From Ignavibacteria bacterium (GTDB lineage Bacteria; Bacteroidota; Ignavibacteria; UBA10030), in NCBI GenBank assembly GCA_016873805.1, contig VGVZ01000002.1, forward strand, positions 1 to 64,000: a stretch of 64,000 nt of DNA. Reading direction: 5' to 3'. Shown piece by piece: positions 1 through 64,000 of the stretch. How positions within the stretch are numbered: position 1 is the first letter of the stretch; the number at the start of each line of letters is the position of its first letter. A program made the position numbers and the translations under genes. The notes beneath the pieces are model-generated. The model saw only the letters and a program-made list of their open reading frames with translations, was not told where the DNA came from and did not search any database.

Positions 1-1
1 T

Positions 2-661
2 TTACAGCAGATTGTTCACCACCCATTGTTCAACCTTCTCCGTGCCAATTCGCCAGAGACTATCGGCTAAAACGAGTGCAAACGTTGTATCACCATACTG
101 GTACTTGATCTCGCGAATCTGATCCCGGGGTATCATGACAATCGTTCGATCACGCCAATCAGCGACGGCTCGCCCGGCGATCGAAGCAAGATTAGCATCG
201 ACAAGATAGACCTCATCACCGTCCGGTAATCGCACGTACGTTTCATCGTACGTCCAGCCAGTTTTCCCGACGATAAGTCCCGCGCCACTCCCTTGTCCGG
301 TCAACATAATTTGAGTGCCGCTTGTATCGACTTGAAATAAGGGATGCTTTTCACGATTTGCCGATACCACACTTCTGGCACGAAGATCTGCGACCTCTCC
401 AAGGAAGCTCTTCACAATCGCTTGATCGGCGCGGTACTGGACCGGTTGTTCCAGAACCCACTCTGATCCTTTTTTCGCGAGCACAACTTTCTGTTGCGGA
501 GAGGAGATTGCGATTTTCGATATCGCGGATGAATCCACGGAGAGCAGTCGATCTCGCTCGTCGACAGAACGGCTTCTTTCTCCGGGCTGCTGCAGGAGAA
601 CATACGCGATCAACGCGAGAACAAGAACGAAAAGAATCAGTACCGGGATGTTACGTTTCAT
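2..661 (-). CDS. DUF4340 domain protein, ends unusually early
   Basis: A 219-residue protein with an N-terminal membrane anchor (about residues 4-23) followed by an extracytoplasmic beta-rich DUF4340-like region (around W68-V69 and the later VYLVD and TIVMIPR stretches). Family members commonly sit beside GldG-like ABC auxiliary proteins, as here: the upstream neighbour at 686-2185 is GldG-like with a 24-base gap, so the two are co-transcribed. The frame closes with TAA at bases 4-2, right at the window edge, after residues WVVNNLL. DUF4340 proteins are usually longer, so the stop may be premature. Function is unknown; presumably an accessory of the exporter. Confidence 0.7.
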   Translation of the reverse strand: MKRNIPVLILFVLVLALIAYVLLQQPGERSRSVDERDRLLSVDSSAISKIAISSPQQKVVLAKKGSEWVLEQPVQYRADQAIVKSFLGEVADLRARSVVSANREKHPLFQVDTSGTQIMLTGQGSGAGLIVGKTGWTYDETYVRLPDGDEVYLVDANLASIAGRAVADWRDRTIVMIPRDQIREIKYQYGDTTFALVLADSLWRIGTEKVEQWVVNNLL

Positions 662-685
662 AGGATCTTTGCTGGTCGATAGAGG

Positions 686-2185
686 TCAGAGCTGTGATTC
701 CAGTCTGCGCTTCCACACGATGCGTCGCCGCCATCGCACAAAGCCATAGGCAATCACCATCAGCGGCGGCAGAAGAAGATTCCCATACTTGACCAGGCGC
801 TTTGTTCCGTCGGATACCTGGTCAAGGGGAGGTTGGGCAATATTTTTTGATCGGATCGTAATCAAACCGGCATCGTCTGCGAGGTAGTCGACAATATTCA
901 CAAAGAATGTCAGGTTTCCCCGATTCCCCAAAAACTCATCCTGCATGAAGTCGCCATCGCCGACGACCACAAGCCGGGATGTTCCAAGTTGGCCTCCGGT
1001 GAGCGCCACGGCAAGGGGGATGCCGTCTTCCCCAAGGTCTTCCCGGGTGAATCGCTGAAACGGATCAAGCATGATGAAGCCCCCTTGGCGGCCGCTCTGT
1101 TTCGATGAACGAACCAGCACATCGAGTTGCGAACCGGACGCCGACAGACCGGCAGTATCAATAGAACTGACAAAATGGAAAATGACCGCGGAAAGGTCTT
1201 TGACGATAAGATTGTCTTTGTTGAAGTTTGACACCACCGGAAGGTAGGCAAACGGCATTTGCGTCTGCATCGTGAACGAACCCTGCTGTTGCACGACGCT
1301 GATATTCGCGCACTGCACGTCGCGCACAAGATCGGCGTTGACCGCCACGCCGTGCGACTGGAGGAGCCCCTCCAGCCCCGTTTCAATCGGCTGAGCATAG
1401 CGGCTTTGAAGATTTGCGTTCATGCGGTTCAGCAACAACGCCAGCTTCCCTCCCCGTGCAAGGTAATTCCTCATCGTCTCGAGGGATGCTTCCCCGAACT
1501 TCTTCTGAGGCGCCACCACGATCAGGGCGTCGACGCGAATCTCTTGAAGGAAGTCCTCGGCCAGGTTAATCGGGAGAAGCTCGTACTGACCAGCGAGCAT
1601 TTGAGAAGCCTGACGGAGGTTGGCAAGCTCCGGTTCTCCATGACCCGACGTGAATCCGATCGTTTTCTTCGTCCGTGAGGTGAGACGCTTCAAAATACTG
1701 CTGATGTCGTACTCGAGCGAGGAAAGATTCTGGACGACCGGGAGGAGTTCTCTCCGGTCCTCGTATTGAAAGACAAGTCCCATATACCCGCGCTTGACTT
1801 CCAGCTTGTCCTCATTGACGACTTGCACCTGGACCGGGACAACTCCCTGTTGCTGGGCTTCCTGTTCCCCCTTTTCCCCTTCGGGATTGATGAACTCGAA
1901 CTGAAGATTCCCCTTCGCATATGCCCTGTATTCGTTGAGAATATCCAGGACGGCACGTCTGTTCCCATTGTACGGTGCTGGCAGATCTTCGGTGAAATAT
2001 CCTTTCACATTTACGCGATCATCAAGCTGGGCAACGAGGTCCTTGCTTGACTGCGCGAGAGTGAAGACTCCCTGAGCCGTCAAATCGAGCCGAGTGAAGA
2101 GACGAATGGAAATGATGTTGATCAGCACGAGAATTGCAGTAATCAACACCGAACGAACGATAAGGTGACTCTTTTCCGATTTCAT
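686..2185 (-). CDS. GldG-like ABC transporter auxiliary protein
   Basis: A 499-residue protein with one N-terminal membrane helix (about residues 10-32), a large extracytoplasmic region of the ABC_transp_aux/GldG type, and a C-terminal helix (about 470-488) ending in a basic WRRRIVWKRR tail. Recognisable parts are the DILNEYRAYA and FINPEGEKGE region and the FTSGHGEPEL stretch typical of this family. In gliding Bacteroidota GldG works with GldF and GldA; many non-gliding relatives keep the same trio for an unknown export task. It lies downstream of the permease (2246-2986) and ATPase (3018-3998) on the same strand. The role of exporter auxiliary is well supported; the substrate is unknown. 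Confidence 0.85.
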   Translation of the reverse strand: MKSEKSHLIVRSVLITAILVLINIISIRLFTRLDLTAQGVFTLAQSSKDLVAQLDDRVNVKGYFTEDLPAPYNGNRRAVLDILNEYRAYAKGNLQFEFINPEGEKGEQEAQQQGVVPVQVQVVNEDKLEVKRGYMGLVFQYEDRRELLPVVQNLSSLEYDISSILKRLTSRTKKTIGFTSGHGEPELANLRQASQMLAGQYELLPINLAEDFLQEIRVDALIVVAPQKKFGEASLETMRNYLARGGKLALLLNRMNANLQSRYAQPIETGLEGLLQSHGVAVNADLVRDVQCANISVVQQQGSFTMQTQMPFAYLPVVSNFNKDNLIVKDLSAVIFHFVSSIDTAGLSASGSQLDVLVRSSKQSGRQGGFIMLDPFQRFTREDLGEDGIPLAVALTGGQLGTSRLVVVGDGDFMQDEFLGNRGNLTFFVNIVDYLADDAGLITIRSKNIAQPPLDQVSDGTKRLVKYGNLLLPPLMVIAYGFVRWRRRIVWKRRLESQL

Positions 2186-2245
2186 ACGGTCAACGAGAAG
2201 CTCCGATGGAACATGCAGGGGTCGCGCACGAGACGATGCGGAACA

Positions 2246-2986
2246 CTACATTTTCCGGCGCGCAAGTGAGACGACGGTCAGATAGAGCGAGAGACCAAGG
2301 ACACTCAGGAAATAAACAATATCCCGTGTATCGATAACGCCCCGGGTGATATTGGAAAAATGATAGTCGATGCTGATATACTCAAGCACTCCCATCAGCC
2401 ACACCGGCATATAGAACAGAACCTTATCCAGCATGAAGAGCGCGAAGACGAAAACGAATCCGATGATGAACGCAACAACCTGGTTTTCGGTCAGACTGGA
2501 AGCAAACAGGCCGATCGCGACATAGACTCCTCCCATGAGGAACAGTCCGAGATAGCCCCCGATGATCGGACCATGATCGACGTCGCCAAGCACCGCGATT
2601 GTACCGTAGAATATCAGCGTTGGAAGGAGTGCGGCGCCGACCAGAGCCCACGCCGCAAAGAACTTTCCAAGAACGATATCTGCATCATGGAGTGGTTTGG
2701 TGACAAGAAGCTCGATCGTTCCGCTTTTCCGTTCCTCCGACAAGAGACGCATCGTGATTGCCGGGACCACGAACAAATAGACGGCGGGGATGATTTCAAA
2801 CATCAGTCGGAGCGACGCAACGTTGGCGAGGAATACATTGCTTGCATGAAACCACCCGACGATCGCGAGAAACACGACAAGAACAACATACGCGATAGCC
2901 GAATTAAAATAGGAGGCGAGTTCCTTCCGAAAGATCGTATGTGCGTTTGAAAGACTCTCGCGATACTGATTCATGACCTGACTCAT
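2246..2986 (-). CDS. ABC-2 type permease, GldF-like
   Basis: Six or more hydrophobic segments and the family stretch VTKPLHDADIVLGKF identify an ABC-2/GldF-type permease of about 246 residues. I start it at the ATG at 2986 (MSQVMNQYRES), preceded by a purine-rich AGAGAGAAG. An upstream ATG at 3055 would overlap the ATPase gene and add a charged, unconserved leader. It forms the membrane channel for the ATPase encoded immediately upstream. The N-terminal HTIFRKELASYF motif (cytoplasmic coupling helix region) is typical. The substrate is not deducible. Confidence 0.88.
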   Translation of the reverse strand: MSQVMNQYRESLSNAHTIFRKELASYFNSAIAYVVLVVFLAIVGWFHASNVFLANVASLRLMFEIIPAVYLFVVPAITMRLLSEERKSGTIELLVTKPLHDADIVLGKFFAAWALVGAALLPTLIFYGTIAVLGDVDHGPIIGGYLGLFLMGGVYVAIGLFASSLTENQVVAFIIGFVFVFALFMLDKVLFYMPVWLMGVLEYISIDYHFSNITRGVIDTRDIVYFLSVLGLSLYLTVVSLARRKM

Positions 2987-3017
2987 TCGCTTCTCTCTGT
3001 TTTTCCCCTTGTTTCGT

Positions 3018-3998
3018 CTAAGATCTCGTCCTGTGGCTGTCGGATTCCATCTCATCCTTCATCGTCAACTTATGGAAGACTTCCTCTAGAGTCGTCGCTT
3101 CACGGAACAACTCCAGCAACACCCAATTCGCGTTGACCGCCTGACGAAAGATTTGTTCGCGCGCGTCAGTCCCCTTCAGTGTATGGAGGAGAAAGCGATG
3201 GACGTGATCGCTCGTCCCCTGAAATTCCACGTGTTCCACGCCTCGCAAAGACGCCAGCACGGGAAAGATTTCCGTCATCGGATTCTCGACCCTCGCCGCA
3301 ATCTCGACGGACAGCATATCGGATGCCCGGAACTCCTGCTGCAGTTTTTCCGGCGTCCCGTCTGCGACAATCTTCCCCTCATTGACAATGATCACGCGAT
3401 CACACGTTGCCTGTACTTCAGGAAGAATATGGGTCGAGAGAACGACCGTTTTCGCCCGTCCGAGCCTGCGGATAAGTTTCCGAATCTCCACGATCTGATT
3501 CGGATCCAGGCCGCTTGTCGGTTCGTCCAGAATCAACACATCGGGATCGTGGATCATCGCTTGGGCAAGACCAACCCTTTGCCGAAAACCCTTCGAGAGC
3601 TCTCCGATATCCTTGTGCCGCACGCTCCCGATTCCGCACGCGTCGACCATCTCCCGGAGCCGTCCCGTCAGCGCCGGGCCTTTGAGCCCGTGGAGCCGCG
3701 CAGAATACGTCAGGTAGTCCAACACATTCATATCGTGGTAGAGGGGATTGAGCTCGGGCAGGTAGCCGATTTTCTTTCTGACCTCCAGTGCGTGGGTCGC
3801 GACCGGATAGCCGTCAATCTCCACGCTTCCGGATGTCGGCGGCATATAGCAGGTGACGATCTTCATCGTCGTTGTTTTTCCCGCTCCGTTCGGACCGAGA
3901 AAACCAAGAATCTCACTCGTTCCGACGTCAAATGAGATATCGTCAATGGCTTTGTCATGACCATAGAATTTGGTCAGATTTCGTACGGTGATCGACAT
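3018..3998 (-). CDS. ABC transporter ATP-binding protein, GldA-like
   Basis: A 326-residue ABC ATPase. Visible motifs are Walker A GPNGAGKTT (residues 35-43), the Q-loop region, the signature LSKGFRQRVGLAQAM, Walker B DVLILDEPTSGLDP and the switch histidine in STH. The C-terminal ~90 residues (after ADGTPEKLQQEF) form the extra domain seen in GldA/NatA-like ATPases. It heads the operon ATPase - permease - GldG-like - DUF4340, with tight spacing throughout. Likely energises an export or membrane-remodelling process. A gliding role cannot be claimed from this alone because the other gld genes are not in the window. Confidence 0.93.
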   Translation of the reverse strand: MSITVRNLTKFYGHDKAIDDISFDVGTSEILGFLGPNGAGKTTTMKIVTCYMPPTSGSVEIDGYPVATHALEVRKKIGYLPELNPLYHDMNVLDYLTYSARLHGLKGPALTGRLREMVDACGIGSVRHKDIGELSKGFRQRVGLAQAMIHDPDVLILDEPTSGLDPNQIVEIRKLIRRLGRAKTVVLSTHILPEVQATCDRVIIVNEGKIVADGTPEKLQQEFRASDMLSVEIAARVENPMTEIFPVLASLRGVEHVEFQGTSDHVHRFLLHTLKGTDAREQIFRQAVNANWVLLELFREATTLEEVFHKLTMKDEMESDSHRTRS

Positions 3999-4217
3999 GG
4001 CTTTGCAGGAAGATAAAGCTGGCTGGGATTTTCTGCGCGCCCAATGCGTTGGGCCTTACTGCCAAACGGTGAGATGTTATGAAAAAGTTGCGGCAGATGC
4101 AAGACGATGAAACCCCACTCGCCTCCACCACCGGAACGAAAAAGGGGATGTCCCGTTTGTCATTCTGCTCTTGTGGGACAGCCCCTGATTCAGACACAAA
4201 CGAATCGATGAGCGATG

Positions 4218-5630
4218 TCAGCGCCGGAGGGAGAACGTGAACCGCACCAGCGTTTGTGCTTCAGCCGGGCCCTGGGATGTCCGTCCCGGTGAATACTTTG
4301 ACCTCATTGCCGCGTCGATCGCCGCGTTGTTCAGCGCTTCGTGATCGGATCGGTGAATCGCCGCCGATTTCGGAGCTCCCGTGGCATCAATCAAAATGCG
4401 AACGATCACATTTCCCTCAATATTCATGCGCATTGCGATCTGAGGATACTCCGGCGCCTGCAACGAAATCACTTTTGGCTCGACTTCGATGGGAAGGAAT
4501 CCTGTTGCTCCTGCTGTGGCAGCCGGTTCTGCCGCTGGTTGTGCCGGGGCAGCGGGGGGATTTGTGACCACAGCCGGCGGGGCTGGAGCCGTTGTCGTCG
4601 GCGGCTGTTCTGTTGCTCGTTCAGTCGATGTTGGTCTCGTCGCGGTCTCCTCTGTTCTCTGGACCGTCTGTGCGGTCGACTGAGTCCGCGTATCTCTCGC
4701 CGGTCGTTCAGAGACCGGCGCTCGCGTTTCCCTCGGTTGTTCGCGAACCGGTTGCGTGGTTCGATCAGACATCGAACGCGTATCGCGCCCACGGCTCTCT
4801 TCCTCGATCGGAGGAGTCTCAATCGGTTGCGTCAGTTGACTACTCGTATCCTGCGGTTGCGCGACGATGCTCGCGGGAACGGCTGGTCGTTGAGACATCG
4901 CAGCCACGGAAGTAGACGGCTCCGGTTCCTTCCTCGTGACCAGGTACACAACGCCCACGGCGACGAGCAATACAACCACGATAACGGCAATTTTGGCTCC
5001 ACCGCCTCTTCTCGTTTCCTTTCTTCGCATGCGGAGCGGCTCAGCGACGGGTTGAGGCTTTTCCTCCGGAACCGGTGGAATGTCTTCCTTCTCCTTCACC
5101 TCTTCGGTTTTTTCGGCAGCGACGCTCGAGAGCTGGGCGATTTTTTCTTCGAATTCCTTTGCGGCGCGATCGCTTGGATCAAGGATTTTGATTCGTCGAA
5201 CTTCTTCCAGCGCCCGCGGATAGTCTCCTTTCGCGACGTATTCATCAGCCCGTTCGAAGTACTGGCTTTTGAGCTTCTCGAGAGCCTTCTTTTTTTCAGC
5301 CTCGGCTGTGGAACCTCCAGCAGGCTGCGTCGGGGCACTCAGGGGACGATCCCGCTGGCTGGCATCTTTGATGGCATGCTGGATAATCCCTGACAGCGAT
5401 TTTGTGGTTTCCTCCACAGTTTCCGGGGTCGGCGATGCGTTTTTCATCTCCTCCAGCAGTTTCTCAAGCTGTTTCTCGAGGGCAATTAAGTAGATGTTGC
5501 GGGCATCGACGAGCTTCGCATCGCGTACGCGCCCGATCGCGTCGGCGATACTCCCCTTGTTGATGAGTTCCTGTGCTTCCCCCATTCGCTGTTCGATATG
5601 CTGCCGCAGTCTCTGTTGTTCACCGGTCAT
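4218..5630 (-). CDS. TonB-family protein with cytoplasmic TPR-like repeats
   Basis: A 470-residue single-pass protein. Two TPR-like repeats lie at about residues 17-60 and 123-167, with the signature ALEEVRRIKILDP in the second. A basic stretch precedes one membrane helix at about 213-231, followed by a Pro/Thr-rich periplasmic linker (about 240-370) and a C-terminal TonB domain (about 375-470) with YPQIAMRMNIEGNVIVRI. By topology the repeats are cytoplasmic, which is unusual because TonB proteins normally have only a few residues there. The same repeat occurs ten times in the gene just upstream (5654-8113, 23-base gap), so the two products may bind each other. No ExbB/ExbD genes are nearby. 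Confidence 0.85.
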   Translation of the reverse strand: MTGEQQRLRQHIEQRMGEAQELINKGSIADAIGRVRDAKLVDARNIYLIALEKQLEKLLEEMKNASPTPETVEETTKSLSGIIQHAIKDASQRDRPLSAPTQPAGGSTAEAEKKKALEKLKSQYFERADEYVAKGDYPRALEEVRRIKILDPSDRAAKEFEEKIAQLSSVAAEKTEEVKEKEDIPPVPEEKPQPVAEPLRMRRKETRRGGGAKIAVIVVVLLVAVGVVYLVTRKEPEPSTSVAAMSQRPAVPASIVAQPQDTSSQLTQPIETPPIEEESRGRDTRSMSDRTTQPVREQPRETRAPVSERPARDTRTQSTAQTVQRTEETATRPTSTERATEQPPTTTAPAPPAVVTNPPAAPAQPAAEPAATAGATGFLPIEVEPKVISLQAPEYPQIAMRMNIEGNVIVRILIDATGAPKSAAIHRSDHEALNNAAIDAAMRSKYSPGRTSQGPAEAQTLVRFTFSLRR

Positions 5631-5653
5631 AAGACTTCATCTCCAAAATCACG

Positions 5654-8113
5654 TTACTTCCCGTCAGCTGCTGATTTACGGTCTGGATAGATAAGCTTCA
5701 GGGGTTGATCCTTTTTTTCGTGCTTTGCCTGGTCGCGCCGAATGTTTGCTTCACATCGTCTGATTTCATCATGGAGAGGATCGATCGCCGAGGCCTTGGC
5801 AATCTCATCAAATGCCTTGCTGAACTCGAATTGCTCGGCAAACTTCTCAGCTGCCCGGAGGTGAATTTTCACCAACCTCTCAGACTCCTGTTCTTCGCCC
5901 GACTTCTTTCCTCCTCGGCTTTTTTCCGTGCTCGCCTCATAGTCCATTGATCGCTGCGACCAGATCAGCTCTTCCAGTTCTTTGAGCTCACTGTTGTTTT
6001 CCTCGACGGTATACCCGATGGCAATCTCCGTCAACGCTTCATCGTACCGCTTGTTCTTGAAATACTCTTTGGCTCGTTGCGCGTGATTCCGGAGGGCCTG
6101 AAGTCTTTCGTTCTCGGCACGTTCACGTGCAAGAACCTGTGCGAGTTCCGCTACATCGTTCTTCATCGCGGCGAGCACCGCATCCTCAGGGTTGATCAGC
6201 AGTCCCGCTTCGACTTCCTGGCGTGCATTCTCGGCGTCGCGTGCGACAAGGAACTGTCGGGCGCGATCCGTGTGCTCGCTCAACTGAGCTCGTCGCTTCT
6301 CTTCGGTCTGCTGTGCAAGGAATCGTTTTTGTGCGGTGACGATTTCCTCCTGCAGAATCGTCAATTCCTCCTGACGTCGGCCGGCGGTGAATCCCTTTTG
6401 GACTTCCGCGAGCGCTTCTTCGAAGAGCCCTTGTCCCATGAGGTCCTTCGCGAGGCTGATCTGTTCCCTGACACGTCGCTGTGCGTCTTGCTCGGCCCGG
6501 TGCTGCTCAAACTCCATACGCAGCTCGGTTTCGAATTGCTGAACATTCTCGTTCAACGGGTCGAGCAGGAATGCACGCGCGACTTCGTCGAGCGCCTGGG
6601 TGTATTCCTTGATCGCTCGCAACCGTTCCGCTTCGAGCAAATGAATGGCAATTGTTTCCTCGACGTTTGCTTTCGAGGTTTCCTGCACCATCTCTCCGGC
6701 ATCGGTTCGTTCCTCAACGAGGAGACGCTGTTGTTCCTGGTGATTTCGGATTTCCTGTTCGAGGGTCTTCACACGTTCGTCAAACGGGTCGATGATGAAC
6801 GCGAGGGCGACCTCAGCCAACGCATCCTCAAACTGTTGCGCGTCGAGTGATTTTCGTGCCCGATCGAGGTGACCTGCAATTTGCTCTTGCTTTCGCGCTT
6901 CAACGGACTCGAGTTCTTTCTTCTCAGAGATCAGGGCCTTCTTCCGCTCGGCTTCTTCAAGGCGTTTGAGTTCTTCCTCATGACGTTTCTGCATCGCCTC
7001 TTCCTGTCGGCGGCGCTCTTCTTCGGCCACACGGTCTGCCTCATCCCGCATGGTCACAATCCGTTGCTCGCATTCCTGGAGCGCGGCGTTCATCGGGTCG
7101 AGAGCCATTGCTCTGGTGATGACGCGAAGGGCCTCGGCAAAGCGGTTATTGCGAGCGAGGTCGTCGGCAACGGCAATCTGTTTCTGCAGCGATTCTTCGA
7201 GGTCTTTGAGTTTCTGTTGACGCTCTTCCTGACGCTTCTTGTATTCCTCCATTCGCTCCAGCTCGGCCTTCTCCTGCCGTTCCTTGATTTGTCGCTCGAG
7301 GGTCAGGATCTCTTCATCCAGCGGTGCGATCACGATGGCAAACACAAGCTCGCTGAGCGCAGCATCCAGGTCCCCTTTCTCCATCAATTCCTTTGATCGA
7401 CTGATGTATTGTCGGATTTTTGCTTGCTGGGCTACCTGTCGGGCTTCATGTTCTTTTCGTTCCTTCTCTTCCCGGTCGCGCTTGAGCTGATCCATCCGCT
7501 CCTGGATAAGCTCACGTTTGCGGTCTTCCCGTTCCCGTTCTCGCTGGGCCTGCAAGGATTCCTGGAGGCGCAGTTCTTCTTCCTGGGCAGTCCGGATTCG
7601 CTCCTCAAGGGAAGTGATTCGCGGATTGGAGGGGTCAAGGAGATAGGCCCGTGCGACCTCATCGAGCGCGCGATGGAAGTCTTTCTTGGTACAGTACTCT
7701 TCCGCGCGTGCGATGAGGCCCGAGATCTTTTCCTCGATCGCGGCACGACGTCCTTCTTCCGCTCGCTGGCGTTCCGATTCCTCCCGCATTCGAGCTTCGA
7801 GCTGCTCTTCCTGCTTCGTGACAACTTCGGCGGTCCGTTCGGCCTCGACAAGCGCGAGATTCAATACGTGTTCGAGAATGGGAGACAGAGGTTGGAGCTC
7901 ACCTCGCTCCGCTTGCGACTGGATGGCCCGCACCCGGTCCTCGTACGCGAGCGCATAGAGGTTTTTGGGATCGATGAGCCTTGCTTTTCGGATTTCTTCG
8001 AGAGCGGCCGGAAACTGCTTTGCTTTCACCAAAACGTCCGCTTCTCGCAGCAGCGGGGCAACCTGTTTGAGTTGTTCTGCTTTCCGGGTCGGTTGGTTTT
8101 TGGACTGGGTCAT
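5654..8113 (-). CDS. Ten-repeat TPR-like/coiled-coil cytoplasmic protein
   Basis: An 819-residue, highly charged protein with no signal peptide. It holds about ten copies of a ~45-residue unit of the form (A/R)(A)xxLxxxxxFxxALxEVxxAxxLDPxNxxxxxLExxI, for example RALDEVARAYLLDP and QALDEVARAFLLDP. The units are separated by Glu/Arg/Gln-rich helical spacers predicted to form coiled coils. Repeats 2 and 6 are nearly identical at the core. It is the first gene of a two-gene operon with the TonB protein, which has two copies of the same unit at its N terminus. A scaffold role is inferred from architecture; no enzymatic motif is visible. Confidence 0.8.
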   Translation of the reverse strand: MTQSKNQPTRKAEQLKQVAPLLREADVLVKAKQFPAALEEIRKARLIDPKNLYALAYEDRVRAIQSQAERGELQPLSPILEHVLNLALVEAERTAEVVTKQEEQLEARMREESERQRAEEGRRAAIEEKISGLIARAEEYCTKKDFHRALDEVARAYLLDPSNPRITSLEERIRTAQEEELRLQESLQAQREREREDRKRELIQERMDQLKRDREEKERKEHEARQVAQQAKIRQYISRSKELMEKGDLDAALSELVFAIVIAPLDEEILTLERQIKERQEKAELERMEEYKKRQEERQQKLKDLEESLQKQIAVADDLARNNRFAEALRVITRAMALDPMNAALQECEQRIVTMRDEADRVAEEERRRQEEAMQKRHEEELKRLEEAERKKALISEKKELESVEARKQEQIAGHLDRARKSLDAQQFEDALAEVALAFIIDPFDERVKTLEQEIRNHQEQQRLLVEERTDAGEMVQETSKANVEETIAIHLLEAERLRAIKEYTQALDEVARAFLLDPLNENVQQFETELRMEFEQHRAEQDAQRRVREQISLAKDLMGQGLFEEALAEVQKGFTAGRRQEELTILQEEIVTAQKRFLAQQTEEKRRAQLSEHTDRARQFLVARDAENARQEVEAGLLINPEDAVLAAMKNDVAELAQVLARERAENERLQALRNHAQRAKEYFKNKRYDEALTEIAIGYTVEENNSELKELEELIWSQRSMDYEASTEKSRGGKKSGEEQESERLVKIHLRAAEKFAEQFEFSKAFDEIAKASAIDPLHDEIRRCEANIRRDQAKHEKKDQPLKLIYPDRKSAADGK

Positions 8114-8504
8114 GGGAGGAATGCCCGTAGTACGCGGGTTGTGCGATGTCTTTCTGCCAGTGGGGTGACGTTCCTTATAGCTCTATCGTTGCGCAAAAAA
8201 GTACGAAAAGATACGTTGGCGATCAATACTGCGCGGTGATAATGGATGAAGGACTACCCCTTCTTGTGGTTCACAATTCTCATCGAGTGGAATTTCCACA
8301 ATCCTCTTTCAATCGTGCTCATCGCTGTTGCTTGCCGCAGATAAGACGCAATCACTCAATCGATTGACAACGGTCCTTCAAGTTGCTTCGAACCGATCTT
8401 GTTCTCCCGTTTGAGACCTGGACACGTCCGGATGGTCTCGTCTACTTTCACTTGACCGTGTGACGATGGTCACATCATCGGAGATGCGTACCGCCTCACA
8501 TCGA
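8114..8504. other. Intergenic region, no gene seen
   Basis: About 390 bases between the ten-repeat protein gene and the 3' end of the patatin/pYEATS cassette, both on the minus strand. It must hold the promoter of the repeat-protein gene, but no convincing -35/-10 pair was found. A GAGACC...GGTCTC inverted repeat near 8413-8439 is the only structure I see. Short frames here have no recognisable content. Confidence 0.4.
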
Positions 8505-9575
8505 TCAGATGGTCCCGAAGCGTAGATTGAACCGACTGAAGAGGCGGGGCTTTCCTCCGAGCCATTCGACTCCGGCTCCTGCATCCACCCAGATTCCTCC
8601 TGTCAGATGTGTCTCACCTCCTGCTTCCAAGAGGTATCGATCGGACGCCGACCTCAACCACTCTGCTTCGGCGTGCGTGAAGATCTTGTACACGTTCTCG
8701 CCGAGATACACACGCACACCGACCGGTCCTTCGAACTGTCGCAACCGTCCACGCCCATCTCTTGCGAGGCGGAGCTGCGCTCCGGCAACCCACTGGGCAG
8801 TCGGTCCAAGACCACCGGCAGCAACGAACCACGCCCCAAGATCCGACGCAACGATTCCCCGAACACCGACGGAATCGCCCGAAGATCCTCCCCACGCAAT
8901 GCCAACCTCAACAATCGGTTTTCTCCAGTTCTCGTCCTTTGCGCGGTTGCGTGTCGCTACAATACTCGAATCGAGATTTCGGATCTCGGCCTGGATTCGC
9001 GCCTCCGCGCCCAGAGAATCCTCGGCCGACCGGAAGAATGGCCGTGGACCTCTGATCTCATCCCGAATGTGCATTGCAAGGCTCGCCACGGAGTCGGCAT
9101 ACCCAAACAGTGACGAGAGATACCTCTGATCAAGGCGCAAATCGGCTTGATCCATCAGCGTCCATCGCATTCCGACCGCAACGCGGGTCTGACCGGAGGT
9201 GAGTTCATTGCGTTGAGAGGCAACCGAAACACGTATCCGATAAAGGGCACGACTCAGAGCCGATTGCCGGAACTCACTCAAGGTGAGTCGGGAGCCACGA
9301 GCAACGAGATACGGCGAAAACTCGGCCGCAAAAGCCGAGGGGAGGATCCCGCCGGAACGGAGAACATCGGCGATGGTGATCGCAAATTCCCGCGTGCTCG
9401 AAGGTCTCATGATTGCCCCCGGCTCGCCCTTGATGAGTTCGAAAGCAGGAGCATCAGGCACGGCAAATCGCATCCTGTGCGCGATCATCGTGCTCTCCGG
9501 TTGCGCCGAGAGATCCACCTGACCGACACAGCTTGCAAGAATAAGAACAATCCCCAATCGCACCCGTGATTTCAT
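8505..9575 (-). CDS. Secreted protein with probable C-terminal beta-barrel
   Basis: A 356-residue protein with an N-terminal signal peptide (hydrophobic LGIVLILASCVGQ, likely cleaved near LSA-Q). The middle is mostly helical. The last ~130 residues alternate hydrophobic and polar residues (GAWFVAAGGL, GVRVYLGENVYKIF, LFSRFNLRFGTI), as expected for outer-membrane strands. I do not recognise the family. It is the last gene of the cassette running from the patatin gene at 12847, 15 bases behind the small beta protein. It may be the envelope partner of the cassette or merely a passenger. The stop is TGA at 8507-8505. Confidence 0.6.
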   Translation of the reverse strand: MKSRVRLGIVLILASCVGQVDLSAQPESTMIAHRMRFAVPDAPAFELIKGEPGAIMRPSSTREFAITIADVLRSGGILPSAFAAEFSPYLVARGSRLTLSEFRQSALSRALYRIRVSVASQRNELTSGQTRVAVGMRWTLMDQADLRLDQRYLSSLFGYADSVASLAMHIRDEIRGPRPFFRSAEDSLGAEARIQAEIRNLDSSIVATRNRAKDENWRKPIVEVGIAWGGSSGDSVGVRGIVASDLGAWFVAAGGLGPTAQWVAGAQLRLARDGRGRLRQFEGPVGVRVYLGENVYKIFTHAEAEWLRSASDRYLLEAGGETHLTGGIWVDAGAGVEWLGGKPRLFSRFNLRFGTI

Positions 9576-9590
9576 TACGCCTCCAGAGCG

Positions 9591-9968
9591 TCAGGAGCTC
9601 GCGCGCAGCAGCGCGAAGAGCTCAGGATGTGCCTGTGCCTCGCTAATTGGTCCGCTGATTTCGTAGTCCTGTGGAGCTGCATTCCCCTGTCGAAAGATCA
9701 ATCGCACGGAATACCTCTCTCCCGGCTTCCAGTCGGGTGCGACAATCGCCGTCTGACATTGAATCAACCGGCCGTCGTTATGTTTCGTCGGGAGAGGAAG
9801 CAGATAGGTATCGTCGTCCGGATTCTGATTGTTCCCTCTTCTCTGGAGTACCACCGTATTGCTTCCCGCTTCCCACAAGCGGAGGATGTACGACCCGATG
9901 TGGACGTACCCGAACTCGACACCAATCGAGATTCTATCGCCTGCCGGATTGAACGTAAATTCTTTCAT
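9591..9968 (-). CDS. Small beta-rich hypothetical protein
   Basis: 125 residues from the ATG at 9968 (MKEFTFNPAGDRIS), which has a good AGAGGGG ribosome site; a longer upstream reading has no such site. No signal peptide or membrane segment. The sequence is predicted all-beta (YVHIGSYILRLWEAG, RYSVRLIFRQG), compact and unrelated to any family I know. It sits between the pYEATS-like gene (127-base gap) and the secreted protein (15-base gap) on the same strand. A single-domain sensor or adaptor in the cassette is possible, but nothing in the sequence proves it. Confidence 0.65.
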   Translation of the reverse strand: MKEFTFNPAGDRISIGVEFGYVHIGSYILRLWEAGSNTVVLQRRGNNQNPDDDTYLLPLPTKHNDGRLIQCQTAIVAPDWKPGERYSVRLIFRQGNAAPQDYEISGPISEAQAHPELFALLRASS

Positions 9969-10095
9969 TGAATCCCCTCTGAATAGTGATGTCAACAGAG
10001 AATTCCCTCGTCGTACATGATCGAGACTTTGAGGATTGCATGCGACAACGCGCACGGGTGTATCTCGCAGCGTCAAGGTCGCGATCGAACAGTCG

Positions 10096-10743
10096 CTATT
10101 TCCCTGATTCCCACTCTAACTCCGCGCACATATCAAAGTCGATGCTCGACGATGATCCGTTCCGGAGATGCACCGTGACAATGACACTGCTCAGGCATCC
10201 CCACCCCGTGTATTCGACGCGGTACCCGTCTTCCGCATTACTCGAACGTTGCGTCTTCTGACGAAACGTCGGATGATTGAACTCATAGACCACCTCAACA
10301 ACTTCCATCTTTCGCTCGCGAGGTACATCGACCCACAAGCTGAAGTCGTAGTATGTCTCTTTCTCTCCTTTGATCGCTCTATTCTCCACCGCGCGGGCAC
10401 GGGGACGTACCGTCGCGACCAGGGGAAGGGCTTGTGTGAACTCGCGGCGAAGTTGCCGGTTCTGGGTTGCCACGACCGCTTTTTCGATCTGCACATACGA
10501 TTGTTCGAGCTCGCGGGTATTGGAACGGAGCACATCAATTTGCTTCTGCATTGACTCCGACTGCGATGTCAATGAATCCAGAAGCTGACGCTTCTCGCCG
10601 ATCTGCTCATTCACGGAATTCAGTTTGTAGAGACTGAAGAGGAATGCTCCGCCCACGATGATCACTCCCACCAGTGTAATGAGCGCCGACTGTCGGGAAG
10701 ATTTTCGGATCTGGTGTTCGTCGAAGACCGTCTGCGGGTTCAT
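10096..10743 (-). CDS. Membrane-anchored coiled-coil protein with pYEATS-like domain
   Basis: 215 residues: a short basic N terminus, one membrane helix (about 19-41), a coiled coil (about 42-98), then a C-terminal beta domain (about 130-212). That domain carries the hallmarks of prokaryotic YEATS (pYEATS) domains: VVYEFNHPTF at 151-160, a central GWG at 180-182, and a final strand after VHLRNG. pYEATS domains have been proposed as sensor or adaptor modules in bacterial conflict and stress systems. The start codon overlaps the end of the 10740-11018 gene by four bases, so translation is coupled. The domain call rests on motif memory and needs a profile search. Membrane sidedness is unclear. 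Confidence 0.7.
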   Translation of the reverse strand: MNPQTVFDEHQIRKSSRQSALITLVGVIIVGGAFLFSLYKLNSVNEQIGEKRQLLDSLTSQSESMQKQIDVLRSNTRELEQSYVQIEKAVVATQNRQLRREFTQALPLVATVRPRARAVENRAIKGEKETYYDFSLWVDVPRERKMEVVEVVYEFNHPTFRQKTQRSSNAEDGYRVEYTGWGCLSSVIVTVHLRNGSSSSIDFDMCAELEWESGK

Positions 10744-11018
10744 TGGTCACCTCCTTCGAGAACCGGAAGGAGCAGTTTGATGGCATCGCTCCACATTTTG
10801 ATGACCCTTCCCGTTGCGATCGTGATCCCGCCCGACGATCCAAAGAGACCCAAAACGGCAACAGTATCGGCCCCCTTGAAGAGGAGATAGATTGCGCAAG
10901 CCAGGAGGACCACCAGAGAGAGAATGTTGACGATGAGGTATACCATGCGCTCGGCCCGAAAGAGCCTGAGCATTGTACCGATCGCCTGGAGTCGATCATT
11001 GAGTTCATTTGGCGGCAT
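10740..11018 (-). CDS. Small two-helix membrane protein (TRADD-N-associated type?)
   Basis: 92 residues with two hydrophobic segments (about 25-47 and 50-68) separated by a short loop, then an amphipathic GRVIKMWSDAIKLLLP helix. The pattern (helical N terminus, two membrane helices with a Gly-rich GLFGSSGG turn, then TGRxxxMW) resembles small membrane proteins reported beside TRADD-N or pYEATS modules. I give that as a resemblance, not a proven family. It is translationally coupled to the pYEATS-like gene and 56 bases downstream of the patatin gene. It may help form a membrane complex with them. Confidence 0.62.
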   Translation of the reverse strand: MPPNELNDRLQAIGTMLRLFRAERMVYLIVNILSLVVLLACAIYLLFKGADTVAVLGLFGSSGGITIATGRVIKMWSDAIKLLLPVLEGGDQ

Positions 11019-11074
11019 ATGCCCTCACGCAGTTGTTCATGGAAGATGAATTTCGATCATTTTGGCGCAAAAAG

Positions 11075-12847
11075 TCACTTTTTGTCGAGTCTCCCCTTTC
11101 GCAGGAAAACAGGATCTACAAGGAGGAGATGGAGTTTCGCAATAAGAAAACCGGATAGCGCTACGACCGAGGAAACGACATATCGAAGGAAGAAATCTTC
11201 GCCGATGTTCCTGACATAAGAACTCCCGATGTAAGGTGCCACAATGAGCGCGAGCAAAGAAGTCGCGGCCAGCAGGCCCAGCACAATTGACCCTCCCGGC
11301 ACGAGAAACCAGAGGGCCGCGACGAGCGCAAGAGGAATGGCGAGCCCTAAAGCGGCAATGAAGACTCCGACTGGGATCATCCATGGTGCCATCCGGTATG
11401 TCTTCAAGAGCCGCATAGCACCAATCCGAAGAAGCTTGCGATAGGCCGAATCCAGAGTTTCTGCGGAAGCGCTGTCGCGAACCGCTTCAAACATCCATTT
11501 CGTGTTCGAATCGTGTTTTGCTCCGCGAATGCCGGTCGAGTCTCTCTCAACACGCGAAGACCAGCTTGCGGGAATTGCCGTTTCAGCCATCGCGTACCCG
11601 CTGTAGATCAATGAATAGGCCTCCGTGTCGGAGAAACAATCGAGATCGGTTCTGAGATTGGAGAGATAGATTTGAGCTTCTCCGTTCATTCCGTACGAGG
11701 TTTGTGCTGGCATCCTCTTGCTCGGTTCCGTCATCACCCCGTGCGGAGAGAGTCTTTCAACACCAAGTTCATGTTGAAGATGAAGCACCGCATACCGTGT
11801 GATCGAACCGTTTTGCTGCATTGATTCGAGCAGCGTGAACCCCGCATCACGATTCCGATCCATCAGCACTCCGTTCGAGCGTCCGAGCACCCCAACCAAG
11901 CCGGAGCTTGATACTCGCTCATCCGGAAGAAGTCCGCTCGCATCGCTTGCAATGATCATGGTGCATTCTTCCGAGATGAGTCCGGAAATGCCCTGGTTAT
12001 CGTAGAGACCGCCGTCGACAAGTTTCGGAGTGACGTTGGTGTACAGACCCGTGAGCGGAAGCGGCGCAAAGATCCCCGGCACACAGGCAGAGGCGGCCAC
12101 AGCAATGCTGAGTGGAATGGACCGATACTTCGAAGGTATTCCATCGTCGTCATATCGGAAAACCGAGAGAATGGCATTCTTGTCGACCCTATCCGATCGT
12201 GACCGATCACGCATGAGATCGCTCTCGCGTTCTCCGGCATCCACGGCGGTGAATTGCCAGTTGCGTCCGGTATTGAGTGTGGTTGCATTGATCAGCAGAA
12301 TTGGGACTTTGTGCCGACGGGTTCGGTTGTGTCGATGAGGATGAAAATTGTCCGGCGCGCCGGGGGGCTGGATTCTCAGCCGATTTAGCGGAATGCGCTG
12401 CTGCAACGCCGCCGCATCGTAGAAGAACTCGTCATAGAGTTCGGCCATGCGATCGCTTCTCGAGTAGCTTCTGTCATAGATCATTCGCCAGTTCTTTCGG
12501 AAACTGGAATACGCACGGACGCGGAGGTTGCGTTGGATGGCCGGGACAAATGATCGTTCAATCTCCCGAACAAGCCCGACGTACGCATTTGAGGAGATCT
12601 TTTTGTCCGAAATCGACTCGAGGAGTTTCTTAAGGTGCAAATAGTAAAGGGCTCCGATGATGGATCCCCCGGAGACAGTGGAGATCACTTCAACGGAAGA
12701 GAGGAGGTCTCGCTCCGCCAACCTGGCGAGGACGCCAAGATGGAAGAGGGACGCGCGGAAACCTCCTCCGGACAACGCAAGACCGAGCTTGAATTTGGTT
12801 CGGTGTATGATTTTTTGATGACGCCGGCTCTTCATCCTGGTCTCCAC
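11075..12847 (-). CDS. Patatin-like phospholipase with C-terminal membrane helices
   Basis: A 590-residue patatin. The oxyanion-hole glycines are in LSGGGFRAS (25-33), the nucleophile is in TVSGGS (S59) with the VSGG variant of GxSxG, and the catalytic Asp is in VDGG (D278). ASACVPGIFAP (252-262) is a typical block. About 500-590 holds three or four membrane helices, so the enzyme is tethered to the membrane. Patatins hydrolyse acyl esters of phospholipids, and several anti-phage systems use them as membrane-damaging effectors. It is first in a five-gene unit behind a strong-looking promoter at 12961-12989. The start could be M1 or M5. Confidence 0.88.
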   Translation of the reverse strand: METRMKSRRHQKIIHRTKFKLGLALSGGGFRASLFHLGVLARLAERDLLSSVEVISTVSGGSIIGALYYLHLKKLLESISDKKISSNAYVGLVREIERSFVPAIQRNLRVRAYSSFRKNWRMIYDRSYSRSDRMAELYDEFFYDAAALQQRIPLNRLRIQPPGAPDNFHPHRHNRTRRHKVPILLINATTLNTGRNWQFTAVDAGERESDLMRDRSRSDRVDKNAILSVFRYDDDGIPSKYRSIPLSIAVAASACVPGIFAPLPLTGLYTNVTPKLVDGGLYDNQGISGLISEECTMIIASDASGLLPDERVSSSGLVGVLGRSNGVLMDRNRDAGFTLLESMQQNGSITRYAVLHLQHELGVERLSPHGVMTEPSKRMPAQTSYGMNGEAQIYLSNLRTDLDCFSDTEAYSLIYSGYAMAETAIPASWSSRVERDSTGIRGAKHDSNTKWMFEAVRDSASAETLDSAYRKLLRIGAMRLLKTYRMAPWMIPVGVFIAALGLAIPLALVAALWFLVPGGSIVLGLLAATSLLALIVAPYIGSSYVRNIGEDFFLRYVVSSVVALSGFLIAKLHLLLVDPVFLRKGRLDKK

Positions 12848-12960
12848 TCGGGCGAAAACCGAAACGTCAAAGAGGGCGAAGATCGGGTGCTTGCTCCTGC
12901 GGAACTACTCTTCAGCGCGAGGGGGCAAGTGTTCGGTTCGTAATTTTTTTTGGATACAAG

Positions 12961-12989
12961 AGATTACCCCTTTTCCGACGAAATGTCAA
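12961..12989 (-). promoter_or_regulatory. Sigma70-like promoter of the patatin cassette
   Basis: On the minus strand: TTGACA (12989-12984), 17-base spacer, TAATCT (12966-12961). The -35 box is a perfect consensus. It lies 114 bases before the patatin start, in the gap after the outer-membrane protein gene, and should drive 12847 down to 8505. Confidence 0.55.
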
Positions 12990-13043
12990 GGGATTTAGTA
13001 GGGAATGATGGGGGACTCGGATGATCCAGATCTTCGTGCAGGG

Positions 13044-13904
13044 CTAGAACGCCAGCCGGCCGCCGATTGAATAGTACGTTGCGCTGTACGTCCCGCCAGC
13101 AACGGGAGAGAACCGATCGTAGGAAATGTCTGCAAAGAGTGAGCCCCACGGCCAGGGCGCGACAAAGACGGTAAATCCTCCCCCAGCCTGATGAGCATCG
13201 AATGTGTTGTACAGAAGAAAGATATCAGGTTCGTAATAGAGACTTCTTCGCCCGTACTTTCCGGTAAGGAGCATGCCTGCAGAGTGGGAGAGTGAATGGT
13301 AGTAGCTGACGTTCGTCGAGAGGAGCGTCTGTCCATGACCGATGTCATCCGCGAAACGATCGACATTCACGCGACCCGTGAGCCATCCTCCCGTCCCGAT
13401 CCCGCCGGAAACAGACCCAGAGACTCCCATCGTGCGCACATCCTTGAACAGGTTCCCCTGCGCCTGCACACCAAGAATCAGATTTGAAGCAACGAGATGA
13501 TACCACAGCCCGCCATAGAACGTAACACTCTTGTCTGTCAACGCGCTGTTGGATGAAGTGTACACGAGATCGCTGCGCAGAGAAAGAAGATTTGATCCGA
13601 CGACGAAAGAGTGACCTTTCGACAGCAAGAATTGATTCTGCAGATATTCAAACCCGCCGGTGTACGCGATTCCAGTCCGCCGATATCCACCTGTCCACGC
13701 ACTGTTCCAGTGATCGATGAATGAGATCCTGACGCCATAATGACTGATCTTTTCCTGGCTCGCGTCCCGGTACGTCCCGGAGGTAAAAACCTGGTCGACA
13801 GCAACGACCGGATAGACAACGACTTGCGCCTGCAATGGCGGTGAAACAGCCCAACAAAGGATGACAACCACCAGAGATCTCGAAAACGTGCTCATATTCT
13901 TCAT
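13044..13904 (-). CDS. Outer-membrane beta-barrel protein
   Basis: 286 residues with a signal peptide (LVVVILCWAVSPPLQAQ, cleavage after AQA-like site) and repeated amphipathic strands rich in Tyr, Trp and Gly, ending in the C-terminal Phe typical of outer-membrane barrels. Length suggests about 12 strands. The gene starts inside the stop of the transporter-peptidase fusion (TGATG overlap), so it is translationally coupled as the last gene of the six-gene operon. A role as outer-membrane exit or entry port for the operon's product is inference. Family not recognised. Confidence 0.7.
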   Translation of the reverse strand: MKNMSTFSRSLVVVILCWAVSPPLQAQVVVYPVVAVDQVFTSGTYRDASQEKISHYGVRISFIDHWNSAWTGGYRRTGIAYTGGFEYLQNQFLLSKGHSFVVGSNLLSLRSDLVYTSSNSALTDKSVTFYGGLWYHLVASNLILGVQAQGNLFKDVRTMGVSGSVSGGIGTGGWLTGRVNVDRFADDIGHGQTLLSTNVSYYHSLSHSAGMLLTGKYGRRSLYYEPDIFLLYNTFDAHQAGGGFTVFVAPWPWGSLFADISYDRFSPVAGGTYSATYYSIGGRLAF

Positions 13905-16078
13905 CAGCTTGATCTTCCTCCACGTTCCACAGTTTCCTTCAGCTCAAGCTCCATCTCTTCTCCTTTGAAGTGCGTGAGTCCTGAAGGACGCGCAAAGGTG
14001 TACATCACCGTCCGAACCTTCTTCGATGGAGCCCATGAGCCAAACGGTGTTTGGAGAATCAAGGAGGCCTCGGAAGTGAGCTTAATCGATTGCTGCGTTG
14101 CGTGCAAGAGATTCGACAACTTAAACCGGCAGGAGACCCCGACAACCGACAGGAGGTCGAATATCATCACGAGACCGCGCGATAGCGGATCACCCGCCTC
14201 TTCAACACTGGTCCACGACAATGTTTCTCCTGTCACGAGCGGAACATCTGTCAGCAGTTCTCCGACGTGATAGAGTCCTGTGTCCCTTGACCCCTCAAGT
14301 TTCCTCACACTCAATACCCCGTGATCCATCGTGAAGGTCATCCTCGTTTCTATGGGCGCGCTCACGATGCTGAGATTTCCGTGAAAATCGATTTCGGTCC
14401 GCCACCTCTCGGTGGTCACAGAATCTCGACGCGTCATCGCGTAGATGAGGTCATGCGCAAAGGAATAGGGGAAGAACTGCTGTGCGTGCGGATTCACCGG
14501 GAGGTGCTGTATCAACTCCCCTTCCTTCGGTGTCCCCCTCAGGACAAATTCCTTGCTCTCTGACTTTTCCTTCAGGTAATGCGCAAACTCGAAACAGAGC
14601 GTTGGAGCTCCGATCGTGGGAACACTCTGGACCTGAAAATGGAGATGCGGATAGGGAGAGCGTCCTGAATTGCCGCATCGACCGATCGCCTGTCCGGCAC
14701 GCACGCGATCCCCGATCTTCACTTGAGCGCTTCCTTTGCGGAGGTGTGCGACGCACGAGTAGTAGTTGGGGGCATGTTCGATGATCACCGCATTACCCCA
14801 GTGGTCTCGCTCGTTGACGGTTCCAATCGGATTGTCGTGCACATCCGACGTGACGTGGACGATCGTGCCGTCTGCAGGGGCGAGCACCGGTACGCCAAAA
14901 CAAGGATAGTCTACGAGATCAGAGCCTGAGCCTTTGTGAAGCTTTCCCTTCGATCCCGGAATGACGAAGTCGATCGCAAAACGCCAGTCTTCTTTGTGTG
15001 TCATTGGTCCGTCAAATCCCTGCGTCACGATCCACGTGCCATTGAATGGAAGAATCATTTCGACCCCCCAGCGGCGGAATTGGCGGAGATTTGCCCGATG
15101 AGTACTCAGGTTTTCTTCGGGGGTCGAGGCTTCAGCGAGCGATAACTGGAGTCCAGGCGATGGCGAGAGCCGCTGCTGCAAGACATAGAGAATCAGGAGT
15201 GTAATGATGTTGAACGGGAGTGCTGTCGGCGGGAGGTACGCGGGGAGAAGCACCTTTGCACTGAGCATGATCAGCGCCGAGGCTGCGGCTCCAAGGACAG
15301 CCAGAACGAGAGCACCGGCTCGCGGGATCAAGAATATTCCCCCGAGCGCGATGCCCGTAAGGACATAGTTGAATCCAAGGTATTGCTCGGTCAGAACCTG
15401 AGGATACGCGCCAAGCCACGCGTGCGTGACATACCCGGCCGCAAATCCTGCAACTCCGAGAAGCACTCCGATTCGGGAGTGAACAAGGAACGCGATGAGG
15501 ATGATCGCCCCCGAAAGGACATCGACTTGAAACAGGACGGCGCCGAGCGATCGGAGAAAGAGATCCGCAACGGAAGAGCCGGTGGTAAGCCCTGCCGCAC
15601 TCAACGGCCATTCAGCAAGCTCGAGCTTTCCGAAGCCGAGCGAGGCCGACACGACGATCGAGAACCCGATCACGAAGGGGAGGCTCAAGGCCGGGAGCCG
15701 CAGATAGTACCATAGTGTTCGCTGAAGTGCTTCTGCGAGGAATGTCGTAAGGATACCTCCCAGGAGCACAAGGATGACGAGATTGAATGATGGAGCATAG
15801 AAGAACGTGAGTGCGAGGGCGACGAGCAACGGATTGAACCCATAGTACCCCTTGCGGATCTTCTGCCGTTCGAGCCCCAGTATGAACGCCGTGCCGTTGG
15901 AAGTCAGAATCGCAAACAGCCCGATTAGTCCGGTAAGAGGATTGAGAAACGTCGTCAGGGCAACGAGGATGCCGAAGGAACGACGCTGGGAGAAAAAGAC
16001 AACACCGTAGCTTCTCACGGTGGAGTCAATGAGAAAGGAGATATTTTCGCGCAGGTGGGCGGAGAATGGTCCCATCAC
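13904..16078 (-). CDS. Urea-transporter-like / M23 metallopeptidase fusion
   Basis: 724 residues. Residues 1-310 form a urea-transporter (UT/SLC14-like) domain: YGFNPLLVALAL at 79-90 and its internal-repeat counterpart GFNYVLTGIALGG at 235-247, plus LPALSLPF at 128-135. Residues about 340-490 form an M23 (LytM) peptidase: zinc ligands look like H361 and D370 in HKEDWRFAID, then H445 in AHLRKGS and H480 in PHLH. A C-terminal ~200-residue beta-rich region follows. Joining a small-amide channel to a peptidoglycan-type endopeptidase in one chain is unusual. The gene is 7 bases after the PLP decarboxylase and overlaps the barrel gene, so it belongs to the same pathway. Substrates are unknown. Confidence 0.83.
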   Translation of the reverse strand: MMGPFSAHLRENISFLIDSTVRSYGVVFFSQRRSFGILVALTTFLNPLTGLIGLFAILTSNGTAFILGLERQKIRKGYYGFNPLLVALALTFFYAPSFNLVILVLLGGILTTFLAEALQRTLWYYLRLPALSLPFVIGFSIVVSASLGFGKLELAEWPLSAAGLTTGSSVADLFLRSLGAVLFQVDVLSGAIILIAFLVHSRIGVLLGVAGFAAGYVTHAWLGAYPQVLTEQYLGFNYVLTGIALGGIFLIPRAGALVLAVLGAAASALIMLSAKVLLPAYLPPTALPFNIITLLILYVLQQRLSPSPGLQLSLAEASTPEENLSTHRANLRQFRRWGVEMILPFNGTWIVTQGFDGPMTHKEDWRFAIDFVIPGSKGKLHKGSGSDLVDYPCFGVPVLAPADGTIVHVTSDVHDNPIGTVNERDHWGNAVIIEHAPNYYSCVAHLRKGSAQVKIGDRVRAGQAIGRCGNSGRSPYPHLHFQVQSVPTIGAPTLCFEFAHYLKEKSESKEFVLRGTPKEGELIQHLPVNPHAQQFFPYSFAHDLIYAMTRRDSVTTERWRTEIDFHGNLSIVSAPIETRMTFTMDHGVLSVRKLEGSRDTGLYHVGELLTDVPLVTGETLSWTSVEEAGDPLSRGLVMIFDLLSVVGVSCRFKLSNLLHATQQSIKLTSEASLILQTPFGSWAPSKKVRTVMYTFARPSGLTHFKGEEMELELKETVERGGRSS

Positions 16079-16085
16079 CGGTGCA

Positions 16086-17429
16086 TTACCTCAGCCATCT
16101 TGGAATCGAATCGAGTCGGATCACGTCTTCGACACGCTCTGCTTCACGAATAACGTCAATGTTGCCCTTGTTGCTGATCATCACGACGCGCGGGCGCAGC
16201 TCGATGAACTGGAGCCATTGTGTGTTGTTGTACGCACCCACCGGCCTGACGATCACACGCTCTCCTTTTTCGAGAAACGGAACCCGCACCGCTTCGGCGA
16301 TCACATCGATCTGCATACACATCGGGCCATAGATGTTGTGGATTTCGGTGAAGAGCCCTTTGTCGGTGGTGGGAAGGATTTCGAAATCATACCAGAATGC
16401 CGTAAACAATACGTTCACCCCGGCATCGAGAACAAGGGCCCGAGTTCCGGATGGTAATCGCTTGGTCGAGACGACCGTGGCCACAAGATATCCGGCTTCG
16501 TCAATCAATGCCCGTCCCGATTCGATGATCAGGAGTGGGAGCTCGTCATGCGGATAGTGGTCGAGCAGGGGCGAACAAATGGCATCGGCAAACATATCGA
16601 AATCGGGAGCCAGCTGGTCGGTCGGGATGTAGGACCCTTTGAGACGATTCCGCGATGCGAAACCGCCGCCCATGTCGATATATTTGAGCGTGGTTCCGAA
16701 CTCCCGCTTGAGTTGCGCGGCAAGATCGATCATCTTCTTTGCCGCATCGCCATAGAATTTCGGCTCCAACATGAAGGTCCCGATGTGCGTATGGAGACCG
16801 ACAAGATTGAGTCGCTGATGGGCAAGAGCCCGCTTGATGGTGTGGTATGCCTCGCCTGACTCGATATTGAGTCCGAACCGATCCCACATTGCGTAGCCGG
16901 GGATCGTCATGTTCACGCGCACACCGAAGTCAACCTTCGTACCAAGCTCATCGGCGATTTTCTCCAGCTCCGGCAATTCATCGAAGCTGTCGATGTTGAT
17001 CATCGCCCCATCGACCGCGGCCTGCCGAAGCGATTCCGGACTCTTATGAGGACCATTGTAGACGATTTCGTTTCCGGGAACACCCAGGCTCTTTGCCATC
17101 GCGTACTCCATTCCGGAAACGACCTCCGCCCATGCGCCCAGGCGATGAAACGCTCGACAGATGGCCTTCAGGTAGTTCGTTTTATAGCTCCAGGCAAACT
17201 GTACTTTTGGATACCGCGTGGCAAACGCCTGGTACGCCGAGGCATATTGCTCCTTGAGCGTCTCGTGAGAGTAGACAAACAGAGGTGAGCCGTGTTCTTT
17301 AACCAGTGCGTCAATGCTGACGCCGTCGATGGTGTCTTTGTGCCGCGACACAACAAAGGGGGCAAATTTGTTTGTGATACCCGCGTGCTGACGCGTCAGT
17401 ACAGGTTTGGTGTACGGTTTCTTCTCCAT
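16086..17429 (-). CDS. PLP-dependent decarboxylase, diaminopimelate decarboxylase family
   Basis: 447 residues of the group IV (alanine-racemase-fold) decarboxylases, which include LysA. Visible are the PLP lysine in SYKTNY (K83), the phosphate-binding GLHTHIG and MGGGFASR segments, and the catalytic GPMCMQID cysteine motif from the partner subunit. Such enzymes act on D-stereocentres of diaminopimelate or on ornithine, lysine or related acids. The position inside an operon with ATP-grasp and PqqD-like genes, away from lysine genes, argues for a specialised amino-acid decarboxylase supplying an amine. The 30-residue N-terminal extension is not typical of LysA. Confidence 0.85.
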   Translation of the reverse strand: MEKKPYTKPVLTRQHAGITNKFAPFVVSRHKDTIDGVSIDALVKEHGSPLFVYSHETLKEQYASAYQAFATRYPKVQFAWSYKTNYLKAICRAFHRLGAWAEVVSGMEYAMAKSLGVPGNEIVYNGPHKSPESLRQAAVDGAMINIDSFDELPELEKIADELGTKVDFGVRVNMTIPGYAMWDRFGLNIESGEAYHTIKRALAHQRLNLVGLHTHIGTFMLEPKFYGDAAKKMIDLAAQLKREFGTTLKYIDMGGGFASRNRLKGSYIPTDQLAPDFDMFADAICSPLLDHYPHDELPLLIIESGRALIDEAGYLVATVVSTKRLPSGTRALVLDAGVNVLFTAFWYDFEILPTTDKGLFTEIHNIYGPMCMQIDVIAEAVRVPFLEKGERVIVRPVGAYNNTQWLQFIELRPRVVMISNKGNIDVIREAERVEDVIRLDSIPRWLR

Positions 17430-17474
17430 CAGATGCGCCGATCCTGTGTCATGAGATGCTGTGTCGATCCTTCG

Positions 17475-18524
17475 TTATCGGTATCGCAGCTCCTTTTTCG
17501 TCAGGAGCATGTCAAGTTGGTGTACGTGAGCAACAAGGTCGGTGGTGTAATGCACAAACATCGTTCCCGCCACGTTGTTGCGGGCGATTGCCGGGGAGGT
17601 TCCCAGGGCGAGCTGGCAGTATGCGTACGGCAGATTGATACCGCATGCCTTCCCGAGATAGATCCAGGCCGGAAATCGAGGATTGATCTCGATCAGGTAG
17701 AGTGTGCCGTCGTCCCCCATCAGCATCTCCAGTTCAAATCCCCCTTTCCACTCAAGAAGCGAGACAAATCGTTCCGCCGCGTTCGTCAATTCCTCGTTCA
17801 CGATACTCACGCCGGCCCATCCTTTTCCCTTGTCCGTCGTGAACACCTTTTTCATGCATACGGCTGAGACGAGTCCGCCGCGCCCATCCCCTAATCCCGC
17901 GAGATTGTACTCCTCTCCGGGAACATATTTCTGGAGAATCAGGGGGAATCCCCATCGGCTCGAGATTGAATGCATGGCGGAACGCATGTGCGATTGATTG
18001 GCAGCGAGGTAGGCCTCATAGAAGAGCCCCTTGACCATCAGAGGAAACTCGAGTTGCCCTGCTGCGCGTTCTGCTTCGCCGACACTTGCCACCGTCCGGC
18101 TTTCCGGCACACCGAGAGCCATTCCAGTGGCGAGGTCTGCGAGATTCGTCTTCGTCCGTCTCTTTAGCTGCGCAGCGCTCGGCAGGAAGGTCCGGATACC
18201 GATCTCGCGGAGCTTCGTTTCAAGATCAATCACGTTTGCGAGCTCGGAATCGAGGTTCGGGATCAATACATCTATTGATTCCTTTGCCTGGATTTCCATC
18301 ATCCTTTCGAACCATACCTGCCGCCCGGCTTTTGGGTAGGGGAGCAGGTACACCGCGTCGACAAGCTCACTGTCGAAGATTCCCGGATCGTAGGCGTCGT
18401 AGGCAAGTCCGACGATCCGTCCGGACCACTCCGGCTCTTCCCGCAGACTCCGGATGACGGCAACACCGGGAGCCGGATTGTCGGTCGCGTTCAGGCCCGT
18501 GACTGCAACGTTACACTTCATCAA
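17475..18524 (-). CDS. ATP-grasp ligase
   Basis: 349 residues with the ATP-grasp fold of the carbamoyl-phosphate-synthase-like type. There is an N-terminal Rossmann-like preATP domain with AVTGLNATDNPAPG, lysines at RRTKTN and PLMVKGLFY for ATP binding, QKYVPGEEYNL, and the metal-binding LIEINPRFP near residue 284. Enzymes of this fold join a carboxylate to an amine or thiol through an acyl-phosphate. It overlaps the PqqD-like gene by 14 bases and lies 45 bases before the decarboxylase gene. Together these suggest ligation of a decarboxylated amino acid to a carrier or peptide. Substrates are unknown. Confidence 0.86.
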   Translation of the reverse strand: MMKCNVAVTGLNATDNPAPGVAVIRSLREEPEWSGRIVGLAYDAYDPGIFDSELVDAVYLLPYPKAGRQVWFERMMEIQAKESIDVLIPNLDSELANVIDLETKLREIGIRTFLPSAAQLKRRTKTNLADLATGMALGVPESRTVASVGEAERAAGQLEFPLMVKGLFYEAYLAANQSHMRSAMHSISSRWGFPLILQKYVPGEEYNLAGLGDGRGGLVSAVCMKKVFTTDKGKGWAGVSIVNEELTNAAERFVSLLEWKGGFELEMLMGDDGTLYLIEINPRFPAWIYLGKACGINLPYAYCQLALGTSPAIARNNVAGTMFVHYTTDLVAHVHQLDMLLTKKELRYR

Positions 18525-18768
18525 TCAGCCGATAGGTTTTCATTTGCGCAAGGAACTGCGTGGTATCTCTGAAGATGACATCAGATTTGCCATCATAGTG
18601 TTGCTCGATGTATGCGAGAATATCCTCCACACTTTTTTCTTCTTTCAGAAGCCGGATGATGTCCAAACCGGTTTCATTGGTCGTGAATGTCTGACCAGTG
18701 CTCGGATCGAAGATGAATCCCGAATCGCTCAACGCGAGCGATTTCAGACGACGGTTGAGCTCTTTCAT
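18511..18768 (-). CDS. PqqD-like small protein
   Basis: 85 residues that fit the PqqD winged-helix (RiPP recognition element) pattern: SGFIFDPSTGQTFTTNETG, then DIIRLLKEEKSVEDILAYI and a final FLAQMKTYRLI helix. PqqD proteins bind leader peptides for modifying enzymes, and PqqD-like proteins also occur in HPr-rel-A and ATP-grasp clusters. The overlap with the ATP-grasp gene (14 bases) indicates coupled synthesis. It may present a peptide or carrier substrate to the ligase; no obvious precursor peptide gene is adjacent. Confidence 0.78.
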   Translation of the reverse strand: MKELNRRLKSLALSDSGFIFDPSTGQTFTTNETGLDIIRLLKEEKSVEDILAYIEQHYDGKSDVIFRDTTQFLAQMKTYRLIDEV

Positions 18769-18770
18769 GA

Positions 18771-19181
18771 TTACCTCGTTTGGAGATATCCCCAGAGATA
18801 GCTTGCCATCCCCGTGTGCTTGAAGCCAAGCTTCTGGCAGACGGGGTCATCCGGCGCACATTGCTCTTTCGTCAGCTTTCCGCTCCAGACTGCCGCTTCG
18901 AATGTCCCCTTCTCGAATTTGGAGTTGATTTCAAGCTCCTTGACGAAGATTCCCGGCTTGATCGGGAAAGAGTAGTGTACGCCTTCGTTCAGCAAATTGG
19001 ATGCGTTGGGCGGATAGAGAGAGATGCCCAGATGAAGTCCGGCATCGGGGACTTCGACGCTGATTTTCAGAATGAGCTTGCCGAGAGGATTTTTGACGAT
19101 TTCGTACCCCACGGCATGACCTTTGGATTGTCCGAACGACAGCGTCGCGCAGATGAGAAGAAGTGTGAATACTCTGAGCAT
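18771..19181 (-). CDS. Secreted hypothetical protein, first gene of the six-gene operon
   Basis: 136 residues from the ATG at 19181 (MLRVFTLLLICATLSFGQ), which gives a clean signal peptide; an earlier start at 19265 would hide it. The mature part is beta-rich and contains two cysteines (EQCAPDDPVCQ) that could form a disulfide. Family not recognised. Only two bases separate it from the PqqD-like gene. It could be a periplasmic binding partner or the modified substrate of the pathway; both are speculation. Confidence 0.65.
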   Translation of the reverse strand: MLRVFTLLLICATLSFGQSKGHAVGYEIVKNPLGKLILKISVEVPDAGLHLGISLYPPNASNLLNEGVHYSFPIKPGIFVKELEINSKFEKGTFEAAVWSGKLTKEQCAPDDPVCQKLGFKHTGMASYLWGYLQTR

Positions 19182-19365
19182 AGGTCTTGGATCAGGAGTT
19201 GTGATTATGGTTTGATGATCTTCAAGGTACTGCTTTGATGTTCCCTGCGGCGTGAGCTGCGGCACAATGCGATCGTCTGACCGTCTGGAGTACAGCGAGA
19301 CGACGGCAAGTGGAAGAGGGCTTTGTATCGCGCCCGATATGCAGTCGGATGCTCCTCTCTTCCCA

Positions 19366-19734
19366 TCAATCTTCCACTTTCTTCCCCGTCATCAGCTGCA
19401 ACAGGTCTTTGAAGCGCATGGCGCGCTCACGCCACACAAACGGTATGAACAGCCAAACAGCGGTGGGGGCATAGGTGAGCAGGCGCTGCGACATCGGGTC
19501 GTCTCCGTAGATGAACGACGTCTCCCGGAACAACTCAATCACGAATGAGATATTGACGAACACCCCGATGGCGAGGATTGCGTAGAAATACGTCATGTAC
19601 CTCGTGTTCGCGCCGTGGAGAAACTCAACGATCGCATCATCTCCCTTTTTCCTGACTTTTTTTGGAATGAGTCTAAACACCTGTAGGAGCTCGCGCTCAT
19701 CTCCGGCCGACTCAGTCTTCACATCAGCGCTCAT
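19366..19734 (-). CDS. Two-helix membrane protein, unknown
   Basis: 122 residues: a charged N terminus, two hydrophobic segments (about 48-68 and 82-100), and a basic C-terminal helix with MRFKDLLQLMTGKK. No family recognised. It is followed upstream on the same strand by the CNNM/CorC gene with a 40-base gap, so the two may be co-transcribed. Confidence 0.6.
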   Translation of the reverse strand: MSADVKTESAGDERELLQVFRLIPKKVRKKGDDAIVEFLHGANTRYMTYFYAILAIGVFVNISFVIELFRETSFIYGDDPMSQRLLTYAPTAVWLFIPFVWRERAMRFKDLLQLMTGKKVED

Positions 19735-19774
19735 GTCATCCTCCCAACGTTAGCATATCGCTGTGCATTTTGTG

Positions 19775-21085
19775 TTATTCGTTTTCGGCTTCCGGGATTC
19801 GCCGCACCCGGATCATTTCCACGGCCCGTTCGTCAACCTCTTCAATCGTAAATTCGACTCCGTTGACCTGAAGAGATTCCCCTTTCGTCGGGATGTGGCC
19901 AAGCTGTTCCATCACAAACCCGCCGATGGAAAGAACGTCTTTTGGAGATAGCTCCCGGTTCATCAATCGTTCAATCTCATTCGTCGTCATCATTGCGTCG
20001 ACGAGATACTCGTCATCCGTGATCTTGGTCATCTCCGGAACTTCGCGATCAAACTCATCCTGGATGGTTCCGACCAACTCTTCCAGCACATCCTCGAGCG
20101 TCAGAAGCCCCGCTGTTCCTCCGTATTCATCGACGAGGATGACAACATGCGTTTTCTTATGAAGCATGACATCGAGGGCCTTTTCGAGATAGACCGTTTC
20201 CGGCAGGAACGAAACATCCCGCAACACCGATTCAAGCGAGAAGTTCTCACGGTGGTTCAGTTCATGCTTGAAGATATCCTTGGTATGAACAACACCGATG
20301 ATGTTGTCGATCGAGTCGCTGAAGACCGGATAGCGGGAGTACTTGTTCCGACGCATGGTGTCAATACTTTGCTGGATCGGATCTTCCACTTTCAGGGCAA
20401 CCATTTCCCGGCGCGGAACCAAGAAATGGCGCGCTTGCTTGCGCCGGAAATCCATTGCATTGAGGACGATTGTTTTGCTCGTGAGGGAAACATTCTTTTC
20501 CTGAGCCAGCAGCAAGCGGATTTCCTCAGACGAGTGCATCAGCTCTTCCTCGCTCACGTGGCGAATGCCGATGATGCGCAGGATCAGATTTGATACGAAA
20601 TCCAGGATCTTGATGAATGGGCTGAAGACGAAAAAGAAGGCCCTCAGGGGATACGCGATCCACAGCGTCAGGTTCTGAGCTTTCTGGATGGCAATCGACT
20701 TCGGGACAAGTTCGCCGAAGATGATATTCAGGAACGTCACCAGACCGAAGGCGATGCTGAAGGAAATCGCCTGCACAACCTGCGGATTCTCAATGCCAAG
20801 TCCGGTAAACACACCAACCAGCATTCGGGCGACAAACGGTTCTCCCAGCCATCCCAGAGCCACGCTGGTCATCACATTGCCGAACTGCGTTGCGGATAGA
20901 TAAACATCGAGGTGCCCGAGAATGCTCTTGGCGATCTTTGCCCGACGATGTCCTTTGACGACAAGCGCTTCGATTTGGGTTGAACGAACCCGAACGAGGG
21001 CAAATCCCGAAGCGGTGAAGAAACCGTTGAGGAGAGCGATCAGAACAAGAAGGGTGATATTGGAGAATCCCTGCCAGGCGTCCAT
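19775..21085 (-). CDS. CNNM/CorC (HlyC-type) membrane protein
   Basis: 436 residues: N-terminal CNNM/DUF21 transmembrane domain (about 1-190, four helices), two CBS domains (about 205-330, with FLVPRREMVAL and VVHTKDIFKHE) and a C-terminal CorC_HlyC domain (about 345-430). The family is linked to Mg2+ and Co2+ efflux or resistance. Annotations as hemolysin are historical. Start ATG is behind a TTGAAG-N17-TATATT promoter. Confidence 0.9.
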   Translation of the reverse strand: MDAWQGFSNITLLVLIALLNGFFTASGFALVRVRSTQIEALVVKGHRRAKIAKSILGHLDVYLSATQFGNVMTSVALGWLGEPFVARMLVGVFTGLGIENPQVVQAISFSIAFGLVTFLNIIFGELVPKSIAIQKAQNLTLWIAYPLRAFFFVFSPFIKILDFVSNLILRIIGIRHVSEEELMHSSEEIRLLLAQEKNVSLTSKTIVLNAMDFRRKQARHFLVPRREMVALKVEDPIQQSIDTMRRNKYSRYPVFSDSIDNIIGVVHTKDIFKHELNHRENFSLESVLRDVSFLPETVYLEKALDVMLHKKTHVVILVDEYGGTAGLLTLEDVLEELVGTIQDEFDREVPEMTKITDDEYLVDAMMTTNEIERLMNRELSPKDVLSIGGFVMEQLGHIPTKGESLQVNGVEFTIEEVDERAVEMIRVRRIPEAENE

Positions 21086-21115
21086 ACCGTTTCATGAGAT
21101 GTTGCGGCTTGTTTC

Positions 21116-21144
21116 AATATAGCAGAAAACGCGCCCCGCTTCAA
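21116..21144 (-). promoter_or_regulatory. Sigma70-like promoter of the CNNM/CorC gene
   Basis: Minus strand TTGAAG (21144-21139), 17-base spacer, TATATT (21121-21116), 31 bases before the start codon at 21085. Confidence 0.5.
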
Positions 21145-21331
21145 GAATCCGCATGAATGGCTTGAAAACCAGCGCAATTTTCGGCATCATGACGCGGCAA
21201 AACATCACCCATGACAGGTGGATGAGGAGACCGCCTTCCGCGCTCCCTCTACGTCTTTGCGTCCCCACCGGACTTCACAAACGGCCTGAGGGGGGCAGGT
21301 CTGCGCCAGCTTTTCAAAACGAAAAAACAAA

Positions 21332-21370
21332 TCGCGGGGGCGCGGAGGGCCCAGAGAAACGCAGAGAGGG
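21332..21370 (+). repeat. Partial copy of the CGCAGAG-type dispersed repeat
   Basis: A CGCGGGGGCGCGGAGGG...CGCAGAGAGGG stretch matches one arm of the repeat at 22110-22178. The other arm is missing. It lies in the 21145-21413 gap, where no gene is seen. Confidence 0.4.
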
Positions 21371-21413
21371 ACGTCTCTCTCTCTTTTTCTCCTGATTGTC
21401 TTTCGAAGAAGTT

Positions 21414-22076
21414 ATGAACCGAGTGGCAAAATCAGGACTGGCTTTCGCAGTGCTCTTTATCCTGCTCATCGTCTATCTCCAGAGCGGTGTGCAAGATGAA
21501 GCATCGCTTGCACGTTTGCGCGAGATCGGCGCCAATCCGTATTCGGCTATCATTATTGTGGCCGCGATGACCGGTGCCTGGCTCTATGCGCTTCCCGCCT
21601 CCATTTTCTTTTTTGTCACTCCGCTTCTCTTTGCCCCACTACAGACAACGGTGATCGTCTGTATCGGAAGTCTGACCGGCTCTGCCGCCGGGTATTGGGG
21701 CGCGCGGTTTGTAGGAGGACCTTGGTTTGAGAAGTTCCGCGAGCACCGGATCACAAAGTTCCTTCAACGGCACTCCAGCTTTGCGAGCCTCTTTGCGATC
21801 CGGGTCTTTCCGAGCTCCCCCCACGGATTCATTAACTATGGGGCGGGGCTCCTGCAGATCTCGTTCGTCAAGTTCATACTTGCCACTGTCATCGGCGTCG
21901 GGATCAAGGCGTACCTGTATGCAAATGCGATCGAAGGAAGTGTCGGGGCAAAAAGCATCCTCGATGCGCTTAACTGGCAGACTGTTAGCGCGCTGAGCGC
22001 ACTTGGCATCTTAGCAATTATCGGTCACATCGTCCGCCAGCGCTGGAAGCGGATGGATGAAAATCTGGAGAGATAA
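21414..22076 (+). CDS. TVP38/TMEM64 (VTT/DedA-like) membrane protein
   Basis: About 220 residues with five or six hydrophobic segments and the VTT-domain features: the PASIFFFVTPLLF hairpin, GSAAGYWGARFVGG and the FRVFP-like SLFAIRVFPSSPHGFINY segment. The family includes lipid scramblase-like DedA and TVP38 proteins. The start is uncertain: the ATG at 21414 follows AAGAAG too closely, and a TTG at 21396 would add six residues. Downstream (112 bases, through a repeat) lies a GT39 gene. Confidence 0.82.
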   Translation: MNRVAKSGLAFAVLFILLIVYLQSGVQDEASLARLREIGANPYSAIIIVAAMTGAWLYALPASIFFFVTPLLFAPLQTTVIVCIGSLTGSAAGYWGARFVGGPWFEKFREHRITKFLQRHSSFASLFAIRVFPSSPHGFINYGAGLLQISFVKFILATVIGVGIKAYLYANAIEGSVGAKSILDALNWQTVSALSALGILAIIGHIVRQRWKRMDENLER

Positions 22077-22109
22077 TCATCAACGAGAAGAAATGAACCC
22101 CGAAGATTG

Positions 22110-22178
22110 AACCGCGGAGAGCGCAGAGACTCGCAGAGGTGGTTGATATTCTCTGCGCCCTCCGCGTCCTCTGCGGTT
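22110..22178 (+). repeat. Dyad repeat, CGCAGAG family
   Basis: About 69 bases that begin AACCGCGGAGAGCGCAGAG and end with the near reverse complement CTCTGCG...CTCTGCGGTT, forming an imperfect hairpin. Partial copies lie at 21332-21370 and 44433-44466. REP-like intergenic element between the VTT and GT39 genes. Confidence 0.6.
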
Positions 22179-22188
22179 ACTCTTTTCA

Positions 22189-23760
22189 ATGAGTATAGGT
22201 ATGAGGAACCTCATCCAGAACCTGAAACACCACCTCGCCCAACCGGAAATCCGGCTTCTCCTCTTCTTCGCAATCATCAAATTCCTGATCCACTTCCTCA
22301 CCAACCTCACGGGCGGGTACGGCTACTTCCGGGATGAGCTTTATTATGTTGCCTGCTCCGAACGGCTCGATCTGGGGTACGTCGATCAGCCACCGCTGTC
22401 GATCTTCATCCTTGCTGTCAATCGGCTGGTGCTCGGCGATTCCATCGTGGCGCTCCGTTTCCTCCCGGCCCTCGTTGGCGCTGCGACGGTCTTCGTGGCT
22501 GGATTGATTGTTCGGGAGCTGGGGGGCGGGAGAACGGCAATTATTGTGGCATCTCTCGCGGGAATCCTTTCCATCATCCGGATTGCGATGGATTCGATCT
22601 ATTCCATGAACACGTTTGACCACCTCTTCTGGGCAATCGCGGTCTTCGCATTCGTGCGGTTGATCAGGACGGAAGATCCACGCTATTGGTACGCCATGGG
22701 CCTCGCGATCGGTCTCGGACTGCTCAACAAAGTTTCCCTCATGTGGCTCGGATTCGGCATTGTGGCTGCTCTGGTGTTCAGTCCGCTCCGATTCTGGCTG
22801 AAACGCCCTCAACCGTACATCGCAGCGTTCCTCGTCCTGCTTCTCTTCCTGCCGTACATCATCTGGAATGTGACACATGACTTCGCGCACCTTGAGTTTA
22901 TTCGGAATGCCACACGGGGAAAATATGCGAGTCAGAATCCCGTGACCTTCCTGCTGGGTCAATTTCTCACGAACAATCCGGCGCTCGTTGTGATCTGGGT
23001 CGCGGGGCTGATCGGCCTCTTCGCCACAACATCGCTCCGTCCGTTTCGACCTCTCGCCATTATTTTTCTCGGGGTGACCGCGATTCTGGTTGCCAACATT
23101 CATTCAAAATCCGAGTATCTCTCCCCAGCGTTCGTGATCTTGTTTGCGACTGGGGGCGTGGTGTGGGAGCAGTTGTTCACGCGTCCACGCTGGGGTCGAT
23201 TCAGGAGTGCAATACTCATCGCGGTCGTAATCATCGGTCTGGTGCCGGTGCCGATTACGCTGCCGGTGCTTCCAATTGATACTTACATCCGGTATGCCGC
23301 ACTCGTGGGATTCGGACAATACACTTCTGAGGGGAAGAAGATGGCCGAGCTTCCACAGTTTTATGCCGACCGGTTCGGTTGGGAACAGAAAGCAGAAGAT
23401 GTCGCGCGTGTTTTTCACAAGCTGACGCCGGAAGAACAATCAAAGGCGATGATCTTTGCCGATAACTACGGGAGGTGCGCGGCCATTGATTTCTTCGGTC
23501 GGAAGTACGGACTCCCGAAAACCATCGGCCGACATAACAATTATTGGATCTGGGGACCGCGCGGCTCGGCGGGCGAACTCGTGATTGTTCTCGGAGGCAA
23601 TCTCGAAGACAAGCTTGAGGTATTCGAACGCGTGGAAATCGCCGGCGTCTCGTCCTGCACGTACTGCATGCCGTACGAAAACAATTTGAGAATCTACGTG
23701 TGTCGAAATCTCAAAGGAGATCTCCAAGAATTCTGGTTGCAGATCAGGCACTTCGATTGA
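22189..23760 (+). CDS. Glycosyltransferase family 39 (PMT/ArnT-like) membrane protein
   Basis: 523 residues with about ten membrane helices. The first periplasmic loop has the catalytic-type acidic pair in YFRDELYY and the nearby DQPPLS, both typical of PMT_2/ArnT-like glycosyltransferases that use polyprenyl-phosphate sugars. The C-terminal ~130 residues are soluble (FGQYTSEGKKMAELPQ onward). It probably glycosylates a lipid or protein at the outer face of the inner membrane. The alternative start M5 (22201) is possible. Confidence 0.85.
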   Translation: MSIGMRNLIQNLKHHLAQPEIRLLLFFAIIKFLIHFLTNLTGGYGYFRDELYYVACSERLDLGYVDQPPLSIFILAVNRLVLGDSIVALRFLPALVGAATVFVAGLIVRELGGGRTAIIVASLAGILSIIRIAMDSIYSMNTFDHLFWAIAVFAFVRLIRTEDPRYWYAMGLAIGLGLLNKVSLMWLGFGIVAALVFSPLRFWLKRPQPYIAAFLVLLLFLPYIIWNVTHDFAHLEFIRNATRGKYASQNPVTFLLGQFLTNNPALVVIWVAGLIGLFATTSLRPFRPLAIIFLGVTAILVANIHSKSEYLSPAFVILFATGGVVWEQLFTRPRWGRFRSAILIAVVIIGLVPVPITLPVLPIDTYIRYAALVGFGQYTSEGKKMAELPQFYADRFGWEQKAEDVARVFHKLTPEEQSKAMIFADNYGRCAAIDFFGRKYGLPKTIGRHNNYWIWGPRGSAGELVIVLGGNLEDKLEVFERVEIAGVSSCTYCMPYENNLRIYVCRNLKGDLQEFWLQIRHFD

Positions 23761-23823
23761 GGCCGGATATCACTACACTCGCCCGTGCTTCTTGGCAGTG
23801 AGGGATGCTCCCGCGTAACTCCC

Positions 23824-24714
23824 ATGACACATCCATCCCAACACGGATTGCGTTCGACCTTCTTCGGCATCGTCACTAATACAGTGCTGGCGGCCATCAA
23901 AGGGATTGCCGGGGTTGTGGGGAACTCGTATGCACTCATCGCTGATGCCGTCGAGTCGGCCACCGATATCGCGAGCTCGCTGATCGTCTGGGGTGGATTG
24001 AAGATTTCCGGTATACCGCCGGATGCGGATCACCCGTACGGTCACGGGAAAGCGGAGCCACTCGCGGCGATCGTCATATCACTCGCCCTCGTTGCCGCCG
24101 CAATCGGCATTGGCATTCAGAGTGTCAGAGAAATCATTACGCCTCACCATGCGCCGGCTCCTTTCACGCTGATCGTTCTCCTCGCGGTCGTCATCACCAA
24201 GGAGTTGCTTTTTCGGTTCGTTTTTGCGGTCGGTTCGAGGATCGAGAGCACCGCCGTCATGGGCGATGCGTGGCACCATCGGAGCGATGCGATTACCTCA
24301 ACGGCAGCATTCATCGGTATATCGATTGCTCTCATCGGCGGGCCCGGTTACGAAAGCGCGGACGATTGGGCCGCGCTGTTTGCCTCGGTCATCATCACGG
24401 CAAATGCATATCGTATCCTGCGGCCGGCAGTGAACGAAGTGATGGATGCCGCCCCATCGTCGGTTGTCGAGGATGAAGTTCGAAGGACTGCACAACGCGT
24501 CGAAGGCGTCATTGCCCTCGAGAAATGTTTTATCCGAAAAATGGGATTCTCATATTATGTTGATCTCCATGTGACAGTTGACGGGAAGATTTCCGTTCGC
24601 GCAGGGCACGACATCGCTCGGGAGGTAAAAACCACGATCTGTCGTACTCACCCCACCGTCGCCGATGTGTTGGTTCATATCGAGCCCTCCGATCTGCTGC
24701 GCGAGGCGCAGTGA
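23824..24714 (+). CDS. Cation diffusion facilitator family transporter
   Basis: 296 residues from the ATG at 23824 (MTHPSQHG). Six membrane helices carry the CDF metal sites DAVESATD (41-48) in helix 2 and DAWHHRSD in helix 5, with the family loop DHPYGHGK (69-75). The C-terminal cytoplasmic domain (about 210-296) has the HVTVDGKISVRAGHDIA ferredoxin-like fold. Predicted to export divalent cations such as Zn2+, Fe2+ or Mn2+ in exchange for protons. Confidence 0.93.
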   Translation: MTHPSQHGLRSTFFGIVTNTVLAAIKGIAGVVGNSYALIADAVESATDIASSLIVWGGLKISGIPPDADHPYGHGKAEPLAAIVISLALVAAAIGIGIQSVREIITPHHAPAPFTLIVLLAVVITKELLFRFVFAVGSRIESTAVMGDAWHHRSDAITSTAAFIGISIALIGGPGYESADDWAALFASVIITANAYRILRPAVNEVMDAAPSSVVEDEVRRTAQRVEGVIALEKCFIRKMGFSYYVDLHVTVDGKISVRAGHDIAREVKTTICRTHPTVADVLVHIEPSDLLREAQ

Positions 24715-24759
24715 CGGCTTACGTTCAGCAAAGACTCTCATCAATCCGGAGTGAAATCC

Positions 24760-25608
24760 ATGGCTCTCAAAATCATCATCGTTGGTGCTTCACTGATTGC
24801 ATTGTTCATCGTCGTGGTGCTCATCGCCGCATCGGCATTTCGAAGCGACATCGAATCGGAGATTGTCGCGATGTTCGAACAGGGCGAGCTCCCCGATCGG
24901 ACGGTAATCACCGAGGCCGACATTGAGTCTCTTCCCGAACCAATCCAGCGCCACCTCCGATATGCTCAGGTGGTCGGCAAATCGAGAGTGCAGTACATCC
25001 GTCTACGGCAACGCGGTATGTTTCGGACAAGACCCGACCAGGCGTGGATGCCGATCGAAGCCGATCAGTACTATACGGTAGACCCTCCGGCCTTTGTCTG
25101 GCACGCGCGCATGCAGATGATTCCTCTCGTCTCCGTCGTGATCCGGGACAAGTATCTCGAGGGGGAAGGTGAGATCCTCGGAAAGTTGTTATCGATTGTG
25201 ACGGTTGCGCACGGCACGGGACGCGAAATCAACCAGGGTGCGCTTCTCCGGTTTCTGAATGAAATCATGTGGTTCCCCACCGCGTATCTGAGCGATTATC
25301 TGACCTGGGAAGAGATTGATTCATCATCTGCGCGGGTGAGAATGTCATATGGAGGGATCAGCGCATCGGCAGTGCTGTACATTGACAAGGAAGGAAAGCT
25401 GATCGATTTCGTATGTGATCGGTACATAATGACCGATTCCGGAAGTAATTTGGAAGAATGGTCGACACCGATATCCGGGTACGGTGAGTTTGAAGGACTG
25501 AGACTCCCCACGGAGGGGGAAGGAGTGTGGAGATTGAAGTCGGGAGATTTTTCGTATTTCAGGCTGAAGATCGAATCGATTGAATACGGTAGGCCGGAGT
25601 TGTTCTGA
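24760..25608 (+). CDS. DUF6544 family protein
   Basis: 282 residues from the ATG at 24760, which is nine bases after GGAG; a GTG at 24751 is too close to that site. One N-terminal membrane helix (about 4-24) precedes a mixed domain with LPEPIQRHLRYAQVVGKS, the GRMF-like RQRGMFRTRP and a later WFPTAYL segment, as in DUF6544 proteins. Function unknown. It follows the CDF gene by 45 bases. Confidence 0.75.
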   Translation: MALKIIIVGASLIALFIVVVLIAASAFRSDIESEIVAMFEQGELPDRTVITEADIESLPEPIQRHLRYAQVVGKSRVQYIRLRQRGMFRTRPDQAWMPIEADQYYTVDPPAFVWHARMQMIPLVSVVIRDKYLEGEGEILGKLLSIVTVAHGTGREINQGALLRFLNEIMWFPTAYLSDYLTWEEIDSSSARVRMSYGGISASAVLYIDKEGKLIDFVCDRYIMTDSGSNLEEWSTPISGYGEFEGLRLPTEGEGVWRLKSGDFSYFRLKIESIEYGRPELF

Positions 25609-26173
25609 AGAAACTGACCGCGGATTGGCGCGAAAAAGCACGGATGTACGCGGATTGAGGGTCTCAATCCGCGACGATCCGCGCATCCTCCGTGTTTATC
25701 CGCGGTCAATTTACGAATCTTCCAATCCCCTCCTCTCTCATTTCACTTCTCGCTTCTCGCATCTCACCTTTCGCCCTTCCCCTACTATTGTTAACCTCTT
25801 TTCATCCACTCCTTCCTTGACAAGTATCCCGATCTTCTGTACAATCTTGCAACGTACCGTGCGGTTGAGCTGTAGAATGCCATCAGCCGATTCGACGTCG
25901 AAGCGCCTCACCGACACTTCCCCGCCAATCCTTCTTCCCTGATCGACATTCTCGTGCTGGATGAAAGCAATGATGATGCATCGCCTATGGTGCATCACTC
26001 CGATCATTGTGGACAGCGAGAGAACACGAACGATCAGTTTCCGCGCCGGCGACAGGATTCATACCTGTCGTTCCGCTCCCCGCTTCTCACCACGAGCGCG
26101 TATATGATTCCTGCCCTTGAACGGACCATTCGTTCTCGCCCTCCACGACCAGATTCAATCTTCCGGAGGAACT
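25609..26173. other. Repeat-rich intergenic region
   Basis: 565 bases holding a dyad repeat (25615-25708) and a pyrimidine-rich tract (25719-25786). A minus-strand frame at 25738-26007 encodes an 89-residue peptide without recognisable family; it could be a gene remnant. No convincing gene otherwise. Confidence 0.5.
25615..25708 (+). repeat. CGCGGAT dyad repeat, copy 1
   Basis: 94 bases with perfect 11-base terminal inverted repeats, TGACCGCGGAT and ATCCGCGGTCA. The inner palindrome CGCGGATTGAG-ggt-CTCAATCCGCG is perfect. It is followed by a pyrimidine tract, as are the copies at 29708 and 32613. Confidence 0.75.
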
Positions 26174-26659
26174 ATGATACAGCGACTCCTTTTCTGCGGC
26201 GTTCTGTTCGGATTAGTCCTCTCTTCGCTTTCGTGCTCCAAGGACGATCCGACAAGCCCTGACCCCGGATCAGCCAACGTTGCCCAGTACGCCGGCACAT
26301 GGACGGGTACGACCGGGCAGAGTTTGCCGGTCTACTTTCATGTCAAACCCAACGGCGAGATCGATAGCCTTACGATCCGAATCCGAATGAGTTTTCCGAC
26401 CTTCACCTGCCTGGCGACGTTCGACAAAGACTCAGCTATAACTGTCCAGGGAAACTCATTTGTTGCGCGGGTGAAGTACGCGGGAGCGAACTTCGTTACT
26501 CGTGTGCACGCAACGCTCGGTTCCTCCTCCGCGGCCGATGGGTCGTACGACGGATACGGCGGCTCATTCTCCATCGTCTGCGGAAGCATCATCTCCATGG
26601 GCACCGCAGGGACTGTTATCTCAAAAGGAACCTGGAGCGCGACGAAGACAGGTCCGTGA
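26174..26659 (+). CDS. Small lipoprotein, YAGxWxGTT family
   Basis: 161 residues from the ATG at 26174, seven bases after GGAGGA. A lipoprotein signal (LLFCGVLFGLVLSSLSC, lipidated Cys about residue 19) precedes a Pro/Asp linker and a beta domain with YAGTWTGTTGQSLPVYF. The gene at 28797 is a clear paralogue with the same opening and the FTC motif. Function unknown; surface or periplasmic lipoprotein. Confidence 0.75.
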   Translation: MIQRLLFCGVLFGLVLSSLSCSKDDPTSPDPGSANVAQYAGTWTGTTGQSLPVYFHVKPNGEIDSLTIRIRMSFPTFTCLATFDKDSAITVQGNSFVARVKYAGANFVTRVHATLGSSSAADGSYDGYGGSFSIVCGSIISMGTAGTVISKGTWSATKTGP

Positions 26660-26928
26660 GCTGCACCCCGCGCCTAGCACTTTTTGTCCCTATCGCTGCG
26701 AGAATGAGCGAACGACGGACCTGTGAGACGAGTTGTCTTGAAAGCACGTTCAGGCCGTTCACATACTATCAAGATTGGTATGCACAGCCGATGTTTGGCG
26801 CTTTGTGTAGGCTTCTGAAGATGGAGAGGGGTTGATAGATTGCACTATCACTGGTTGTCCATCGGTATGGCAATCTGAGTTTCAAGTAATCTTTGACCTC
26901 AATGTATCATGATCAGGAGTACTGCTCC

Positions 26929-27477
26929 ATGAAAAACTTGTTCTTCCTTCTGATCGGAGTCGTGCTGCTTCTGACGGGGTGTGCAGCGCGTTCTCCAAAT
27001 CTTCTTATATCCTCGGATCCCGGGGTGTTCACCATTACTTCGCTTCCTGCAACCTTGAAAGTTAAACGCGTCGAGAAATCTACGGAGGCAAAGCTCGTCA
27101 GCGATCTAATAACATTTGACACGTGGGGCCGTCCGAATGCAAATGCTACGAAAGCGCGGCCGAACCAGGGGTTTGTCTATCTTATCATCGAAGTCAACAT
27201 TAGAAACACCAGCCAAAAGGACATCAACCTCTATGGATCCAGATTCAATGGCCGGACTTCCAACGAGATGGATCGAAATGTGAAGAACCTCCGGATGTAC
27301 AACGAGTTAATCATGGAAGATGGGAACACCTATTATACAAGAATCGATGGATTATTCACGACTTATGAAGCTAATGACAGCGGGATTCAGGTGCTTCTCA
27401 CGACTATTGAAAAAGATGCAGCATCGCTCACCCTCCTGTACGGCTCCCAGATCCTTGGTACCATAAGGTTCAGGTGA
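26929..27477 (+). CDS. Lipoprotein, DUF4352-like
   Basis: 182 residues from the ATG at 26929, behind AGGAG. Lipobox LLTGC. The mature part contains GFVYLIIEVNIRNTSQKDINL, which resembles the core of DUF4352-type immunoglobulin-like domains, and a C-terminal LTLLYGSQILGTIRF strand pair. Function unknown. It is one of a run of small lipoproteins in this segment. Confidence 0.68.
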   Translation: MKNLFFLLIGVVLLLTGCAARSPNLLISSDPGVFTITSLPATLKVKRVEKSTEAKLVSDLITFDTWGRPNANATKARPNQGFVYLIIEVNIRNTSQKDINLYGSRFNGRTSNEMDRNVKNLRMYNELIMEDGNTYYTRIDGLFTTYEANDSGIQVLLTTIEKDAASLTLLYGSQILGTIRFR

Positions 27478-27594
27478 CTAGGAAACAAACAACGCAGCAA
27501 ATTGACCAACTTCAGCACTGCTGCAGGCAGCGGTAGCAACGAAGCTCGCTATGTTGCCACGCCTCGCCTGATTCTGGAAGGAATAGGATAACCC

Positions 27595-28389
27595 ATGTCA
27601 CAAATCGCGCGCGATCCAAGAGCATCCTTCCACCCCCTCGTACTTGTTTTAGTCGGTATGATGTTCCTCATCAATCATGTCGGCGCGCAAAGCGTCAAGA
27701 GATCGTCCCCCCCAGCACAAAAGCCGGAGCCGAACAGCGTACTCGTGATAACAGTCCCCAGCGGGTTACACGTCTATCTCAGTCCCGATACGGCCAGCTC
27801 CAATAGCGGCTAGGAGAAAGATGTTGGTCTGGGGATGAACCACCCAACGATCACTGAGAAATATTTGAAAGGGAGAACGCCCGTGCTCGTAAGGAACGTC
27901 AAGCCCGGGAAGTATCTGCTCGGGATTGTCCCAATCCGCATCGTGGACCGTGAACACCGGGTTGCAGACATCGATCGGACGATGATCATCAGGGGCTTTG
28001 TCTCGCACACTCCTCTCCAGGAACTTCCAAGGTGGAGGAAGGAGGTGATGGGGGCGGCGGTATACTCCATCACGAAAGAAGAGACCTCTCCACAACGAAT
28101 CGTCATCCTTGCCGTCCATCCGACCACATCGCTGGCAAAGCTCGACTCGTTGTATCCTGCGGAGTCTTTCTTTCGGTTTGATGAGACAGCCTATCTGGGG
28201 GAACTGAAGTCACGCCAGGATGTGCCGAAGGACTTCTTCTCAGGATACGAGCAACTTCAGGTTGTCACGCTCCTCCGCCGCGGGGGAAAGATCGTGTATG
28301 GGAAAGGGGATTTCGTGTTTCTCTCAGAAATCGCCGGGGACGGCACATGGACCATGAAGACGACTATTCATACTCGGGAGCGGAGATAA
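27595..28389 (+). pseudogene. PEGA-like secreted protein interrupted by in-frame TAG
   Basis: The gene starts at the ATG at 27595 behind GGAAGGAATAG, with a signal peptide ending near VGAQ. It then reads VLVITVPSGLHVYLSPD, a PEGA-like opening. A TAG at 27811-27813 stops it after 72 residues. The same frame continues without any other stop to 28389 and resumes the domain (NHPTITEKYLKGRTPVLV, then KPGKYLLGIVP). Without the TAG it would be a single protein of about 264 residues. I read it as a nonsense-mutated gene or a base error. A separate start at 27835 would lack signal peptide and ribosome site. Confidence 0.68.
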
Positions 28390-28430
28390 AGCCGACGGGA
28401 TCTCCCATTTCAACAAAAAAGGACCTACCC

Positions 28431-28709
28431 ATGAAAACGACGATCTGCAAAACGATGTTCTTCGCGTTCATCCTTTCCTTTACGCTGCTGTTCGCTCAGT
28501 GTGATAAGGATGAGCCCACTCAGCCAACCCAGGATAAACCGGAAATCGTTGGCTGCAATAGTGTCAAGTACAAAGGGGTGACCTTCAGCAACATCGGTTG
28601 CGCACCGGGCATTGCGTCTTTCGATGTGTCGATAACTCAGGGCGGCGTGAGTGCGAGCTTCCATGTGACGTGCTCTGGAGGATGTATTTCGTCTGTTACG
28701 GTGAAGTAA
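28431..28709 (+). CDS. Small lipoprotein
   Basis: 92 residues from the ATG at 28431 behind AAGGA. A signal peptide ends in LLFAQC, a plausible lipobox, followed by DKDEPTQPTQDKP, a linker like those of its neighbours. Four more cysteines in the mature part (VGCNS, NIGCAP, VTCSGGC) suggest disulfides. Unknown function. Confidence 0.62.
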   Translation: MKTTICKTMFFAFILSFTLLFAQCDKDEPTQPTQDKPEIVGCNSVKYKGVTFSNIGCAPGIASFDVSITQGGVSASFHVTCSGGCISSVTVK

Positions 28710-28796
28710 GAACCTCTTGCCTTTCGAAACTCGACTGGTATGATGATTGAAGATGCGCTCCGAATCGATCGAACATCACTTCAAAGGAACAGAACG

Positions 28797-29303
28797 ATGA
28801 ACCGTTGGACAGGACCTGCAACTTCCAATCCCTGCTTCAGGGAGCGACTACTTCTCGGTTTTTTCTTGCTCACTATCATGATCGCGGGCGGCTGCAAGAA
28901 GGACGATCCGGTTCAACCCGGAAACGAACCGACGCCGGCCTCCTCCCCGTACGCCGGAGAATGGAGGGGAACAACGAACGAGGGACTTCCGATCTACTTC
29001 CGGGTCCTCTCCAGCGGGGTCATCGACAGCTGTACGACACAGATACGATTCACGTACGGCAGTTTCACGTGTGATCTCGGATTTCGGGCTCCCGTGGACA
29101 CATCGATTCAAAACGGCGCTTTCGTGATTCCGATGACGGGCGTCGCCTCCACGAAGGTGCGCGGGAGCTTCTCATCGAATACCAACGCCAGTGGAACCTA
29201 CGACTCCTTTTCAAGCGAGATCTTCATACTGAGCTGTAACAATAGCTTGTATCAGGGGAGGGTGAGTCATACTGCGGGGACATGGCAGGCAACGCGGCAG
29301 TAG
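28797..29303 (+). CDS. Small lipoprotein, paralogue of 26174-26659
   Basis: 168 residues from the ATG at 28797 behind AAAGGAAC. Lipobox IAGGC, linker KKDDPVQPGNEP, then YAGEWRGTTNEGLPIYF and a later YGSFTCDLGF, which align with YAGTWTGTTGQSLPVYF and FPTFTCLATF in the protein at 26174. The two are paralogues separated by three other small genes. Function unknown. Confidence 0.75.
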   Translation: MNRWTGPATSNPCFRERLLLGFFLLTIMIAGGCKKDDPVQPGNEPTPASSPYAGEWRGTTNEGLPIYFRVLSSGVIDSCTTQIRFTYGSFTCDLGFRAPVDTSIQNGAFVIPMTGVASTKVRGSFSSNTNASGTYDSFSSEIFILSCNNSLYQGRVSHTAGTWQATRQ

Positions 29304-29345
29304 CGGAGATTGACTGGCGCTGAATTCATTTCGGAAAAGGAAAGG

Positions 29346-29696
29346 ATGAGTCCGCCCATCAAGCGATTGCTCTATTGGAGCCCGAGGATTCTCTCCATCC
29401 TGTTCGCCGCCTTCATCAGTCTCTTTGCACTCGACGTCTTCGCCGAGGGATCCGGATTCTGGGAGACGGTCCTCGCGCTGCTGATTCACTTGATTCCGAC
29501 ATTCATCATCGTGGCGATTCTCACTCTTTCATGGAAACGGGAGTGGATTGGGGGAATTCTCTTCCTCGCTCTCGGGATCCTGTACATCGTGTTCAGCTGG
29601 GGAAAATTCCCGTGGACGACATACGTGGCAAAGGCAGGACCACTGGTCCTGACGGGGTTACTGTTTCTGGTGGGATGGCGACTGCGGGCTGAATAG
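29346..29696 (+). CDS. Small four-helix membrane protein
   Basis: 116 residues from the ATG at 29346 (GGAAAGG just before it). Four hydrophobic segments with short loops, including LIHLIPTFIIVAIL and GGILFLALGILYIVFSW. It matches the look of the DUF7670-type small membrane proteins, but I am not certain. It follows the lipoprotein gene by 42 bases. Confidence 0.65.
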   Translation: MSPPIKRLLYWSPRILSILFAAFISLFALDVFAEGSGFWETVLALLIHLIPTFIIVAILTLSWKREWIGGILFLALGILYIVFSWGKFPWTTYVAKAGPLVLTGLLFLVGWRLRAE

Positions 29697-30174
29697 AAAA
29701 GCAATTGCCCGCGGATTCACGCGGATCATGCACCGAGTTGCGCGGATTGAGGATCTCAATCCGCGAAGATCCGCGCATCCTCCGTGTTCATCCGCAGTGA
29801 ATTCACGAATCTTCCAATCCCCTCCTCTCTCATTTCACTTCTCACTTCTTACCTCTTACTTTTCACTCTTCCCCCCTTTTCATTTTGAATTGTCCATCGC
29901 TCCTCAGGGCAACGCGGATTTTGCCATATCCAGATTTCTTCTTGACTTCGAATTCCCTCTTTCCTATTATTATTCACGATTTTCTGCGAGCCGATAGAAG
30001 ATGATGGAGGCGAGATTCTCCACATCCGACCTTCCACATCATCTCGCTTGATTTCCCTGAGTCCGATTATCCATACGGGAAGGCCGCCGGCCGAGTTCCT
30101 AGCCGGATTGCCGCATCCCTACCACATTGCGAAGCAGCTTTGCTGACCCATATCAACATAAGGAGGGATAGCCG
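29697..30174. other. Repeat-rich intergenic region
   Basis: 478 bases with dyad repeat copy 2 (29708-29796), its pyrimidine tract (29810-29880), and about 290 bases with no recognisable gene. The last bases carry a strong AAGGAGGG ribosome site for the following vWA gene. Confidence 0.5.
29708..29796 (+). repeat. CGCGGAT dyad repeat, copy 2
   Basis: About 89 bases; perfect inner palindrome CGCGGATTGAG-gat-CTCAATCCGCG at 29741-29765. Nearly identical to copy 3 at 32613-32702 and followed by the same pyrimidine-rich sequence. Confidence 0.78.
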
Positions 30175-32562
30175 ATGTATCGCGTCTATGTTGTGTTGTG
30201 GATGTTGCTTCTGAATGGTCTTGCTGTCGCATCGTGAGCTCAGGTATCCGATCGAACACAGGTTCATATTCTCTACGATGTGTCCGGCTCAATGGGGCCT
30301 CGTGCGAACTATTCCCACGTAAAGGAGTTTGCCCGGATCGTCAGAGGTGAATTTGGAACACAAGAATGTCACCAGTACTTCATCACGGTCTTCGGCAGCT
30401 TCTCACATCGCGTCGCAGAAAGGGGGGATTCGCTCGATCATGCCAAGTTCCTCGAGGCCTTTGTTCCTCGGAAGAAGGCGAAGCCAGCTGAGCCAGAAGA
30501 AAGAATAAGTTTGTACACCGACGTCAACCGTGCATTGGACTCGGCCTTGGCCCGGATTGCGTTCCAAGACACCAAAGCACCTTCCTTCCCCATCGTCTTG
30601 TTGATCACCGACGGAAGACTTCCCCCAAGCGACATGGGAGCCAAACAACCCGATCCCGAGATGTACCGTGATTCGCTTCGGCGCTTGCTTGTTCAATTGG
30701 ACGATAGCGCATATGTCGCTGTCGTGCTCTACCGGACATGTCCCGAGCCTGACACGACAGATCTTGAACGTATCCTACCGCACGGTTTGCCGACGTTCAG
30801 CATTTACTCCATGTCTCCTGATTCTCTCACTCCCGCGAAACAAATGACGAACGTCGTTCGCCGATTGTACGCTGGGGCTGATCGAAAGCGATCACGAAAG
30901 CCCGGCCAGAAGGGTCTTCCAGAATCAGTTGCCGGACTCCTCGAGGCCGATTCCCTTCCCAGGGAATTTGGGTGGTTGAAACCGAGGGAGACAGAATCTG
31001 TCTCTTTCCAGAAGCTTGACTCTTTCATTAGAGACTCAACAAAGCTGCTGAAGAAATTCGGAGAGGTTAGTAGCGACCGTCGATTGCAGGGGCAAGCGAC
31101 TGCATTGGACAAACCTGGATTCAGCAGAATTGAGATCCAGAATGCATGGACGACGAGCAAAGCGACATCAACACCAGCGTTCACAGTCGAGGCGACGACT
31201 CGGTTTCTGGCTGAGAGAATTGAATCAGAGCTTGTCTATCTTTACCTGGAACGCTTTTCAGATCTCCTCCGCAAACCACCCATGAAAACCCTGTTTCCTC
31301 AGACGTTGAAGGCGGTGAAAGCATCGACGGATCCTGAGGTCCAGCTATCGACTTCTCGTCAGCCTTTATTTGTCGTACTGCGGAGGGCAGTTGAGGCAGA
31401 TCTCCAATATTTTCCAGTACACATTGTTGAAGCTGCTGCCATCCCGCCTGACAGCACAGAAGTAACCACATCGCACGGCGACGCGATTGGCACATTTCGC
31501 CGCCACGCAGATGTCGCATACAAGCTGATAAAAGATCTCCTCGACAAAGGGGGCTCTCTTCATGAGCTCCTGGCGGAGATTGCACCCGACACGTCAGAAA
31601 CGTGGCGGGCGTTGAAAATTGTTAGCCTTGTGGCACGGAGGATTTCGCAGGGTGGGATATCCGAGAGTTCAGATGTCAATAACGCGCTCTCATGGGTCAT
31701 CCTGCACGAGTTCATGAGGGATACATCTGTTCGGTATTGCGGGGATCTCAGACCCATCAAGCTGGAAACCGATTCTATTCTCGCCAGGTTTGGAACCATC
31801 ATCAAGCGCGGGAGAACCGCAAAAGAAAAGTTCTCGATCGACGAGACAAACGAATATTTCAAAGATGTCGCAGGGATCTTCAACGCCGGCCAGAAGATTA
31901 GCAAGATCATCTGGAACGAAAGCGACTACGATTATTCAAACTTTCTCGGCCTTTGTGCCGCTGCCTGGCAACGGGACCACGGCACGATGCTGCTTCATCT
32001 TCGTGATGTCCTTTCGGATCTAGACGTTCTCAATTCCAAAGAATTCTCGGCATCAATGAAGTACATAGGTTTGGTCGTCGATCTAGCTCGAACGAGTAGC
32101 AGCGAGGAAATGAATAAGGTCCTCTCATCGTACGCCAATCCCCCCGGCTCCTATCGTCTCAAGCGAGATGGAATCGTCTCGCTCACGGTCTCTGCATATC
32201 CGTCCGCACGGCTGTTGTGGTCCCCAAGGAGGAAAGACGATGTATCCGTTGTCGGATTAGGGTTTGGATTCCCTGTCGGAATTGACTATGTCTGCCGATC
32301 CGTCCACAGTCAACAGTTTGCGGTTTTTCTCAGCGCGGTCGATTTCGGCAATCCCCTCATGTTGCATCTCCGTGGAAAGAGTACTGCCGCGATAACGTGG
32401 GAATCCATCCTTGCGCCCGGACTTGTGGTCTTCGTACCGGTCGGGAATCAGACTCCGTGGGGAGTGCTGCTTGGTATCTTCGCCGATGAGGTCGCGCAGG
32501 AAGGTCGCTTGCGTCTGCAACTCGGCTTCAGCTACGACCTCAGCCTCTTCAACGTGCGTTGA
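30175..32562 (+). pseudogene. Secreted von Willebrand A protein with in-frame TGA in signal peptide
   Basis: The ATG at 30175 has a near-perfect AAGGAGGG site and opens a signal peptide (VVLWMLLLNGLAVAS). A TGA at 30235-30237 interrupts it exactly at the cleavage region, and the frame then runs unbroken for 775 codons. The vWA domain follows at once: the MIDAS motif DVSGSMG, then VLLITDGRLP. A start at 30280, inside the MIDAS motif, would destroy the domain, so the TGA is a real interruption or a base error. The rest is largely helical, ending in a beta-rich domain with LGFGFPVGIDYV. No Sec or other recoding signal is visible. Function unknown; envelope adhesion or sensing is possible. Confidence 0.72.
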
Positions 32563-32612
32563 TGGATTCCTGGCGTGGAGACCTCTGATTCTACAATCAA
32601 GAGGAGATTTTT

Positions 32613-32702
32613 GGCCGCGGATTCACGCGGATCATGTACCGAGTTGCGCGGATTGAGGATCTCAATCCGCGAAGATCCGCGCATCCTCCGTGTTCATCCG
32701 CT
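32613..32702 (+). repeat. CGCGGAT dyad repeat, copy 3
   Basis: About 90 bases; inner palindrome at 32647-32671 (CGCGGATTGAG-gat-CTCAATCCGCG). It differs from copy 2 at only a few bases and is followed by a pyrimidine tract that reaches into the end of the next gene. Confidence 0.78.
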
Positions 32703-32716
32703 GTGAATTCACAAAT

Positions 32717-32827
32717 CTTCCAGTCCCCTCCTCTCTCATTTCACTTCTCGCTTTTTACTTCCTGCTTCCTACGTCTTACTTCTCCCTTCTCACCCTTCAC
32801 TTTTCACATCTCACCTCTCACTTCCCT
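32717..32827 (+). repeat. Pyrimidine-rich CTTCTCA-type tract
   Basis: Low-complexity C/T-rich sequence (CTCTCATTTCACTTCTCG and variants). It overlaps the last codons of the minus-strand oxidoreductase gene (stop at 32806-32804). Similar tracts follow the other dyad copies and occur at 34321-34400. Confidence 0.7.
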
Positions 32828-34168
32828 CGCCTCAATATCCGTCAATTCGCTGATCGCAACAGGTTTTCCTGAGTCAATGCTCTTGCGCGCGGCAATACCA
32901 ATCAGGATCGACATTGCCCCGTCGCGCAATCCTGCCGCTCGACCGTAAGGATCACGCGTCCCCGGATTCCTGAAGATCGTATCCATCATCAACACATCTC
33001 CGCCGTCATGTCCGCCGCCCCCCTGCGGCATCCGAATGTATTCCGCCTTGCCGAAATTATCGGTCACCTGAATCTCGTGGTAATCATTCATCGGCCATGG
33101 CTGACGCTCGTGAATCCATGCCTCAATCCTTCCCTTCGTCCCGTTGAATGCAATTCTGTATCCCTCGTACGGCGAGTAGGTCGTCAATGAATAGCTCACC
33201 TGCACGTTGTTTGCATACCGGATCTGCACTGCCATCTTGTCGAAGATGTCGATGTCTTCTTTCCAGACACATCCGTCCCGCGTGTAGCCGTCGTACTGTT
33301 CGTTCTTCGCATAGAGATTCATCAGGCGCTCGTCTTTCGTCATATCCCAATAGAACTGGCATTTCGCCTTGTGAGGGCAGGGACGGCAATGCGTGTGGCG
33401 AAAGGCATTGTTCTTTCCGTAGAACTCCAGCGCCCCGAATCCATGTACGATCTCGGGATCGGAATCGAGCCACCAGTTGAGGAAATCGAAATGATGCGTT
33501 GATTTGTGGACAAGCAAGGTCCCGCCGCTCTCGCGCAAGCGATGCCACCGGCGGAAGTAGTCGGCACCATGGTAGACGTCGAGATACCAATTGAAGTCGA
33601 CCGACGTGACTCTGCCGATCCTTCCCTCCATCAGCATCTGTTTGATGCGCGTTCGGTGTGGCGAGTATCGGTAGTTGAATGTGACCGTGATATCTTTCCC
33701 GGCCTTTTTCTGTGCGTCAATAATCGACCGGAGTTTCATTTCGTCTGTCGTGAGTGGTTTTTCCGTAATCACGTCACAGCCGTGCTGCATCGACTTGATG
33801 ATGAACGTATGGTGAGTCCCATCGACCGTGGTGACGATGACGCGCTCCGGTTTGGTTTTCCGGATCATCGTGTCAAAGTCGGTAAAGGTTGGACAGTCCG
33901 CGCCGATGTATTGTTTCGCGAACGCAACCCGACCCGGATTGATATCGCACAGCCCGACAAACTCGTGGGTTTCGCCGTATGCCTCGAGAAGATCTCTTCC
34001 CCACATGCGGATACCGCGGATACCGGTGCCAACCATGGCGAGTCTTTTCTTTAGCGACGGCGAAAGCGCATTCAGGGCGTCGGGCATCATTCCCAATGCC
34101 ACAGAGCCGGCAACAACTCTGGAAGTGGTAGAAACAAACTCGCGGCGGGTAATCCTGGAGAATTTCAT
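32804..34168 (-). CDS. Gfo/Idh/MocA oxidoreductase with Tat signal
   Basis: 454 residues. A twin-arginine signal (TRREFVSTT, then a hydrophobic stretch to about 35) precedes a Rossmann NAD(P) domain with AMVGTGIRG, and the family catalytic ITEKPL. The C-terminal alpha/beta domain contains HKSTHHFDF. A cysteine group CRPCPHKAKCQFYW near residue 265 could bind metal. Exported Gfo/Idh/MocA proteins are usually sugar or glycoside oxidoreductases; the substrate is unknown. Its 3' end runs into a pyrimidine repeat. It lies divergent to the hydrolase at 34525. Confidence 0.88.
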   Translation of the reverse strand: MKFSRITRREFVSTTSRVVAGSVALGMMPDALNALSPSLKKRLAMVGTGIRGIRMWGRDLLEAYGETHEFVGLCDINPGRVAFAKQYIGADCPTFTDFDTMIRKTKPERVIVTTVDGTHHTFIIKSMQHGCDVITEKPLTTDEMKLRSIIDAQKKAGKDITVTFNYRYSPHRTRIKQMLMEGRIGRVTSVDFNWYLDVYHGADYFRRWHRLRESGGTLLVHKSTHHFDFLNWWLDSDPEIVHGFGALEFYGKNNAFRHTHCRPCPHKAKCQFYWDMTKDERLMNLYAKNEQYDGYTRDGCVWKEDIDIFDKMAVQIRYANNVQVSYSLTTYSPYEGYRIAFNGTKGRIEAWIHERQPWPMNDYHEIQVTDNFGKAEYIRMPQGGGGHDGGDVLMMDTIFRNPGTRDPYGRAAGLRDGAMSILIGIAARKSIDSGKPVAISELTDIEAREVRGEM

Positions 34169-34524
34169 GACAGTCCATTCGATTGTTGTACAAAATCAGA
34201 TGGCAGAATAGAGAAGGAATGAGTGAAAATCAAGAATTGCTCTCCTCCATTGCCAGACGGCATGTCGAGGGGCATGCGGGCGGAGAGCCGGTCAAGAGGA
34301 AACTCCGTTCACGCTCCCTGCTCACTTTTCACTTCTCACTTCTCACTTTTCACTTCTCACTTCTCACTTCTCACTTCTCACTTCTCACTATTCCCTTCCT
34401 TCTCACATTTCAATCCCTCCAATCCTCCTATTCATCAATAAATTCGCTATTTTGTGACCTGGATTGCACCTGTTGCGGCGAAGCGCGCATCACATCCCTT
34501 CCTCCACAGACGGTACTTGCACTT
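34169..34524. other. Divergent intergenic region with heptamer tract
   Basis: 356 bases between the oxidoreductase and hydrolase genes. The central part is the CTTCTCA tract at 34321-34400. I found no clear promoter for either gene. Confidence 0.45.
34321..34400 (+). repeat. CTTCTCA heptanucleotide tract
   Basis: About ten tandem units of CTTCTCA (some as CTTTTCA). It lies about 125 bases upstream of the hydrolase start. A slippage-prone microsatellite without a coding function I can see. Confidence 0.75.
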
Positions 34525-35760
34525 ATGATGACTCACCCGAACTACGCGGAAATCGGCAAGCGATTCCGCCAGCGCGACCTCTGGAACAACGAACATCCCA
34601 TCTCGTTTGCCGATTGGGGAGCGAATCTCTTCAATCTCAGTTTTCGCTCGCGCAACGGCCATTTCCTGCTCGGCCGCAGTAGTTATGAATGCACCCAACA
34701 CAAGGTCTCGTTCTCCGGGGAACCGTCGAACGAAGATCTCTCCGACACTCAGATCATCGAGAATCTCGAATTCCGCTATCCACTCGTTCGAGAACTCACG
34801 CAGAACGGTACGCTCCACCGTCACAACCGTGTCACCCTTGTCCTGCACGGGTTGAACGAGAGAAGCTTTGGGAAATATGTTCCGTGGGCCTATCACATCT
34901 GGTGCCAGACCGGGGCTCCCGTGATTCTCTTCCCGATGACGTTCCACATCAATCGCGTCTCGCCCCAGTGGTGGCATCAGCTGAATGACAGTCTGGCCCG
35001 TCGTCAGCAGCTTGCCGGAAACGAACAGGTGCACCGCTTCAACGCGATCAACAGCGAACGCCTTGCAACGCATCCCGAGCGATTCTTCTGGGGCGCCTTG
35101 CAGTCATTCTGGGATCTTGTCGATCTTGCCCGCACCATTCGTGCTGGAAAGCATCCTCACTTTGCAGAAGGAACCCGCGTCGACTTCGTTGGATACTCTG
35201 CCGGTGGATATCTCGCCCTCGCGTTGCTGCTGGACAATCCCGATCAGCTGTTCACCGACAGCCATGCCGTCTTCTTCGCCACCGGTGCCGCCGTTCGAGA
35301 TATCAATCTTTCGTCCCCTCTCATTATCGATTCGATGGCTGAAGTGGGATTGATGAAGATGTACGTGAAGCAGATGGATAAGTTCTTCAGCGAACGAATG
35401 AACCACTGGACGAATCATCACTCAGAAGCAACGTGGTTGAGAGCGTTCTGTGGATTGCGACCCGAGCGAAGTGTATTGGAAAGAAGACTGCGTGAGATCG
35501 CGGCAGGCGTCATTGGTATCGCCAATGCCAACGATCAGGTTTTTCCGACCGGTGCGATGTGCAACGCCTTGCAGGGGATCCATCGGGATACCGGAATTCA
35601 GGTTTTGGAGCTCGAACTTGGCATCCACGAGAACCCGTTCGCCTGTGCCAATCATCAACAACCTGAGCGGCGACTGATCCTCGACGTGCTGGATGAAGCA
35701 CAGTACGGCGTCGCTTTCGAAGAGTTCATCTCTCGCATCGTAGCCCACTTGACGAAGTAA
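34525..35760 (+). CDS. Alpha/beta hydrolase, DUF6051-like
   Basis: About 411 residues from the ATG at 34525; the frame upstream runs into the CTTCTCA tract, so I exclude it, but no strong ribosome site marks the start. The fold shows in TLVLHGLNERS (oxyanion region), nucleophile GYSAGG and late IHENPFA histidine candidate. WAYHIWCQTGAPVILFPMTFHINR resembles DUF6051-type hydrolases, given from memory. Substrate unknown. Confidence 0.75.
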   Translation: MMTHPNYAEIGKRFRQRDLWNNEHPISFADWGANLFNLSFRSRNGHFLLGRSSYECTQHKVSFSGEPSNEDLSDTQIIENLEFRYPLVRELTQNGTLHRHNRVTLVLHGLNERSFGKYVPWAYHIWCQTGAPVILFPMTFHINRVSPQWWHQLNDSLARRQQLAGNEQVHRFNAINSERLATHPERFFWGALQSFWDLVDLARTIRAGKHPHFAEGTRVDFVGYSAGGYLALALLLDNPDQLFTDSHAVFFATGAAVRDINLSSPLIIDSMAEVGLMKMYVKQMDKFFSERMNHWTNHHSEATWLRAFCGLRPERSVLERRLREIAAGVIGIANANDQVFPTGAMCNALQGIHRDTGIQVLELELGIHENPFACANHQQPERRLILDVLDEAQYGVAFEEFISRIVAHLTK

Positions 35761-35819
35761 TCGGTTCCTCTGCGGGATGGGAAAGCATGATCTTCCCCGG
35801 GGATTTTTTTTTGCCGGAT

Positions 35820-35848
35820 TTGATTGAACTGCTGGAATCCCCTATCTT
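35820..35848 (+). promoter_or_regulatory. Sigma70-like promoter of the AhpD-like gene
   Basis: TTGATT (35820-35825), 17-base spacer, TATCTT (35843-35848), 42 bases before the start codon at 35891. Confidence 0.5.
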
Positions 35849-35890
35849 AGCCCATTCATCCGACAGAGCGATCATACAGCAGGAGAGGAT

Positions 35891-36241
35891 ATGGGAAGCA
35901 AACTGGACGAGTTTCGTTCGTACCGCACACGCATGAATGACCGCATTGCGCAGATCGACCATCTCGGCATCAAACGGTTTTTCAACCTCGACGGGAGCGC
36001 ATACAAAGATGGAGCCCTTGACGGCAAGACAAAAGAACTACTCGGTCTCGTCGCGTCCGCCGTTCTCCGATGTAACGATTGCATCGATTATCATTTGATT
36101 CAATGCATCGAAGCCGGATGGAAGGATCAGGAACTGTACGATGCCCTTAATGTCGCGTTGATTGTCGGGGGAAGCATCGTGATTCCTCACATGAGGCATG
36201 CAGTGGAAACAATTGATACGCTTCGGTCAGAGAAGACGTAG
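35891..36241 (+). CDS. Carboxymuconolactone decarboxylase (AhpD-like) protein
   Basis: 116 residues with the CxxC...H active site RCNDCIDYH near residues 60-67, the core of AhpD-like peroxidase-partner proteins. The helical pattern (LVASAVLRCNDC, then EALNVALIVGGS) fits the family. Likely a small thiol oxidoreductase in peroxide defence. GGAGAGG precedes the ATG. Confidence 0.9.
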   Translation: MGSKLDEFRSYRTRMNDRIAQIDHLGIKRFFNLDGSAYKDGALDGKTKELLGLVASAVLRCNDCIDYHLIQCIEAGWKDQELYDALNVALIVGGSIVIPHMRHAVETIDTLRSEKT

Positions 36242-36299
36242 GTTGCAGAACGCTTGACTCGATTGACAATATCTGAACCGCCGCTGTCCAAGGAAGACT

Positions 36300-36336
36300 G
36301 GCCGCGAATAGACGCGGATGTACACAGATTGAGGTC
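36300..36336 (+). repeat. Half copy of the CGCGGAT dyad repeat
   Basis: GGCCGCGAATAGACGCGGAT and a following CAGATTGAGG match the left arm of the dyad copies at 25615, 29708 and 32613; the right arm is missing. It lies just before the tandem array. Confidence 0.5.
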
Positions 36337-36374
36337 AGCTTGCAGCGTCTTCCCCTTCAGGTAGCCGGACTCGG

Positions 36375-36839
36375 TGTCGCACGCCCAGATCGTCATGGTC
36401 CACACCATGACGCTTGATCATCATCAGTGTCGCACGCCCAGATCGTCATGGTCCACACCAATACGCTTGATCGTCATCAGTGTCGCACGCCCAGATCGTC
36501 ATGGTCCACACCATGACGCTTGATCGTCATCAGTGCCGCACACCCAGATCGTCATGGTCCACACCATGACGCTTGATCGTCATCAGTGCCGCACACCCAG
36601 ATCGTCATGGTCCACACCATGACGCTTGATCATCATCAGTGTCGCACGCCCAGATCGTCATGGTCCACACCATGACGCTTGATCGTCATCAGTGCCGCAC
36701 ACCCAGATCGTCATGGTCCACACCATGACGCTTGATCATCATCAGTGTCGCACGCCCAGATCGTCATGGTCCACACCATGACGCTTGATCGTCATCAGTG
36801 TCGCACGCCCAGATCGTCATGGTCCACACCATGACGCTT
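36375..36839 (+). repeat. 53-bp tandem repeat array with internal hairpin
   Basis: Nine contiguous units of exactly 53 bases, starting at 36375, 36428, 36481, 36534, 36587, 36640, 36693, 36746 and 36799; the last is 41 bases. Each but the second contains the perfect hairpin GTCATGGT-CCAC-ACCATGAC; unit 2 has CAATACGC instead. A few alternating variants (TGTCGCACGC or TGCCGCACAC; GATCATC or GATCGTC) occur. There are no unique spacers, so it is not a CRISPR array. It fills the space between the convergent AhpD-like and LytTR genes and ends at the LytTR stop codon (TTA at 36840). Confidence 0.9.
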
Positions 36840-37565
36840 TTATCCCATCTTCTGTTTTAACGCTGCGGCATACCGGCGGCTCATCTCGAGTGGAGATGCA
36901 ATGCCGATCAGATGGACGTGATAGGAATTCTTCCCCCATGGCTCCACCCGCTCGATGAATTCCATGTTCACCACGGTCGAGCGATGGATGCGGCAAAAAT
37001 GTTTTTCCGGCAATCGTTCTTCCCACTCCCCCAGCGGCTTGAGGACGAGCCCCTTTTTCCCTTCGTGTGTCGTCAGATCTGAATAATCTCCCGCGGCTTG
37101 AATCACAGCGATTGAACTCACTTTCAGAAACTTCAGGCGGTTGTTGATGGTAAGGAAGAGTGAATCGTCATATTCCAGATTCTTCCTTGGCACCGATCGC
37201 TGGGGTCCTTCTTTCACAGCCCGTTCGATGGCGGTCTGCAGACGATCCGGATTGACCGGTTTCAACAGGTAATCAACGGCATCGATTTCAAATGCACGGA
37301 TCGCGTATTCGTCAAACGCCGTTACGAAAATCACGTTTCCTCTCACCTCAGCCTTCTCGAGAAGATCGAATCCCGATTCGCCGGGCATCTGAATATCAAG
37401 AAATAGAAGATCCGGATCGGTCTCCTCAATCAGCTTTGCTGCCGAGGTCACACTGTCGGCCTCTCCCACGATTTCCACGTTGTCGTGTTCGGTCAGAAGG
37501 GAGCGCAAATCCTTTCTCGCAAGGCGCTCGTCATCAATGAGGACTGCCCGCAGTCTCTTTTTCAT
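36840..37565 (-). CDS. LytTR-family response regulator
   Basis: 241 residues from the ATG at 37565 (MKKRLRAVLIDDE). Receiver domain (1-120) with acidic pair D11-D12, phosphoacceptor D57 in LFLDIQMP and K in LLKPV. LytTR DNA-binding domain (about 140-240) with CRIHRSTVVNMEFIERV. It overlaps the upstream kinase gene by 32 bases, so the two form a LytS/LytR-type pair. Its stop codon abuts the 53-bp tandem array. Confidence 0.92.
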   Translation of the reverse strand: MKKRLRAVLIDDERLARKDLRSLLTEHDNVEIVGEADSVTSAAKLIEETDPDLLFLDIQMPGESGFDLLEKAEVRGNVIFVTAFDEYAIRAFEIDAVDYLLKPVNPDRLQTAIERAVKEGPQRSVPRKNLEYDDSLFLTINNRLKFLKVSSIAVIQAAGDYSDLTTHEGKKGLVLKPLGEWEERLPEKHFCRIHRSTVVNMEFIERVEPWGKNSYHVHLIGIASPLEMSRRYAAALKQKMG

Positions 37566-38637
37566 CCGCGTTCCTGTCGATCTGGTAGAGTTCAAGGTGG
37601 ACGTGCACTTGTCCATTCTTTTCATAGGTGTTCAGACGATGGCGTTTTGCATACGACTGTTCGAGCCGCATGCGAACGTTCTTCAATCCGCATCCCAATT
37701 CGTTATCGTGCTCACTCTCCTCGTCCATCCATCGTCCGGAATTCACCACCTCGATGTGAAGCGCTCCGTCGGTCATGACGGACGCAATCGATACACGTAC
37801 CGGCATCGTCCCGCTCTGCATCCCGTATTTCACCGCGTTTTCCACAAGGGGTTGAATCAGGAAGCCGGGAATCACGCATTGCGTTGTCTGTTGTTCGATC
37901 TCATACACGATCTCGAGCTTTTCTTCATACCTCTGTTTTTCGATTGCAAGGTAGTTCCGAACAGCGTCCAGCTCGTCACCGAGCGTGACATCCGTACGGT
38001 CTCTGCTCACCAAGGAGTACCGGAGAAACTCCGACAATCGTGTGACCACTTCCCGCGCGCGCGACGTATCTTCGTCAACGAGCGCTCTCACCGAGTTCAG
38101 CGCATTGAAGAGGAAGTGAGGGTTCAGCTGATACCGCAGCATCTGAAGCTGTGTTGTGTGGACAAGGGCGACCGCCCGATCCGCCTTCTCACGCTCCTTT
38201 TCCCAGTCGAGCCAGAATTTGATGCCGAAGTACAGCGCGCTCCAGACAAGTTTTTCCGGATAGATGAGCGCAATGAGACGCGCCGCAAGGGCAAATGTCA
38301 GATAGTACTCGACCCCCGCCATCCCCTTATACAAATACTGGATCAGGAGGAAGATCCCGAACCAAACCACCGTCATCGCAAACGATCCAAGAACGATACG
38401 CACGACGAGCGACGGCATGGGAAGTTCACGATACTTCACACGCCGGTAGTATTCCCGAAGCACCAGAGAAAGAAGGAATCCGGCCGCAATCTGCAGCAAG
38501 ATGTTGGAGATCATCACCCAGTGGAAACCGAAGGCCACGATATTGGAGACAAGGTGTCCAAGGGTGAAAATCGGCCAGCCGATGGCTTGATAGTGCCAGA
38601 AGGTCCATTCGCGAAGCCGTCTGACCCGGAACCTCAC
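37534..38637 (-). CDS. LytS/YehU-type sensor histidine kinase
   Basis: 367 residues: four membrane helices (about 1-135), then the His_kinase domain with LRYQLNPHFLFNALNS (H174) and HATPase motifs LVENAVKYG and GLKNVRMRLE. There is no periplasmic sensor domain. It would phosphorylate the LytTR regulator next door. Its start overlaps the end of a second, broken kinase gene (ATGA). Confidence 0.92.
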   Translation of the reverse strand: MRFRVRRLREWTFWHYQAIGWPIFTLGHLVSNIVAFGFHWVMISNILLQIAAGFLLSLVLREYYRRVKYRELPMPSLVVRIVLGSFAMTVVWFGIFLLIQYLYKGMAGVEYYLTFALAARLIALIYPEKLVWSALYFGIKFWLDWEKEREKADRAVALVHTTQLQMLRYQLNPHFLFNALNSVRALVDEDTSRAREVVTRLSEFLRYSLVSRDRTDVTLGDELDAVRNYLAIEKQRYEEKLEIVYEIEQQTTQCVIPGFLIQPLVENAVKYGMQSGTMPVRVSIASVMTDGALHIEVVNSGRWMDEESEHDNELGCGLKNVRMRLEQSYAKRHRLNTYEKNGQVHVHLELYQIDRNADEKETAGSPH

Positions 38638-39716
38638 GATCCTCCCTCCTCTGAAATCCTGTGGATATCGATCACGACATGAACTCCATCTTCATTCGAG
38701 CGTACCTCCAAGGTATGCTCCCCGGGATACGCGTTTTCCAATCTCAGCCTCACGTTGGAAAGACCCGTTCCGGTACTGCTCTTGAGATCGTCGTCTTCGT
38801 TGTGGACATACCACGATCCGGAATTCGCGACAACGATCCGAATCCCATCCCCCCGCCGTGATGCGCTGATCCGGATCTTCAGCGGGAGCGGACTCGACTT
38901 CATCCCGTATTTGATGGCATTCTCCACAAGCGGGTGGAGCAGAAATCCAAGGATGGGAACCTCCTCCGCGTCCGGTTAAACCTGGAACTCCACGAGAAGC
39001 TTATCTTCAAAGCGACGCTTCTCGATCGAGAGATAGTGCCGTACGGCTTCGAGTTCCTCTCTCAACGGAACAACGCCATGATCCCGGTGCACGAGGGAAT
39101 AACGGAGAAATTCCGACAACTCTGTGACCATCAGTTTGGCGTTTCGTTTGTCTTCACGGATCAGCACGCGCATCGAATTGAGCGCGTTGAACAGGAAGTG
39201 AGGGTTGAGTTGATAGCGAAGCATTTGGAGCTGAGCGCGTTGCGCAAGAAGCGTCGCCTCGCGCGCCCGCTGCCGTTCATCCTCCCAATCGCGCCAGTAC
39301 TTGATTCCAAAATAAAGGGAGCTCCATCCCAACCAGATCGGAATGAAGTAGTTGATCCAACGAAGGGCGATGCGATAGTTCAGATACGGCAGGGCGTATG
39401 CGGGGCTCTTGGCCACATACCAGAGCGACACGATAATCCCGTACCAGATGATGGTGAAGATCGCCGACCAGATCATGACGTAACCGAACAGCACCGGAAT
39501 GGAGAGACGCTTGTAATCGACACGTTTGTAGATTTCTCGCAGGAGAAGAGAAAGAACAAACGCGAAGGGGATTTCAAGCGACTCCACGAAGAAATCGTAC
39601 GCCGTCACTTCTCTCAGGCTCATCAGCACGAAATCAGCCAGCCAGAAGAGGCTCCATCCAGCGATCTGATAATGCCAGAAGGAAAGTGATCGGAATATGG
39701 GCGGATGTGGCTTCAT
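38634..39716 (-). pseudogene. LytS-type histidine kinase interrupted by in-frame TAA
   Basis: The first part (39716-38976, 246 residues) has four membrane helices and the His box LRYQLNPHFLFNALNS, and stops at a TAA (38978-38976) after LLVEFQV. The same frame continues with PDAEEVPILGFLLHPLVENAIKYG in spirit (motif LVENAIKYG), then GTGLSNVRLRLENAY, to 38634. The two parts join without a frameshift into one kinase of about 360 residues, paralogous to 37534-38637. A nonsense mutation or base error separates the phosphoacceptor and ATPase domains. Confidence 0.82.
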
Positions 39717-39938
39717 GTCCAGAGCGATGGGGTTTTCCCTGAATGACGTTCGATTTGGGCGAGATGTGCTCTCTCAATATGCGTCTTTTCCAAGAAAGAG
39801 AGAAGGGATGATAGGCAAGCGGCGCCCGCAGCCGGCAAACGGACGATAAAAAAGACAAACGGTGTGAGGGAAAAATTTCTCTGGAAAGGGTTTCTCACGC
39901 GATCACCATCGTGCTTCTTGCCCGTCGCGGCTGATCAT

Positions 39939-39979
39939 GGGGTGGACGATGGGTGATCTTTGAGACATGCGTCCACCCC
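39939..39979. repeat. Inverted repeat downstream of the HEAT gene
   Basis: GGGGTGGACG (39939-39948) and CGTCCACCCC (39970-39979) form a perfect 10-base stem with a 21-base loop. It lies 20 bases past the stop of the minus-strand HEAT gene, but lacks a U run, so a terminator role is only possible. Confidence 0.5.
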
Positions 39980-39999
39980 CCTGATGTCACGAAGTGACG

Positions 40000-40452
40000 T
40001 TACTGTGTGGCAAGATTCAAATGGCGCGGGAGCTTTGGCACGAACTCGAATGTCCCCTCGGTTACGAGAATATTGTAGAACCACGCACAGGAAATTCGAA
40101 CTTTTTCGCTCGGATCGAAACGGACGGCCTGCCTAACCGCGTAGACTCCTCGTGCATCCCCTATTCTGCAAAGCGCCCATGCTGCCGCGATGCGGCAACA
40201 CTCATCTCCGTCTCGCATGTGGAGAAGCGCCATGAGGGGAATGATGGCCTTTGATGATTCGAAATCCCCCAGTCGATACGCACAGCTTCGGTGCAGACCG
40301 CAGACATCTGACTGCAATCCGACGAGCAGGTTATCAACTGCCTGATTGTATTTTTCCTTGCCGATTTGCTCTCTGACGTTCGATGCCTCGGCCGGCATGA
40401 CCACAATCAACGTCAGGGCAAGTGTTCCCAACATCGTGATGGCTTGTGTCAT
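40000..40452 (-). CDS. Secreted HEAT-repeat protein
   Basis: 150 residues from the ATG at 40452 behind AGGAGG. Signal peptide (LGTLALTLIVVMPAEAS), then two or three HEAT-like repeats (LGDFESSKAIIPLMALL, IGDARGVYAVRQAV). HEAT repeats serve as protein-binding scaffolds; partner unknown. Confidence 0.72.
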   Translation of the reverse strand: MTQAITMLGTLALTLIVVMPAEASNVREQIGKEKYNQAVDNLLVGLQSDVCGLHRSCAYRLGDFESSKAIIPLMALLHMRDGDECCRIAAAWALCRIGDARGVYAVRQAVRFDPSEKVRISCAWFYNILVTEGTFEFVPKLPRHLNLATQ

Positions 40453-41057
40453 GATATCCTCCTGCGCAGTGCTCATGGTTGATGTGAAAAAGCTTCAAGC
40501 AGCTTCTGATTGTCCTACGGAAGGGTTTTTGCCGAATTCCGGTCCATGTCGACGAGCGGTCGACCCTTTCCGCCGGGCGGTATCTGCATGCAGCGATCGG
40601 CTGTGGCGTCTGAAACACTGAGCTTGCTCAGGCGTCTAACAGGTTGTTGAAAAACGAGGTCCAATGTCATTCTGAATCCCGCTGTTTATTAGCGGGATGA
40701 AGAATCTGACTCATAAAGCGAGATTCTTCAGTCGCTTCCCTGCCTGCCCACCTTCGGCGGGTGAACCGGCAGGCAGGGCTCCTTCAGAATGACAGAAGAA
40801 TACTTTTTCAACAACCTGCTAAGCGACATGAGAGCATTCTCCCATCCGGTCAGTACGTCTGAGCGGCCAAATTCGGAATTCTTCCTGCTATCCATCCAGT
40901 ATCCCCGCTTGATCGCCGTTCAGCGAAGTGTCCTACCGTTTGTCGATAATCAATTTCATCTCGCGGACTCGTTCTCTAGATTGCCATTCGAACAACGCCC
41001 CGATTGTCTCACGCATCGCAATCCGGAGGCGAGACCACTTCGAGGAGCTCTGTTGCC
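40453..41057. other. Intergenic region containing a MITE-like element
   Basis: About 600 bases; bases 40639-40819 are the MITE-like element. The flanks (40453-40638 and 40820-41057) show no recognisable gene. Confidence 0.5.
40639..40819. mobile_element. MITE-like element with TA flanks
   Basis: A 181-base segment with 16-base terminal inverted repeats, ACAGGTTGTTGAAAAA on the left and TTTTTCAACAACCTGC on the right. Inner matches GTCATTCTGAA/TTCAGAATGAC extend the symmetry. TA dinucleotides flank both ends (40637-40638 and 40820-40821), as for Tc1/mariner-IS630-type insertion. An internal hairpin CCTGCCTGCC...GGCAGGCAGG is present. No reading frame for a transposase, so it would need one in trans. 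Confidence 0.72.
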
Positions 41058-41288
41058 ATGATCTCGCGTGTGGAAAAAATCGATCAGAATTTCACGTGTC
41101 CGCACTGCGGAGAGACCACCGAGTCGATCTGGATTATCACCTACCGTTCCTACCAATACCTCCGGTACGTTTACCTCTGTGGTGTCTGCACGAGGGTCCT
41201 GAAAGTGACGCGCGAGAGGGATGCGGATGAAACTTTTTGTCCGCCGCCTCCGAATCATGGAGTGTCTCCTCAACCCTCTCATCCATGA
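41058..41288 (+). CDS. Small zinc-ribbon protein
   Basis: 76 residues from the ATG at 41058 behind GAGG. Two CxxC pairs, CPHCGE and CGVC, about 24 residues apart, make a zinc ribbon. Between them lie several Tyr residues (TYRSYQYLRYVY). Function unknown. Confidence 0.6.
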   Translation: MISRVEKIDQNFTCPHCGETTESIWIITYRSYQYLRYVYLCGVCTRVLKVTRERDADETFCPPPPNHGVSPQPSHP

Positions 41289-41362
41289 GCGCAATCTGTG
41301 CGAGTGTGATCCACAACGATTGTGTCTGAGAATGCGTGATCACATTTGCTCGCGGATGAACA

Positions 41363-41512
41363 ATGGAATCATGGAGGAAGAAACCAGGAGAACAACGCTC
41401 GCACACCACCGGTCGCGGTTCGAGAAAACCATACGGTGCCATTGTCTTGCTCGGCCTCGCGCTTCTGTCGGCGGCTCTCTATGTCATTCTCCGACTGGCA
41501 TCGCTTCCATAG
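41363..41512 (+). CDS. Very short single-helix membrane protein
   Basis: 49 codons: a basic N terminus (ESWRKKPGEQRSH) followed by one hydrophobic helix (AIVLLGLALLSAALYVILRL). The ribosome site is weak. It has a sensible membrane-protein layout but is short enough to be chance. Confidence 0.38.
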   Translation: MESWRKKPGEQRSHTTGRGSRKPYGAIVLLGLALLSAALYVILRLASLP

Positions 41513-41612
41513 GGTTGAGGTGTGAACAACAGTCACATTCGGTTCTTCGTTGAACAGACGATCCTCTGTTTAACTCAGAATCAGACAAAACGTACCGACC
41601 GGAGGTTACGCC

Positions 41613-41948
41613 ATGAGAATCATTCCGTTGTTCCTTGCTCTCATCGTCGCTGCGTGCGCGATTTCGAAAGTCGTCTCCTACGCACCGCCGGGCACAGATG
41701 AGCACAGCTGGCAAATCAATGTCGAAAAGAGTACAATTGGTCAGAGATTCACCGTCACCATCGACGACTCTACCGTGATCCAGAAATCGGCTGCTTTGTT
41801 CACGGGTAGTCTCCAGACTCAGACCACGTACAAGGGATATGAGGTGAAGCTCCTGGTTACCCATTTGACGACATACCCCGGGTATTCGCCACGATACGAG
41901 GCGACGGTGTTTGTCAACAACGATGAGGCCGCGAAGTTTACGTTTTGA
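41613..41948 (+). CDS. Small lipoprotein or secreted protein
   Basis: 111 residues; the signal LFLALIVAAC has a plausible lipobox (Cys15). The mature region is beta-rich (FTVTIDDSTVIQKSAALF, KGYEVKLLVTHL), like small immunoglobulin-fold periplasmic proteins. GGAGG precedes the ATG. Unknown family. Confidence 0.65.
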   Translation: MRIIPLFLALIVAACAISKVVSYAPPGTDEHSWQINVEKSTIGQRFTVTIDDSTVIQKSAALFTGSLQTQTTYKGYEVKLLVTHLTTYPGYSPRYEATVFVNNDEAAKFTF

Positions 41949-42021
41949 TGGACCCTGCGGATCCAAAACCAGCGAAGATGAATCATAATCCCGCGAGCGG
42001 GTTTATTTTGAGGAGCAATCC

Positions 42022-44172
42022 ATGCGGTTCTCTCATCTATCTCTTCGCCTCTCCCTTTTTTCATTCTTCCTTTTTCTTTTTTCCTTCTCGCCGCTGTTGG
42101 CGAGCGAGCCCTTTCAACCGCTCCGCACCGACAATCCGCCTGTCATCGACGGCAAGCTGAATGATCCTATCTGGCAGTCGGCGCCGGTGATCACCGGTTT
42201 CAAAACTTGGCGCCCTGATTGGGCAAAGGATCTCTCGGAAAAGACCGACGTGTTGATGGTGTATGACTCGGAAAATCTCTACTTCGCGTTCCGGTGTTTC
42301 GATCGAGAGCCGCAGAAGATTAAGGCCTCTGTGACAAGCCGCGACAAGATGTTCTCCGACGATTGGATCTGCATCAATCTCGATTCGTTCGGCGACCAGC
42401 AGTCGCTCTACGGTTTTTATGTCAATCCGCTCGGCATTCAGGGAGACTCGCGGGCGACGGGAACAAACGAAGACAAAAGTTTCGATGCTGTCTGGTATAG
42501 CGCGGGAAAAATTACCAGCGATGGGTATGTCATCGAGGTTCAGATCCCTGTGAAAAGCATCCGGTTTTCGGAAAAGAATCCCGTCACAATGGGAGTCATT
42601 TTTGAGAGGCACATTTCTCGCCGATCCGAAGCCGGCACGTATCCTCCCCTCGATCCCGCCAAAGGATATGCCTGGCTCACCCAGATGCACCCGATGATTT
42701 ATCATGACATCAAGCCGTTTGTGCTCCTGGAAATCCTTCCGGCTCTCACCTACAGTCACCGAGAGAAGGCTAACCAGGGGAGACTGGTGAATGAGGAACA
42801 GAAGGGAGAGTTTGGGATCACGGTTAAGTACGGCATCACGCAAGACCTTATCCTGGATGCAACGCTGAATCCCGATTTCAGTCAGGTGGAGGCAGATGCC
42901 GGACAGGTCGATGTGAATTTGCGGTACAACCTGTTCTATCCGGAGAAACGGCCCTTCTTCCTCGAAGGGAGCGAGCAGTTCCTGGTCACCGGCAGTCCAA
43001 ATCTCATTTACACCCGTACGATTGTCAATCCGTTGATCGCGGCGAAAGTAACGGGGAAGATCGCGGAGAAGCAGTCTATTGCCTCTCTGTACGCGATGGA
43101 TGAACTTTACGATACGACGCCGGGCGGCAGGTATGCATATGTCGGCATTGTTCGCTTCAAACAGGCGTTGAGCGGCGACGGCTACATCGCGGGCATGGGC
43201 GCAGTCAGAGAGACGAAACCACATGTGAACGGGATGGGAGGAATTGACGGACTTATTCGATTGACACAGTCGAGCAGACTCGCGTTTCAGGGGCTTCTCT
43301 CTCACACAGGCGATGATCCCACATCATCGACCGAACGGGGCCACAAGTACGAACTGACGTACGATTATGAGGAACGAAGTCTCCGGTACGGAGGGGCATT
43401 CGGGAGAATCTCCGACAATTTCGTTGCCGAGATGGGGTACGTTCCCCGTCCCGGCATTATGTATGTGGAAGGATATGTCAATCCGCGATTCTATCCGTCA
43501 AGCGAACTCGTCCGGAGGGTATCGATCTTCACCGGTTCGCGACAGTACAAAGACCTTCCAAGTGGAATCTGGGAAAATGGATACGATCTGTCGATATCGG
43601 CACTCGTCGGCCCCACCGTCAGCGTATCGGCGTTCGCCGCTGTACAGACCGAAGTGTTTGCAGGCAAAGAGTTCAACACGAATACCGTTCAGGGATCGCT
43701 CAGTTCACAGGCAACCAGAGACCTCTACGTTGGACTGAGCGCCCAACACGGAAATGCGATCTACTACTCGGCAAATCCATATGGGGGATACGGTCACCGA
43801 GGCACACTCAGCATTCGGTATCAGCCGTGGGATAACCTCTCTGCGGAATACACGCTCACATTCAACGACTTCAGCAGATCATCCGATTCCAAGCTGATCT
43901 ATGAGTACACGATTTCGCGATTAAGGACAACGTACCAGTTCAACAAGTATTTGTTCTTCCGCGGAATCGTCGAGTACAACAACTATCGGAAACGAATGCT
44001 CACCGATCTGCTGGCGTCATTCACCTACATTCCCGGGACAGTGATGCATCTCGGATACGGTTCCCTTTATGAGCGGATTCGCTGGGAGGAAAGCAGATAC
44101 GTTCCCACCGATCGGTTCCTTGAGACGAAACGCGGGTTGTTTTTTAAGGCATCGTATCTCTGGAGGTTGTAG
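42022..44172 (+). CDS. CBM9-like / DUF5916 outer-membrane protein
   Basis: 716 residues: signal peptide (SLFSFFLFLFSFSPLLAS), a CBM9-like beta domain (about 32-210) with PPVIDGKLNDPIWQSA and DSENLYFAFRCFD, then the DUF5916 region with TLNPDFSQVEADAGQVDVN and FYPEKRPFFLEG. The C-terminal part ends in FFKASYLWRL, typical of an outer-membrane barrel. The family is common in Bacteroidota and relatives; it may act in carbohydrate or ligand binding at the surface. Confidence 0.88.
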   Translation: MRFSHLSLRLSLFSFFLFLFSFSPLLASEPFQPLRTDNPPVIDGKLNDPIWQSAPVITGFKTWRPDWAKDLSEKTDVLMVYDSENLYFAFRCFDREPQKIKASVTSRDKMFSDDWICINLDSFGDQQSLYGFYVNPLGIQGDSRATGTNEDKSFDAVWYSAGKITSDGYVIEVQIPVKSIRFSEKNPVTMGVIFERHISRRSEAGTYPPLDPAKGYAWLTQMHPMIYHDIKPFVLLEILPALTYSHREKANQGRLVNEEQKGEFGITVKYGITQDLILDATLNPDFSQVEADAGQVDVNLRYNLFYPEKRPFFLEGSEQFLVTGSPNLIYTRTIVNPLIAAKVTGKIAEKQSIASLYAMDELYDTTPGGRYAYVGIVRFKQALSGDGYIAGMGAVRETKPHVNGMGGIDGLIRLTQSSRLAFQGLLSHTGDDPTSSTERGHKYELTYDYEERSLRYGGAFGRISDNFVAEMGYVPRPGIMYVEGYVNPRFYPSSELVRRVSIFTGSRQYKDLPSGIWENGYDLSISALVGPTVSVSAFAAVQTEVFAGKEFNTNTVQGSLSSQATRDLYVGLSAQHGNAIYYSANPYGGYGHRGTLSIRYQPWDNLSAEYTLTFNDFSRSSDSKLIYEYTISRLRTTYQFNKYLFFRGIVEYNNYRKRMLTDLLASFTYIPGTVMHLGYGSLYERIRWEESRYVPTDRFLETKRGLFFKASYLWRL

Positions 44173-44188
44173 GGAAAGAGATTGATAT

Positions 44189-44383
44189 TTGAATGATGCG
44201 GGGGAAATCGATGAGTTCATCATCCATGTTATACCGACGTTCATCGGCGAGGGGATCCCGTTGATGCAACCTCGATATCGCAACATCCCGCTGAAGCTGA
44301 AATCGACGCGTCGTTTCGGCGACGGAGTTGTCCGGTTGCACTATGAAGTGATTCGCAACACAAAGGAGGCGCGGAAGAGGTAG
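44189..44383 (+). pseudogene. C-terminal remnant of a dihydrofolate-reductase-family protein
   Basis: 64 residues that match the end of RibD-C/DHFR-family reductases: IDEFIIHVIPTFIGEGIPL, then VRLHYEVI. The nucleotide-binding first part is absent, an in-frame TGA precedes it, and no good start exists. A leftover from a deletion. Confidence 0.65.
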
Positions 44384-44432
44384 GAGGGTGGATTCTCTTC
44401 CGGTTTCTGCGCGGTTCTCGTCGTTTCGTTTG

Positions 44433-44466
44433 AACCGCAGAGGACGCTAGGATTCGCGGAGGCAGC
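44433..44466 (+). repeat. Partial copy of the CGCAGAG-type repeat
   Basis: AACCGCAGAGGACGC...CGCGGAGGC matches one arm of the dyad at 22110-22178. It sits between the reductase remnant and the methyltransferase gene, just before its start. Confidence 0.4.
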
Positions 44467-44474
44467 AGAAGTTG

Positions 44475-44999
44475 ATGACCAAGATTATCATTTTTCTCCT
44501 CTTGACAGCTGGCATGGTCGCTGTGAGCTGGCGATCGTTTGCCGATCCCCTCAAGCACGGTTTCTTCCGATTTTTCGCGTTTGAATCTCTTTTCGTCCTC
44601 ATCTTGCTAAATGTCGATCACTGGTTCGTCGATCCTTTTTCACCGGTGCACATCACTTCATGGTGTTTGCTTCTCGCCTCCCTTCTTCTCGCAATTCATG
44701 GGTTCTCCTTGCTGTTCGAGGTTGGCAAACCGAAGGATGATTTTGAAGACACCACGGTGCTTGTCCGAACCGGAGCGTACAAATATATTCGTCATCCGCT
44801 CTACAGCTCGCTCTTGATCGGGAGCTGGGGGGTGTTTCTGAAAGATCCCTCCCAACTGGCGACAGCACTCGCTCTCGCCGCGTCTGCGTTTTTGTTTCTG
44901 ACGGCGAGAGTTGAGGAAGTGGAAAATCTCAGAAAGTTCGGTCAGGAGTATGAGTCATATATGAAGACAACGAAAATGTTTGTTCCGTTCGTCTTCTGA
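44475..44999 (+). CDS. Isoprenylcysteine/phospholipid methyltransferase-like membrane protein
   Basis: 174 residues from the ATG at 44475 (a TTG at 44472 is possible). Four or five membrane helices with the ICMT/PEMT motif GAYKYIRHPLYSSLL and the C-terminal EEVENLRKFGQEYESY, which contact the methyl donor. Substrate unknown. Confidence 0.85.
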   Translation: MTKIIIFLLLTAGMVAVSWRSFADPLKHGFFRFFAFESLFVLILLNVDHWFVDPFSPVHITSWCLLLASLLLAIHGFSLLFEVGKPKDDFEDTTVLVRTGAYKYIRHPLYSSLLIGSWGVFLKDPSQLATALALAASAFLFLTARVEEVENLRKFGQEYESYMKTTKMFVPFVF

Positions 45000-45516
45000 C
45001 GTGGGGGAACCTCGATGGGTTTTGTTGAATCATCAACGGGGTTGACCCGCGAGCGAAATTCGAGGAATACGACAATCTGTGTTCATTCCCGGCATTGTTT
45101 CATCGAAAGAATGAGAACTTCTTTCGCTTCGCCGTTTCCGCGTCTATTGATTTCTTTTCATCTTCCATCGTCGGCCGGTGCAACATTCGGTTCTCCAACG
45201 GCACTTGGGAGTTCCGCGTTCCTTCATCCTGAGATGCGGAAACACACGCGAGCATTTTGCGTCATGAGTTGCACTCCGTACGCTCAAGTTGTATATTCCT
45301 CCGTCCACAGAATTTTTCCTGCGTTGCAGGTCGATCACTGTCAGGAAGATCGTGCGATCCCAATTCCTCCCAACCCACTCCTCCCCCCGTCGCCGGATAG
45401 CATCTGCGTGGTTTCGCGCTCCTGCTGTTATCGATTCCGACGAATCGACCATCTTCTCGGTTGCTCCACCAAAGTCCAGCGTTTTGCCACACCACATCAT
45501 CAAAGGAGAGGCTTCA
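45000..45516. other. Long leader of the receptor gene
   Basis: 517 bases without a convincing gene. It holds the promoter at 45269-45297, which would give a 5' untranslated region of about 210 bases before the ATG at 45517. I see no known riboswitch pattern. Confidence 0.5.
45269..45297 (+). promoter_or_regulatory. Sigma70-like promoter of the TonB-dependent receptor
   Basis: TTGCAC (45269-45274), 17-base spacer, TATATT (45292-45297). Confidence 0.5.
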
Positions 45517-48500
45517 ATGATCAAACCGTCACATCGTGGTTCGACGCTCGTCCGGTTGTTCATCCTCCTCTTCGCGACTCTCCTTCTTATGCAGGGCGTA
45601 TCGTTTGCACAGGGAGTCACGACCGCGGGAATGACCGGACTTGTCACCTCCGACAAGGGAGAACCCCTCGCCGGAGCCAACATCATTGTGACTCATGAAC
45701 CAAGCGGCACGCGTTACGGGACGGCGACCCGCGTGAACGGGCAGTTTAACCTTCCGAATATGCGGATTGGCGGACCGTACACCGTCGCCGTGTCGTATGT
45801 CGGCTACAAGAAAGAAAGCAAAACGGAAATCTTCCTTGCGCTGGGCCAGGATTCGCGGATCGATTTCGAGCTCGTTGAGGAGGCGATTCCCGGCAGGGAA
45901 GTTGTCGTCACAGCAGAAGTGGATGAGGTCATGAACAGCGGTCGAACGGGCGCTGCGACATTCCTCACCCCAACGCAGGTGTCTCAGCTTCCCTCAGTGA
46001 AACGAAGCACGAGAGATCTTGCCCGCCTTGACCCCCGGAGCGACGGAAATTTCAGCTTCGGCGGGAAGAACTGGCTCTACAACAATATCTCTCTGGATGG
46101 TTCGTACTTCAACAATCCATTCGGACTTGACGATCCCGCACCCGGCGGCCAGACCAACGCCGAGCCCGTGCCGTACGATGCCGTCGAGCAGGTGCAGATT
46201 TCGATTGCGCCCTTCGATGTGCGCGAAGGAGGTTTCACCGGCGCAGGTATTAACACCGTGACGAAGAGCGGGACGAATCAATTCCGTGCTTCTGTCTATA
46301 GCTTCACACGAAACGAGAGTCTTGTCGGCAACACCGTAAGCGGCTCAAAGGTCATCGCCAATCCCGATCTCGCGTTTAACCAGTCGGGATTCACCGTGAG
46401 CGGCCCGATCATACCAAACAAGCTCTTCTTCTTTGTGAACGGCGAGCTTGAGAGAAGGGATGATCCGGGGACAAACTTCGTCGCCAATCGTGGAACGTCC
46501 GGGTTCGGCATCTCGCGCGTCCGGGCCTCGACGATGGATTCGATCCGGAATATCATGAGGACGGTCTACGGATACGATACCGGACCGTACGAAGGCTACA
46601 TCCACGAAACGAACAACGAGAAGCTTCTTATCAAGCTCGACTGGAACATCACCGAGGACCACAACCTGACATTCCGGTACAACTTTCTTGATGCCCGTCG
46701 GGATCTTCCGCCGCATCCTTTCGTGCTTAGTTTCGGTGGCACGGGTCGCGGCCCGAACGAGAACACTCTCCCGTTCAAGAATTCGGGGTACCGGATTAAC
46801 AACGAACTGCATTCGTTCGCCCTCGAGGTCAATAGCCGGTTTGAACGTTTCGCCAACCGCTTCTTCGCGAGCTACAACCGGTTCCGCGACTTCCGTGAGC
46901 CGTTCAGCGTCGACTTCCCGACCATCGAAATCGGTCAGGATGGCGTGACGTACACGACGGTCGGCCACGAACCGTTCTCCATCCACAACATCCTGGATCA
47001 GGATGTCTGGCAGTTCACGAACAATCTGAGTTACTTCACCGGCAAGCATGTTGTGACTCTCGGTGCCACGTTCGAGTACTTCTCATTCTTCAACTCGTTC
47101 AACATTTTCCGGCACGGACTCTTCATGCTCCCTGATTTCCTCGATTTTCTGGGTGGCACAACGTTTTCATCGCTCTCCAGCTTCTTTGCCCGCACCAATC
47201 CATCGAGCCCAAATTTCTACAACTTCCGGAATGTGATCGGCAAGGGGCCCTACAAGGGAGAGAATATCGAAGTAGGTCAGCTCTCCCTCTACGTTCAGGA
47301 CGAATACCTCGTCTCTTCAAAATTCAACCTCACCTACGGTCTTCGTGTCGACATGCCGATGTACTTCACCGAGCCGGTTGACAACCCCTTCTCGCTATCG
47401 TTGACAGCCCTCGATGAAAACGGCAAACCGGAGAAAGTGGATCAGAGCAAACTGGCGGGAACCCAGCTTCTCTTCTCCCCGCGAGTCGGCTTCAACTATG
47501 ACCTCTCCGAGGATCGTTCCACACAGATTCGGGGTGGTACCGGTATCTTCACGGGCCGTATTCCGTTTGTCTGGTTCGGGAACGTGATCTCCAATCCAGG
47601 TGCCAATCCAAAAGTCTGGGGTCCCTCCAACACCGGCGTACCTCAGGTGAAGACCTCCGACGATGCTGTCTTGCAGCAGTCGTTCGATCTCAACGCGATG
47701 GTAGACGATTTCAAGTGGCCGCAGGTCTGGACGACGAACTTTGCGGTCGATCACAAGCTTCCGTGGGACTTGCTTGGAACATTTGAGGCGGTATACAGCA
47801 AAGACATCAACGCGATCTTTGTGCGCAATGCCGATCTCAAAGCCCCGGTCCGAACACTTCCCGATGGCCGGCCGTACTACGGCGGATCGGGAAGTAACGA
47901 ACTGAATCCTGACGGCGGCGCCGGTATCTATGTGATCGATAACTCGAGCGAAGGATACAACTACAGCTTTACCGCTCAACTGAGAAAGAACTTCGATTTC
48001 GGTCTGAACGCTTCGGTTGCCTACACGTTCCTCGAGGCGAAGAGCCAGCTGAAGTCGACCGAGATCGCCAGCGTCCTCTGGGTCGAAAATCCGGTCAAAG
48101 GAAATCCCAACAAACCGGAATTGAGCAACTCCGAGTTCGGAAACCGTCATCGGATCACCGGCGGGGCGACGTATCGACACCGATGGTCCGAATACCTCGC
48201 CACAAGCATCGGTCTCTTCATTGAAGTGGCGGAGGGGAATCGGTTCGTGGGAGCAGGCGGGAATCGGTACTCGTTTGTCTATGCCGGTGACGTCAACGGA
48301 GACGGTGGATCAGGGAACGACCTCATCTATATTCCGCGGAATCGGAATGAAATCAAATTCGATTCCTATACGGACGCCAGCGGTCGGCTCGTCTCCGCCG
48401 ACGAGCAATGGAACAAGTTCAACGCGTTCATCGAGCAGGATGACTATCTGAAATCCCACCGCGGTCAGATCGCCGACCGATTCGGCGCGCTCAATCCATG

Positions 48501-48798
48501 GTTCAGCAACATGGACCTGCGGATTCTTCAGGACGTCAATTTTGATCTCGGCGGACGGCCCCAAACCTTCCAGTTCAGCCTTGACATCCTCAACGTCGCG
48601 AATCTCCTGAATTCCGATTGGGGAGTGCGAAAAGTCGCCAACGCCGCGGCAACCTCTCCGCTGGAACTCGCCCGATTCGACGCCGGCGGTGCTCCTGTGT
48701 TCTACTATAAGGGGACCGCAGCAAAGACCTTCGTTGACGATCCGGGTCTGAATTCCCGATGGCAAATGCAGCTTGGCGTTCGATACATCTTCAACTGA
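45517..48798 (+). CDS. Oar-like TonB-dependent receptor
   Basis: 1093 residues from the ATG at 45517, behind AAAGGAGAGG; reading upstream to 45289 adds an unlikely leader. Signal peptide (LFATLLLMQGVSFAQ), a carboxypeptidase-regulatory-like domain (about 35-115, with GEPLAGANIIVTHEPSG), a plug domain (about 120-260, with LPSVKRSTRDLARLDPR) and a long barrel ending in LGVRYIFN. Resembles Oar proteins, which import or sense large ligands. A terminator hairpin follows directly. Confidence 0.92.
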   Translation: MIKPSHRGSTLVRLFILLFATLLLMQGVSFAQGVTTAGMTGLVTSDKGEPLAGANIIVTHEPSGTRYGTATRVNGQFNLPNMRIGGPYTVAVSYVGYKKESKTEIFLALGQDSRIDFELVEEAIPGREVVVTAEVDEVMNSGRTGAATFLTPTQVSQLPSVKRSTRDLARLDPRSDGNFSFGGKNWLYNNISLDGSYFNNPFGLDDPAPGGQTNAEPVPYDAVEQVQISIAPFDVREGGFTGAGINTVTKSGTNQFRASVYSFTRNESLVGNTVSGSKVIANPDLAFNQSGFTVSGPIIPNKLFFFVNGELERRDDPGTNFVANRGTSGFGISRVRASTMDSIRNIMRTVYGYDTGPYEGYIHETNNEKLLIKLDWNITEDHNLTFRYNFLDARRDLPPHPFVLSFGGTGRGPNENTLPFKNSGYRINNELHSFALEVNSRFERFANRFFASYNRFRDFREPFSVDFPTIEIGQDGVTYTTVGHEPFSIHNILDQDVWQFTNNLSYFTGKHVVTLGATFEYFSFFNSFNIFRHGLFMLPDFLDFLGGTTFSSLSSFFARTNPSSPNFYNFRNVIGKGPYKGENIEVGQLSLYVQDEYLVSSKFNLTYGLRVDMPMYFTEPVDNPFSLSLTALDENGKPEKVDQSKLAGTQLLFSPRVGFNYDLSEDRSTQIRGGTGIFTGRIPFVWFGNVISNPGANPKVWGPSNTGVPQVKTSDDAVLQQSFDLNAMVDDFKWPQVWTTNFAVDHKLPWDLLGTFEAVYSKDINAIFVRNADLKAPVRTLPDGRPYYGGSGSNELNPDGGAGIYVIDNSSEGYNYSFTAQLRKNFDFGLNASVAYTFLEAKSQLKSTEIASVLWVENPVKGNPNKPELSNSEFGNRHRITGGATYRHRWSEYLATSIGLFIEVAEGNRFVGAGGNRYSFVYAGDVNGDGGSGNDLIYIPRNRNEIKFDSYTDASGRLVSADEQWNKFNAFIEQDDYLKSHRGQIADRFGALNPWFSNMDLRILQDVNFDLGGRPQTFQFSLDILNVANLLNSDWGVRKVANAAATSPLELARFDAGGAPVFYYKGTAAKTFVDDPGLNSRWQMQLGVRYIFN

Positions 48799-48814
48799 TT
48801 CATTCTCGTCATTT

Positions 48815-48850
48815 CCCGCCGCTCGCTGCATGAGCGGCGGGGATTCTTTT
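48815..48850 (+). terminator. Rho-independent terminator after the receptor gene
   Basis: Perfect 10-base stem CCCGCCGCTC/GAGCGGCGGG (48815-48824 and 48832-48841), 7-base loop, followed by GATTCTTTT. It is 17 bases after the receptor stop. Confidence 0.75.
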
Positions 48851-48874
48851 CGGCATCGTACGGGACGCGAACCA

Positions 48875-49486
48875 ATGGGACCGTTCCAGCTTTCACTCTC
48901 AAGCAAGGCAGAGATTGTCGATTTGCCGACCCTTGACGAGCGCTCCCGAACTGACCTCTTGCGGGACGTTGCGTTTGATTCCGCCCGACATCAGTTGTAT
49001 CGCCTCTTCGTCACCCCGGTTTTCCTCCATGTCAAGAAATCCACGAGGTTCGCGAAGAAGAAGTCATATTCGAGAGTCGATCGAGCGTTGATCCAAGTTC
49101 GCACCCGCACGCCGGGAATCGAAATCGTCGGTATTTATCCCGTGACTCGACTTCGCGACGGTCAGGAAAGCATGGATTTCGAGGGGGAATCCATTCTGGA
49201 GCTTTCGTTTCCAAATTTCGCGCGTCTCAGAATCATGGCGAAACTGAAGGATAAGCTCAGGAAGAATACCCACCTGGTTGTTGCATCAAGAATGGCGAAT
49301 CTCGCCCAATGGGTCTTCTTCAAGAACTACGTTCGAAACAACACCGAATACAAGTTGCAGATCCTCTGTGTGGTCCCGAGAGATCTTCCGCGGCAGCTGC
49401 GCTTTGTTTTGTGTGATGCAACTTTTTCCCGCTCGGGGAGGGCAATCGAATCCTTCATTGATCGAAAAGTGATGATTCCCCAATAG
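48875..49486 (+). CDS. Hypothetical protein
   Basis: 203 residues from the ATG at 48875 (MGPFQLSLS). The earlier ATG at 48830 lies in the terminator loop and is rejected. No signal or membrane segment. Basic and beta-rich (QLYRLFVTPVFLHV, RTPGIEIVGIYPVTRL, LELSFPNFARLRI). The size and the RVDRALIQVRTRTPGIEIVG stretch in spirit suggest a PilZ-like barrel but I see no RxxxR...DxSxxG motif. Unknown function. Confidence 0.6.
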   Translation: MGPFQLSLSSKAEIVDLPTLDERSRTDLLRDVAFDSARHQLYRLFVTPVFLHVKKSTRFAKKKSYSRVDRALIQVRTRTPGIEIVGIYPVTRLRDGQESMDFEGESILELSFPNFARLRIMAKLKDKLRKNTHLVVASRMANLAQWVFFKNYVRNNTEYKLQILCVVPRDLPRQLRFVLCDATFSRSGRAIESFIDRKVMIPQ

Positions 49487-49515
49487 ACTTTCCGCCCACC
49501 GGATGGAGAAAATGC

Positions 49516-50148
49516 ATGAATGTGTTGATCATCGGCGCCACAGGGGGAACGGGCCGACAACTCGTCTCCCAAGCGCTTGAGCGTGGCTACCGAGTGACTG
49601 CGTTTGTCCGAAATCCGCACAAACTCACCTTACGGCATGAACGATTGTCTATTGCACAGGGCAATGTGCTCGACTATCGCACCGTCGAGGCTGCGGTGCA
49701 AGGCGTGGATGCCGTTATCTCCGCATTGGGGCACAAGCGATGGTTTCTTCCCAGCACAATTCTCTCGGAGGGAACACGGAACATCCTGACTGCCATGGAG
49801 CGGCACGGGGTGAGGCGCTTGATCTGCGAGACTTCGCTGGGGATCGGTGACAGCAGAGGACGACTGGGGGTGTACTACACTTTCTTCGTGATCCCTTTCA
49901 TGACTTACTTCTATTTCCGTGACAAGGAACGCCAGGAGGAAATCATCTCGTTGAGTCCGCTTGATTACACCATCGTGCGACCCGGCCAATTGACAAACGG
50001 GAGGAAACGAGGAACATACCGTTACGGGGCAAATCTCGGAAGCTATTTCTTGACACGGACAATTTCACGCTCAGACGTTGCCGACTTCATGTTGAATCAA
50101 CTTTCAACTGACAAACACCTGCGCAAGGCCGTTGTTATCGTCTCTTGA
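49516..50148 (+). CDS. NAD(P)-binding SDR/NmrA-like protein
   Basis: 210 residues with an N-terminal Rossmann motif IIGATGGTGRQ (GxxGxxG at 7-13), AFVRNPHKL, and IVRPGQLTNG, the pattern of atypical SDR (NmrA/SDR_a5) proteins. Probably a flavin- or quinone-type reductase or a redox sensor. Confidence 0.88.
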   Translation: MNVLIIGATGGTGRQLVSQALERGYRVTAFVRNPHKLTLRHERLSIAQGNVLDYRTVEAAVQGVDAVISALGHKRWFLPSTILSEGTRNILTAMERHGVRRLICETSLGIGDSRGRLGVYYTFFVIPFMTYFYFRDKERQEEIISLSPLDYTIVRPGQLTNGRKRGTYRYGANLGSYFLTRTISRSDVADFMLNQLSTDKHLRKAVVIVS

Positions 50149-50242
50149 CGAGGGACGGTTTGTCCGGCATGATACTGCAATTGTCCTCTAGAATTGTTAG
50201 AATGTGTGTGTCACTATCCACAACGGGAGGAGGGAATGATCG

Positions 50243-50632
50243 ATGGAACTATCAAAGAATATGGTTGGGTGGTTTGAGATTCCGGTCTCGGATATGACCC
50301 GTGCCCTCGGGTTCTACGAGAAAGTCTTTGATGTCAAACTCGTGCGGAGCCAGATGGGATCGTTGGAGATGGCATGGTTTCCGTGGAACGAAAAAGCGGT
50401 CGGCGCTCCGGGATCGCTTGTCTGCAACGCAGATCATTACAAACCCTCGTCAAACGGCGTGGTGATCTACTTCACCTCCCAAACCGGCAACCTGAGCGAC
50501 CAGCTCCAGCGGGTCGAGAATGCTGGCGGAAAGATCGTTCAGCGCAAGACCAAGATTAGTGATACGCTCGGGTATATGGCGGTCTTCACCGACACCGAGG
50601 GAAACAAGATCGCGATTCACTCCAACAAGTAA
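50243..50632 (+). CDS. VOC/glyoxalase-family protein
   Basis: 129 residues with the VOC fold: MVGWFEIPVSDMTRALGFYEKVF, then GVVIYF, VENAGGKIVQ and FTDTEGNKIAIH. Typical of small single-domain VOC proteins near glyoxalase I. GGAGGAGGG precedes the start by eight bases. Substrate unknown. Confidence 0.9.
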   Translation: MELSKNMVGWFEIPVSDMTRALGFYEKVFDVKLVRSQMGSLEMAWFPWNEKAVGAPGSLVCNADHYKPSSNGVVIYFTSQTGNLSDQLQRVENAGGKIVQRKTKISDTLGYMAVFTDTEGNKIAIHSNK

Positions 50633-51081
50633 CCACATCGAATCCCTCGCCGTCTTGACCTGGAGAAGGCTCTGTCTCTCCTCCCGCTTCTCGCCTTTGA
50701 TATGGTCGATCACTGATTGTATCGCCGACGCATGCGAGAGCTTTGCCACAGGGCCTCGCTCTCGTGTTCCCGAACCTGTTTCTCGAATCTGCCGCGCCTC
50801 GATTCTCGAGCCGAATTTGATTATCTCATTCAGGTTCAGGAGTAGTCGCAGGGTGGGAACAAGAGTATAGAATGGAAGATCGGCCGGATCGTCAAGATTG
50901 TCCTCCGTCTTCCCAAACAGTCGCATTCCTTTACCGCGATAGAATACGAAACGACCGATGCGGGATTGGCACATCGCAAGCAGTCATTGTTGCGCCGGAG
51001 GGTGGAGAGAAGAAGACCAACTGCAGTCGTCTGGAGATGAGGCGATTGGAAGCTCGCCTTCTGTGTGCTCCCCCCGATTAG
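50633..51081. other. Intergenic region, possibly decayed coding sequence
   Basis: 449 bases between the convergent VOC and helicase-like genes. Open frames exist on both strands, including a minus-strand one (50974-50450) that runs antisense to the VOC gene, but none has recognisable domains. Confidence 0.35.
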
Positions 51082-53940
51082 CTACTTCCTCAGTTGTTCA
51101 AGCATCCAATCGAGGTACCATTCAAGTTTACCAAGGAAATAGAGATATCCCTTCATCCACTCCTGGGGAGCGGCGGGTTGTGATCTGCTGATGCTTTCCT
51201 GAAACATTCTCGACACGGTTGTGGCAATCCGTTGTTTCCCCTCGGCAATCACCGCTTCCACATCGCTGGCAAAGAACGCTTTCAGATTCTTGACATCCCA
51301 CCTGACTTGCGACGCGGGGGTGTTTCGAGAAAAGAATTCATGCCGCGTTGAACTTCCTCCCGACTTTTCGTAGATCAGGAGGTTCCATCGTTCCATTATT
51401 GCTCCGAACTCTCTCTCGTTCTGGCAGAGATCGAGCGGAAGAGCGGTCTTCGCCGCCTCGCTGGAGAGGCAATTCGAAAACAGAAGAGTACCGTTCCGAT
51501 ATTGGGAGAGGAGGTTAACATCGCGCAGAAGCCCGAGCACTCGGAGAACTGCGACGTAGACATGATGCTCGTCCGAGACCACTTCGGATACCGTCAAGGT
51601 GTCCCGTTTCTTCTCCATCATCTTCATCCGCAGGACGAATTCGGGATCTTCTTCCACCTCATCGCGTTTCGATTCTCCGTTACCGGTCCTGACGAGACGA
51701 AGCCCGGCTTCTAACTTGAAGAGGGGACGACGCCGATCCCAATCCAGGGCATCGAACCGCCGGGCCGCCGCTGCCGTCGCCGGCTCGGTATCCGCCAGTG
51801 CCTTAAGCAGTATGAGGAACTTGACGAACAAGCGATCCCTGTAGAAGGAGCGGAAATGACCGAGATCCGCCACGATGTAGAGATCTTCGATCACGCACGA
51901 AGCGACGGTGTTGAACAGTCGAATGATCTCGGATTCACCGCTCTTTCGGTCATCGAGGTGCCGCAATGTGTAGTCCACACCGGCCATCAGCGTATCAAAG
52001 ATGATCACTCTCTTGCGGCGGTGACGGAAGGTCGCAGGTGTCCCGACCTCGACGTTGGTAATGCCGTGAAGCCGAAGCTGTTGTTTGGTGTGGATCGTCG
52101 AGATTGCCATTGGAAGCAGTATCCCGATATCTGACGCGACAACGTTGCCCACAACCAGGAGGTGTTTCACCAGTTCAACGACCTTTTCGGTTTGGGCTTT
52201 GTTGAACGGCAGGATCTTCTCCCTGCCGATATACTGAGCGCTGGCTCCCTGCAATGAGGCCGTGTTCATGACAAAAATGCCACCGGCGGTACTGCCATTT
52301 TGATGCTGGCTGACTTTGTTATCGTAGAGTGCCGAAGAGACAAACTCTGCCAGCTTCGCCGGCCGACGATACTGGACGTTCAGAAAAATCACGAAATCGC
52401 GATGCGCTTCCGCCCAGTCGAGGAGAGGGCTAAGCTCTTCAACGCCGGCCGCGAACGAAAAGATATCTCGCTGCAGCCATTGACGAACGATCGGAGCATT
52501 CGAATAGGTCGTCGGGCCTACCTGAAACGGATCGCCTACCAGGATCATCTGTTCAGTCGCGACTGAGGAGAGGGAAACAAGGTACGGAAGTGATACCCCC
52601 TCCACATCATCAACGATCACCGTATCGAACGAAAGGGCACGCATGCGCGGATCGATGAAGATCTGGGCGATCGACGTCGCAACCAGTGCCTTCGATGCGA
52701 GAAGGCTTTCTTCATCGACATCGAGGAGTCCCTCAACGCTCTTGCGCAATTCGTCCACCCCGCCCAATTCATTGATGCGCTGAATCGTTAGCTGGTATTC
52801 TTTCCAACTGCTGGTATCAATCGGGGAGGCTGCCTCAAGCTTCATGATCGATGCGGTGACAGCGGTCAACTCCTCGCGTGCAACCTTGAGCTGATTGAGC
52901 TTTTCATTCATTTTTTTCTGCAAGACGACCGGGTCTTCCTTTCCCAACCCTTTTCGAAATATCGACTTGACTGTGCCCGATGATTTTTCGATCTGTTCCT
53001 TGAGGGCCGCAACCTCTCCGGTGAGCGCGTCCACTTGCTGTTGACGGGTTGCGTCAATCTCACGAAGCTCCTTGACCTTCTGGAAGTGTTCCCAGTTGAG
53101 GAGTTGAGTAATGCGAAATGAGAGATACTTCTCCATCAGCAAGATTTCTTCCGGCTCGCTCTTCTTCCGGAATTCCCTCTCCGCAAACACAGCATGCTCG
53201 AGCGAAACGCTTTGCACCCGCTCGGCAAACATCGGAGTCGGCAGTCCGACGCGACAGGAGACCCGCTGGAGGTCAATCGAATATTTCTTCCCCATCTCAA
53301 TCGCACGGACGAGTCCTTCGTCAACTTTTTCATTGCGTTCCGAAAGGTACAGCACGCGTTTGCCGTCGCGCAGGAGCGCGAGTATGGTGAGCGCAATCAG
53401 TTCGGTCTTCCCTGTCTGAACAGGACCCCAGACAAACGAGACGCGATTCTTGAAGATTGTCTTGAGATGAGGAAGCAACTCCGGGTACGCATCCGGAGGG
53501 GTGAACGGGTAACGACCTTCGGACAACGCGTTACCTGCAGATGCCGGATTCATCAAGACTTCTGAAAGAGGCGGAAGTCCTTGATCTTGCGAGAGTTTTG
53601 CAATGATAGGATTGATTGTCGATTCAAATGACCATGAGCATTTGATTTGAGGAAGGACTGGCCCCAGATCGATCTGAAACGCGATGGTGATGTATTGGTT
53701 GGGTGTCGAGATGACTTGCGCGTCAAACTCGAGGGAGTCCTCTGATCCGAGGGTACAACGAACAAACTCACTCCGCCTGATGCGGAATCCCTCGGGGACT
53801 TCAAATCGATAGTAGTAGTACCCCGCAAACTCACCGACAAGATGTCCTGAAGTCAGGACGACCTCTCGGGGAGTTGTGTTGACCTGCGAGAGTTCTTTCT
53901 GGAGAGCGTCGATCAGCGCATGAGAAGGAACATCCTTCAT
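51082..53940 (-). CDS. Large SF1 (UPF1-like) helicase/ATPase with coiled-coil insert
   Basis: 952 residues from the ATG at 53940 behind GGAG. The N-terminal ~160 residues are unknown and beta-rich. Walker A is WGPVQTGKTE (about residues 171-180), Walker B DTVIVDDVEGVSLP, motif III LVGDPFQVGP and motif IV-like VQYRRPAKLA. A coiled coil (about 275-370) sits between motifs Ia and II. The AAA_12-like second half has GILLPMA and FDTLMAG. The DEAG-type box is altered to DDVEG, so helicase activity is uncertain. The C-terminal ~250 residues are unknown. SF1 proteins with such layouts occur in RNA processing and in phage defence; none of the neighbours decides this. Confidence 0.8.
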   Translation of the reverse strand: MKDVPSHALIDALQKELSQVNTTPREVVLTSGHLVGEFAGYYYYRFEVPEGFRIRRSEFVRCTLGSEDSLEFDAQVISTPNQYITIAFQIDLGPVLPQIKCSWSFESTINPIIAKLSQDQGLPPLSEVLMNPASAGNALSEGRYPFTPPDAYPELLPHLKTIFKNRVSFVWGPVQTGKTELIALTILALLRDGKRVLYLSERNEKVDEGLVRAIEMGKKYSIDLQRVSCRVGLPTPMFAERVQSVSLEHAVFAEREFRKKSEPEEILLMEKYLSFRITQLLNWEHFQKVKELREIDATRQQQVDALTGEVAALKEQIEKSSGTVKSIFRKGLGKEDPVVLQKKMNEKLNQLKVAREELTAVTASIMKLEAASPIDTSSWKEYQLTIQRINELGGVDELRKSVEGLLDVDEESLLASKALVATSIAQIFIDPRMRALSFDTVIVDDVEGVSLPYLVSLSSVATEQMILVGDPFQVGPTTYSNAPIVRQWLQRDIFSFAAGVEELSPLLDWAEAHRDFVIFLNVQYRRPAKLAEFVSSALYDNKVSQHQNGSTAGGIFVMNTASLQGASAQYIGREKILPFNKAQTEKVVELVKHLLVVGNVVASDIGILLPMAISTIHTKQQLRLHGITNVEVGTPATFRHRRKRVIIFDTLMAGVDYTLRHLDDRKSGESEIIRLFNTVASCVIEDLYIVADLGHFRSFYRDRLFVKFLILLKALADTEPATAAAARRFDALDWDRRRPLFKLEAGLRLVRTGNGESKRDEVEEDPEFVLRMKMMEKKRDTLTVSEVVSDEHHVYVAVLRVLGLLRDVNLLSQYRNGTLLFSNCLSSEAAKTALPLDLCQNEREFGAIMERWNLLIYEKSGGSSTRHEFFSRNTPASQVRWDVKNLKAFFASDVEAVIAEGKQRIATTVSRMFQESISRSQPAAPQEWMKGYLYFLGKLEWYLDWMLEQLRK

Positions 53941-54081
53941 GTCCGCTCCGGAAATCGTTGCATGGTGTCGCACGAAAAATCTGTTGGGGAGAGAGAGCGG
54001 GAGGATCCTCTTGTATGATCAAGGTAAATCATTTGCAGAAATATTCCAATGACGGGATTCACACTCACTCATCGCAAACGC

Positions 54082-54110
54082 AAAAAAAAACGCCCCTTGG
54101 ACAGGGGCGT
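54082..54110 (-). terminator. Rho-independent terminator
   Basis: On the minus strand, ACGCCCCT-GTCC-AAGGGGCGT is followed by a run of nine T. It lies 32 bases past the stop of the gene at 54142-54315. Confidence 0.85.
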
Positions 54111-54141
54111 AATATTGCGCCTCAGATCACGATGCCGACGA

Positions 54142-54315
54142 TTACATCGTATCGGGTAATTCATCAAATGCATCTGAGAACCATTCATCGGCCACAGTGG
54201 ACGAATCGAAAAACTCGTGAAACTCCCTCCCCCCGAATTGTTTCCTCCGCAAGAGAATCACGGCCGCCGATACCGCGAGACCGAGGGCAAGACCCCAAAA
54301 AACGAATTTCTTCAT
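54142..54315 (-). CDS. Short single-helix membrane protein
   Basis: 57 residues from the ATG at 54315 with AGGGGA before it. One membrane helix (FVFWGLALGLAVSAAVILL), a short basic segment RRKQ, then an acidic tail. Supported by its own ribosome site and a strong terminator. Function unknown. Confidence 0.65.
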   Translation of the reverse strand: MKKFVFWGLALGLAVSAAVILLRRKQFGGREFHEFFDSSTVADEWFSDAFDELPDTM

Positions 54316-54400
54316 AGGTCCCCTATGAAAAAAAAGTCGAACCTTCCGTTGATGATTCCAAGTCAAGCTAGAGATTTTTCCGTTCATTTCCAAATCGCAA

Positions 54401-55815
54401 TCAATGGAGAATGACTCCGAGCAACGCAAACAGGAGTACGGCTGTGCTCCCCGTCACAAGCGCATAGGGAAGTTGCGTCTTCACGTGGTCCACGTGATCG
54501 CTGGCAGCCGACATGGAAGAGACAAGAGTCGTGTCGGAAATCGGAGACGTATGGTCTCCAAAGACGCCCCCGCTGAGAACCGCAGCCACCGCCAGAGGAA
54601 GAGAAGACTCCGTGAGCGTGGCGGTCGGGACAGCGATGGGAATCATAATCGCAAATGTTCCCCAACTCGTGCCGGTGGAGAAAGCAATAAATGATGCGGT
54701 CACAAAGAGAATGGGGGCAACGAGAGAGGGATTGAGAATCTGCTTCGCCACGTGTGCGACATATTCTCCGGTCCCAAGCACTTTCGTCGTATCTCCAATC
54801 GCAAAGGCAAAGCACATGAGAATACCGAGCGGAACCAGTCCTCCCATTCCTTTCAAAGTAAGATCGATGACCTCTTGAACCCTTAGGATGCGTTGTCCAA
54901 CCGATAGTCCCCCTGCCACAAGAATCGCAAGAGAGACCGACCAGAGAACAGCCGTCGAGCCCGAACCTGCCGTCAGATCTCCCTTACCGGTGATCAAAAG
55001 TCCGAGCGGCATCATGAGAACCATCGTTGCGATGGGAACAATGAGATTCGTAGCACGCTTGGAAACACCCTCTTTGGGCTCGATGGACGTCACCTCGACG
55101 GAGACAACAGGAACGGCGTCATCAGCAATCGTCTTGCCGGTTTCGAGAGAGCGTTCCTCGGCCTTCTTCATTGGACCGAAGTCTTTGAACGTGAACGCGA
55201 TGAACGCGACCATCGCCACCGACAGAAGTGCATAGAAGTTCAGCGGAATCGTCTGAAGAAATACGCCGATGCCGTTCTGAATCCCCTCTCGCTCAAGCAG
55301 ACCCAGAACATATGCTCCCCACGCGTTGAGCGGAATAAGTATGCAGACCGGTGCCGATGTCGTGTCACAGATATACGCCAGCTTCTCTCGGGAAATCCGA
55401 AGACGTTCAAAAATCGGCCGCGAGACAGCTCCCGTTACGAGACAGGTGATCGATGACTCGATGAAAATCGACATACCGATGACCCAGGCGAGAACCGCTG
55501 CTCCGCGTCGAGACCGGACCAGATTCCGACGATGAAGCCATTCCACAAAACCCTGAACACCACCATTGCGCTGAGTGATCGTAATCAGCGCGCCAATCAA
55601 CATCGAGAAGACTACAACCCTGGTGTTCCCTGGATCCTTGAACACATCAACGCACGCCTGCACGGCCGCGGCCAATCCCGCGACGACATTTCCGTCCGTG
55701 AGGATAACCCACCCCGCCCAGATGCCGAGGAAAAGTGAAACGAAAACCTGACGAGTCCATATCGCCAGGATGATGGCAAGCAACGGGGGAAGAACGGACA
55801 ACCAACCGTATTCCA
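54401..55815 (-). CDS. nhaC: Na+/H+ antiporter NhaC family
   Basis: 471 residues from the ATG at 55815 (MEYGWLSVLPPLLA); an upstream reading to 56038 adds an unlikely leader antisense to the Nudix gene. About eleven membrane helices with repeated family motifs FSTGTSWGTFAIMIPIAV and GGVFGDHTSPISDTT, which line the ion path in NhaC-type antiporters. Exchanges Na+ for H+ across the inner membrane. Divergent from the Nudix gene. Confidence 0.9.
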
Positions 55816-55982
55816 TACGTAGATCTCTTCTCTTTCGGACTGAGTATAGGGCATTTTGGACGGAGTTGCAAAGTGTCCCCGGATGGTCAGCTCCGGCGGC
55901 CAGGTGGGCTCCCTTGAGAAGGGGAGTGACTCCAAGATTCGTTGCAGATGAGGTCGAAACTTTGTTTATTGCCCCAGTGACG

Positions 55983-56555
55983 ATGGAATCCGAAATACGC
56001 GAATTTCTGAGAGGATATGACCGCCGGGTGATCAACAACCCTTCCCTGACAACAGCGGGGGTATTGATTCTCCTCTTCGAGCTGGAAGGCAGTCTTCATA
56101 TCCTCTTTACCAAACGAACCGATTTCGTCGAACATCACAAAGGTCAGGTTTCGTTTCCCGGGGGGGTGCGCGATGACAGTGATCCCGACATCGTTGCGAC
56201 GGCGCTGCGGGAAGCAGAGGAAGAAGTCGGATTGCCCGCCGACAGTATCGAGATCCTGGGAATCTATGACGATTTTGCCACCCCAACGGGATTCGTGATC
56301 ACACCGGCTGTCGGATACATTTCCCGTCTTCCCCGGCTTGAAGCAAATAATCGCGAGGTGGAGGAGATCCTTGAAGTCCCCGTCGATTTCTTCCTCAATC
56401 CTCAAAACGAACGTGTGGTAGAGATGGAGAGAAACGGGAGACTCCACGACGTCTACTTCTACACGTATCGCAACGGGATTGAAATTTGGGGGGCGACGGC
56501 GTTCATCCTGCGATCATTCTTGAAATCGATTTTCCCTCAATCCGCCTTATCGTAG
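55983..56555 (+). CDS. CoA-pyrophosphatase-type Nudix hydrolase
   Basis: 190 residues from the ATG at 55983. It has the CoA-Nudix motif LFTKRTDFVEHHKGQVSFPG before the Nudix box (GVRDDSD...ALREAEEEVG, 61-83). Relatives (NUDT7/NudL) cleave CoA and acyl-CoA to phosphopantetheine and 3',5'-ADP. The fatty-acid oxidation cluster just downstream fits control of CoA levels. The ribosome site is weak, so the start is uncertain. Confidence 0.88.
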   Translation: MESEIREFLRGYDRRVINNPSLTTAGVLILLFELEGSLHILFTKRTDFVEHHKGQVSFPGGVRDDSDPDIVATALREAEEEVGLPADSIEILGIYDDFATPTGFVITPAVGYISRLPRLEANNREVEEILEVPVDFFLNPQNERVVEMERNGRLHDVYFYTYRNGIEIWGATAFILRSFLKSIFPQSALS

Positions 56556-56659
56556 CAACCCGTCCCCCCGACCAAACGAAACCCTCCCGCTCCCGGATTT
56601 CACGGCAGCCATAATCTTCCTCTTTGCTGATTCTCAACAGGAGTTCAGGCATCGAATCC

Positions 56660-56688
56660 TTGCTTCACGATTGGGGATTGTGTAGATT
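56660..56688 (+). promoter_or_regulatory. Sigma70-like promoter of the acyl-CoA ligase gene
   Basis: TTGCTT (56660-56665), 17-base spacer, TAGATT (56683-56688), 72 bases before the start at 56761. Confidence 0.45.
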
Positions 56689-56760
56689 GAAACCGAGTGA
56701 TCTCGCCCTCATTCACGACGCCAGTCGTTTCACCACTCAACAATTGACAGGGGATCTCCT

Positions 56761-58599
56761 ATGGATCGAGCCCTTTCGCCCACTCTCCCCACACGCCCGG
56801 CAACGCTCAACGAGCTTCTCGCCCTCAACATCGAACGGTATCCGCATCCCGACATGTTTCGCGCCAAGGTGGATGGAAGATGGAAACCTTATTCCTCCTC
56901 GGAAGTTGCTGCCATCGTCAGGAAACGCGCACTCGGGTTGTACAAGCTCGGTATTCGACACGGAGATCGCGTTGGCCTCCTCTCGGAGAACTCACCTGAC
57001 TGGGTCATGTGCGACTACGCCATTCTTGCGAACGGCGCGTGCACTGTGCCGATCTACACGACTCAAATCCCTGAGCAAGTAGAGTACATCCTTTCGGACG
57101 CCGATGTTCACGTGCTGTTTGTCTCCAGCGCGGCGCTGTTCGAACGAGTGAAGCCGATCCTCTCTCATTTGAAACTCAATCACATCGTCATTTTGAAACC
57201 GTTTGCCGAGGGGGCGAACATCATCACGATGGATGAGTTGGAACGCCTCGGAACAACGCTCGATACGGAAGATCCCCCCCTGATAACGAAGCTCCGTGCA
57301 GCTGTAAAGGCAGACGATCTCGCGACCATTATCTACACGTCGGGAACAACGGGGGTTCCCAAGGGGGTGATGCTCACACACCGGAATCTTGTCTCAAACG
57401 CCATCGATTCCAGCAGCGTGATCGATTGGAATCCCGACGGCGACAGTGTGCTTTCCTATCTGCCGCTGACGCACATTTTCGAACGAACGATGATCAACAT
57501 CTACCTCTATCGAGGACTGCCGGTCTCCTTTGCCGAATCGATTGAGGCCCTCGCTCAGAACCTGCTCGACATACGTCCCACGGTCATGGCCACCGTCCCC
57601 CGTATGCTGGAAAAGGTGTTCGACAAGATCCTGACGAGAGGGCTGGAGTTACACGGACTCAAGAAGAAGTTGTTCGACTGGTCGATCCGGCTTGGAGAGC
57701 GGTTCGATCCTGACGTGCCGGGATCTTTGTGGTACCGAATTCAGCTTGCCCTTGCGCGGCTCCTCGTTTTTTCGAAGTGGCGTGCGGGTGTGGGCGGACG
57801 CGCGCGCGTTTTCATTTCCGGCGGTGCTGCCCTCGCCCCGGGCGTGCAACGCGTCTTCCTAGCCGCCGGCATCCCGATCTACCAGGGGTACGGACTCACC
57901 GAAACCTCTCCCGTCATCGCCGTGAATCGTTACAAAAAAAACCGTCTTGGAGCGGTCGGCCATCCGATCCCGAACACCGAGGTGCGAATCGCCGACGACG
58001 GCGAAATCCTTGTGAAAGGGCTCGGCGTGATGACAGGGTACTACAAGATGCCCGAGGCCACCGCCGAGGTGCTGGCGGGCGAATGGCTCAAGACCGGAGA
58101 CATCGGTTATATCGATCATGACGGATATTTGATCATCACCGATCGGAAGAAGGACTTGTTCAAAAAGAGTACCGGGAAGTTTGTTGTCCCGACACCGATT
58201 GAAGCCATGTTGCGCGAAAGTCGATATATCGAACATGCGATGGTCATCGGCGAGGGACGCAAATTCGTCATTACTATTCTCTTCCCGAATTTTCTCAATC
58301 TGACAAGTTGGGCGAAGGACCGGAAGATTGTCTTCGCTGACTATGCGGAGCTCGTGGCTCATCCTGATGCCGAGGCGCTGTACACCAGCGAAGTTGAGCG
58401 CGTAAATCCGCACCTGAACAAGTGGGAACGCATTGTGAAGTTCATCCTCAGCGACCATGAGCTGAGCATCGACGAAGGATTGCTGACACCAACGATGAAA
58501 GTGAGGCGACGCGAAGTCTCCGGCAAGTTCGCCGAACGCATCGACGCGATTTACCGGGAATATGAACATGTCGAGGTCCATGACGAGTATCCAGGCTGA
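56761..58599 (+). CDS. Long-chain acyl-CoA ligase (AMP-forming)
   Basis: 612 residues of the adenylate-forming family. P-loop YTSGTTGVPKGV (about 197-208), YLPLTHIFER, YQGYGLTETSP and LKTGDIGYIDHDGYLIITDRKKD in parts. This is the FadD15-type long-chain form with the LTHIFER block. It makes fatty acyl-CoA from fatty acid, ATP and CoA, feeding the genes downstream. Confidence 0.93.
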   Translation: MDRALSPTLPTRPATLNELLALNIERYPHPDMFRAKVDGRWKPYSSSEVAAIVRKRALGLYKLGIRHGDRVGLLSENSPDWVMCDYAILANGACTVPIYTTQIPEQVEYILSDADVHVLFVSSAALFERVKPILSHLKLNHIVILKPFAEGANIITMDELERLGTTLDTEDPPLITKLRAAVKADDLATIIYTSGTTGVPKGVMLTHRNLVSNAIDSSSVIDWNPDGDSVLSYLPLTHIFERTMINIYLYRGLPVSFAESIEALAQNLLDIRPTVMATVPRMLEKVFDKILTRGLELHGLKKKLFDWSIRLGERFDPDVPGSLWYRIQLALARLLVFSKWRAGVGGRARVFISGGAALAPGVQRVFLAAGIPIYQGYGLTETSPVIAVNRYKKNRLGAVGHPIPNTEVRIADDGEILVKGLGVMTGYYKMPEATAEVLAGEWLKTGDIGYIDHDGYLIITDRKKDLFKKSTGKFVVPTPIEAMLRESRYIEHAMVIGEGRKFVITILFPNFLNLTSWAKDRKIVFADYAELVAHPDAEALYTSEVERVNPHLNKWERIVKFILSDHELSIDEGLLTPTMKVRRREVSGKFAERIDAIYREYEHVEVHDEYPG

Positions 58600-58773
58600 T
58601 CGACCTCTCAAGGATTAGCTTTTCTCAGGATACATTCGCCGCACACCGCGCGAGATCCCGCTCTGCCCGCGTCTGATGCCCGCATATCGTATCGGCTGGC
58701 AATGCCCTCGCATCATCCCCAATTCGTTCCGACGGAGGGAGCAATCGGACCCAGTGTTCTCCCTCCTTCCCGC

Positions 58774-58802
58774 TTGACCAGCGGAGACAAACCGACTATT
58801 AT
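58774..58802 (+). promoter_or_regulatory. Sigma70-like promoter of the beta-oxidation operon
   Basis: TTGACC (58774-58779), 17-base spacer, TATTAT (58797-58802), 51 bases before the start at 58854. Confidence 0.55.
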
Positions 58803-58853
58803 CGGTGACCGAACATCGAACCTGCAAGCTGTCTGAGTACTCCGGAGGATTTC

Positions 58854-61262
58854 ATGAACAAGCCTATCAGGACCGTTGCTATCCTTGGTGCGGGAGTCAT
58901 GGGAGCCAGAATCGCGGCACACTTCGCCAATGCGGGCATTCCCTCATTCTTGCTCGATATCGTACCCCGCGCGCTGACGGACGAAGAGAAGGCAAAGAAC
59001 CTCACTTTTGAGTCGCCCGCGGTACGAAATCGACTATCCCTGGCGGGCCTGGAAACTGCGAAGAAATCACGACCCGCCGCCTTCTTCACGCCCGAGCTTG
59101 CATCGCTGGTCACCATTGGAAACTTCGAGGACAATTTGGAATGGCTTGGCAAGGCAGACTGGATTATCGAGGTCGTGATCGAAAAACTCGATATCAAGAA
59201 ATCGCTCTTTGAGAAGGTCGAACGCGTCCGAACACCCGGCACGATCGTCTCATCCAACACCTCAGGCCTTTCGATTGCCTCGATGGCAGAGGGACGCTCC
59301 GACGAGTTCCGCCGGCATTTCCTGGGCACACACTTCTTCAATCCCCCCCGCTACATGAAGCTCCTCGAGATGATCCCCAGCGCGGAGACCGATTCGGGGG
59401 TCTTTCAGACCATCGCATCCTTTGCGGAACGAATGCTCGGCAAGGGAATCGTCACCTGCAAAGATACTCCCAATTTCATCGCGAATCGTATCGGTGTTTT
59501 CGCAATGCTCAACGCGATTCATACGATGATCGAGGACGGCTATACCGTAGAGGAAGTCGACCAACTAACCGGACCGGCAACGGGCAAACCGAAGAGCGCG
59601 ACATTCCGGACCGGCGATCTGGTTGGGATCGATACCCTCGTCCATGTTGCGGAAAATCTCTATGAGGCGGTGGCAGACGATGAGATGCGCGAGTCCCTCA
59701 AGGTACCCGCCTTTGTGAAAACGATGGTTGAGCGCGGCTGGATCGGAGACAAGACCAAGCAGGGTTTCTATCAGAAGAAGAAGAGCGCTGAGGGGCGGGA
59801 GATTCTTGCTCTTGATTACAAGACCCTGGAGTATCATCCCCGCAAGAAAAGCGCGTTTCCATCCCTCGAAACCGCCAAAGGCATTGACGATCTGCACGAA
59901 CGCTTGAAACTGCTCGCCTATGCCAGGGATCGGGCCGGCGCCTTCACCTGGAAAACCCTCAGTGATGTGCTCATGTACGCGGCAAACCGTGTCCCCGAAA
60001 TCAGCGATGACATCGTCAACATCGACAACGCGATGAAATGGGGATTCAACTGGGAACTCGGCCCCTTCGAAACGTGGGATGCGATCGGGGTGGGAGACTC
60101 GGTCAAACGGATGAAAGAAGAGGGAAGAACTATTCCAGCGATCGTCGAACAGCTTCTCTCTGCCGGGAAGTCCACGTTCTACGAACGAAGGAATGGAACA
60201 AGGTATTTCTTCGATATTGGGAGCGGCACCCATACGCCGATCGACGAGCCAGTCGGCCTCATCCACCTTCCCTCCTTGAAGGACCGAAATAAGGTGATTC
60301 GACACAACGCCGGATCAAGTCTGATCGATCTGGGTGACGGTGTTGCCTGCCTCGAGTTTCATTCCAAGATGAATGCCATCGGGGAAGACATCATCCAAAT
60401 GGTTCACTACTCTTTGGGAGAAGTGGAAAAGAACTTTGAAGGGTTGGTCATCGGAAACGAGGGAGCGCACTTCTCGGTCGGCGCCAACCTCATGCTCATC
60501 CTCATGGCGGCACAGGATGAGGAATGGGACGATCTGGACTTCATTGTCCGGCAGTTTCAGAAAGCCACAATGTCGCTCCGGTATTCTCCAAAACCTGTGG
60601 TGGTCGCTCCGTTCGGCATGACATTGGGAGGCGGGTGCGAGTTCACGATTCATGGAGATCGCGTCCGTGCGTCAGCAGAACTGTACATGGGGCTGGTTGA
60701 AGTCGGCGTGGGAGTGATTCCTGCCGGCGGCGGGACAAAGGAAATTCTTCTTCGAAATCTCGAAAGCATCCCCGAGGATACGAAGCCCGATCTTTTTCCT
60801 TATGTCCAGCGCGCCTTCGAGACGATCGGCCTCGCGAAGGTTTCGACGAGTGCGATGGAAGCCCGCACCCTCGGACTGTTGCGGCCAACCGACGGCATTA
60901 GCATGAACAAAGATCATCTCATCGCCGATGCAAAGAAGGTGGTCCTCGCGATGCGGCAAGAGGGGTACAGCGCCCCCGTCCCCAGAACACACATACCGGT
61001 CCTCGGCGAGCCCGCACGTGCGACGCTCACCGTCGGGATGCACAACATGAAGCAAGCTGGTTGGATCAGCCAGTACGATATGCACATCGGATCAAAACTC
61101 GCCTTCATCCTTACCGGAGGAAACATCACATCCCCGCAACACGTCTCCGAACAATATCTCCTTGATCTGGAGAGGGAGGCCTTTCTCAGTCTCTGTGGGG
61201 AAAAGAGGACTCAGGATCGCATGGCGTACATGCTGAAGAACGGAAAACCATTACGGAACTAG
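58854..61262 (+). CDS. 3-Hydroxyacyl-CoA dehydrogenase / enoyl-CoA hydratase fusion (FadN-like)
   Basis: 802 residues with the dehydrogenase first: NAD motif LGAGVMGARIAAHFANAG (10-27), GTHFFNPPRYMKLLE with the catalytic His, and VTCKDTPNFIANRIG. The C-terminal third is an enoyl-CoA hydratase (crotonase fold, with GAHFSVGANL and GMTLGGGCEF as oxyanion-hole blocks). This order is that of FadN, reversed from E. coli FadB. Catalyses the hydration and NAD-linked oxidation steps of beta-oxidation. GGAGG precedes the ATG, and the thiolase gene follows by 27 bases. Confidence 0.93.
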   Translation: MNKPIRTVAILGAGVMGARIAAHFANAGIPSFLLDIVPRALTDEEKAKNLTFESPAVRNRLSLAGLETAKKSRPAAFFTPELASLVTIGNFEDNLEWLGKADWIIEVVIEKLDIKKSLFEKVERVRTPGTIVSSNTSGLSIASMAEGRSDEFRRHFLGTHFFNPPRYMKLLEMIPSAETDSGVFQTIASFAERMLGKGIVTCKDTPNFIANRIGVFAMLNAIHTMIEDGYTVEEVDQLTGPATGKPKSATFRTGDLVGIDTLVHVAENLYEAVADDEMRESLKVPAFVKTMVERGWIGDKTKQGFYQKKKSAEGREILALDYKTLEYHPRKKSAFPSLETAKGIDDLHERLKLLAYARDRAGAFTWKTLSDVLMYAANRVPEISDDIVNIDNAMKWGFNWELGPFETWDAIGVGDSVKRMKEEGRTIPAIVEQLLSAGKSTFYERRNGTRYFFDIGSGTHTPIDEPVGLIHLPSLKDRNKVIRHNAGSSLIDLGDGVACLEFHSKMNAIGEDIIQMVHYSLGEVEKNFEGLVIGNEGAHFSVGANLMLILMAAQDEEWDDLDFIVRQFQKATMSLRYSPKPVVVAPFGMTLGGGCEFTIHGDRVRASAELYMGLVEVGVGVIPAGGGTKEILLRNLESIPEDTKPDLFPYVQRAFETIGLAKVSTSAMEARTLGLLRPTDGISMNKDHLIADAKKVVLAMRQEGYSAPVPRTHIPVLGEPARATLTVGMHNMKQAGWISQYDMHIGSKLAFILTGGNITSPQHVSEQYLLDLEREAFLSLCGEKRTQDRMAYMLKNGKPLRN

Positions 61263-61289
61263 CTTCACGAGTGTCGAAAGGAGTATTCT

Positions 61290-62471
61290 ATGGCAGACGC
61301 CTACATCGTCTCGGCAGTCCGAACCGCCGTCGGAAGAGCGCTGAAAGGAACCCTGAGCCAGACGCGCCCCGACGACATGGCGGCCGCGGTGCTGACCGAG
61401 CTGCTCAAACGGACGCCTCAGCTCAAGCCGGAAGAGATCGACGACGTTCTCCTCGGTTGCGCATTCCCTGAGGCGGAACAAGGGATGAACTTTGCCCGCG
61501 TTGCCGTTCTGCGAGCGGGGCTTCCCATCACCGTTCCCGCCGCGACCATCAATCGCTATTGCTCGTCCGGACTTCAGACGATCTCCTTCGCCTGCGAACG
61601 CATCCTCGCAGGAAACGCCGACGTCGTCATCGCCGGCGGGTCGGAGACAATGAGTCTGGTTCCAATGGGCGGGAATAAAATCGTGGCCAATCCTTACCTC
61701 GCAGAACATTATCCTGATTCGTACCTCAACATGGGACTCACAGCAGAAAATGTGGCCGCGAAATACGGCATCACGCGTGAGATGCAGGATGTCTTCGCGT
61801 TGCGTAGTCACCAACGCGCTGTTGCCGCTGTTCAGGGAGGAAAATTCAAGAAAGAGATCGTCCCGCTCACCGTCACGAGCCGAACCTTGGATGAGAAGGG
61901 AAAGGTCACCACGAATGAAGTTATCTTCGATACCGACGAAGGTCCGCGTGCCGATACCACTCTGGAACGCCTGTCGCAGCTCAAGCCCGTCTTCGCGGCA
62001 AAAGGAACCGTCACCGCAGGAAATACATCCCAGATGAGCGACGGCGCGGCCGGTGTCATCGTCATGTCGGAGAGAAAGATGAAAGAACTCGGACTCGAGC
62101 CGATTGCCCGACTTGTCACTTATGCCGTTGGAGGTGTTGCGCCGGAGGAGATGGGCATTGGGCCGGTGTTGGCCGTCCCTAAAGCGCTGGCACGCGCGGG
62201 GATGACGCTTGATCAGATAGACCTCATTGAGCTGAATGAGGCCTTCGCGGCACAGGCCGTCTGCGTGATCAAACAGCTTGGGATGGACGAGGAGCGGGTC
62301 AATGTCAATGGGGGCGCGATTGCGCTCGGACACCCTCTCGGCGCGACGGGGGCGAAGCTGACGGTTCAACTCCTCGGCGAATTGGAACGCCGCGGGGCCC
62401 GCTATGGAATGGTCACCATGTGCGTTGGCGGCGGCATGGGGGCCGCAGGAATCTTTGAGATGATCAATTGA
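61290..62471 (+). CDS. Acetyl-CoA acyltransferase (thiolase)
   Basis: 393 residues with the nucleophile Cys91 in [10 protein letters not shown], His348 in [11 protein letters not shown] and Cys378 in MCVGGGMG, all expected of a thiolase. It cleaves 3-ketoacyl-CoA to acetyl-CoA in the last step of the beta-oxidation cycle. It follows the FadN-like gene closely in one operon. Confidence 0.95.
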
Positions 62472-62508
62472 CAAAACTTCTTCTCAACCGATCGGGGGGG
62501 CTGTCACT

Positions 62509-62955
62509 GTGAGCATGAACGATTCGCCCGATTTTTGCTTTTCCATTCCGATCCAAATTCGCTTCGCCGACACGGATGTGATGGGGCATGTGAACAATGC
62601 GGTATATCTGACGTACTTCGAGCTTGCGCGCGTCGAATATTTCCGCTCCATTGTTGGCCGCGAGGTGGACGAATCGTTGGAGCAAAGCTTCATCATTGGC
62701 GAGGCGCACGTGGTCTTCAAGGCCCCTGCCCGAATGGGCGAATCACTTCAGGTTCTCGCCCGCATCTCCCGATTCGGCACGAAGAGCTTCGACTTCTCCT
62801 ATCGAATCATCAACACAGAGCACGGTGCCGTCATCTGTGAGGGATCGACAGTGCAGGTGATGTACGACTATGTGCGAAACGCTACTATTCTTCTGCCGCA
62901 GGATTTCATCCAACGCGTCGAGTCGTTTGAACGACAACCTGTGGCGCGATCCTGA
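62509..62955 (+). CDS. 4HBT-type acyl-CoA thioesterase
   Basis: 148 residues with the hot-dog-fold motif FADTDVMGHVNNAVYLTYFELAR in its parts (catalytic Asp in the first half), as in YbgC-type thioesterases. The start is GTG at 62509, eight bases after GGGGGG; an ATG at 62515 is possible. It probably releases CoA from acyl-CoA and so balances the pathway. Confidence 0.9.
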   Translation: MSMNDSPDFCFSIPIQIRFADTDVMGHVNNAVYLTYFELARVEYFRSIVGREVDESLEQSFIIGEAHVVFKAPARMGESLQVLARISRFGTKSFDFSYRIINTEHGAVICEGSTVQVMYDYVRNATILLPQDFIQRVESFERQPVARS

Positions 62956-62994
62956 ACTGCAAACGCGAGAACACATTTTCCAGAGAGGATACTC

Positions 62995-64000
62995 ATGGAG
63001 CAGAAATCCACACATGTGAAAGGGGGAGAATTCCTCCTCCGTACCTTCACGACCGACGAGATCTTCATCCCCGAAGATTTTTCCGAACAACAAATCATGA
63101 TTGCACAAACCACCGAGGAATTCATCGCCAAGGAAGTTCTCCCGCGTATCCATGACATTGAAGAAATGAAGGAAGGTGTCGCGGTCGAGCTTCTGCGTAA
63201 GGCCGGCGAGCTGGGACTCCTCTCTATTGACATCCCGGAGGCGTACGGGGGTCTGGGGCTCGACAAGACAAGCACGATGCTTGCTTCCGAGAAGATCGGA
63301 CCTTCCGGATCGTGGGCGGTGAGTCATGGCGCGCACACCGGTATCGGGACCCTTCCCATTGTCTACTTTGGAACGGAAGAGCAGAAGAAGAAATATCTTC
63401 CGAAGTTCGCCGCCGGCGAATGGATATCGTCGTATTCGCTGTCGGAGGCCGGATCCGGTTCCGATGCACTTTCGGCGCGCACCACCGCCGTCTTGAGCAA
63501 GGACCGGACGAAGTACATCCTGAACGGTACAAAGATGTGGCTCTCGAACGCCGGCTTTGCCGATGTGTACATCACGTTCGCGAAAATCGATGGCGAAAAG
63601 TTCACGGCATTCATCATCGAAAAGGATTTTCCCGGCGTTTCGACCGGCGCCGAAGAAAAGAAACTCGGGATCAAAGGATCTTCGACGCGGACGCTCATTC
63701 TCGAGAATGCTGAGGTTCCGGTTGAAAATGTGCTGGGTGAGATCGGCCGCGGGCACATCGTGGCGTTCAACATTCTCAACATCGGACGCTTCAAGCTTGC
63801 CGCGTCCGTGATCGGCGCCGCGAAAACCGTGATCGGCGAAGCAGTGAAATATGCCAAGACGCGCGAACAATTCAATTCACCGATTGCAAACTTTGGTCTC
63901 ATCAAGCATAAGCTCGCGGAAATGGTCATCCGCACGTACGCCGGCGAAAGCATGGTGTACCGAACCGCAGGAGCGATCGATGCCATCCTCAAGGACATCG
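62995..64000 (+). CDS. Acyl-CoA dehydrogenase, cut by window edge
   Basis: At least 335 residues, with the 3' end outside the window. The FAD/substrate motifs YSLSEAGSGSDA, KMWLSNAGFADVY and RTLILENAEVPVENVLGE are clear, and the C-terminal domain has begun (AKTREQFNSPIANFG). It forms trans-2-enoyl-CoA, the first oxidation step. AGAGAGGA precedes the ATG at 62995. The N-terminal extension (about 20 residues) is typical of VLCAD-like forms. Confidence 0.93.
   Translation, partial: MEQKSTHVKGGEFLLRTFTTDEIFIPEDFSEQQIMIAQTTEEFIAKEVLPRIHDIEEMKEGVAVELLRKAGELGLLSIDIPEAYGGLGLDKTSTMLASEKIGPSGSWAVSHGAHTGIGTLPIVYFGTEEQKKKYLPKFAAGEWISSYSLSEAGSGSDALSARTTAVLSKDRTKYILNGTKMWLSNAGFADVYITFAKIDGEKFTAFIIEKDFPGVSTGAEEKKLGIKGSSTRTLILENAEVPVENVLGEIGRGHIVAFNILNIGRFKLAASVIGAAKTVIGEAVKYAKTREQFNSPIANFGLIKHKLAEMVIRTYAGESMVYRTAGAIDAILKDI

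Follow-up and report, generated by a model that had tools for sequence, protein, structure and literature searches.

Our analysis revealed that two adjacent genes in a 64,000-nucleotide stretch of an Ignavibacteria bacterium (GCA_016873805.1, contig VGVZ01000002.1; hereafter "the window") constitute a real and conserved pair. The upstream gene, P0002, encodes a TPR protein of 819 aa (R), and 23 nt further on P0001 encodes a TonB_C protein of 470 aa (T); the gene coordinates given in the original prediction were correct (Table 1). The pair is a variant of the layout "cytoplasmic domain, helix, TonB_C". We propose, with confidence that is about evenly balanced, that the two proteins make up one module, in which a TPR scaffold and its non-motor envelope anchor act as a tether or signal relay. 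For the pair, the role of a scaffold anchor is more likely than that of a part of an energy-transduction machine.

Table 1. Positions in the window of the R and T genes and their parts
Feature	Residues	Position	Strand	Basis
R: all-helical scaffold, ten TPR-type units, no membrane helix		5654..8113	minus	profile, AlphaFold2
R unit 1	18-63	7925..8062	minus	profile from R units
R unit 2	129-177	7583..7729	minus	profile from R units
R unit 3	232-280	7274..7420	minus	profile from R units
R unit 4	308-356	7046..7192	minus	profile from R units
R unit 5	411-459	6737..6883	minus	profile from R units
R unit 6	487-535	6509..6655	minus	profile from R units
R unit 7	548-595	6329..6472	minus	profile from R units
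R unit 8, weak	610-645	6179..6286	minus	2.3 bits; relatives' profile 19.8 bits
R unit 9	674-717	5963..6094	minus	profile from R units
R unit 10	749-795	5729..5869	minus	profile from R units
R C-terminal tail motif LKLIY, predicted disordered	805-809	5687..5701	minus	alignments, pLDDT
T: two-TPR N-domain, membrane helix, Pro/Thr/Gln-rich spacer, TonB_C		4218..5630	minus	profiles, hydropathy
T unit 1, weak	12-55	5466..5597	minus	R-unit and relatives' profiles
T unit 2, strong	122-164	5139..5267	minus	R-unit and relatives' profiles
T membrane helix, no His	214-232	4935..4991	minus	hydropathy, charge bias
T TonB_C domain, predicted periplasmic	392-468	4227..4457	minus	Pfam PF03544

R and T share a TPR-type unit of approximately 45 residues, of which a profile made from five R units detected ten copies in R and two in T. 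An independent profile, made from 296 units in 43 R proteins of relatives with T and the window left out, scored the two T units at 12.8 and 36.5 bits. With 2000 shuffles in each case, T residues 1–210 gave 7.0 bits at best, none reaching 10, and T residues 1–100 gave at most 6.3 bits. Against the same profile, the best other open reading frame within the window's first 20 kb scored −0.9 bits, and the best unit of one ordinary TPR protein scored 6.5 bits. Judged by these scores, both T units are real, and they are nearer to the R units than to the single ordinary TPR protein compared. The scores, above those of the shuffles, bear out the original prediction that one repeat is common to both proteins, with about ten copies in R and two in T, and that its profile would match the N terminus of the TonB protein. 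R matched the TPR family PF07719 with 41.4 bits (cut-off 27), T gave only 14 bits against the TPR Pfam profile, below the cut-off, and a T profile matched designed consensus TPRs with an E-value of 2.1e-8. As read from the sequence, the unit is a TPR.

The AlphaFold2 models of R (mean pLDDT 81.4, pTM 0.30) and of the T N-domain (mean pLDDT 84.2) displayed paired antiparallel helices, R being helical outside its tail. In structure searches, the hits of R were TPR proteins, at low TM-scores; the T N-domain had no match at E ≤ 0.001, and its weaker matches were all TPR proteins. The best match of the T N-domain profile was the first two units of R (E = 9.7e-20). It scored 68 bits there and at most 30 bits in the rest of R, suggesting that the T N-domain is like a copy of the R N-terminus. 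In a tree, seven R N-termini grouped together, apart from T, with support of 100/99.

T contains a single strong hydrophobic helix, which follows both units and precedes TonB_C (PF03544; 60.5 bits, cut-off 24.6). Of the 15 residues on each side of this helix, seven before it and two after it are Lys or Arg. Among 32 T proteins with a membrane helix, from this genome and related ones, the domain lay entirely ahead of the helix in all, and the Lys and Arg count was higher before the helix than after it in 29, lower in two, and equal in one. Hydropathy and charge bias thus predict that T has the N-in orientation of TonB with its units in the cytoplasm, in agreement with the original placement of the repeats ahead of the membrane helix.

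We compared the 61 genomes nearest to the window for the R–T pair. A pair of the same family was present in G001, G003, G007, G024, G026, G028, and G030, and also in G020, whose R is cut off by the contig end; these 61 genomes also included looser forms of the pair, within the same taxonomic order. The named records of the relatives are Bacteroidota MAGs, many of them labelled Ignavibacteriae. Across 294 genomes of the class, the T N-domain profile had matches at E ≤ 1e-8 in 37, R and regulator proteins included, and full-length T (E ≤ 1e-35) was found in 29. A draw of 395 genomes from the phylum yielded any match in nine and a full T in six, all six belonging to the window's taxonomic order.

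The form of T varied among these relatives. The TonB_C form occurred in families f1, f6, and f9. In G041, G046, and G054, T has a membrane helix but TonB_C could not be recognised in it, and G036 and G274 each had one such T besides a longer T, that of G274 having a sub-threshold match to TonB_2 only. In family f5, T is a soluble protein of approximately 160 residues, and its ten rows formed a single clade in the tree. The counts taken were five membrane-helix-only and ten soluble T proteins; L081 bears the tree label "TMonly", yet Pfam finds TonB_C in it, and L163 is labelled "soluble", its frame being possibly broken. Since soluble and TonB_C-less variants exist, the constant part of T is the two-TPR N-domain and not TonB_C. 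Four genomes (G057, G060, G279, and G291) had two T copies each, one of those in G291 split across two frames, and no true R, indicating that T is not always dependent on R. In G057, G279, and G291, the R profile found only weak matches to proteins of approximately 820–890 aa, with three units in each of the two that were read (G057 and G279); the sole match in G060 was T itself.

R proteins that adjoin T end in LKL[IV]Y, with the motif starting 12–17 residues from the end, and in alignments of the T-adjacent rows the L, K, L, and Y were invariant (14/14 and 15/15 R proteins). The tail was counted in the last 30 residues of 44 distinct R-type open reading frames with at least four units and an intact 3′ end, deduplicated by their last 300 residues; the motif was widened to L[KRT][LM][IVL]Y after LTLVY and LTMVY had been seen. 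Beside T, the strict motif L[KR]L[IVL]Y was present in 26 of 30 R proteins and the widened motif in 28; two T-adjacent R proteins of G253 were without a clear tail. The 14 proteins not beside T comprised four R-like proteins with no T nearby, eight R′ proteins (the first of the two R in f5 doubles), and the two halves of a broken R of G301. Only one of them had the tail, namely the C-terminal half of the broken R, which lies near a contig end. The association between tail and T adjacency gave p = 2.7e-8 in Fisher's test, with shared ancestry ignored. In the AlphaFold2 model, R residues 802–819 had pLDDT values below 50, and this short motif, invariant within a tail predicted to be disordered, resembles one used for docking. 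Because the tail follows T adjacency and is invariant though predicted to be disordered, we infer that it may dock R to T.

In family f5, the genes for a histidine kinase, a response regulator, R′, R, and T follow one another in this order in all seven records with enough upstream sequence. This kinase/regulator run accompanies only the soluble-T family and is not found beside the window's pair. Relatives with a single unit are receiver-domain response regulators, apart from one protein that appears on reading to include a cyclase-like stretch; the window's own genome encodes, on contig C4, a response regulator headed by this unit. Neighbours were specific to the families: some f1 pairs have an M23 peptidase upstream, f6 has DUF4139 and vWA, and f5 has the kinase and regulator. 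Since the outer neighbours differ in this way, only the f5 set informs our model, and conserved neighbours were dropped as a clue to function, each family having its own. The 356-aa neighbour of the window's pair had no match in Pfam or at the relatives' loci. Downstream of T are GldA/GldF/GldG-like ABC genes, which score below the NCBIfam cut-offs. They were dropped as functional partners, as they are not conserved beside the pair in relatives.

The original prediction attached the scaffold to the energy-transduction apparatus of the envelope. In the available text of two studies of TonB, the Ser-X3-His of the helix (SHLS motif) is the ExbB-binding part (PMC12215075), the Ser-His pair touches ExbB, and the His is reported to be essential (PMC12215075, PMC12905483). 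No His was found in the membrane helix of the window's T or in that of 31 of the 32 membrane-bearing T proteins; the sole T with a His near the helix (L101) has it at the far end. Other TonB_C proteins with a helix had the His in 9 of 11 cases, a comparison drawn from 19 other TonB_C loci with a crude choice of frame, one locus being too short and seven helix-less in the frame chosen. L001, another TonB_C protein of the window's genome, also lacks the helix His. In this genome, ExbB and ExbD are encoded on contigs C26 and C14 and not on C2, the window's contig. On C26, the gene after ExbB and ExbD encodes a TonB whose helix has Ser-X3-His; the second set, on C14, had no TonB_C match on that contig, and no motor gene was found near the R–T pair. 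With no helix His in T and an ExbB-ExbD-TonB set elsewhere in the genome, T probably does not run on the drive usual for TonB, though the argument depends on one motif. It is still conceivable that T serves outer-membrane transport as a TonB powered by ExbB/ExbD, with its added cytoplasmic domain adjusting or positioning the motor, as the TonB_C score well above its cut-off, the Pro-rich spacer, and an ExbB/ExbD set with no TonB_C of its own would fit such a protein. However, the missing His, the lack of a motor gene nearby, the dedicated TonB adjoining ExbB/ExbD, and the several relatives whose T has no TonB_C make it quite improbable. The shared unit and the predicted cytoplasmic location are upheld, and the conserved gene pair points to a scaffold in the cytoplasm that is tied to an inner-membrane protein, whereas attachment to energy transduction is not supported.

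The relation between the T N-domain and the first two R units may also mean that the two are TPR paralogues which have stayed neighbours since a duplication and do not bind each other, as might be expected from the four genomes with T and no R. We regard this as unlikely, since the R tail follows the presence of T and four families retain the pair although their outer neighbours differ. A gliding or focal-adhesion-like apparatus that includes the ABC genes downstream of T in the window is less probable again and would surprise us: GltG and GltJ have the same general layout in the available text on them (PMC3169522, PMC5349195), but T has no FHA domain and no adjacent motor genes, and besides the sub-threshold scores of the Gld-like proteins, GldA matches at other loci reached 36% identity over 222 residues at best, most being approximately 30%.

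We therefore return to the non-motor module. In view of the missing His, the separate ExbB-ExbD-TonB set, the TonB_C-less relatives, and the soluble T of the kinase run, the best reading of T is that it anchors a scaffold, signalling or structural, and takes no part in a motor. In our model, R would be a cytoplasmic helical rod presenting ten TPR docking sites, and T would be its inner-membrane anchor, whose cytoplasm-facing N-domain, related to the first two units of R, would receive R most likely via the disordered LKLIY tail. The single helix and flexible spacer would put TonB_C in the periplasm, where it could hold on to a partner in the outer membrane or wall. Without an ExbB/ExbD drive, the module would act as a tether or signal relay from scaffold to envelope, and response regulators with the same TPR unit are likely clients. 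More tentatively, and with less than even confidence, we suggest a lineage-specific trans-envelope scaffold in which a TPR rod hooked by LKLIY uses an interchangeable anchor (soluble, membrane, or membrane plus TonB_C) and no proton motor. If so, one signalling scaffold could either stay cytoplasmic or be connected to the outer envelope. Annotation routinely makes energy transducers of TonB_C proteins. This T family provides a testable case in which the anchor domain exists with and without TonB_C, and in which TonB_C seems to serve a cytoplasmic scaffold as a passive arm. It would illustrate one route by which signalling proteins of the cytoplasm are joined to the periplasm or outer membrane in bacteria.

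The nearest described layout is that of the Agl-Glt system of Myxococcus xanthus. As given in the available text, GltG has an FHA domain at 26–90, a membrane helix, and TonB_C at 570–637 (PMC3169522), and PMC5349195 describes both GltG and GltJ as TolA/TonB-like proteins of modular build. Like T, GltG (PglI) and GltJ (AgmX) have a cytoplasmic N-domain, one helix, and a periplasmic TonB_C; T differs in having two TPR units in place of FHA, a putative TPR-rod partner, and no motor His. Pfam found no FHA domain in T, and T is not linked to an AglR/Q/S-type motor, the ExbB/MotA-type genes of the window's genome being only on C26 and C14. The likeness is one of layout, as homology outside TonB_C was compared by Pfam only. 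A cytoplasmic domain on a TonB_C protein is thus already known, and the arrangement, which the original prediction did not know from described TonB systems, is not new in kind. In the literature searched, as far as its available text extends, a TPR rod with a TPR–TonB_C anchor, a shared unit, and a conserved tail was not found described. In the accessible part of a force-transducer survey, TPR genes lie beside vWA transducers with motor genes (PMC12204202), an arrangement unlike the R–T pair.

Canonical TonB and TolA share with T the single N-in helix, the flexible spacer, and TonB_C. In contrast, T has a cytoplasmic domain of approximately 210 residues and no helix His, its relatives lose TonB_C, and the linkage to ExbB/ExbD that is usual, though not obligatory, for TonB is absent, the sets being on C26 and C14. 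As in TPR scaffolds (PF07719), the R/T unit scores as a TPR and has predicted TPR hairpins; unlike them, single TPRs are set on long shared helices rather than in a compact superhelix, and there is a conserved C-terminal tail. Response regulators of the same lineage differ from the R–T system in being cytoplasmic, without a membrane helix or TonB_C, but they begin with the same TPR unit, followed by two-helix repeats and a receiver domain.

One related genome (G253; loci L146-L148) encodes four TonB-like proteins, each adjoined by a TPR scaffold protein. The conserved C-terminal LKL[IV]Y motif of the scaffold proteins is absent from two of those in this genome, both of which lie beside a TonB-like protein.

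Response regulators that bear the TPR unit are frequent in the lineage of the window. In these proteins (L025, L029, L031, L032, L036 and L174) one or more units form the N-terminus; a helical segment present in duplicate comes next, and the receiver domain is at the C-terminus.

Several other genes were recorded in the window. The matches of the ABC transporter genes to GldA, GldF and GldG scored under the NCBIfam cut-offs, and the 760-aa ORF gave no Pfam match at E 0.001. The fusion product unites two domains in a single ORF: it matches the urea transporter family PF03253 at 184 bits and the M23 peptidase family PF01551 at 65.7 bits.

Other genes recorded in the window
Feature	Position	Strand	Basis
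GldA/GldF/GldG-like ABC transporter genes, plus DUF4340 protein	2-3998	minus	
pYEATS-domain membrane protein and patatin-like phospholipase, near each other	10096-12847	minus	
Urea transporter and M23 peptidase fusion ORF, 724 aa	13904-16078	minus	domain matches
760-aa ORF, N-terminal start vWA-like	30280-32562	plus	by eye

Follow-up and report, generated by a model that had tools for sequence, protein, structure and literature searches.

A conserved, apparently undescribed bacterial gene set in which a lasso-type RRE accompanies a decarboxylase with a leader-like N-terminal tail

The window, the whole 64,000-nucleotide stretch of Ignavibacteria bacterium DNA that was analysed, contains six ORFs on the minus strand between positions 19181 and 13044. 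The ORFs were checked against the window sequence, and the ORF list confirmed the six-gene operon of the original prediction. The intergenic gaps along the operon are 2, -14, 45, 7 and -1 bases, which together with the shared strand supports the proposed single transcription unit. The -14 overlap counts from the TTG start of the ATP-grasp gene; the ATG one codon on gives -11. The features are as follows.

18771..19181, minus strand: 136-aa secreted protein with an N-terminal signal sequence; lineage-specific upstream gene
18511..18768, minus strand: PqqD-like RiPP recognition element (RRE) of the lasso-B1 type, 85 aa; PF05402 and profile matches
17475..18524, minus strand: ATP-grasp ligase, CPS/PylC-like, 349 aa; PF15632, PF02655 and invariant residues
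16086..17429, minus strand: PLP decarboxylase of the alanine-racemase fold, N-citrylornithine-decarboxylase-like, 447 aa; Pfam, C-loop, tree and structure
17355..17429, minus strand: leader-like N-terminal tail of the decarboxylase (MEKKPYTKPVLTRQHAGITNKFAPF); conservation, low pLDDT and lasso RRE motif
13904..16078, minus strand: fusion of a urea-transporter-like channel and an M23 peptidase (UT-M23), 724 aa; Pfam, fold matches and invariant zinc residues
13044..13904, minus strand: outer-membrane barrel with a signal peptide, 286 aa; match to an HMM of downstream barrels

The predicted PqqD, ATP-grasp, PLP decarboxylase and channel plus M23 domains were confirmed by Pfam. The secreted 136-aa protein had no Pfam or NCBIfam match, and the 286-aa barrel had no Pfam match. 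PADLOC matched none of 8 proteins to known anti-phage defence systems, and a defence system was rejected.

The ATP-grasp gene was present in 26/296 genomes of the phylum, all 26 of which also encode the UT-M23 protein. The conserved-neighbourhood analysis suggested with the original prediction was run. The core, comprising PqqD, ATP-grasp, decarboxylase and UT-M23, was syntenic and in fixed order in 25/25 other cluster-bearing genomes of the phylum. It was also found in named loci of Bacteroidota, Ignavibacteria, Myxococcota and Melainabacteria, and core synteny was kept in the best 80 named loci as far as the contigs extend. At least 563 ATP-grasp matches were obtained in one scan. Two Myxococcota loci (L239, L240) with weak ATP-grasp matches and no cluster were set aside as paralogues. 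Homologues scattered without co-occurrence would have spoken against the original prediction; what was found is strict co-occurrence of the core genes, far beyond chance.

Genes for a TPR protein and a barrel lie immediately downstream of the core in 82 loci. The HMM of these downstream barrels matched the window barrel (E 2.8e-14), which by this measure is a member of the conserved gene set. The barrel family is related to TPR-barrel proteins (hhalign 97.6%), and both barrel and TPR proteins carry signal sequences. The small TPR gene is present in most relatives and absent from the window. No published description was found for the combination of PqqD, ATP-grasp, decarboxylase and urea transporter, for urea transporter plus M23, or for RRE, ATP-grasp and DAP decarboxylase, in a search outside which many subscription papers lay. 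This is apparently a conserved bacterial gene set not previously described; the original prediction did not recognise it as a described system either.

RREs are known for binding the leader part of precursors. The PqqD-like protein of the window matched PF05402 with an E value of 9.6e-14 and is a discrete RRE of the B1 type, as in lasso clusters. The PqqD family profile matched TbiB1 (4.5e-12) and TfuB1 (1.2e-8), with PQQ PqqD at just 0.012. NF033530 was matched in 27/27, all of them below its cut-off when the window protein was scanned. The PQQ PqqD model gave the window protein 18.9 bits against a cut-off of 46, and no other pqq gene was identified in the operon by Pfam, both of which speak against PQQ biosynthesis. 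As judged from these profiles, the PqqD is a lasso-type RRE, closest to TbiB1 and TfuB1. Lasso peptide systems likewise have a discrete B1 RRE. They differ in carrying the YxxP motif on the precursor, whereas the window has it on an enzyme, and in using a cyclase and a B2 protease, where the window operon has a ligase and a decarboxylase. No lasso B2 protease or asparagine-synthetase-like cyclase was identified among the window genes using Pfam or among the identified recurring neighbour clusters.

The YxxP motif lies in a tail at the N-terminus of the decarboxylase, which follows the pattern K..[YF]E[RK]Px[IL]...G..NK[FY]G. In the alignment P9 and K21 are invariant (101/101), as are the residue classes Y/F6 (101/101) and I/L/V11 (101/101). 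The pattern [YF]xxPx[ILV] was present in 101/101 tails compared with 40/1049 (3.8%) unrelated N-termini from the same loci. Beyond the leader-like motif lies another invariant block, G..NKFG, and all the way to the folded domain the tail is constrained in both length and sequence. The tail is predicted to be disordered (pLDDT <50 at residues 7-25 of the AlphaFold2 model), yet it is among the most conserved stretches. Lasso-peptide RREs bind the leader motif [Y/W]xxPx[L/V/I/F/A] (PMC13381572), which the tail fits. The tail profile had no match above cut-off to lasso leaders or leader families, the best family match being PF19397 DUF5972 (0.0051, below its cut-off), and the PDB gave no relevant match to a solved leader. 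Near this lasso-type RRE, the one conserved YxxP-type tag is carried by a biosynthetic enzyme.

A precursor search had been recommended with the original prediction. Small-ORF scans around the core in >100 loci turned up nothing conserved, and a separate precursor peptide was rejected. The probable ligand of the PqqD is the decarboxylase's own N-terminal tail. The PqqD-like binding module of the original prediction is retained in a narrower form, as a lasso-type RRE with a probable ligand on the decarboxylase.

The decarboxylase has an Orn_Arg_deC_N domain (5.2e-32) and the C-terminal domain (3.1e-11), and conserves K83 (the PLP lysine), H215, G254-256 (the Gly loop), R306 and C371 (the catalytic Cys), as befits a PLP decarboxylase of the alanine-racemase fold. 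Housekeeping LysA was ruled out on four grounds. The TIGR01048 score was 218.2 against a cut-off of 297.9. The C-loop reads C371-M372-Q373-I374-D375 (CMNID in 97/101), that is C-M-x-x-D rather than the C-E-x-x-D of LysA (CMQID, not CE(S/T)GD), and the acidic residue after Cys is missing. In the tree the enzyme forms a clade with FslC (support 0.964) apart from LysA. A LysA is encoded elsewhere in the genome (G000:C7), and the case that would have counted against the original prediction, a decarboxylase firmly within LysA as the only copy in the genome, does not apply. The N-citrylornithine decarboxylase model NF041039 scored 211.6 against a cut-off of 500.

Among solved proteins, FslC/FigC of rhizoferrin biosynthesis is closest in both sequence and structure (VIA Z 47.0 to 7kh2; 28–30% identity); it shares the clade and the C-M-x-x-D loop. 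The leader-like tail is a feature of the window enzyme, and the window system lacks the NIS synthetase. In butirosin biosynthesis BtrJ is an ATP-grasp that loads Glu onto a carrier protein. Its partner BtrK, a decarboxylase of the alanine-racemase fold, has a tethered amino acid as substrate (PMC7857480). According to the same paper, the substrates of the FslC-type clade are amino acids that are citrylated or bound to a carrier. The window system likewise pairs an ATP-grasp with a decarboxylase of this fold, without an acyl carrier protein, and an RRE plus peptide tail would provide the tether. Since the clade decarboxylates conjugated amino acids and the C-loop Cys is not followed by an acidic residue, supply of a free amine, the role first given to the enzyme, is unlikely.

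The ATP-grasp protein matched ATPgrasp_Ter PF15632 (1.5e-11, 44.6 against a cut-off of 29.1) and PF02655 (5.5e-6). Residues E264, E266, E279, N281 and K165 are invariant, and the nearest solved structure is 2pn1. No Ter or nucleoside-pathway genes were found among the scanned cluster neighbours, so that of the Ter-operon ATP-grasp pathway the domain is present and the neighbour genes are not.

The UT-M23 protein of 724 aa comprises a UT domain at 1-330 (PF03253, 4.4e-54, 184 bits against a cut-off of 25), Peptidase_M23 at about 337-500 (4.5e-18) and a C-terminal β-rich region at 498-722, which had no match among those listed in a brief fold search. The M23 domain resembles DipM LytM (Z 14.6), with the zinc/catalytic residues H361, D370, H445, H478 and H480 invariant in 89/89. 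The N-terminal domain shares its fold with dvUT (3k3g, Z 39.1) and UT-B, which lack a fused M23. It differs from them also in falling below the TIGR03441 urea transporter cut-off (111.6 against 274.6) and in a partly changed urea site: the dvUT position E187 is Ala in 59/89, T130 is Ser in 83/89, T294 is mostly Ser/Val, and the window protein has Val for Q24. Strong K/R directly follows the last UT helix, with no TM segment between it and M23. Most M23 peptidases act outside the cytoplasm; here positive-inside charge bias and homology predict that the M23 domain faces the cytoplasm. The inner-membrane channel fused to M23 stands as first read, sharpened to an SLC14-type urea-transporter domain. 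PCATs, ABC transporters with a C39 peptidase, similarly join transporter to peptidase on the cytoplasmic side (predicted here), an analogy alone given a urea channel and M23 in the window.

We propose, with a probability of about 0.45, that these genes form a conserved assembly and export system, organized by the RRE, for a conjugated decarboxylated amino-acid product, apparently a small amide. Gene content and order, tail conservation, the RRE class, the decarboxylase clade and motif, and intact catalytic residues, invariant throughout ligase, decarboxylase and M23, are observed. From them we infer the interaction, substrate, product chemistry and transport direction. First, on strong sequence evidence, the RRE would bind the YxxP-type decarboxylase tail; the decarboxylase, and probably the ATP-grasp, would thereby be held in one cytoplasmic complex. 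Next, in an ATP-dependent step, the ATP-grasp would couple an amino acid and an acceptor via an amide bond. The decarboxylase would then strip the α-carboxyl of the conjugated amino acid, not of a free diamino acid, in the manner of FslC/FigC, BtrK and MccE; that the ligase precedes the decarboxylase is assumed. Finally, M23 at the cytoplasmic face may cut or trim the product, which would exit via the urea-transporter-like pore and be passed onward by the TPR protein and the outer-membrane barrel. The pore could instead import. In general terms, the original reading of a pathway that builds and exports a product derived from a peptide or amine still fits best. The operon, its conservation and the non-LysA decarboxylase survive from the original prediction, and free amine supply and a cell-wall role lose ground.

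A recognition tag that usually sits on peptide precursors here sits on an enzyme, in hundreds of genomes and several phyla. Should the binding be confirmed, organizing enzyme assemblies would be a further role of RREs, and genome mining for small precursors would overlook such pathways. Also of note are a new group of decarboxylases of the conjugate type and an unusual exporter candidate, in which a urea channel carries an M23 domain predicted to be cytoplasmic.

Envelope remodelling is unlikely. Here a periplasmic M23 would cut peptidoglycan, the decarboxylase would make a diamine or alter a DAP-type amino acid for the ligase to attach, and the barrel and TPR proteins would be envelope parts. 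The likeness of M23 to the cell-wall enzymes DipM/ShyA/LytM, the signal sequences and the kinship with DAP decarboxylase fit this. However, the loops of the UT domain agree with a C-terminus in the cytoplasm, the Glu of LysA is missing from the C-loop, and the RRE and leader-like tail are left without a role. With M23 predicted to be cytoplasmic, a cell-wall role loses weight.

A RiPP pathway with its precursor fused to the decarboxylase, the tail being leader and core that are modified and cut off, is distinctly unlikely. A leader-like motif precedes an invariant block, an RRE, ligase and peptidase are all present with no other precursor nearby, and borosins offer a precedent in which the precursor is fused to an enzyme. 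Yet RiPP cores usually vary, which the G..NKFG block hardly does; with a single tail on each enzyme molecule the product would be stoichiometric; and the constraint on the tail runs up to the folded domain. It is quite improbable that the tail is a self-loading carrier, with the RRE presenting it, the ATP-grasp loading an amino acid on the invariant Lys21, and decarboxylation by the enzyme and release by M23 at the channel mouth for export following; if true, a ribosomal peptide would take on a task so far assigned to carrier proteins.

Assembly of a siderophore or metallophore like rhizoferrin or staphyloferrin is very improbable. The nearest decarboxylase is FslC, the same fold occurs in SbnH, and AraC-type regulators lie upstream of the cluster in 22 loci, but the NIS synthetase (IucA/IucC, PF04183) was found in 0/22 cluster genomes, on which the NIS siderophore was rejected, and no TonB receptor or siderophore gene is among the conserved neighbours. 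A system for taking up urea and assimilating nitrogen, to which the other genes would be accessory, has the clear UT domain and dvUT fold in its favour. It was rejected as scarcely credible, with altered pore positions and a strong urease match in 1/22 cluster genomes and none in the window's genome.

The 136-aa secreted gene is lineage-specific. It was found in only 2/197 genomes of the class, both cluster-bearing, and the sole homologue of the window's gene lies upstream of the same cluster in genome G251.

The original prediction placed six genes in one operon, and both the positions of the six minus-strand ORFs (19181 to 13044) and the intergenic gaps (2, -14, 45, 7 and -1 bases) were confirmed. 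The assembly to which the window belongs is 3.2 Mb in size and 99% complete. Genes 2 to 5, here called the core, were identified using Pfam and NCBIfam.

Genes of the operon at 19181 to 13044, in transcription order
Gene 1, minus strand: secreted protein, 136 aa
Gene 2, minus strand: PqqD-like protein, 85 aa
Gene 3, minus strand: ATP-grasp, 349 aa
Gene 4, minus strand: PLP decarboxylase, 447 aa
Gene 5, minus strand: urea-transporter/M23 fusion (UT-M23), 724 aa
Gene 6, minus strand: barrel, 286 aa

The core is a conserved neighborhood. ATP-grasp matches at E < 1e-20 were found in 26/296 genomes of the window's phylum, and UT-M23 was present in 26/26 of those. The proposed conserved-neighborhood analysis showed that the homologs co-occur, with the order and strand of the four core genes identical in 25/25 other cluster genomes of the phylum. 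In one genome (G005) the fusion is broken into two neighboring ORFs. A scan of named genomes yielded at least 563 ATP-grasp relatives. The best 80 of these are chiefly Bacteroidota (Hymenobacter, Mucilaginibacter, Bacteroidales and others) and also include Ignavibacteria, Chlorobiota, Myxococcales, one Melainabacteria MAG and a few others, with MAG labels that may err. The core was found in every one of these 80 loci whose contig reaches far enough; at locus L124 the contig stops 1.1 kb past the decarboxylase and that stretch has no fusion gene. Sampling 237 genomes from the phylum to which a Myxococcales genome belongs yielded 22 strong matches, and 146 genomes from that of the Melainabacteria MAG yielded 3. 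Sixteen loci from these two phyla were examined, and a decarboxylase with the N-terminal tail and loop motif described below was present in 14/14 that were long enough. The spread is patchy within families, as expected for an accessory function. One 10.7 Mb deltaproteobacterial MAG (G299) has two copies of the ATP-grasp gene.

The PqqD-like protein is a putative RiPP recognition element (RRE) of the lasso class. The top matches of the family profile were the lasso-peptide RREs TbiB1 (4.5e-12) and TfuB1 (1.2e-8), versus only 0.012 for PqqD of PQQ biosynthesis. The lasso PqqD model NF033530 was matched by 27/27 members tested, with the window protein under its cut-off. Lasso RREs recognize the motif [Y/W]xxPx[L/V/I/F/A] (PMC13381572; PMC12710340). 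A motif of this type lies in the tail, ∼33 residues that precede the decarboxylase fold and are missing from LysA proteins of the same genomes. The class of the RRE and the motif in the tail thus agree as two independent lines of evidence.

Among 101 aligned members, tail conservation was 101 for Y/F6, 99 for E7, 100 for R/K8, 101 for P9, 101 for I/L/V11, 81 for G17, 101 for K21 and 98 for G23. We took this alignment as the unbiased figure, because a later count of 115/115 came from a pattern that already required P and K. The only member that the later pattern search missed carries the motif, lengthened by one residue. Among unrelated proteins encoded at these loci, just 3.8% show [YFW]xxPx[LVIFA] within the first 30 residues. 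In the AlphaFold2 model the decarboxylase fold is confident (mean pLDDT 86.9) and the tail falls below 50; such modeled disorder together with near-invariance is typical of a docking peptide. Comparison of the tail profile with solved leaders and leader families gave nothing significant, and the apparent likeness to a leader rests on the motif and the RRE class, not on measured homology. The search for a precursor that had been suggested, using small-ORF scans around the core, found no separate conserved candidate. The tail has a second invariant block, G17..NK21FG23 (17361-17381, minus strand), for which RRE binding does not account; it may be a contact site for the ligase or a cargo carrier. 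A further, unrelated PqqD-domain gene in this genome (contig C1, 42785-42949) adjoins oligopeptide-transporter-like and peptidase genes.

The decarboxylase has both Pfam domains and the complete set of catalytic residues, and scored 218.2 against the LysA model, under the 297.9 cut-off. The closest solved relative is N-citrylornithine decarboxylase (FslC/FigC of the rhizoferrin pathway) both by sequence (E 9.9e-53) and by structure, the latter by a small margin (Z 47.0 versus 45.6 for LysA). At the loop in contact with the substrate's distal end, 97/101 members have C-M-N-I-D and the window protein has C-M-Q-I-D, compared with C-M-Q-H-D in FslC and C-E-(S/T)-G-D in LysA. In the proposed phylogeny the family joined FslC with support 0.964, and LysA proteins of these genomes fell elsewhere. 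A separate LysA (contig C7, CETGD) and an ornithine-decarboxylase-like gene (contig C45) are present in the window's genome. FigC/FslC has been grouped with SbnH, AcsE, MccE and BtrK, enzymes that have no polyamine role and whose amino acid substrates are citrylated, linked to a nucleotide or bound to a carrier (PMC7857480). Since the enzyme groups with decarboxylases of this type, a conjugated amino acid is the more likely substrate than a free diamino acid.

The ATP-grasp is related to CPS-like and PylC-like ATP-grasps, and its ATP- and metal-binding residues do not vary among 24 members. UT-M23 has a urea transporter fold at residues 2-329 (Z 39.1) and an M23/LytM domain at residues ∼337-500 (Z 14.6 to DipM), with 5/5 zinc and catalytic residues invariant across 89 members. 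The dvUT positions that we take to be urea-binding are changed in part. Urease was absent from the window's genome and strongly matched in only 1/22 cluster genomes. Loop charge bias predicts that both ends of the UT domain are cytoplasmic, as they are in UT-B. Because the strongest K/R cluster lies right behind the last UT helix, and no membrane segment separates this helix from M23, the peptidase is likewise predicted to lie in the cytoplasm, an unusual location for M23.

Directly after the core in most loci are a TPR-barrel protein (∼440 aa) and a TPR protein (∼207 aa), a family present in 82 loci. The window barrel matches Ignavibacteria barrels (E 2.8e-14); the window operon, unlike most loci, has no TPR gene.

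In the pathway we propose, the RRE probably grips the decarboxylase through its tail, the ligase would form an amide conjugate, the decarboxylase would trim it, the M23 domain would free the product, and export would proceed through the UT-like pore together with the TPR and barrel proteins. The ligase-decarboxylase pair resembles BtrJ/BtrK, while the peptidase-transporter fusion is like PCATs in layout only. Lasso, PQQ, LysA, NIS siderophore and Ter systems each differ from this one in at least one defining feature tested. Each single domain is already known. In agreement with the original prediction, which did not recognize a described system here, no description of the gene combination, the tag on an enzyme or the UT-M23 fusion was found in the literature searched, whose coverage was incomplete.

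Other genes lie in or near the operon in some loci. An IF-2B-like protein (Pfam 2.8e-28) is encoded between the decarboxylase and UT-M23 in five loci (e.g. L094, 12420-13337; L105, 12455-13363), and a sigma-70-like factor lies inside or close to the operon in eight. In 22 loci an AraC-type regulator, whose N-terminal region looks like a metal-binding domain, is directly upstream of PqqD, for example:
L100, 8986-9582
L106, 8977-9591
L160, 5681-6271
L165, 9040-9624

Two features flank the operon in the window:
19775-21085, minus strand: upstream CNNM/CorC-type CBS transporter, closest in NCBIfam to GldE and PaeA (polyamine export) and under both cut-offs
8505-12847, minus strand: unit with a patatin-like phospholipase (590 aa, Pfam 1.8e-20), a small membrane protein, a protein that combines a coiled coil and a prokaryotic YEATS domain (Pfam 1.1e-12), and two uncharacterized genes; it looks like a separate conflict or signaling cassette
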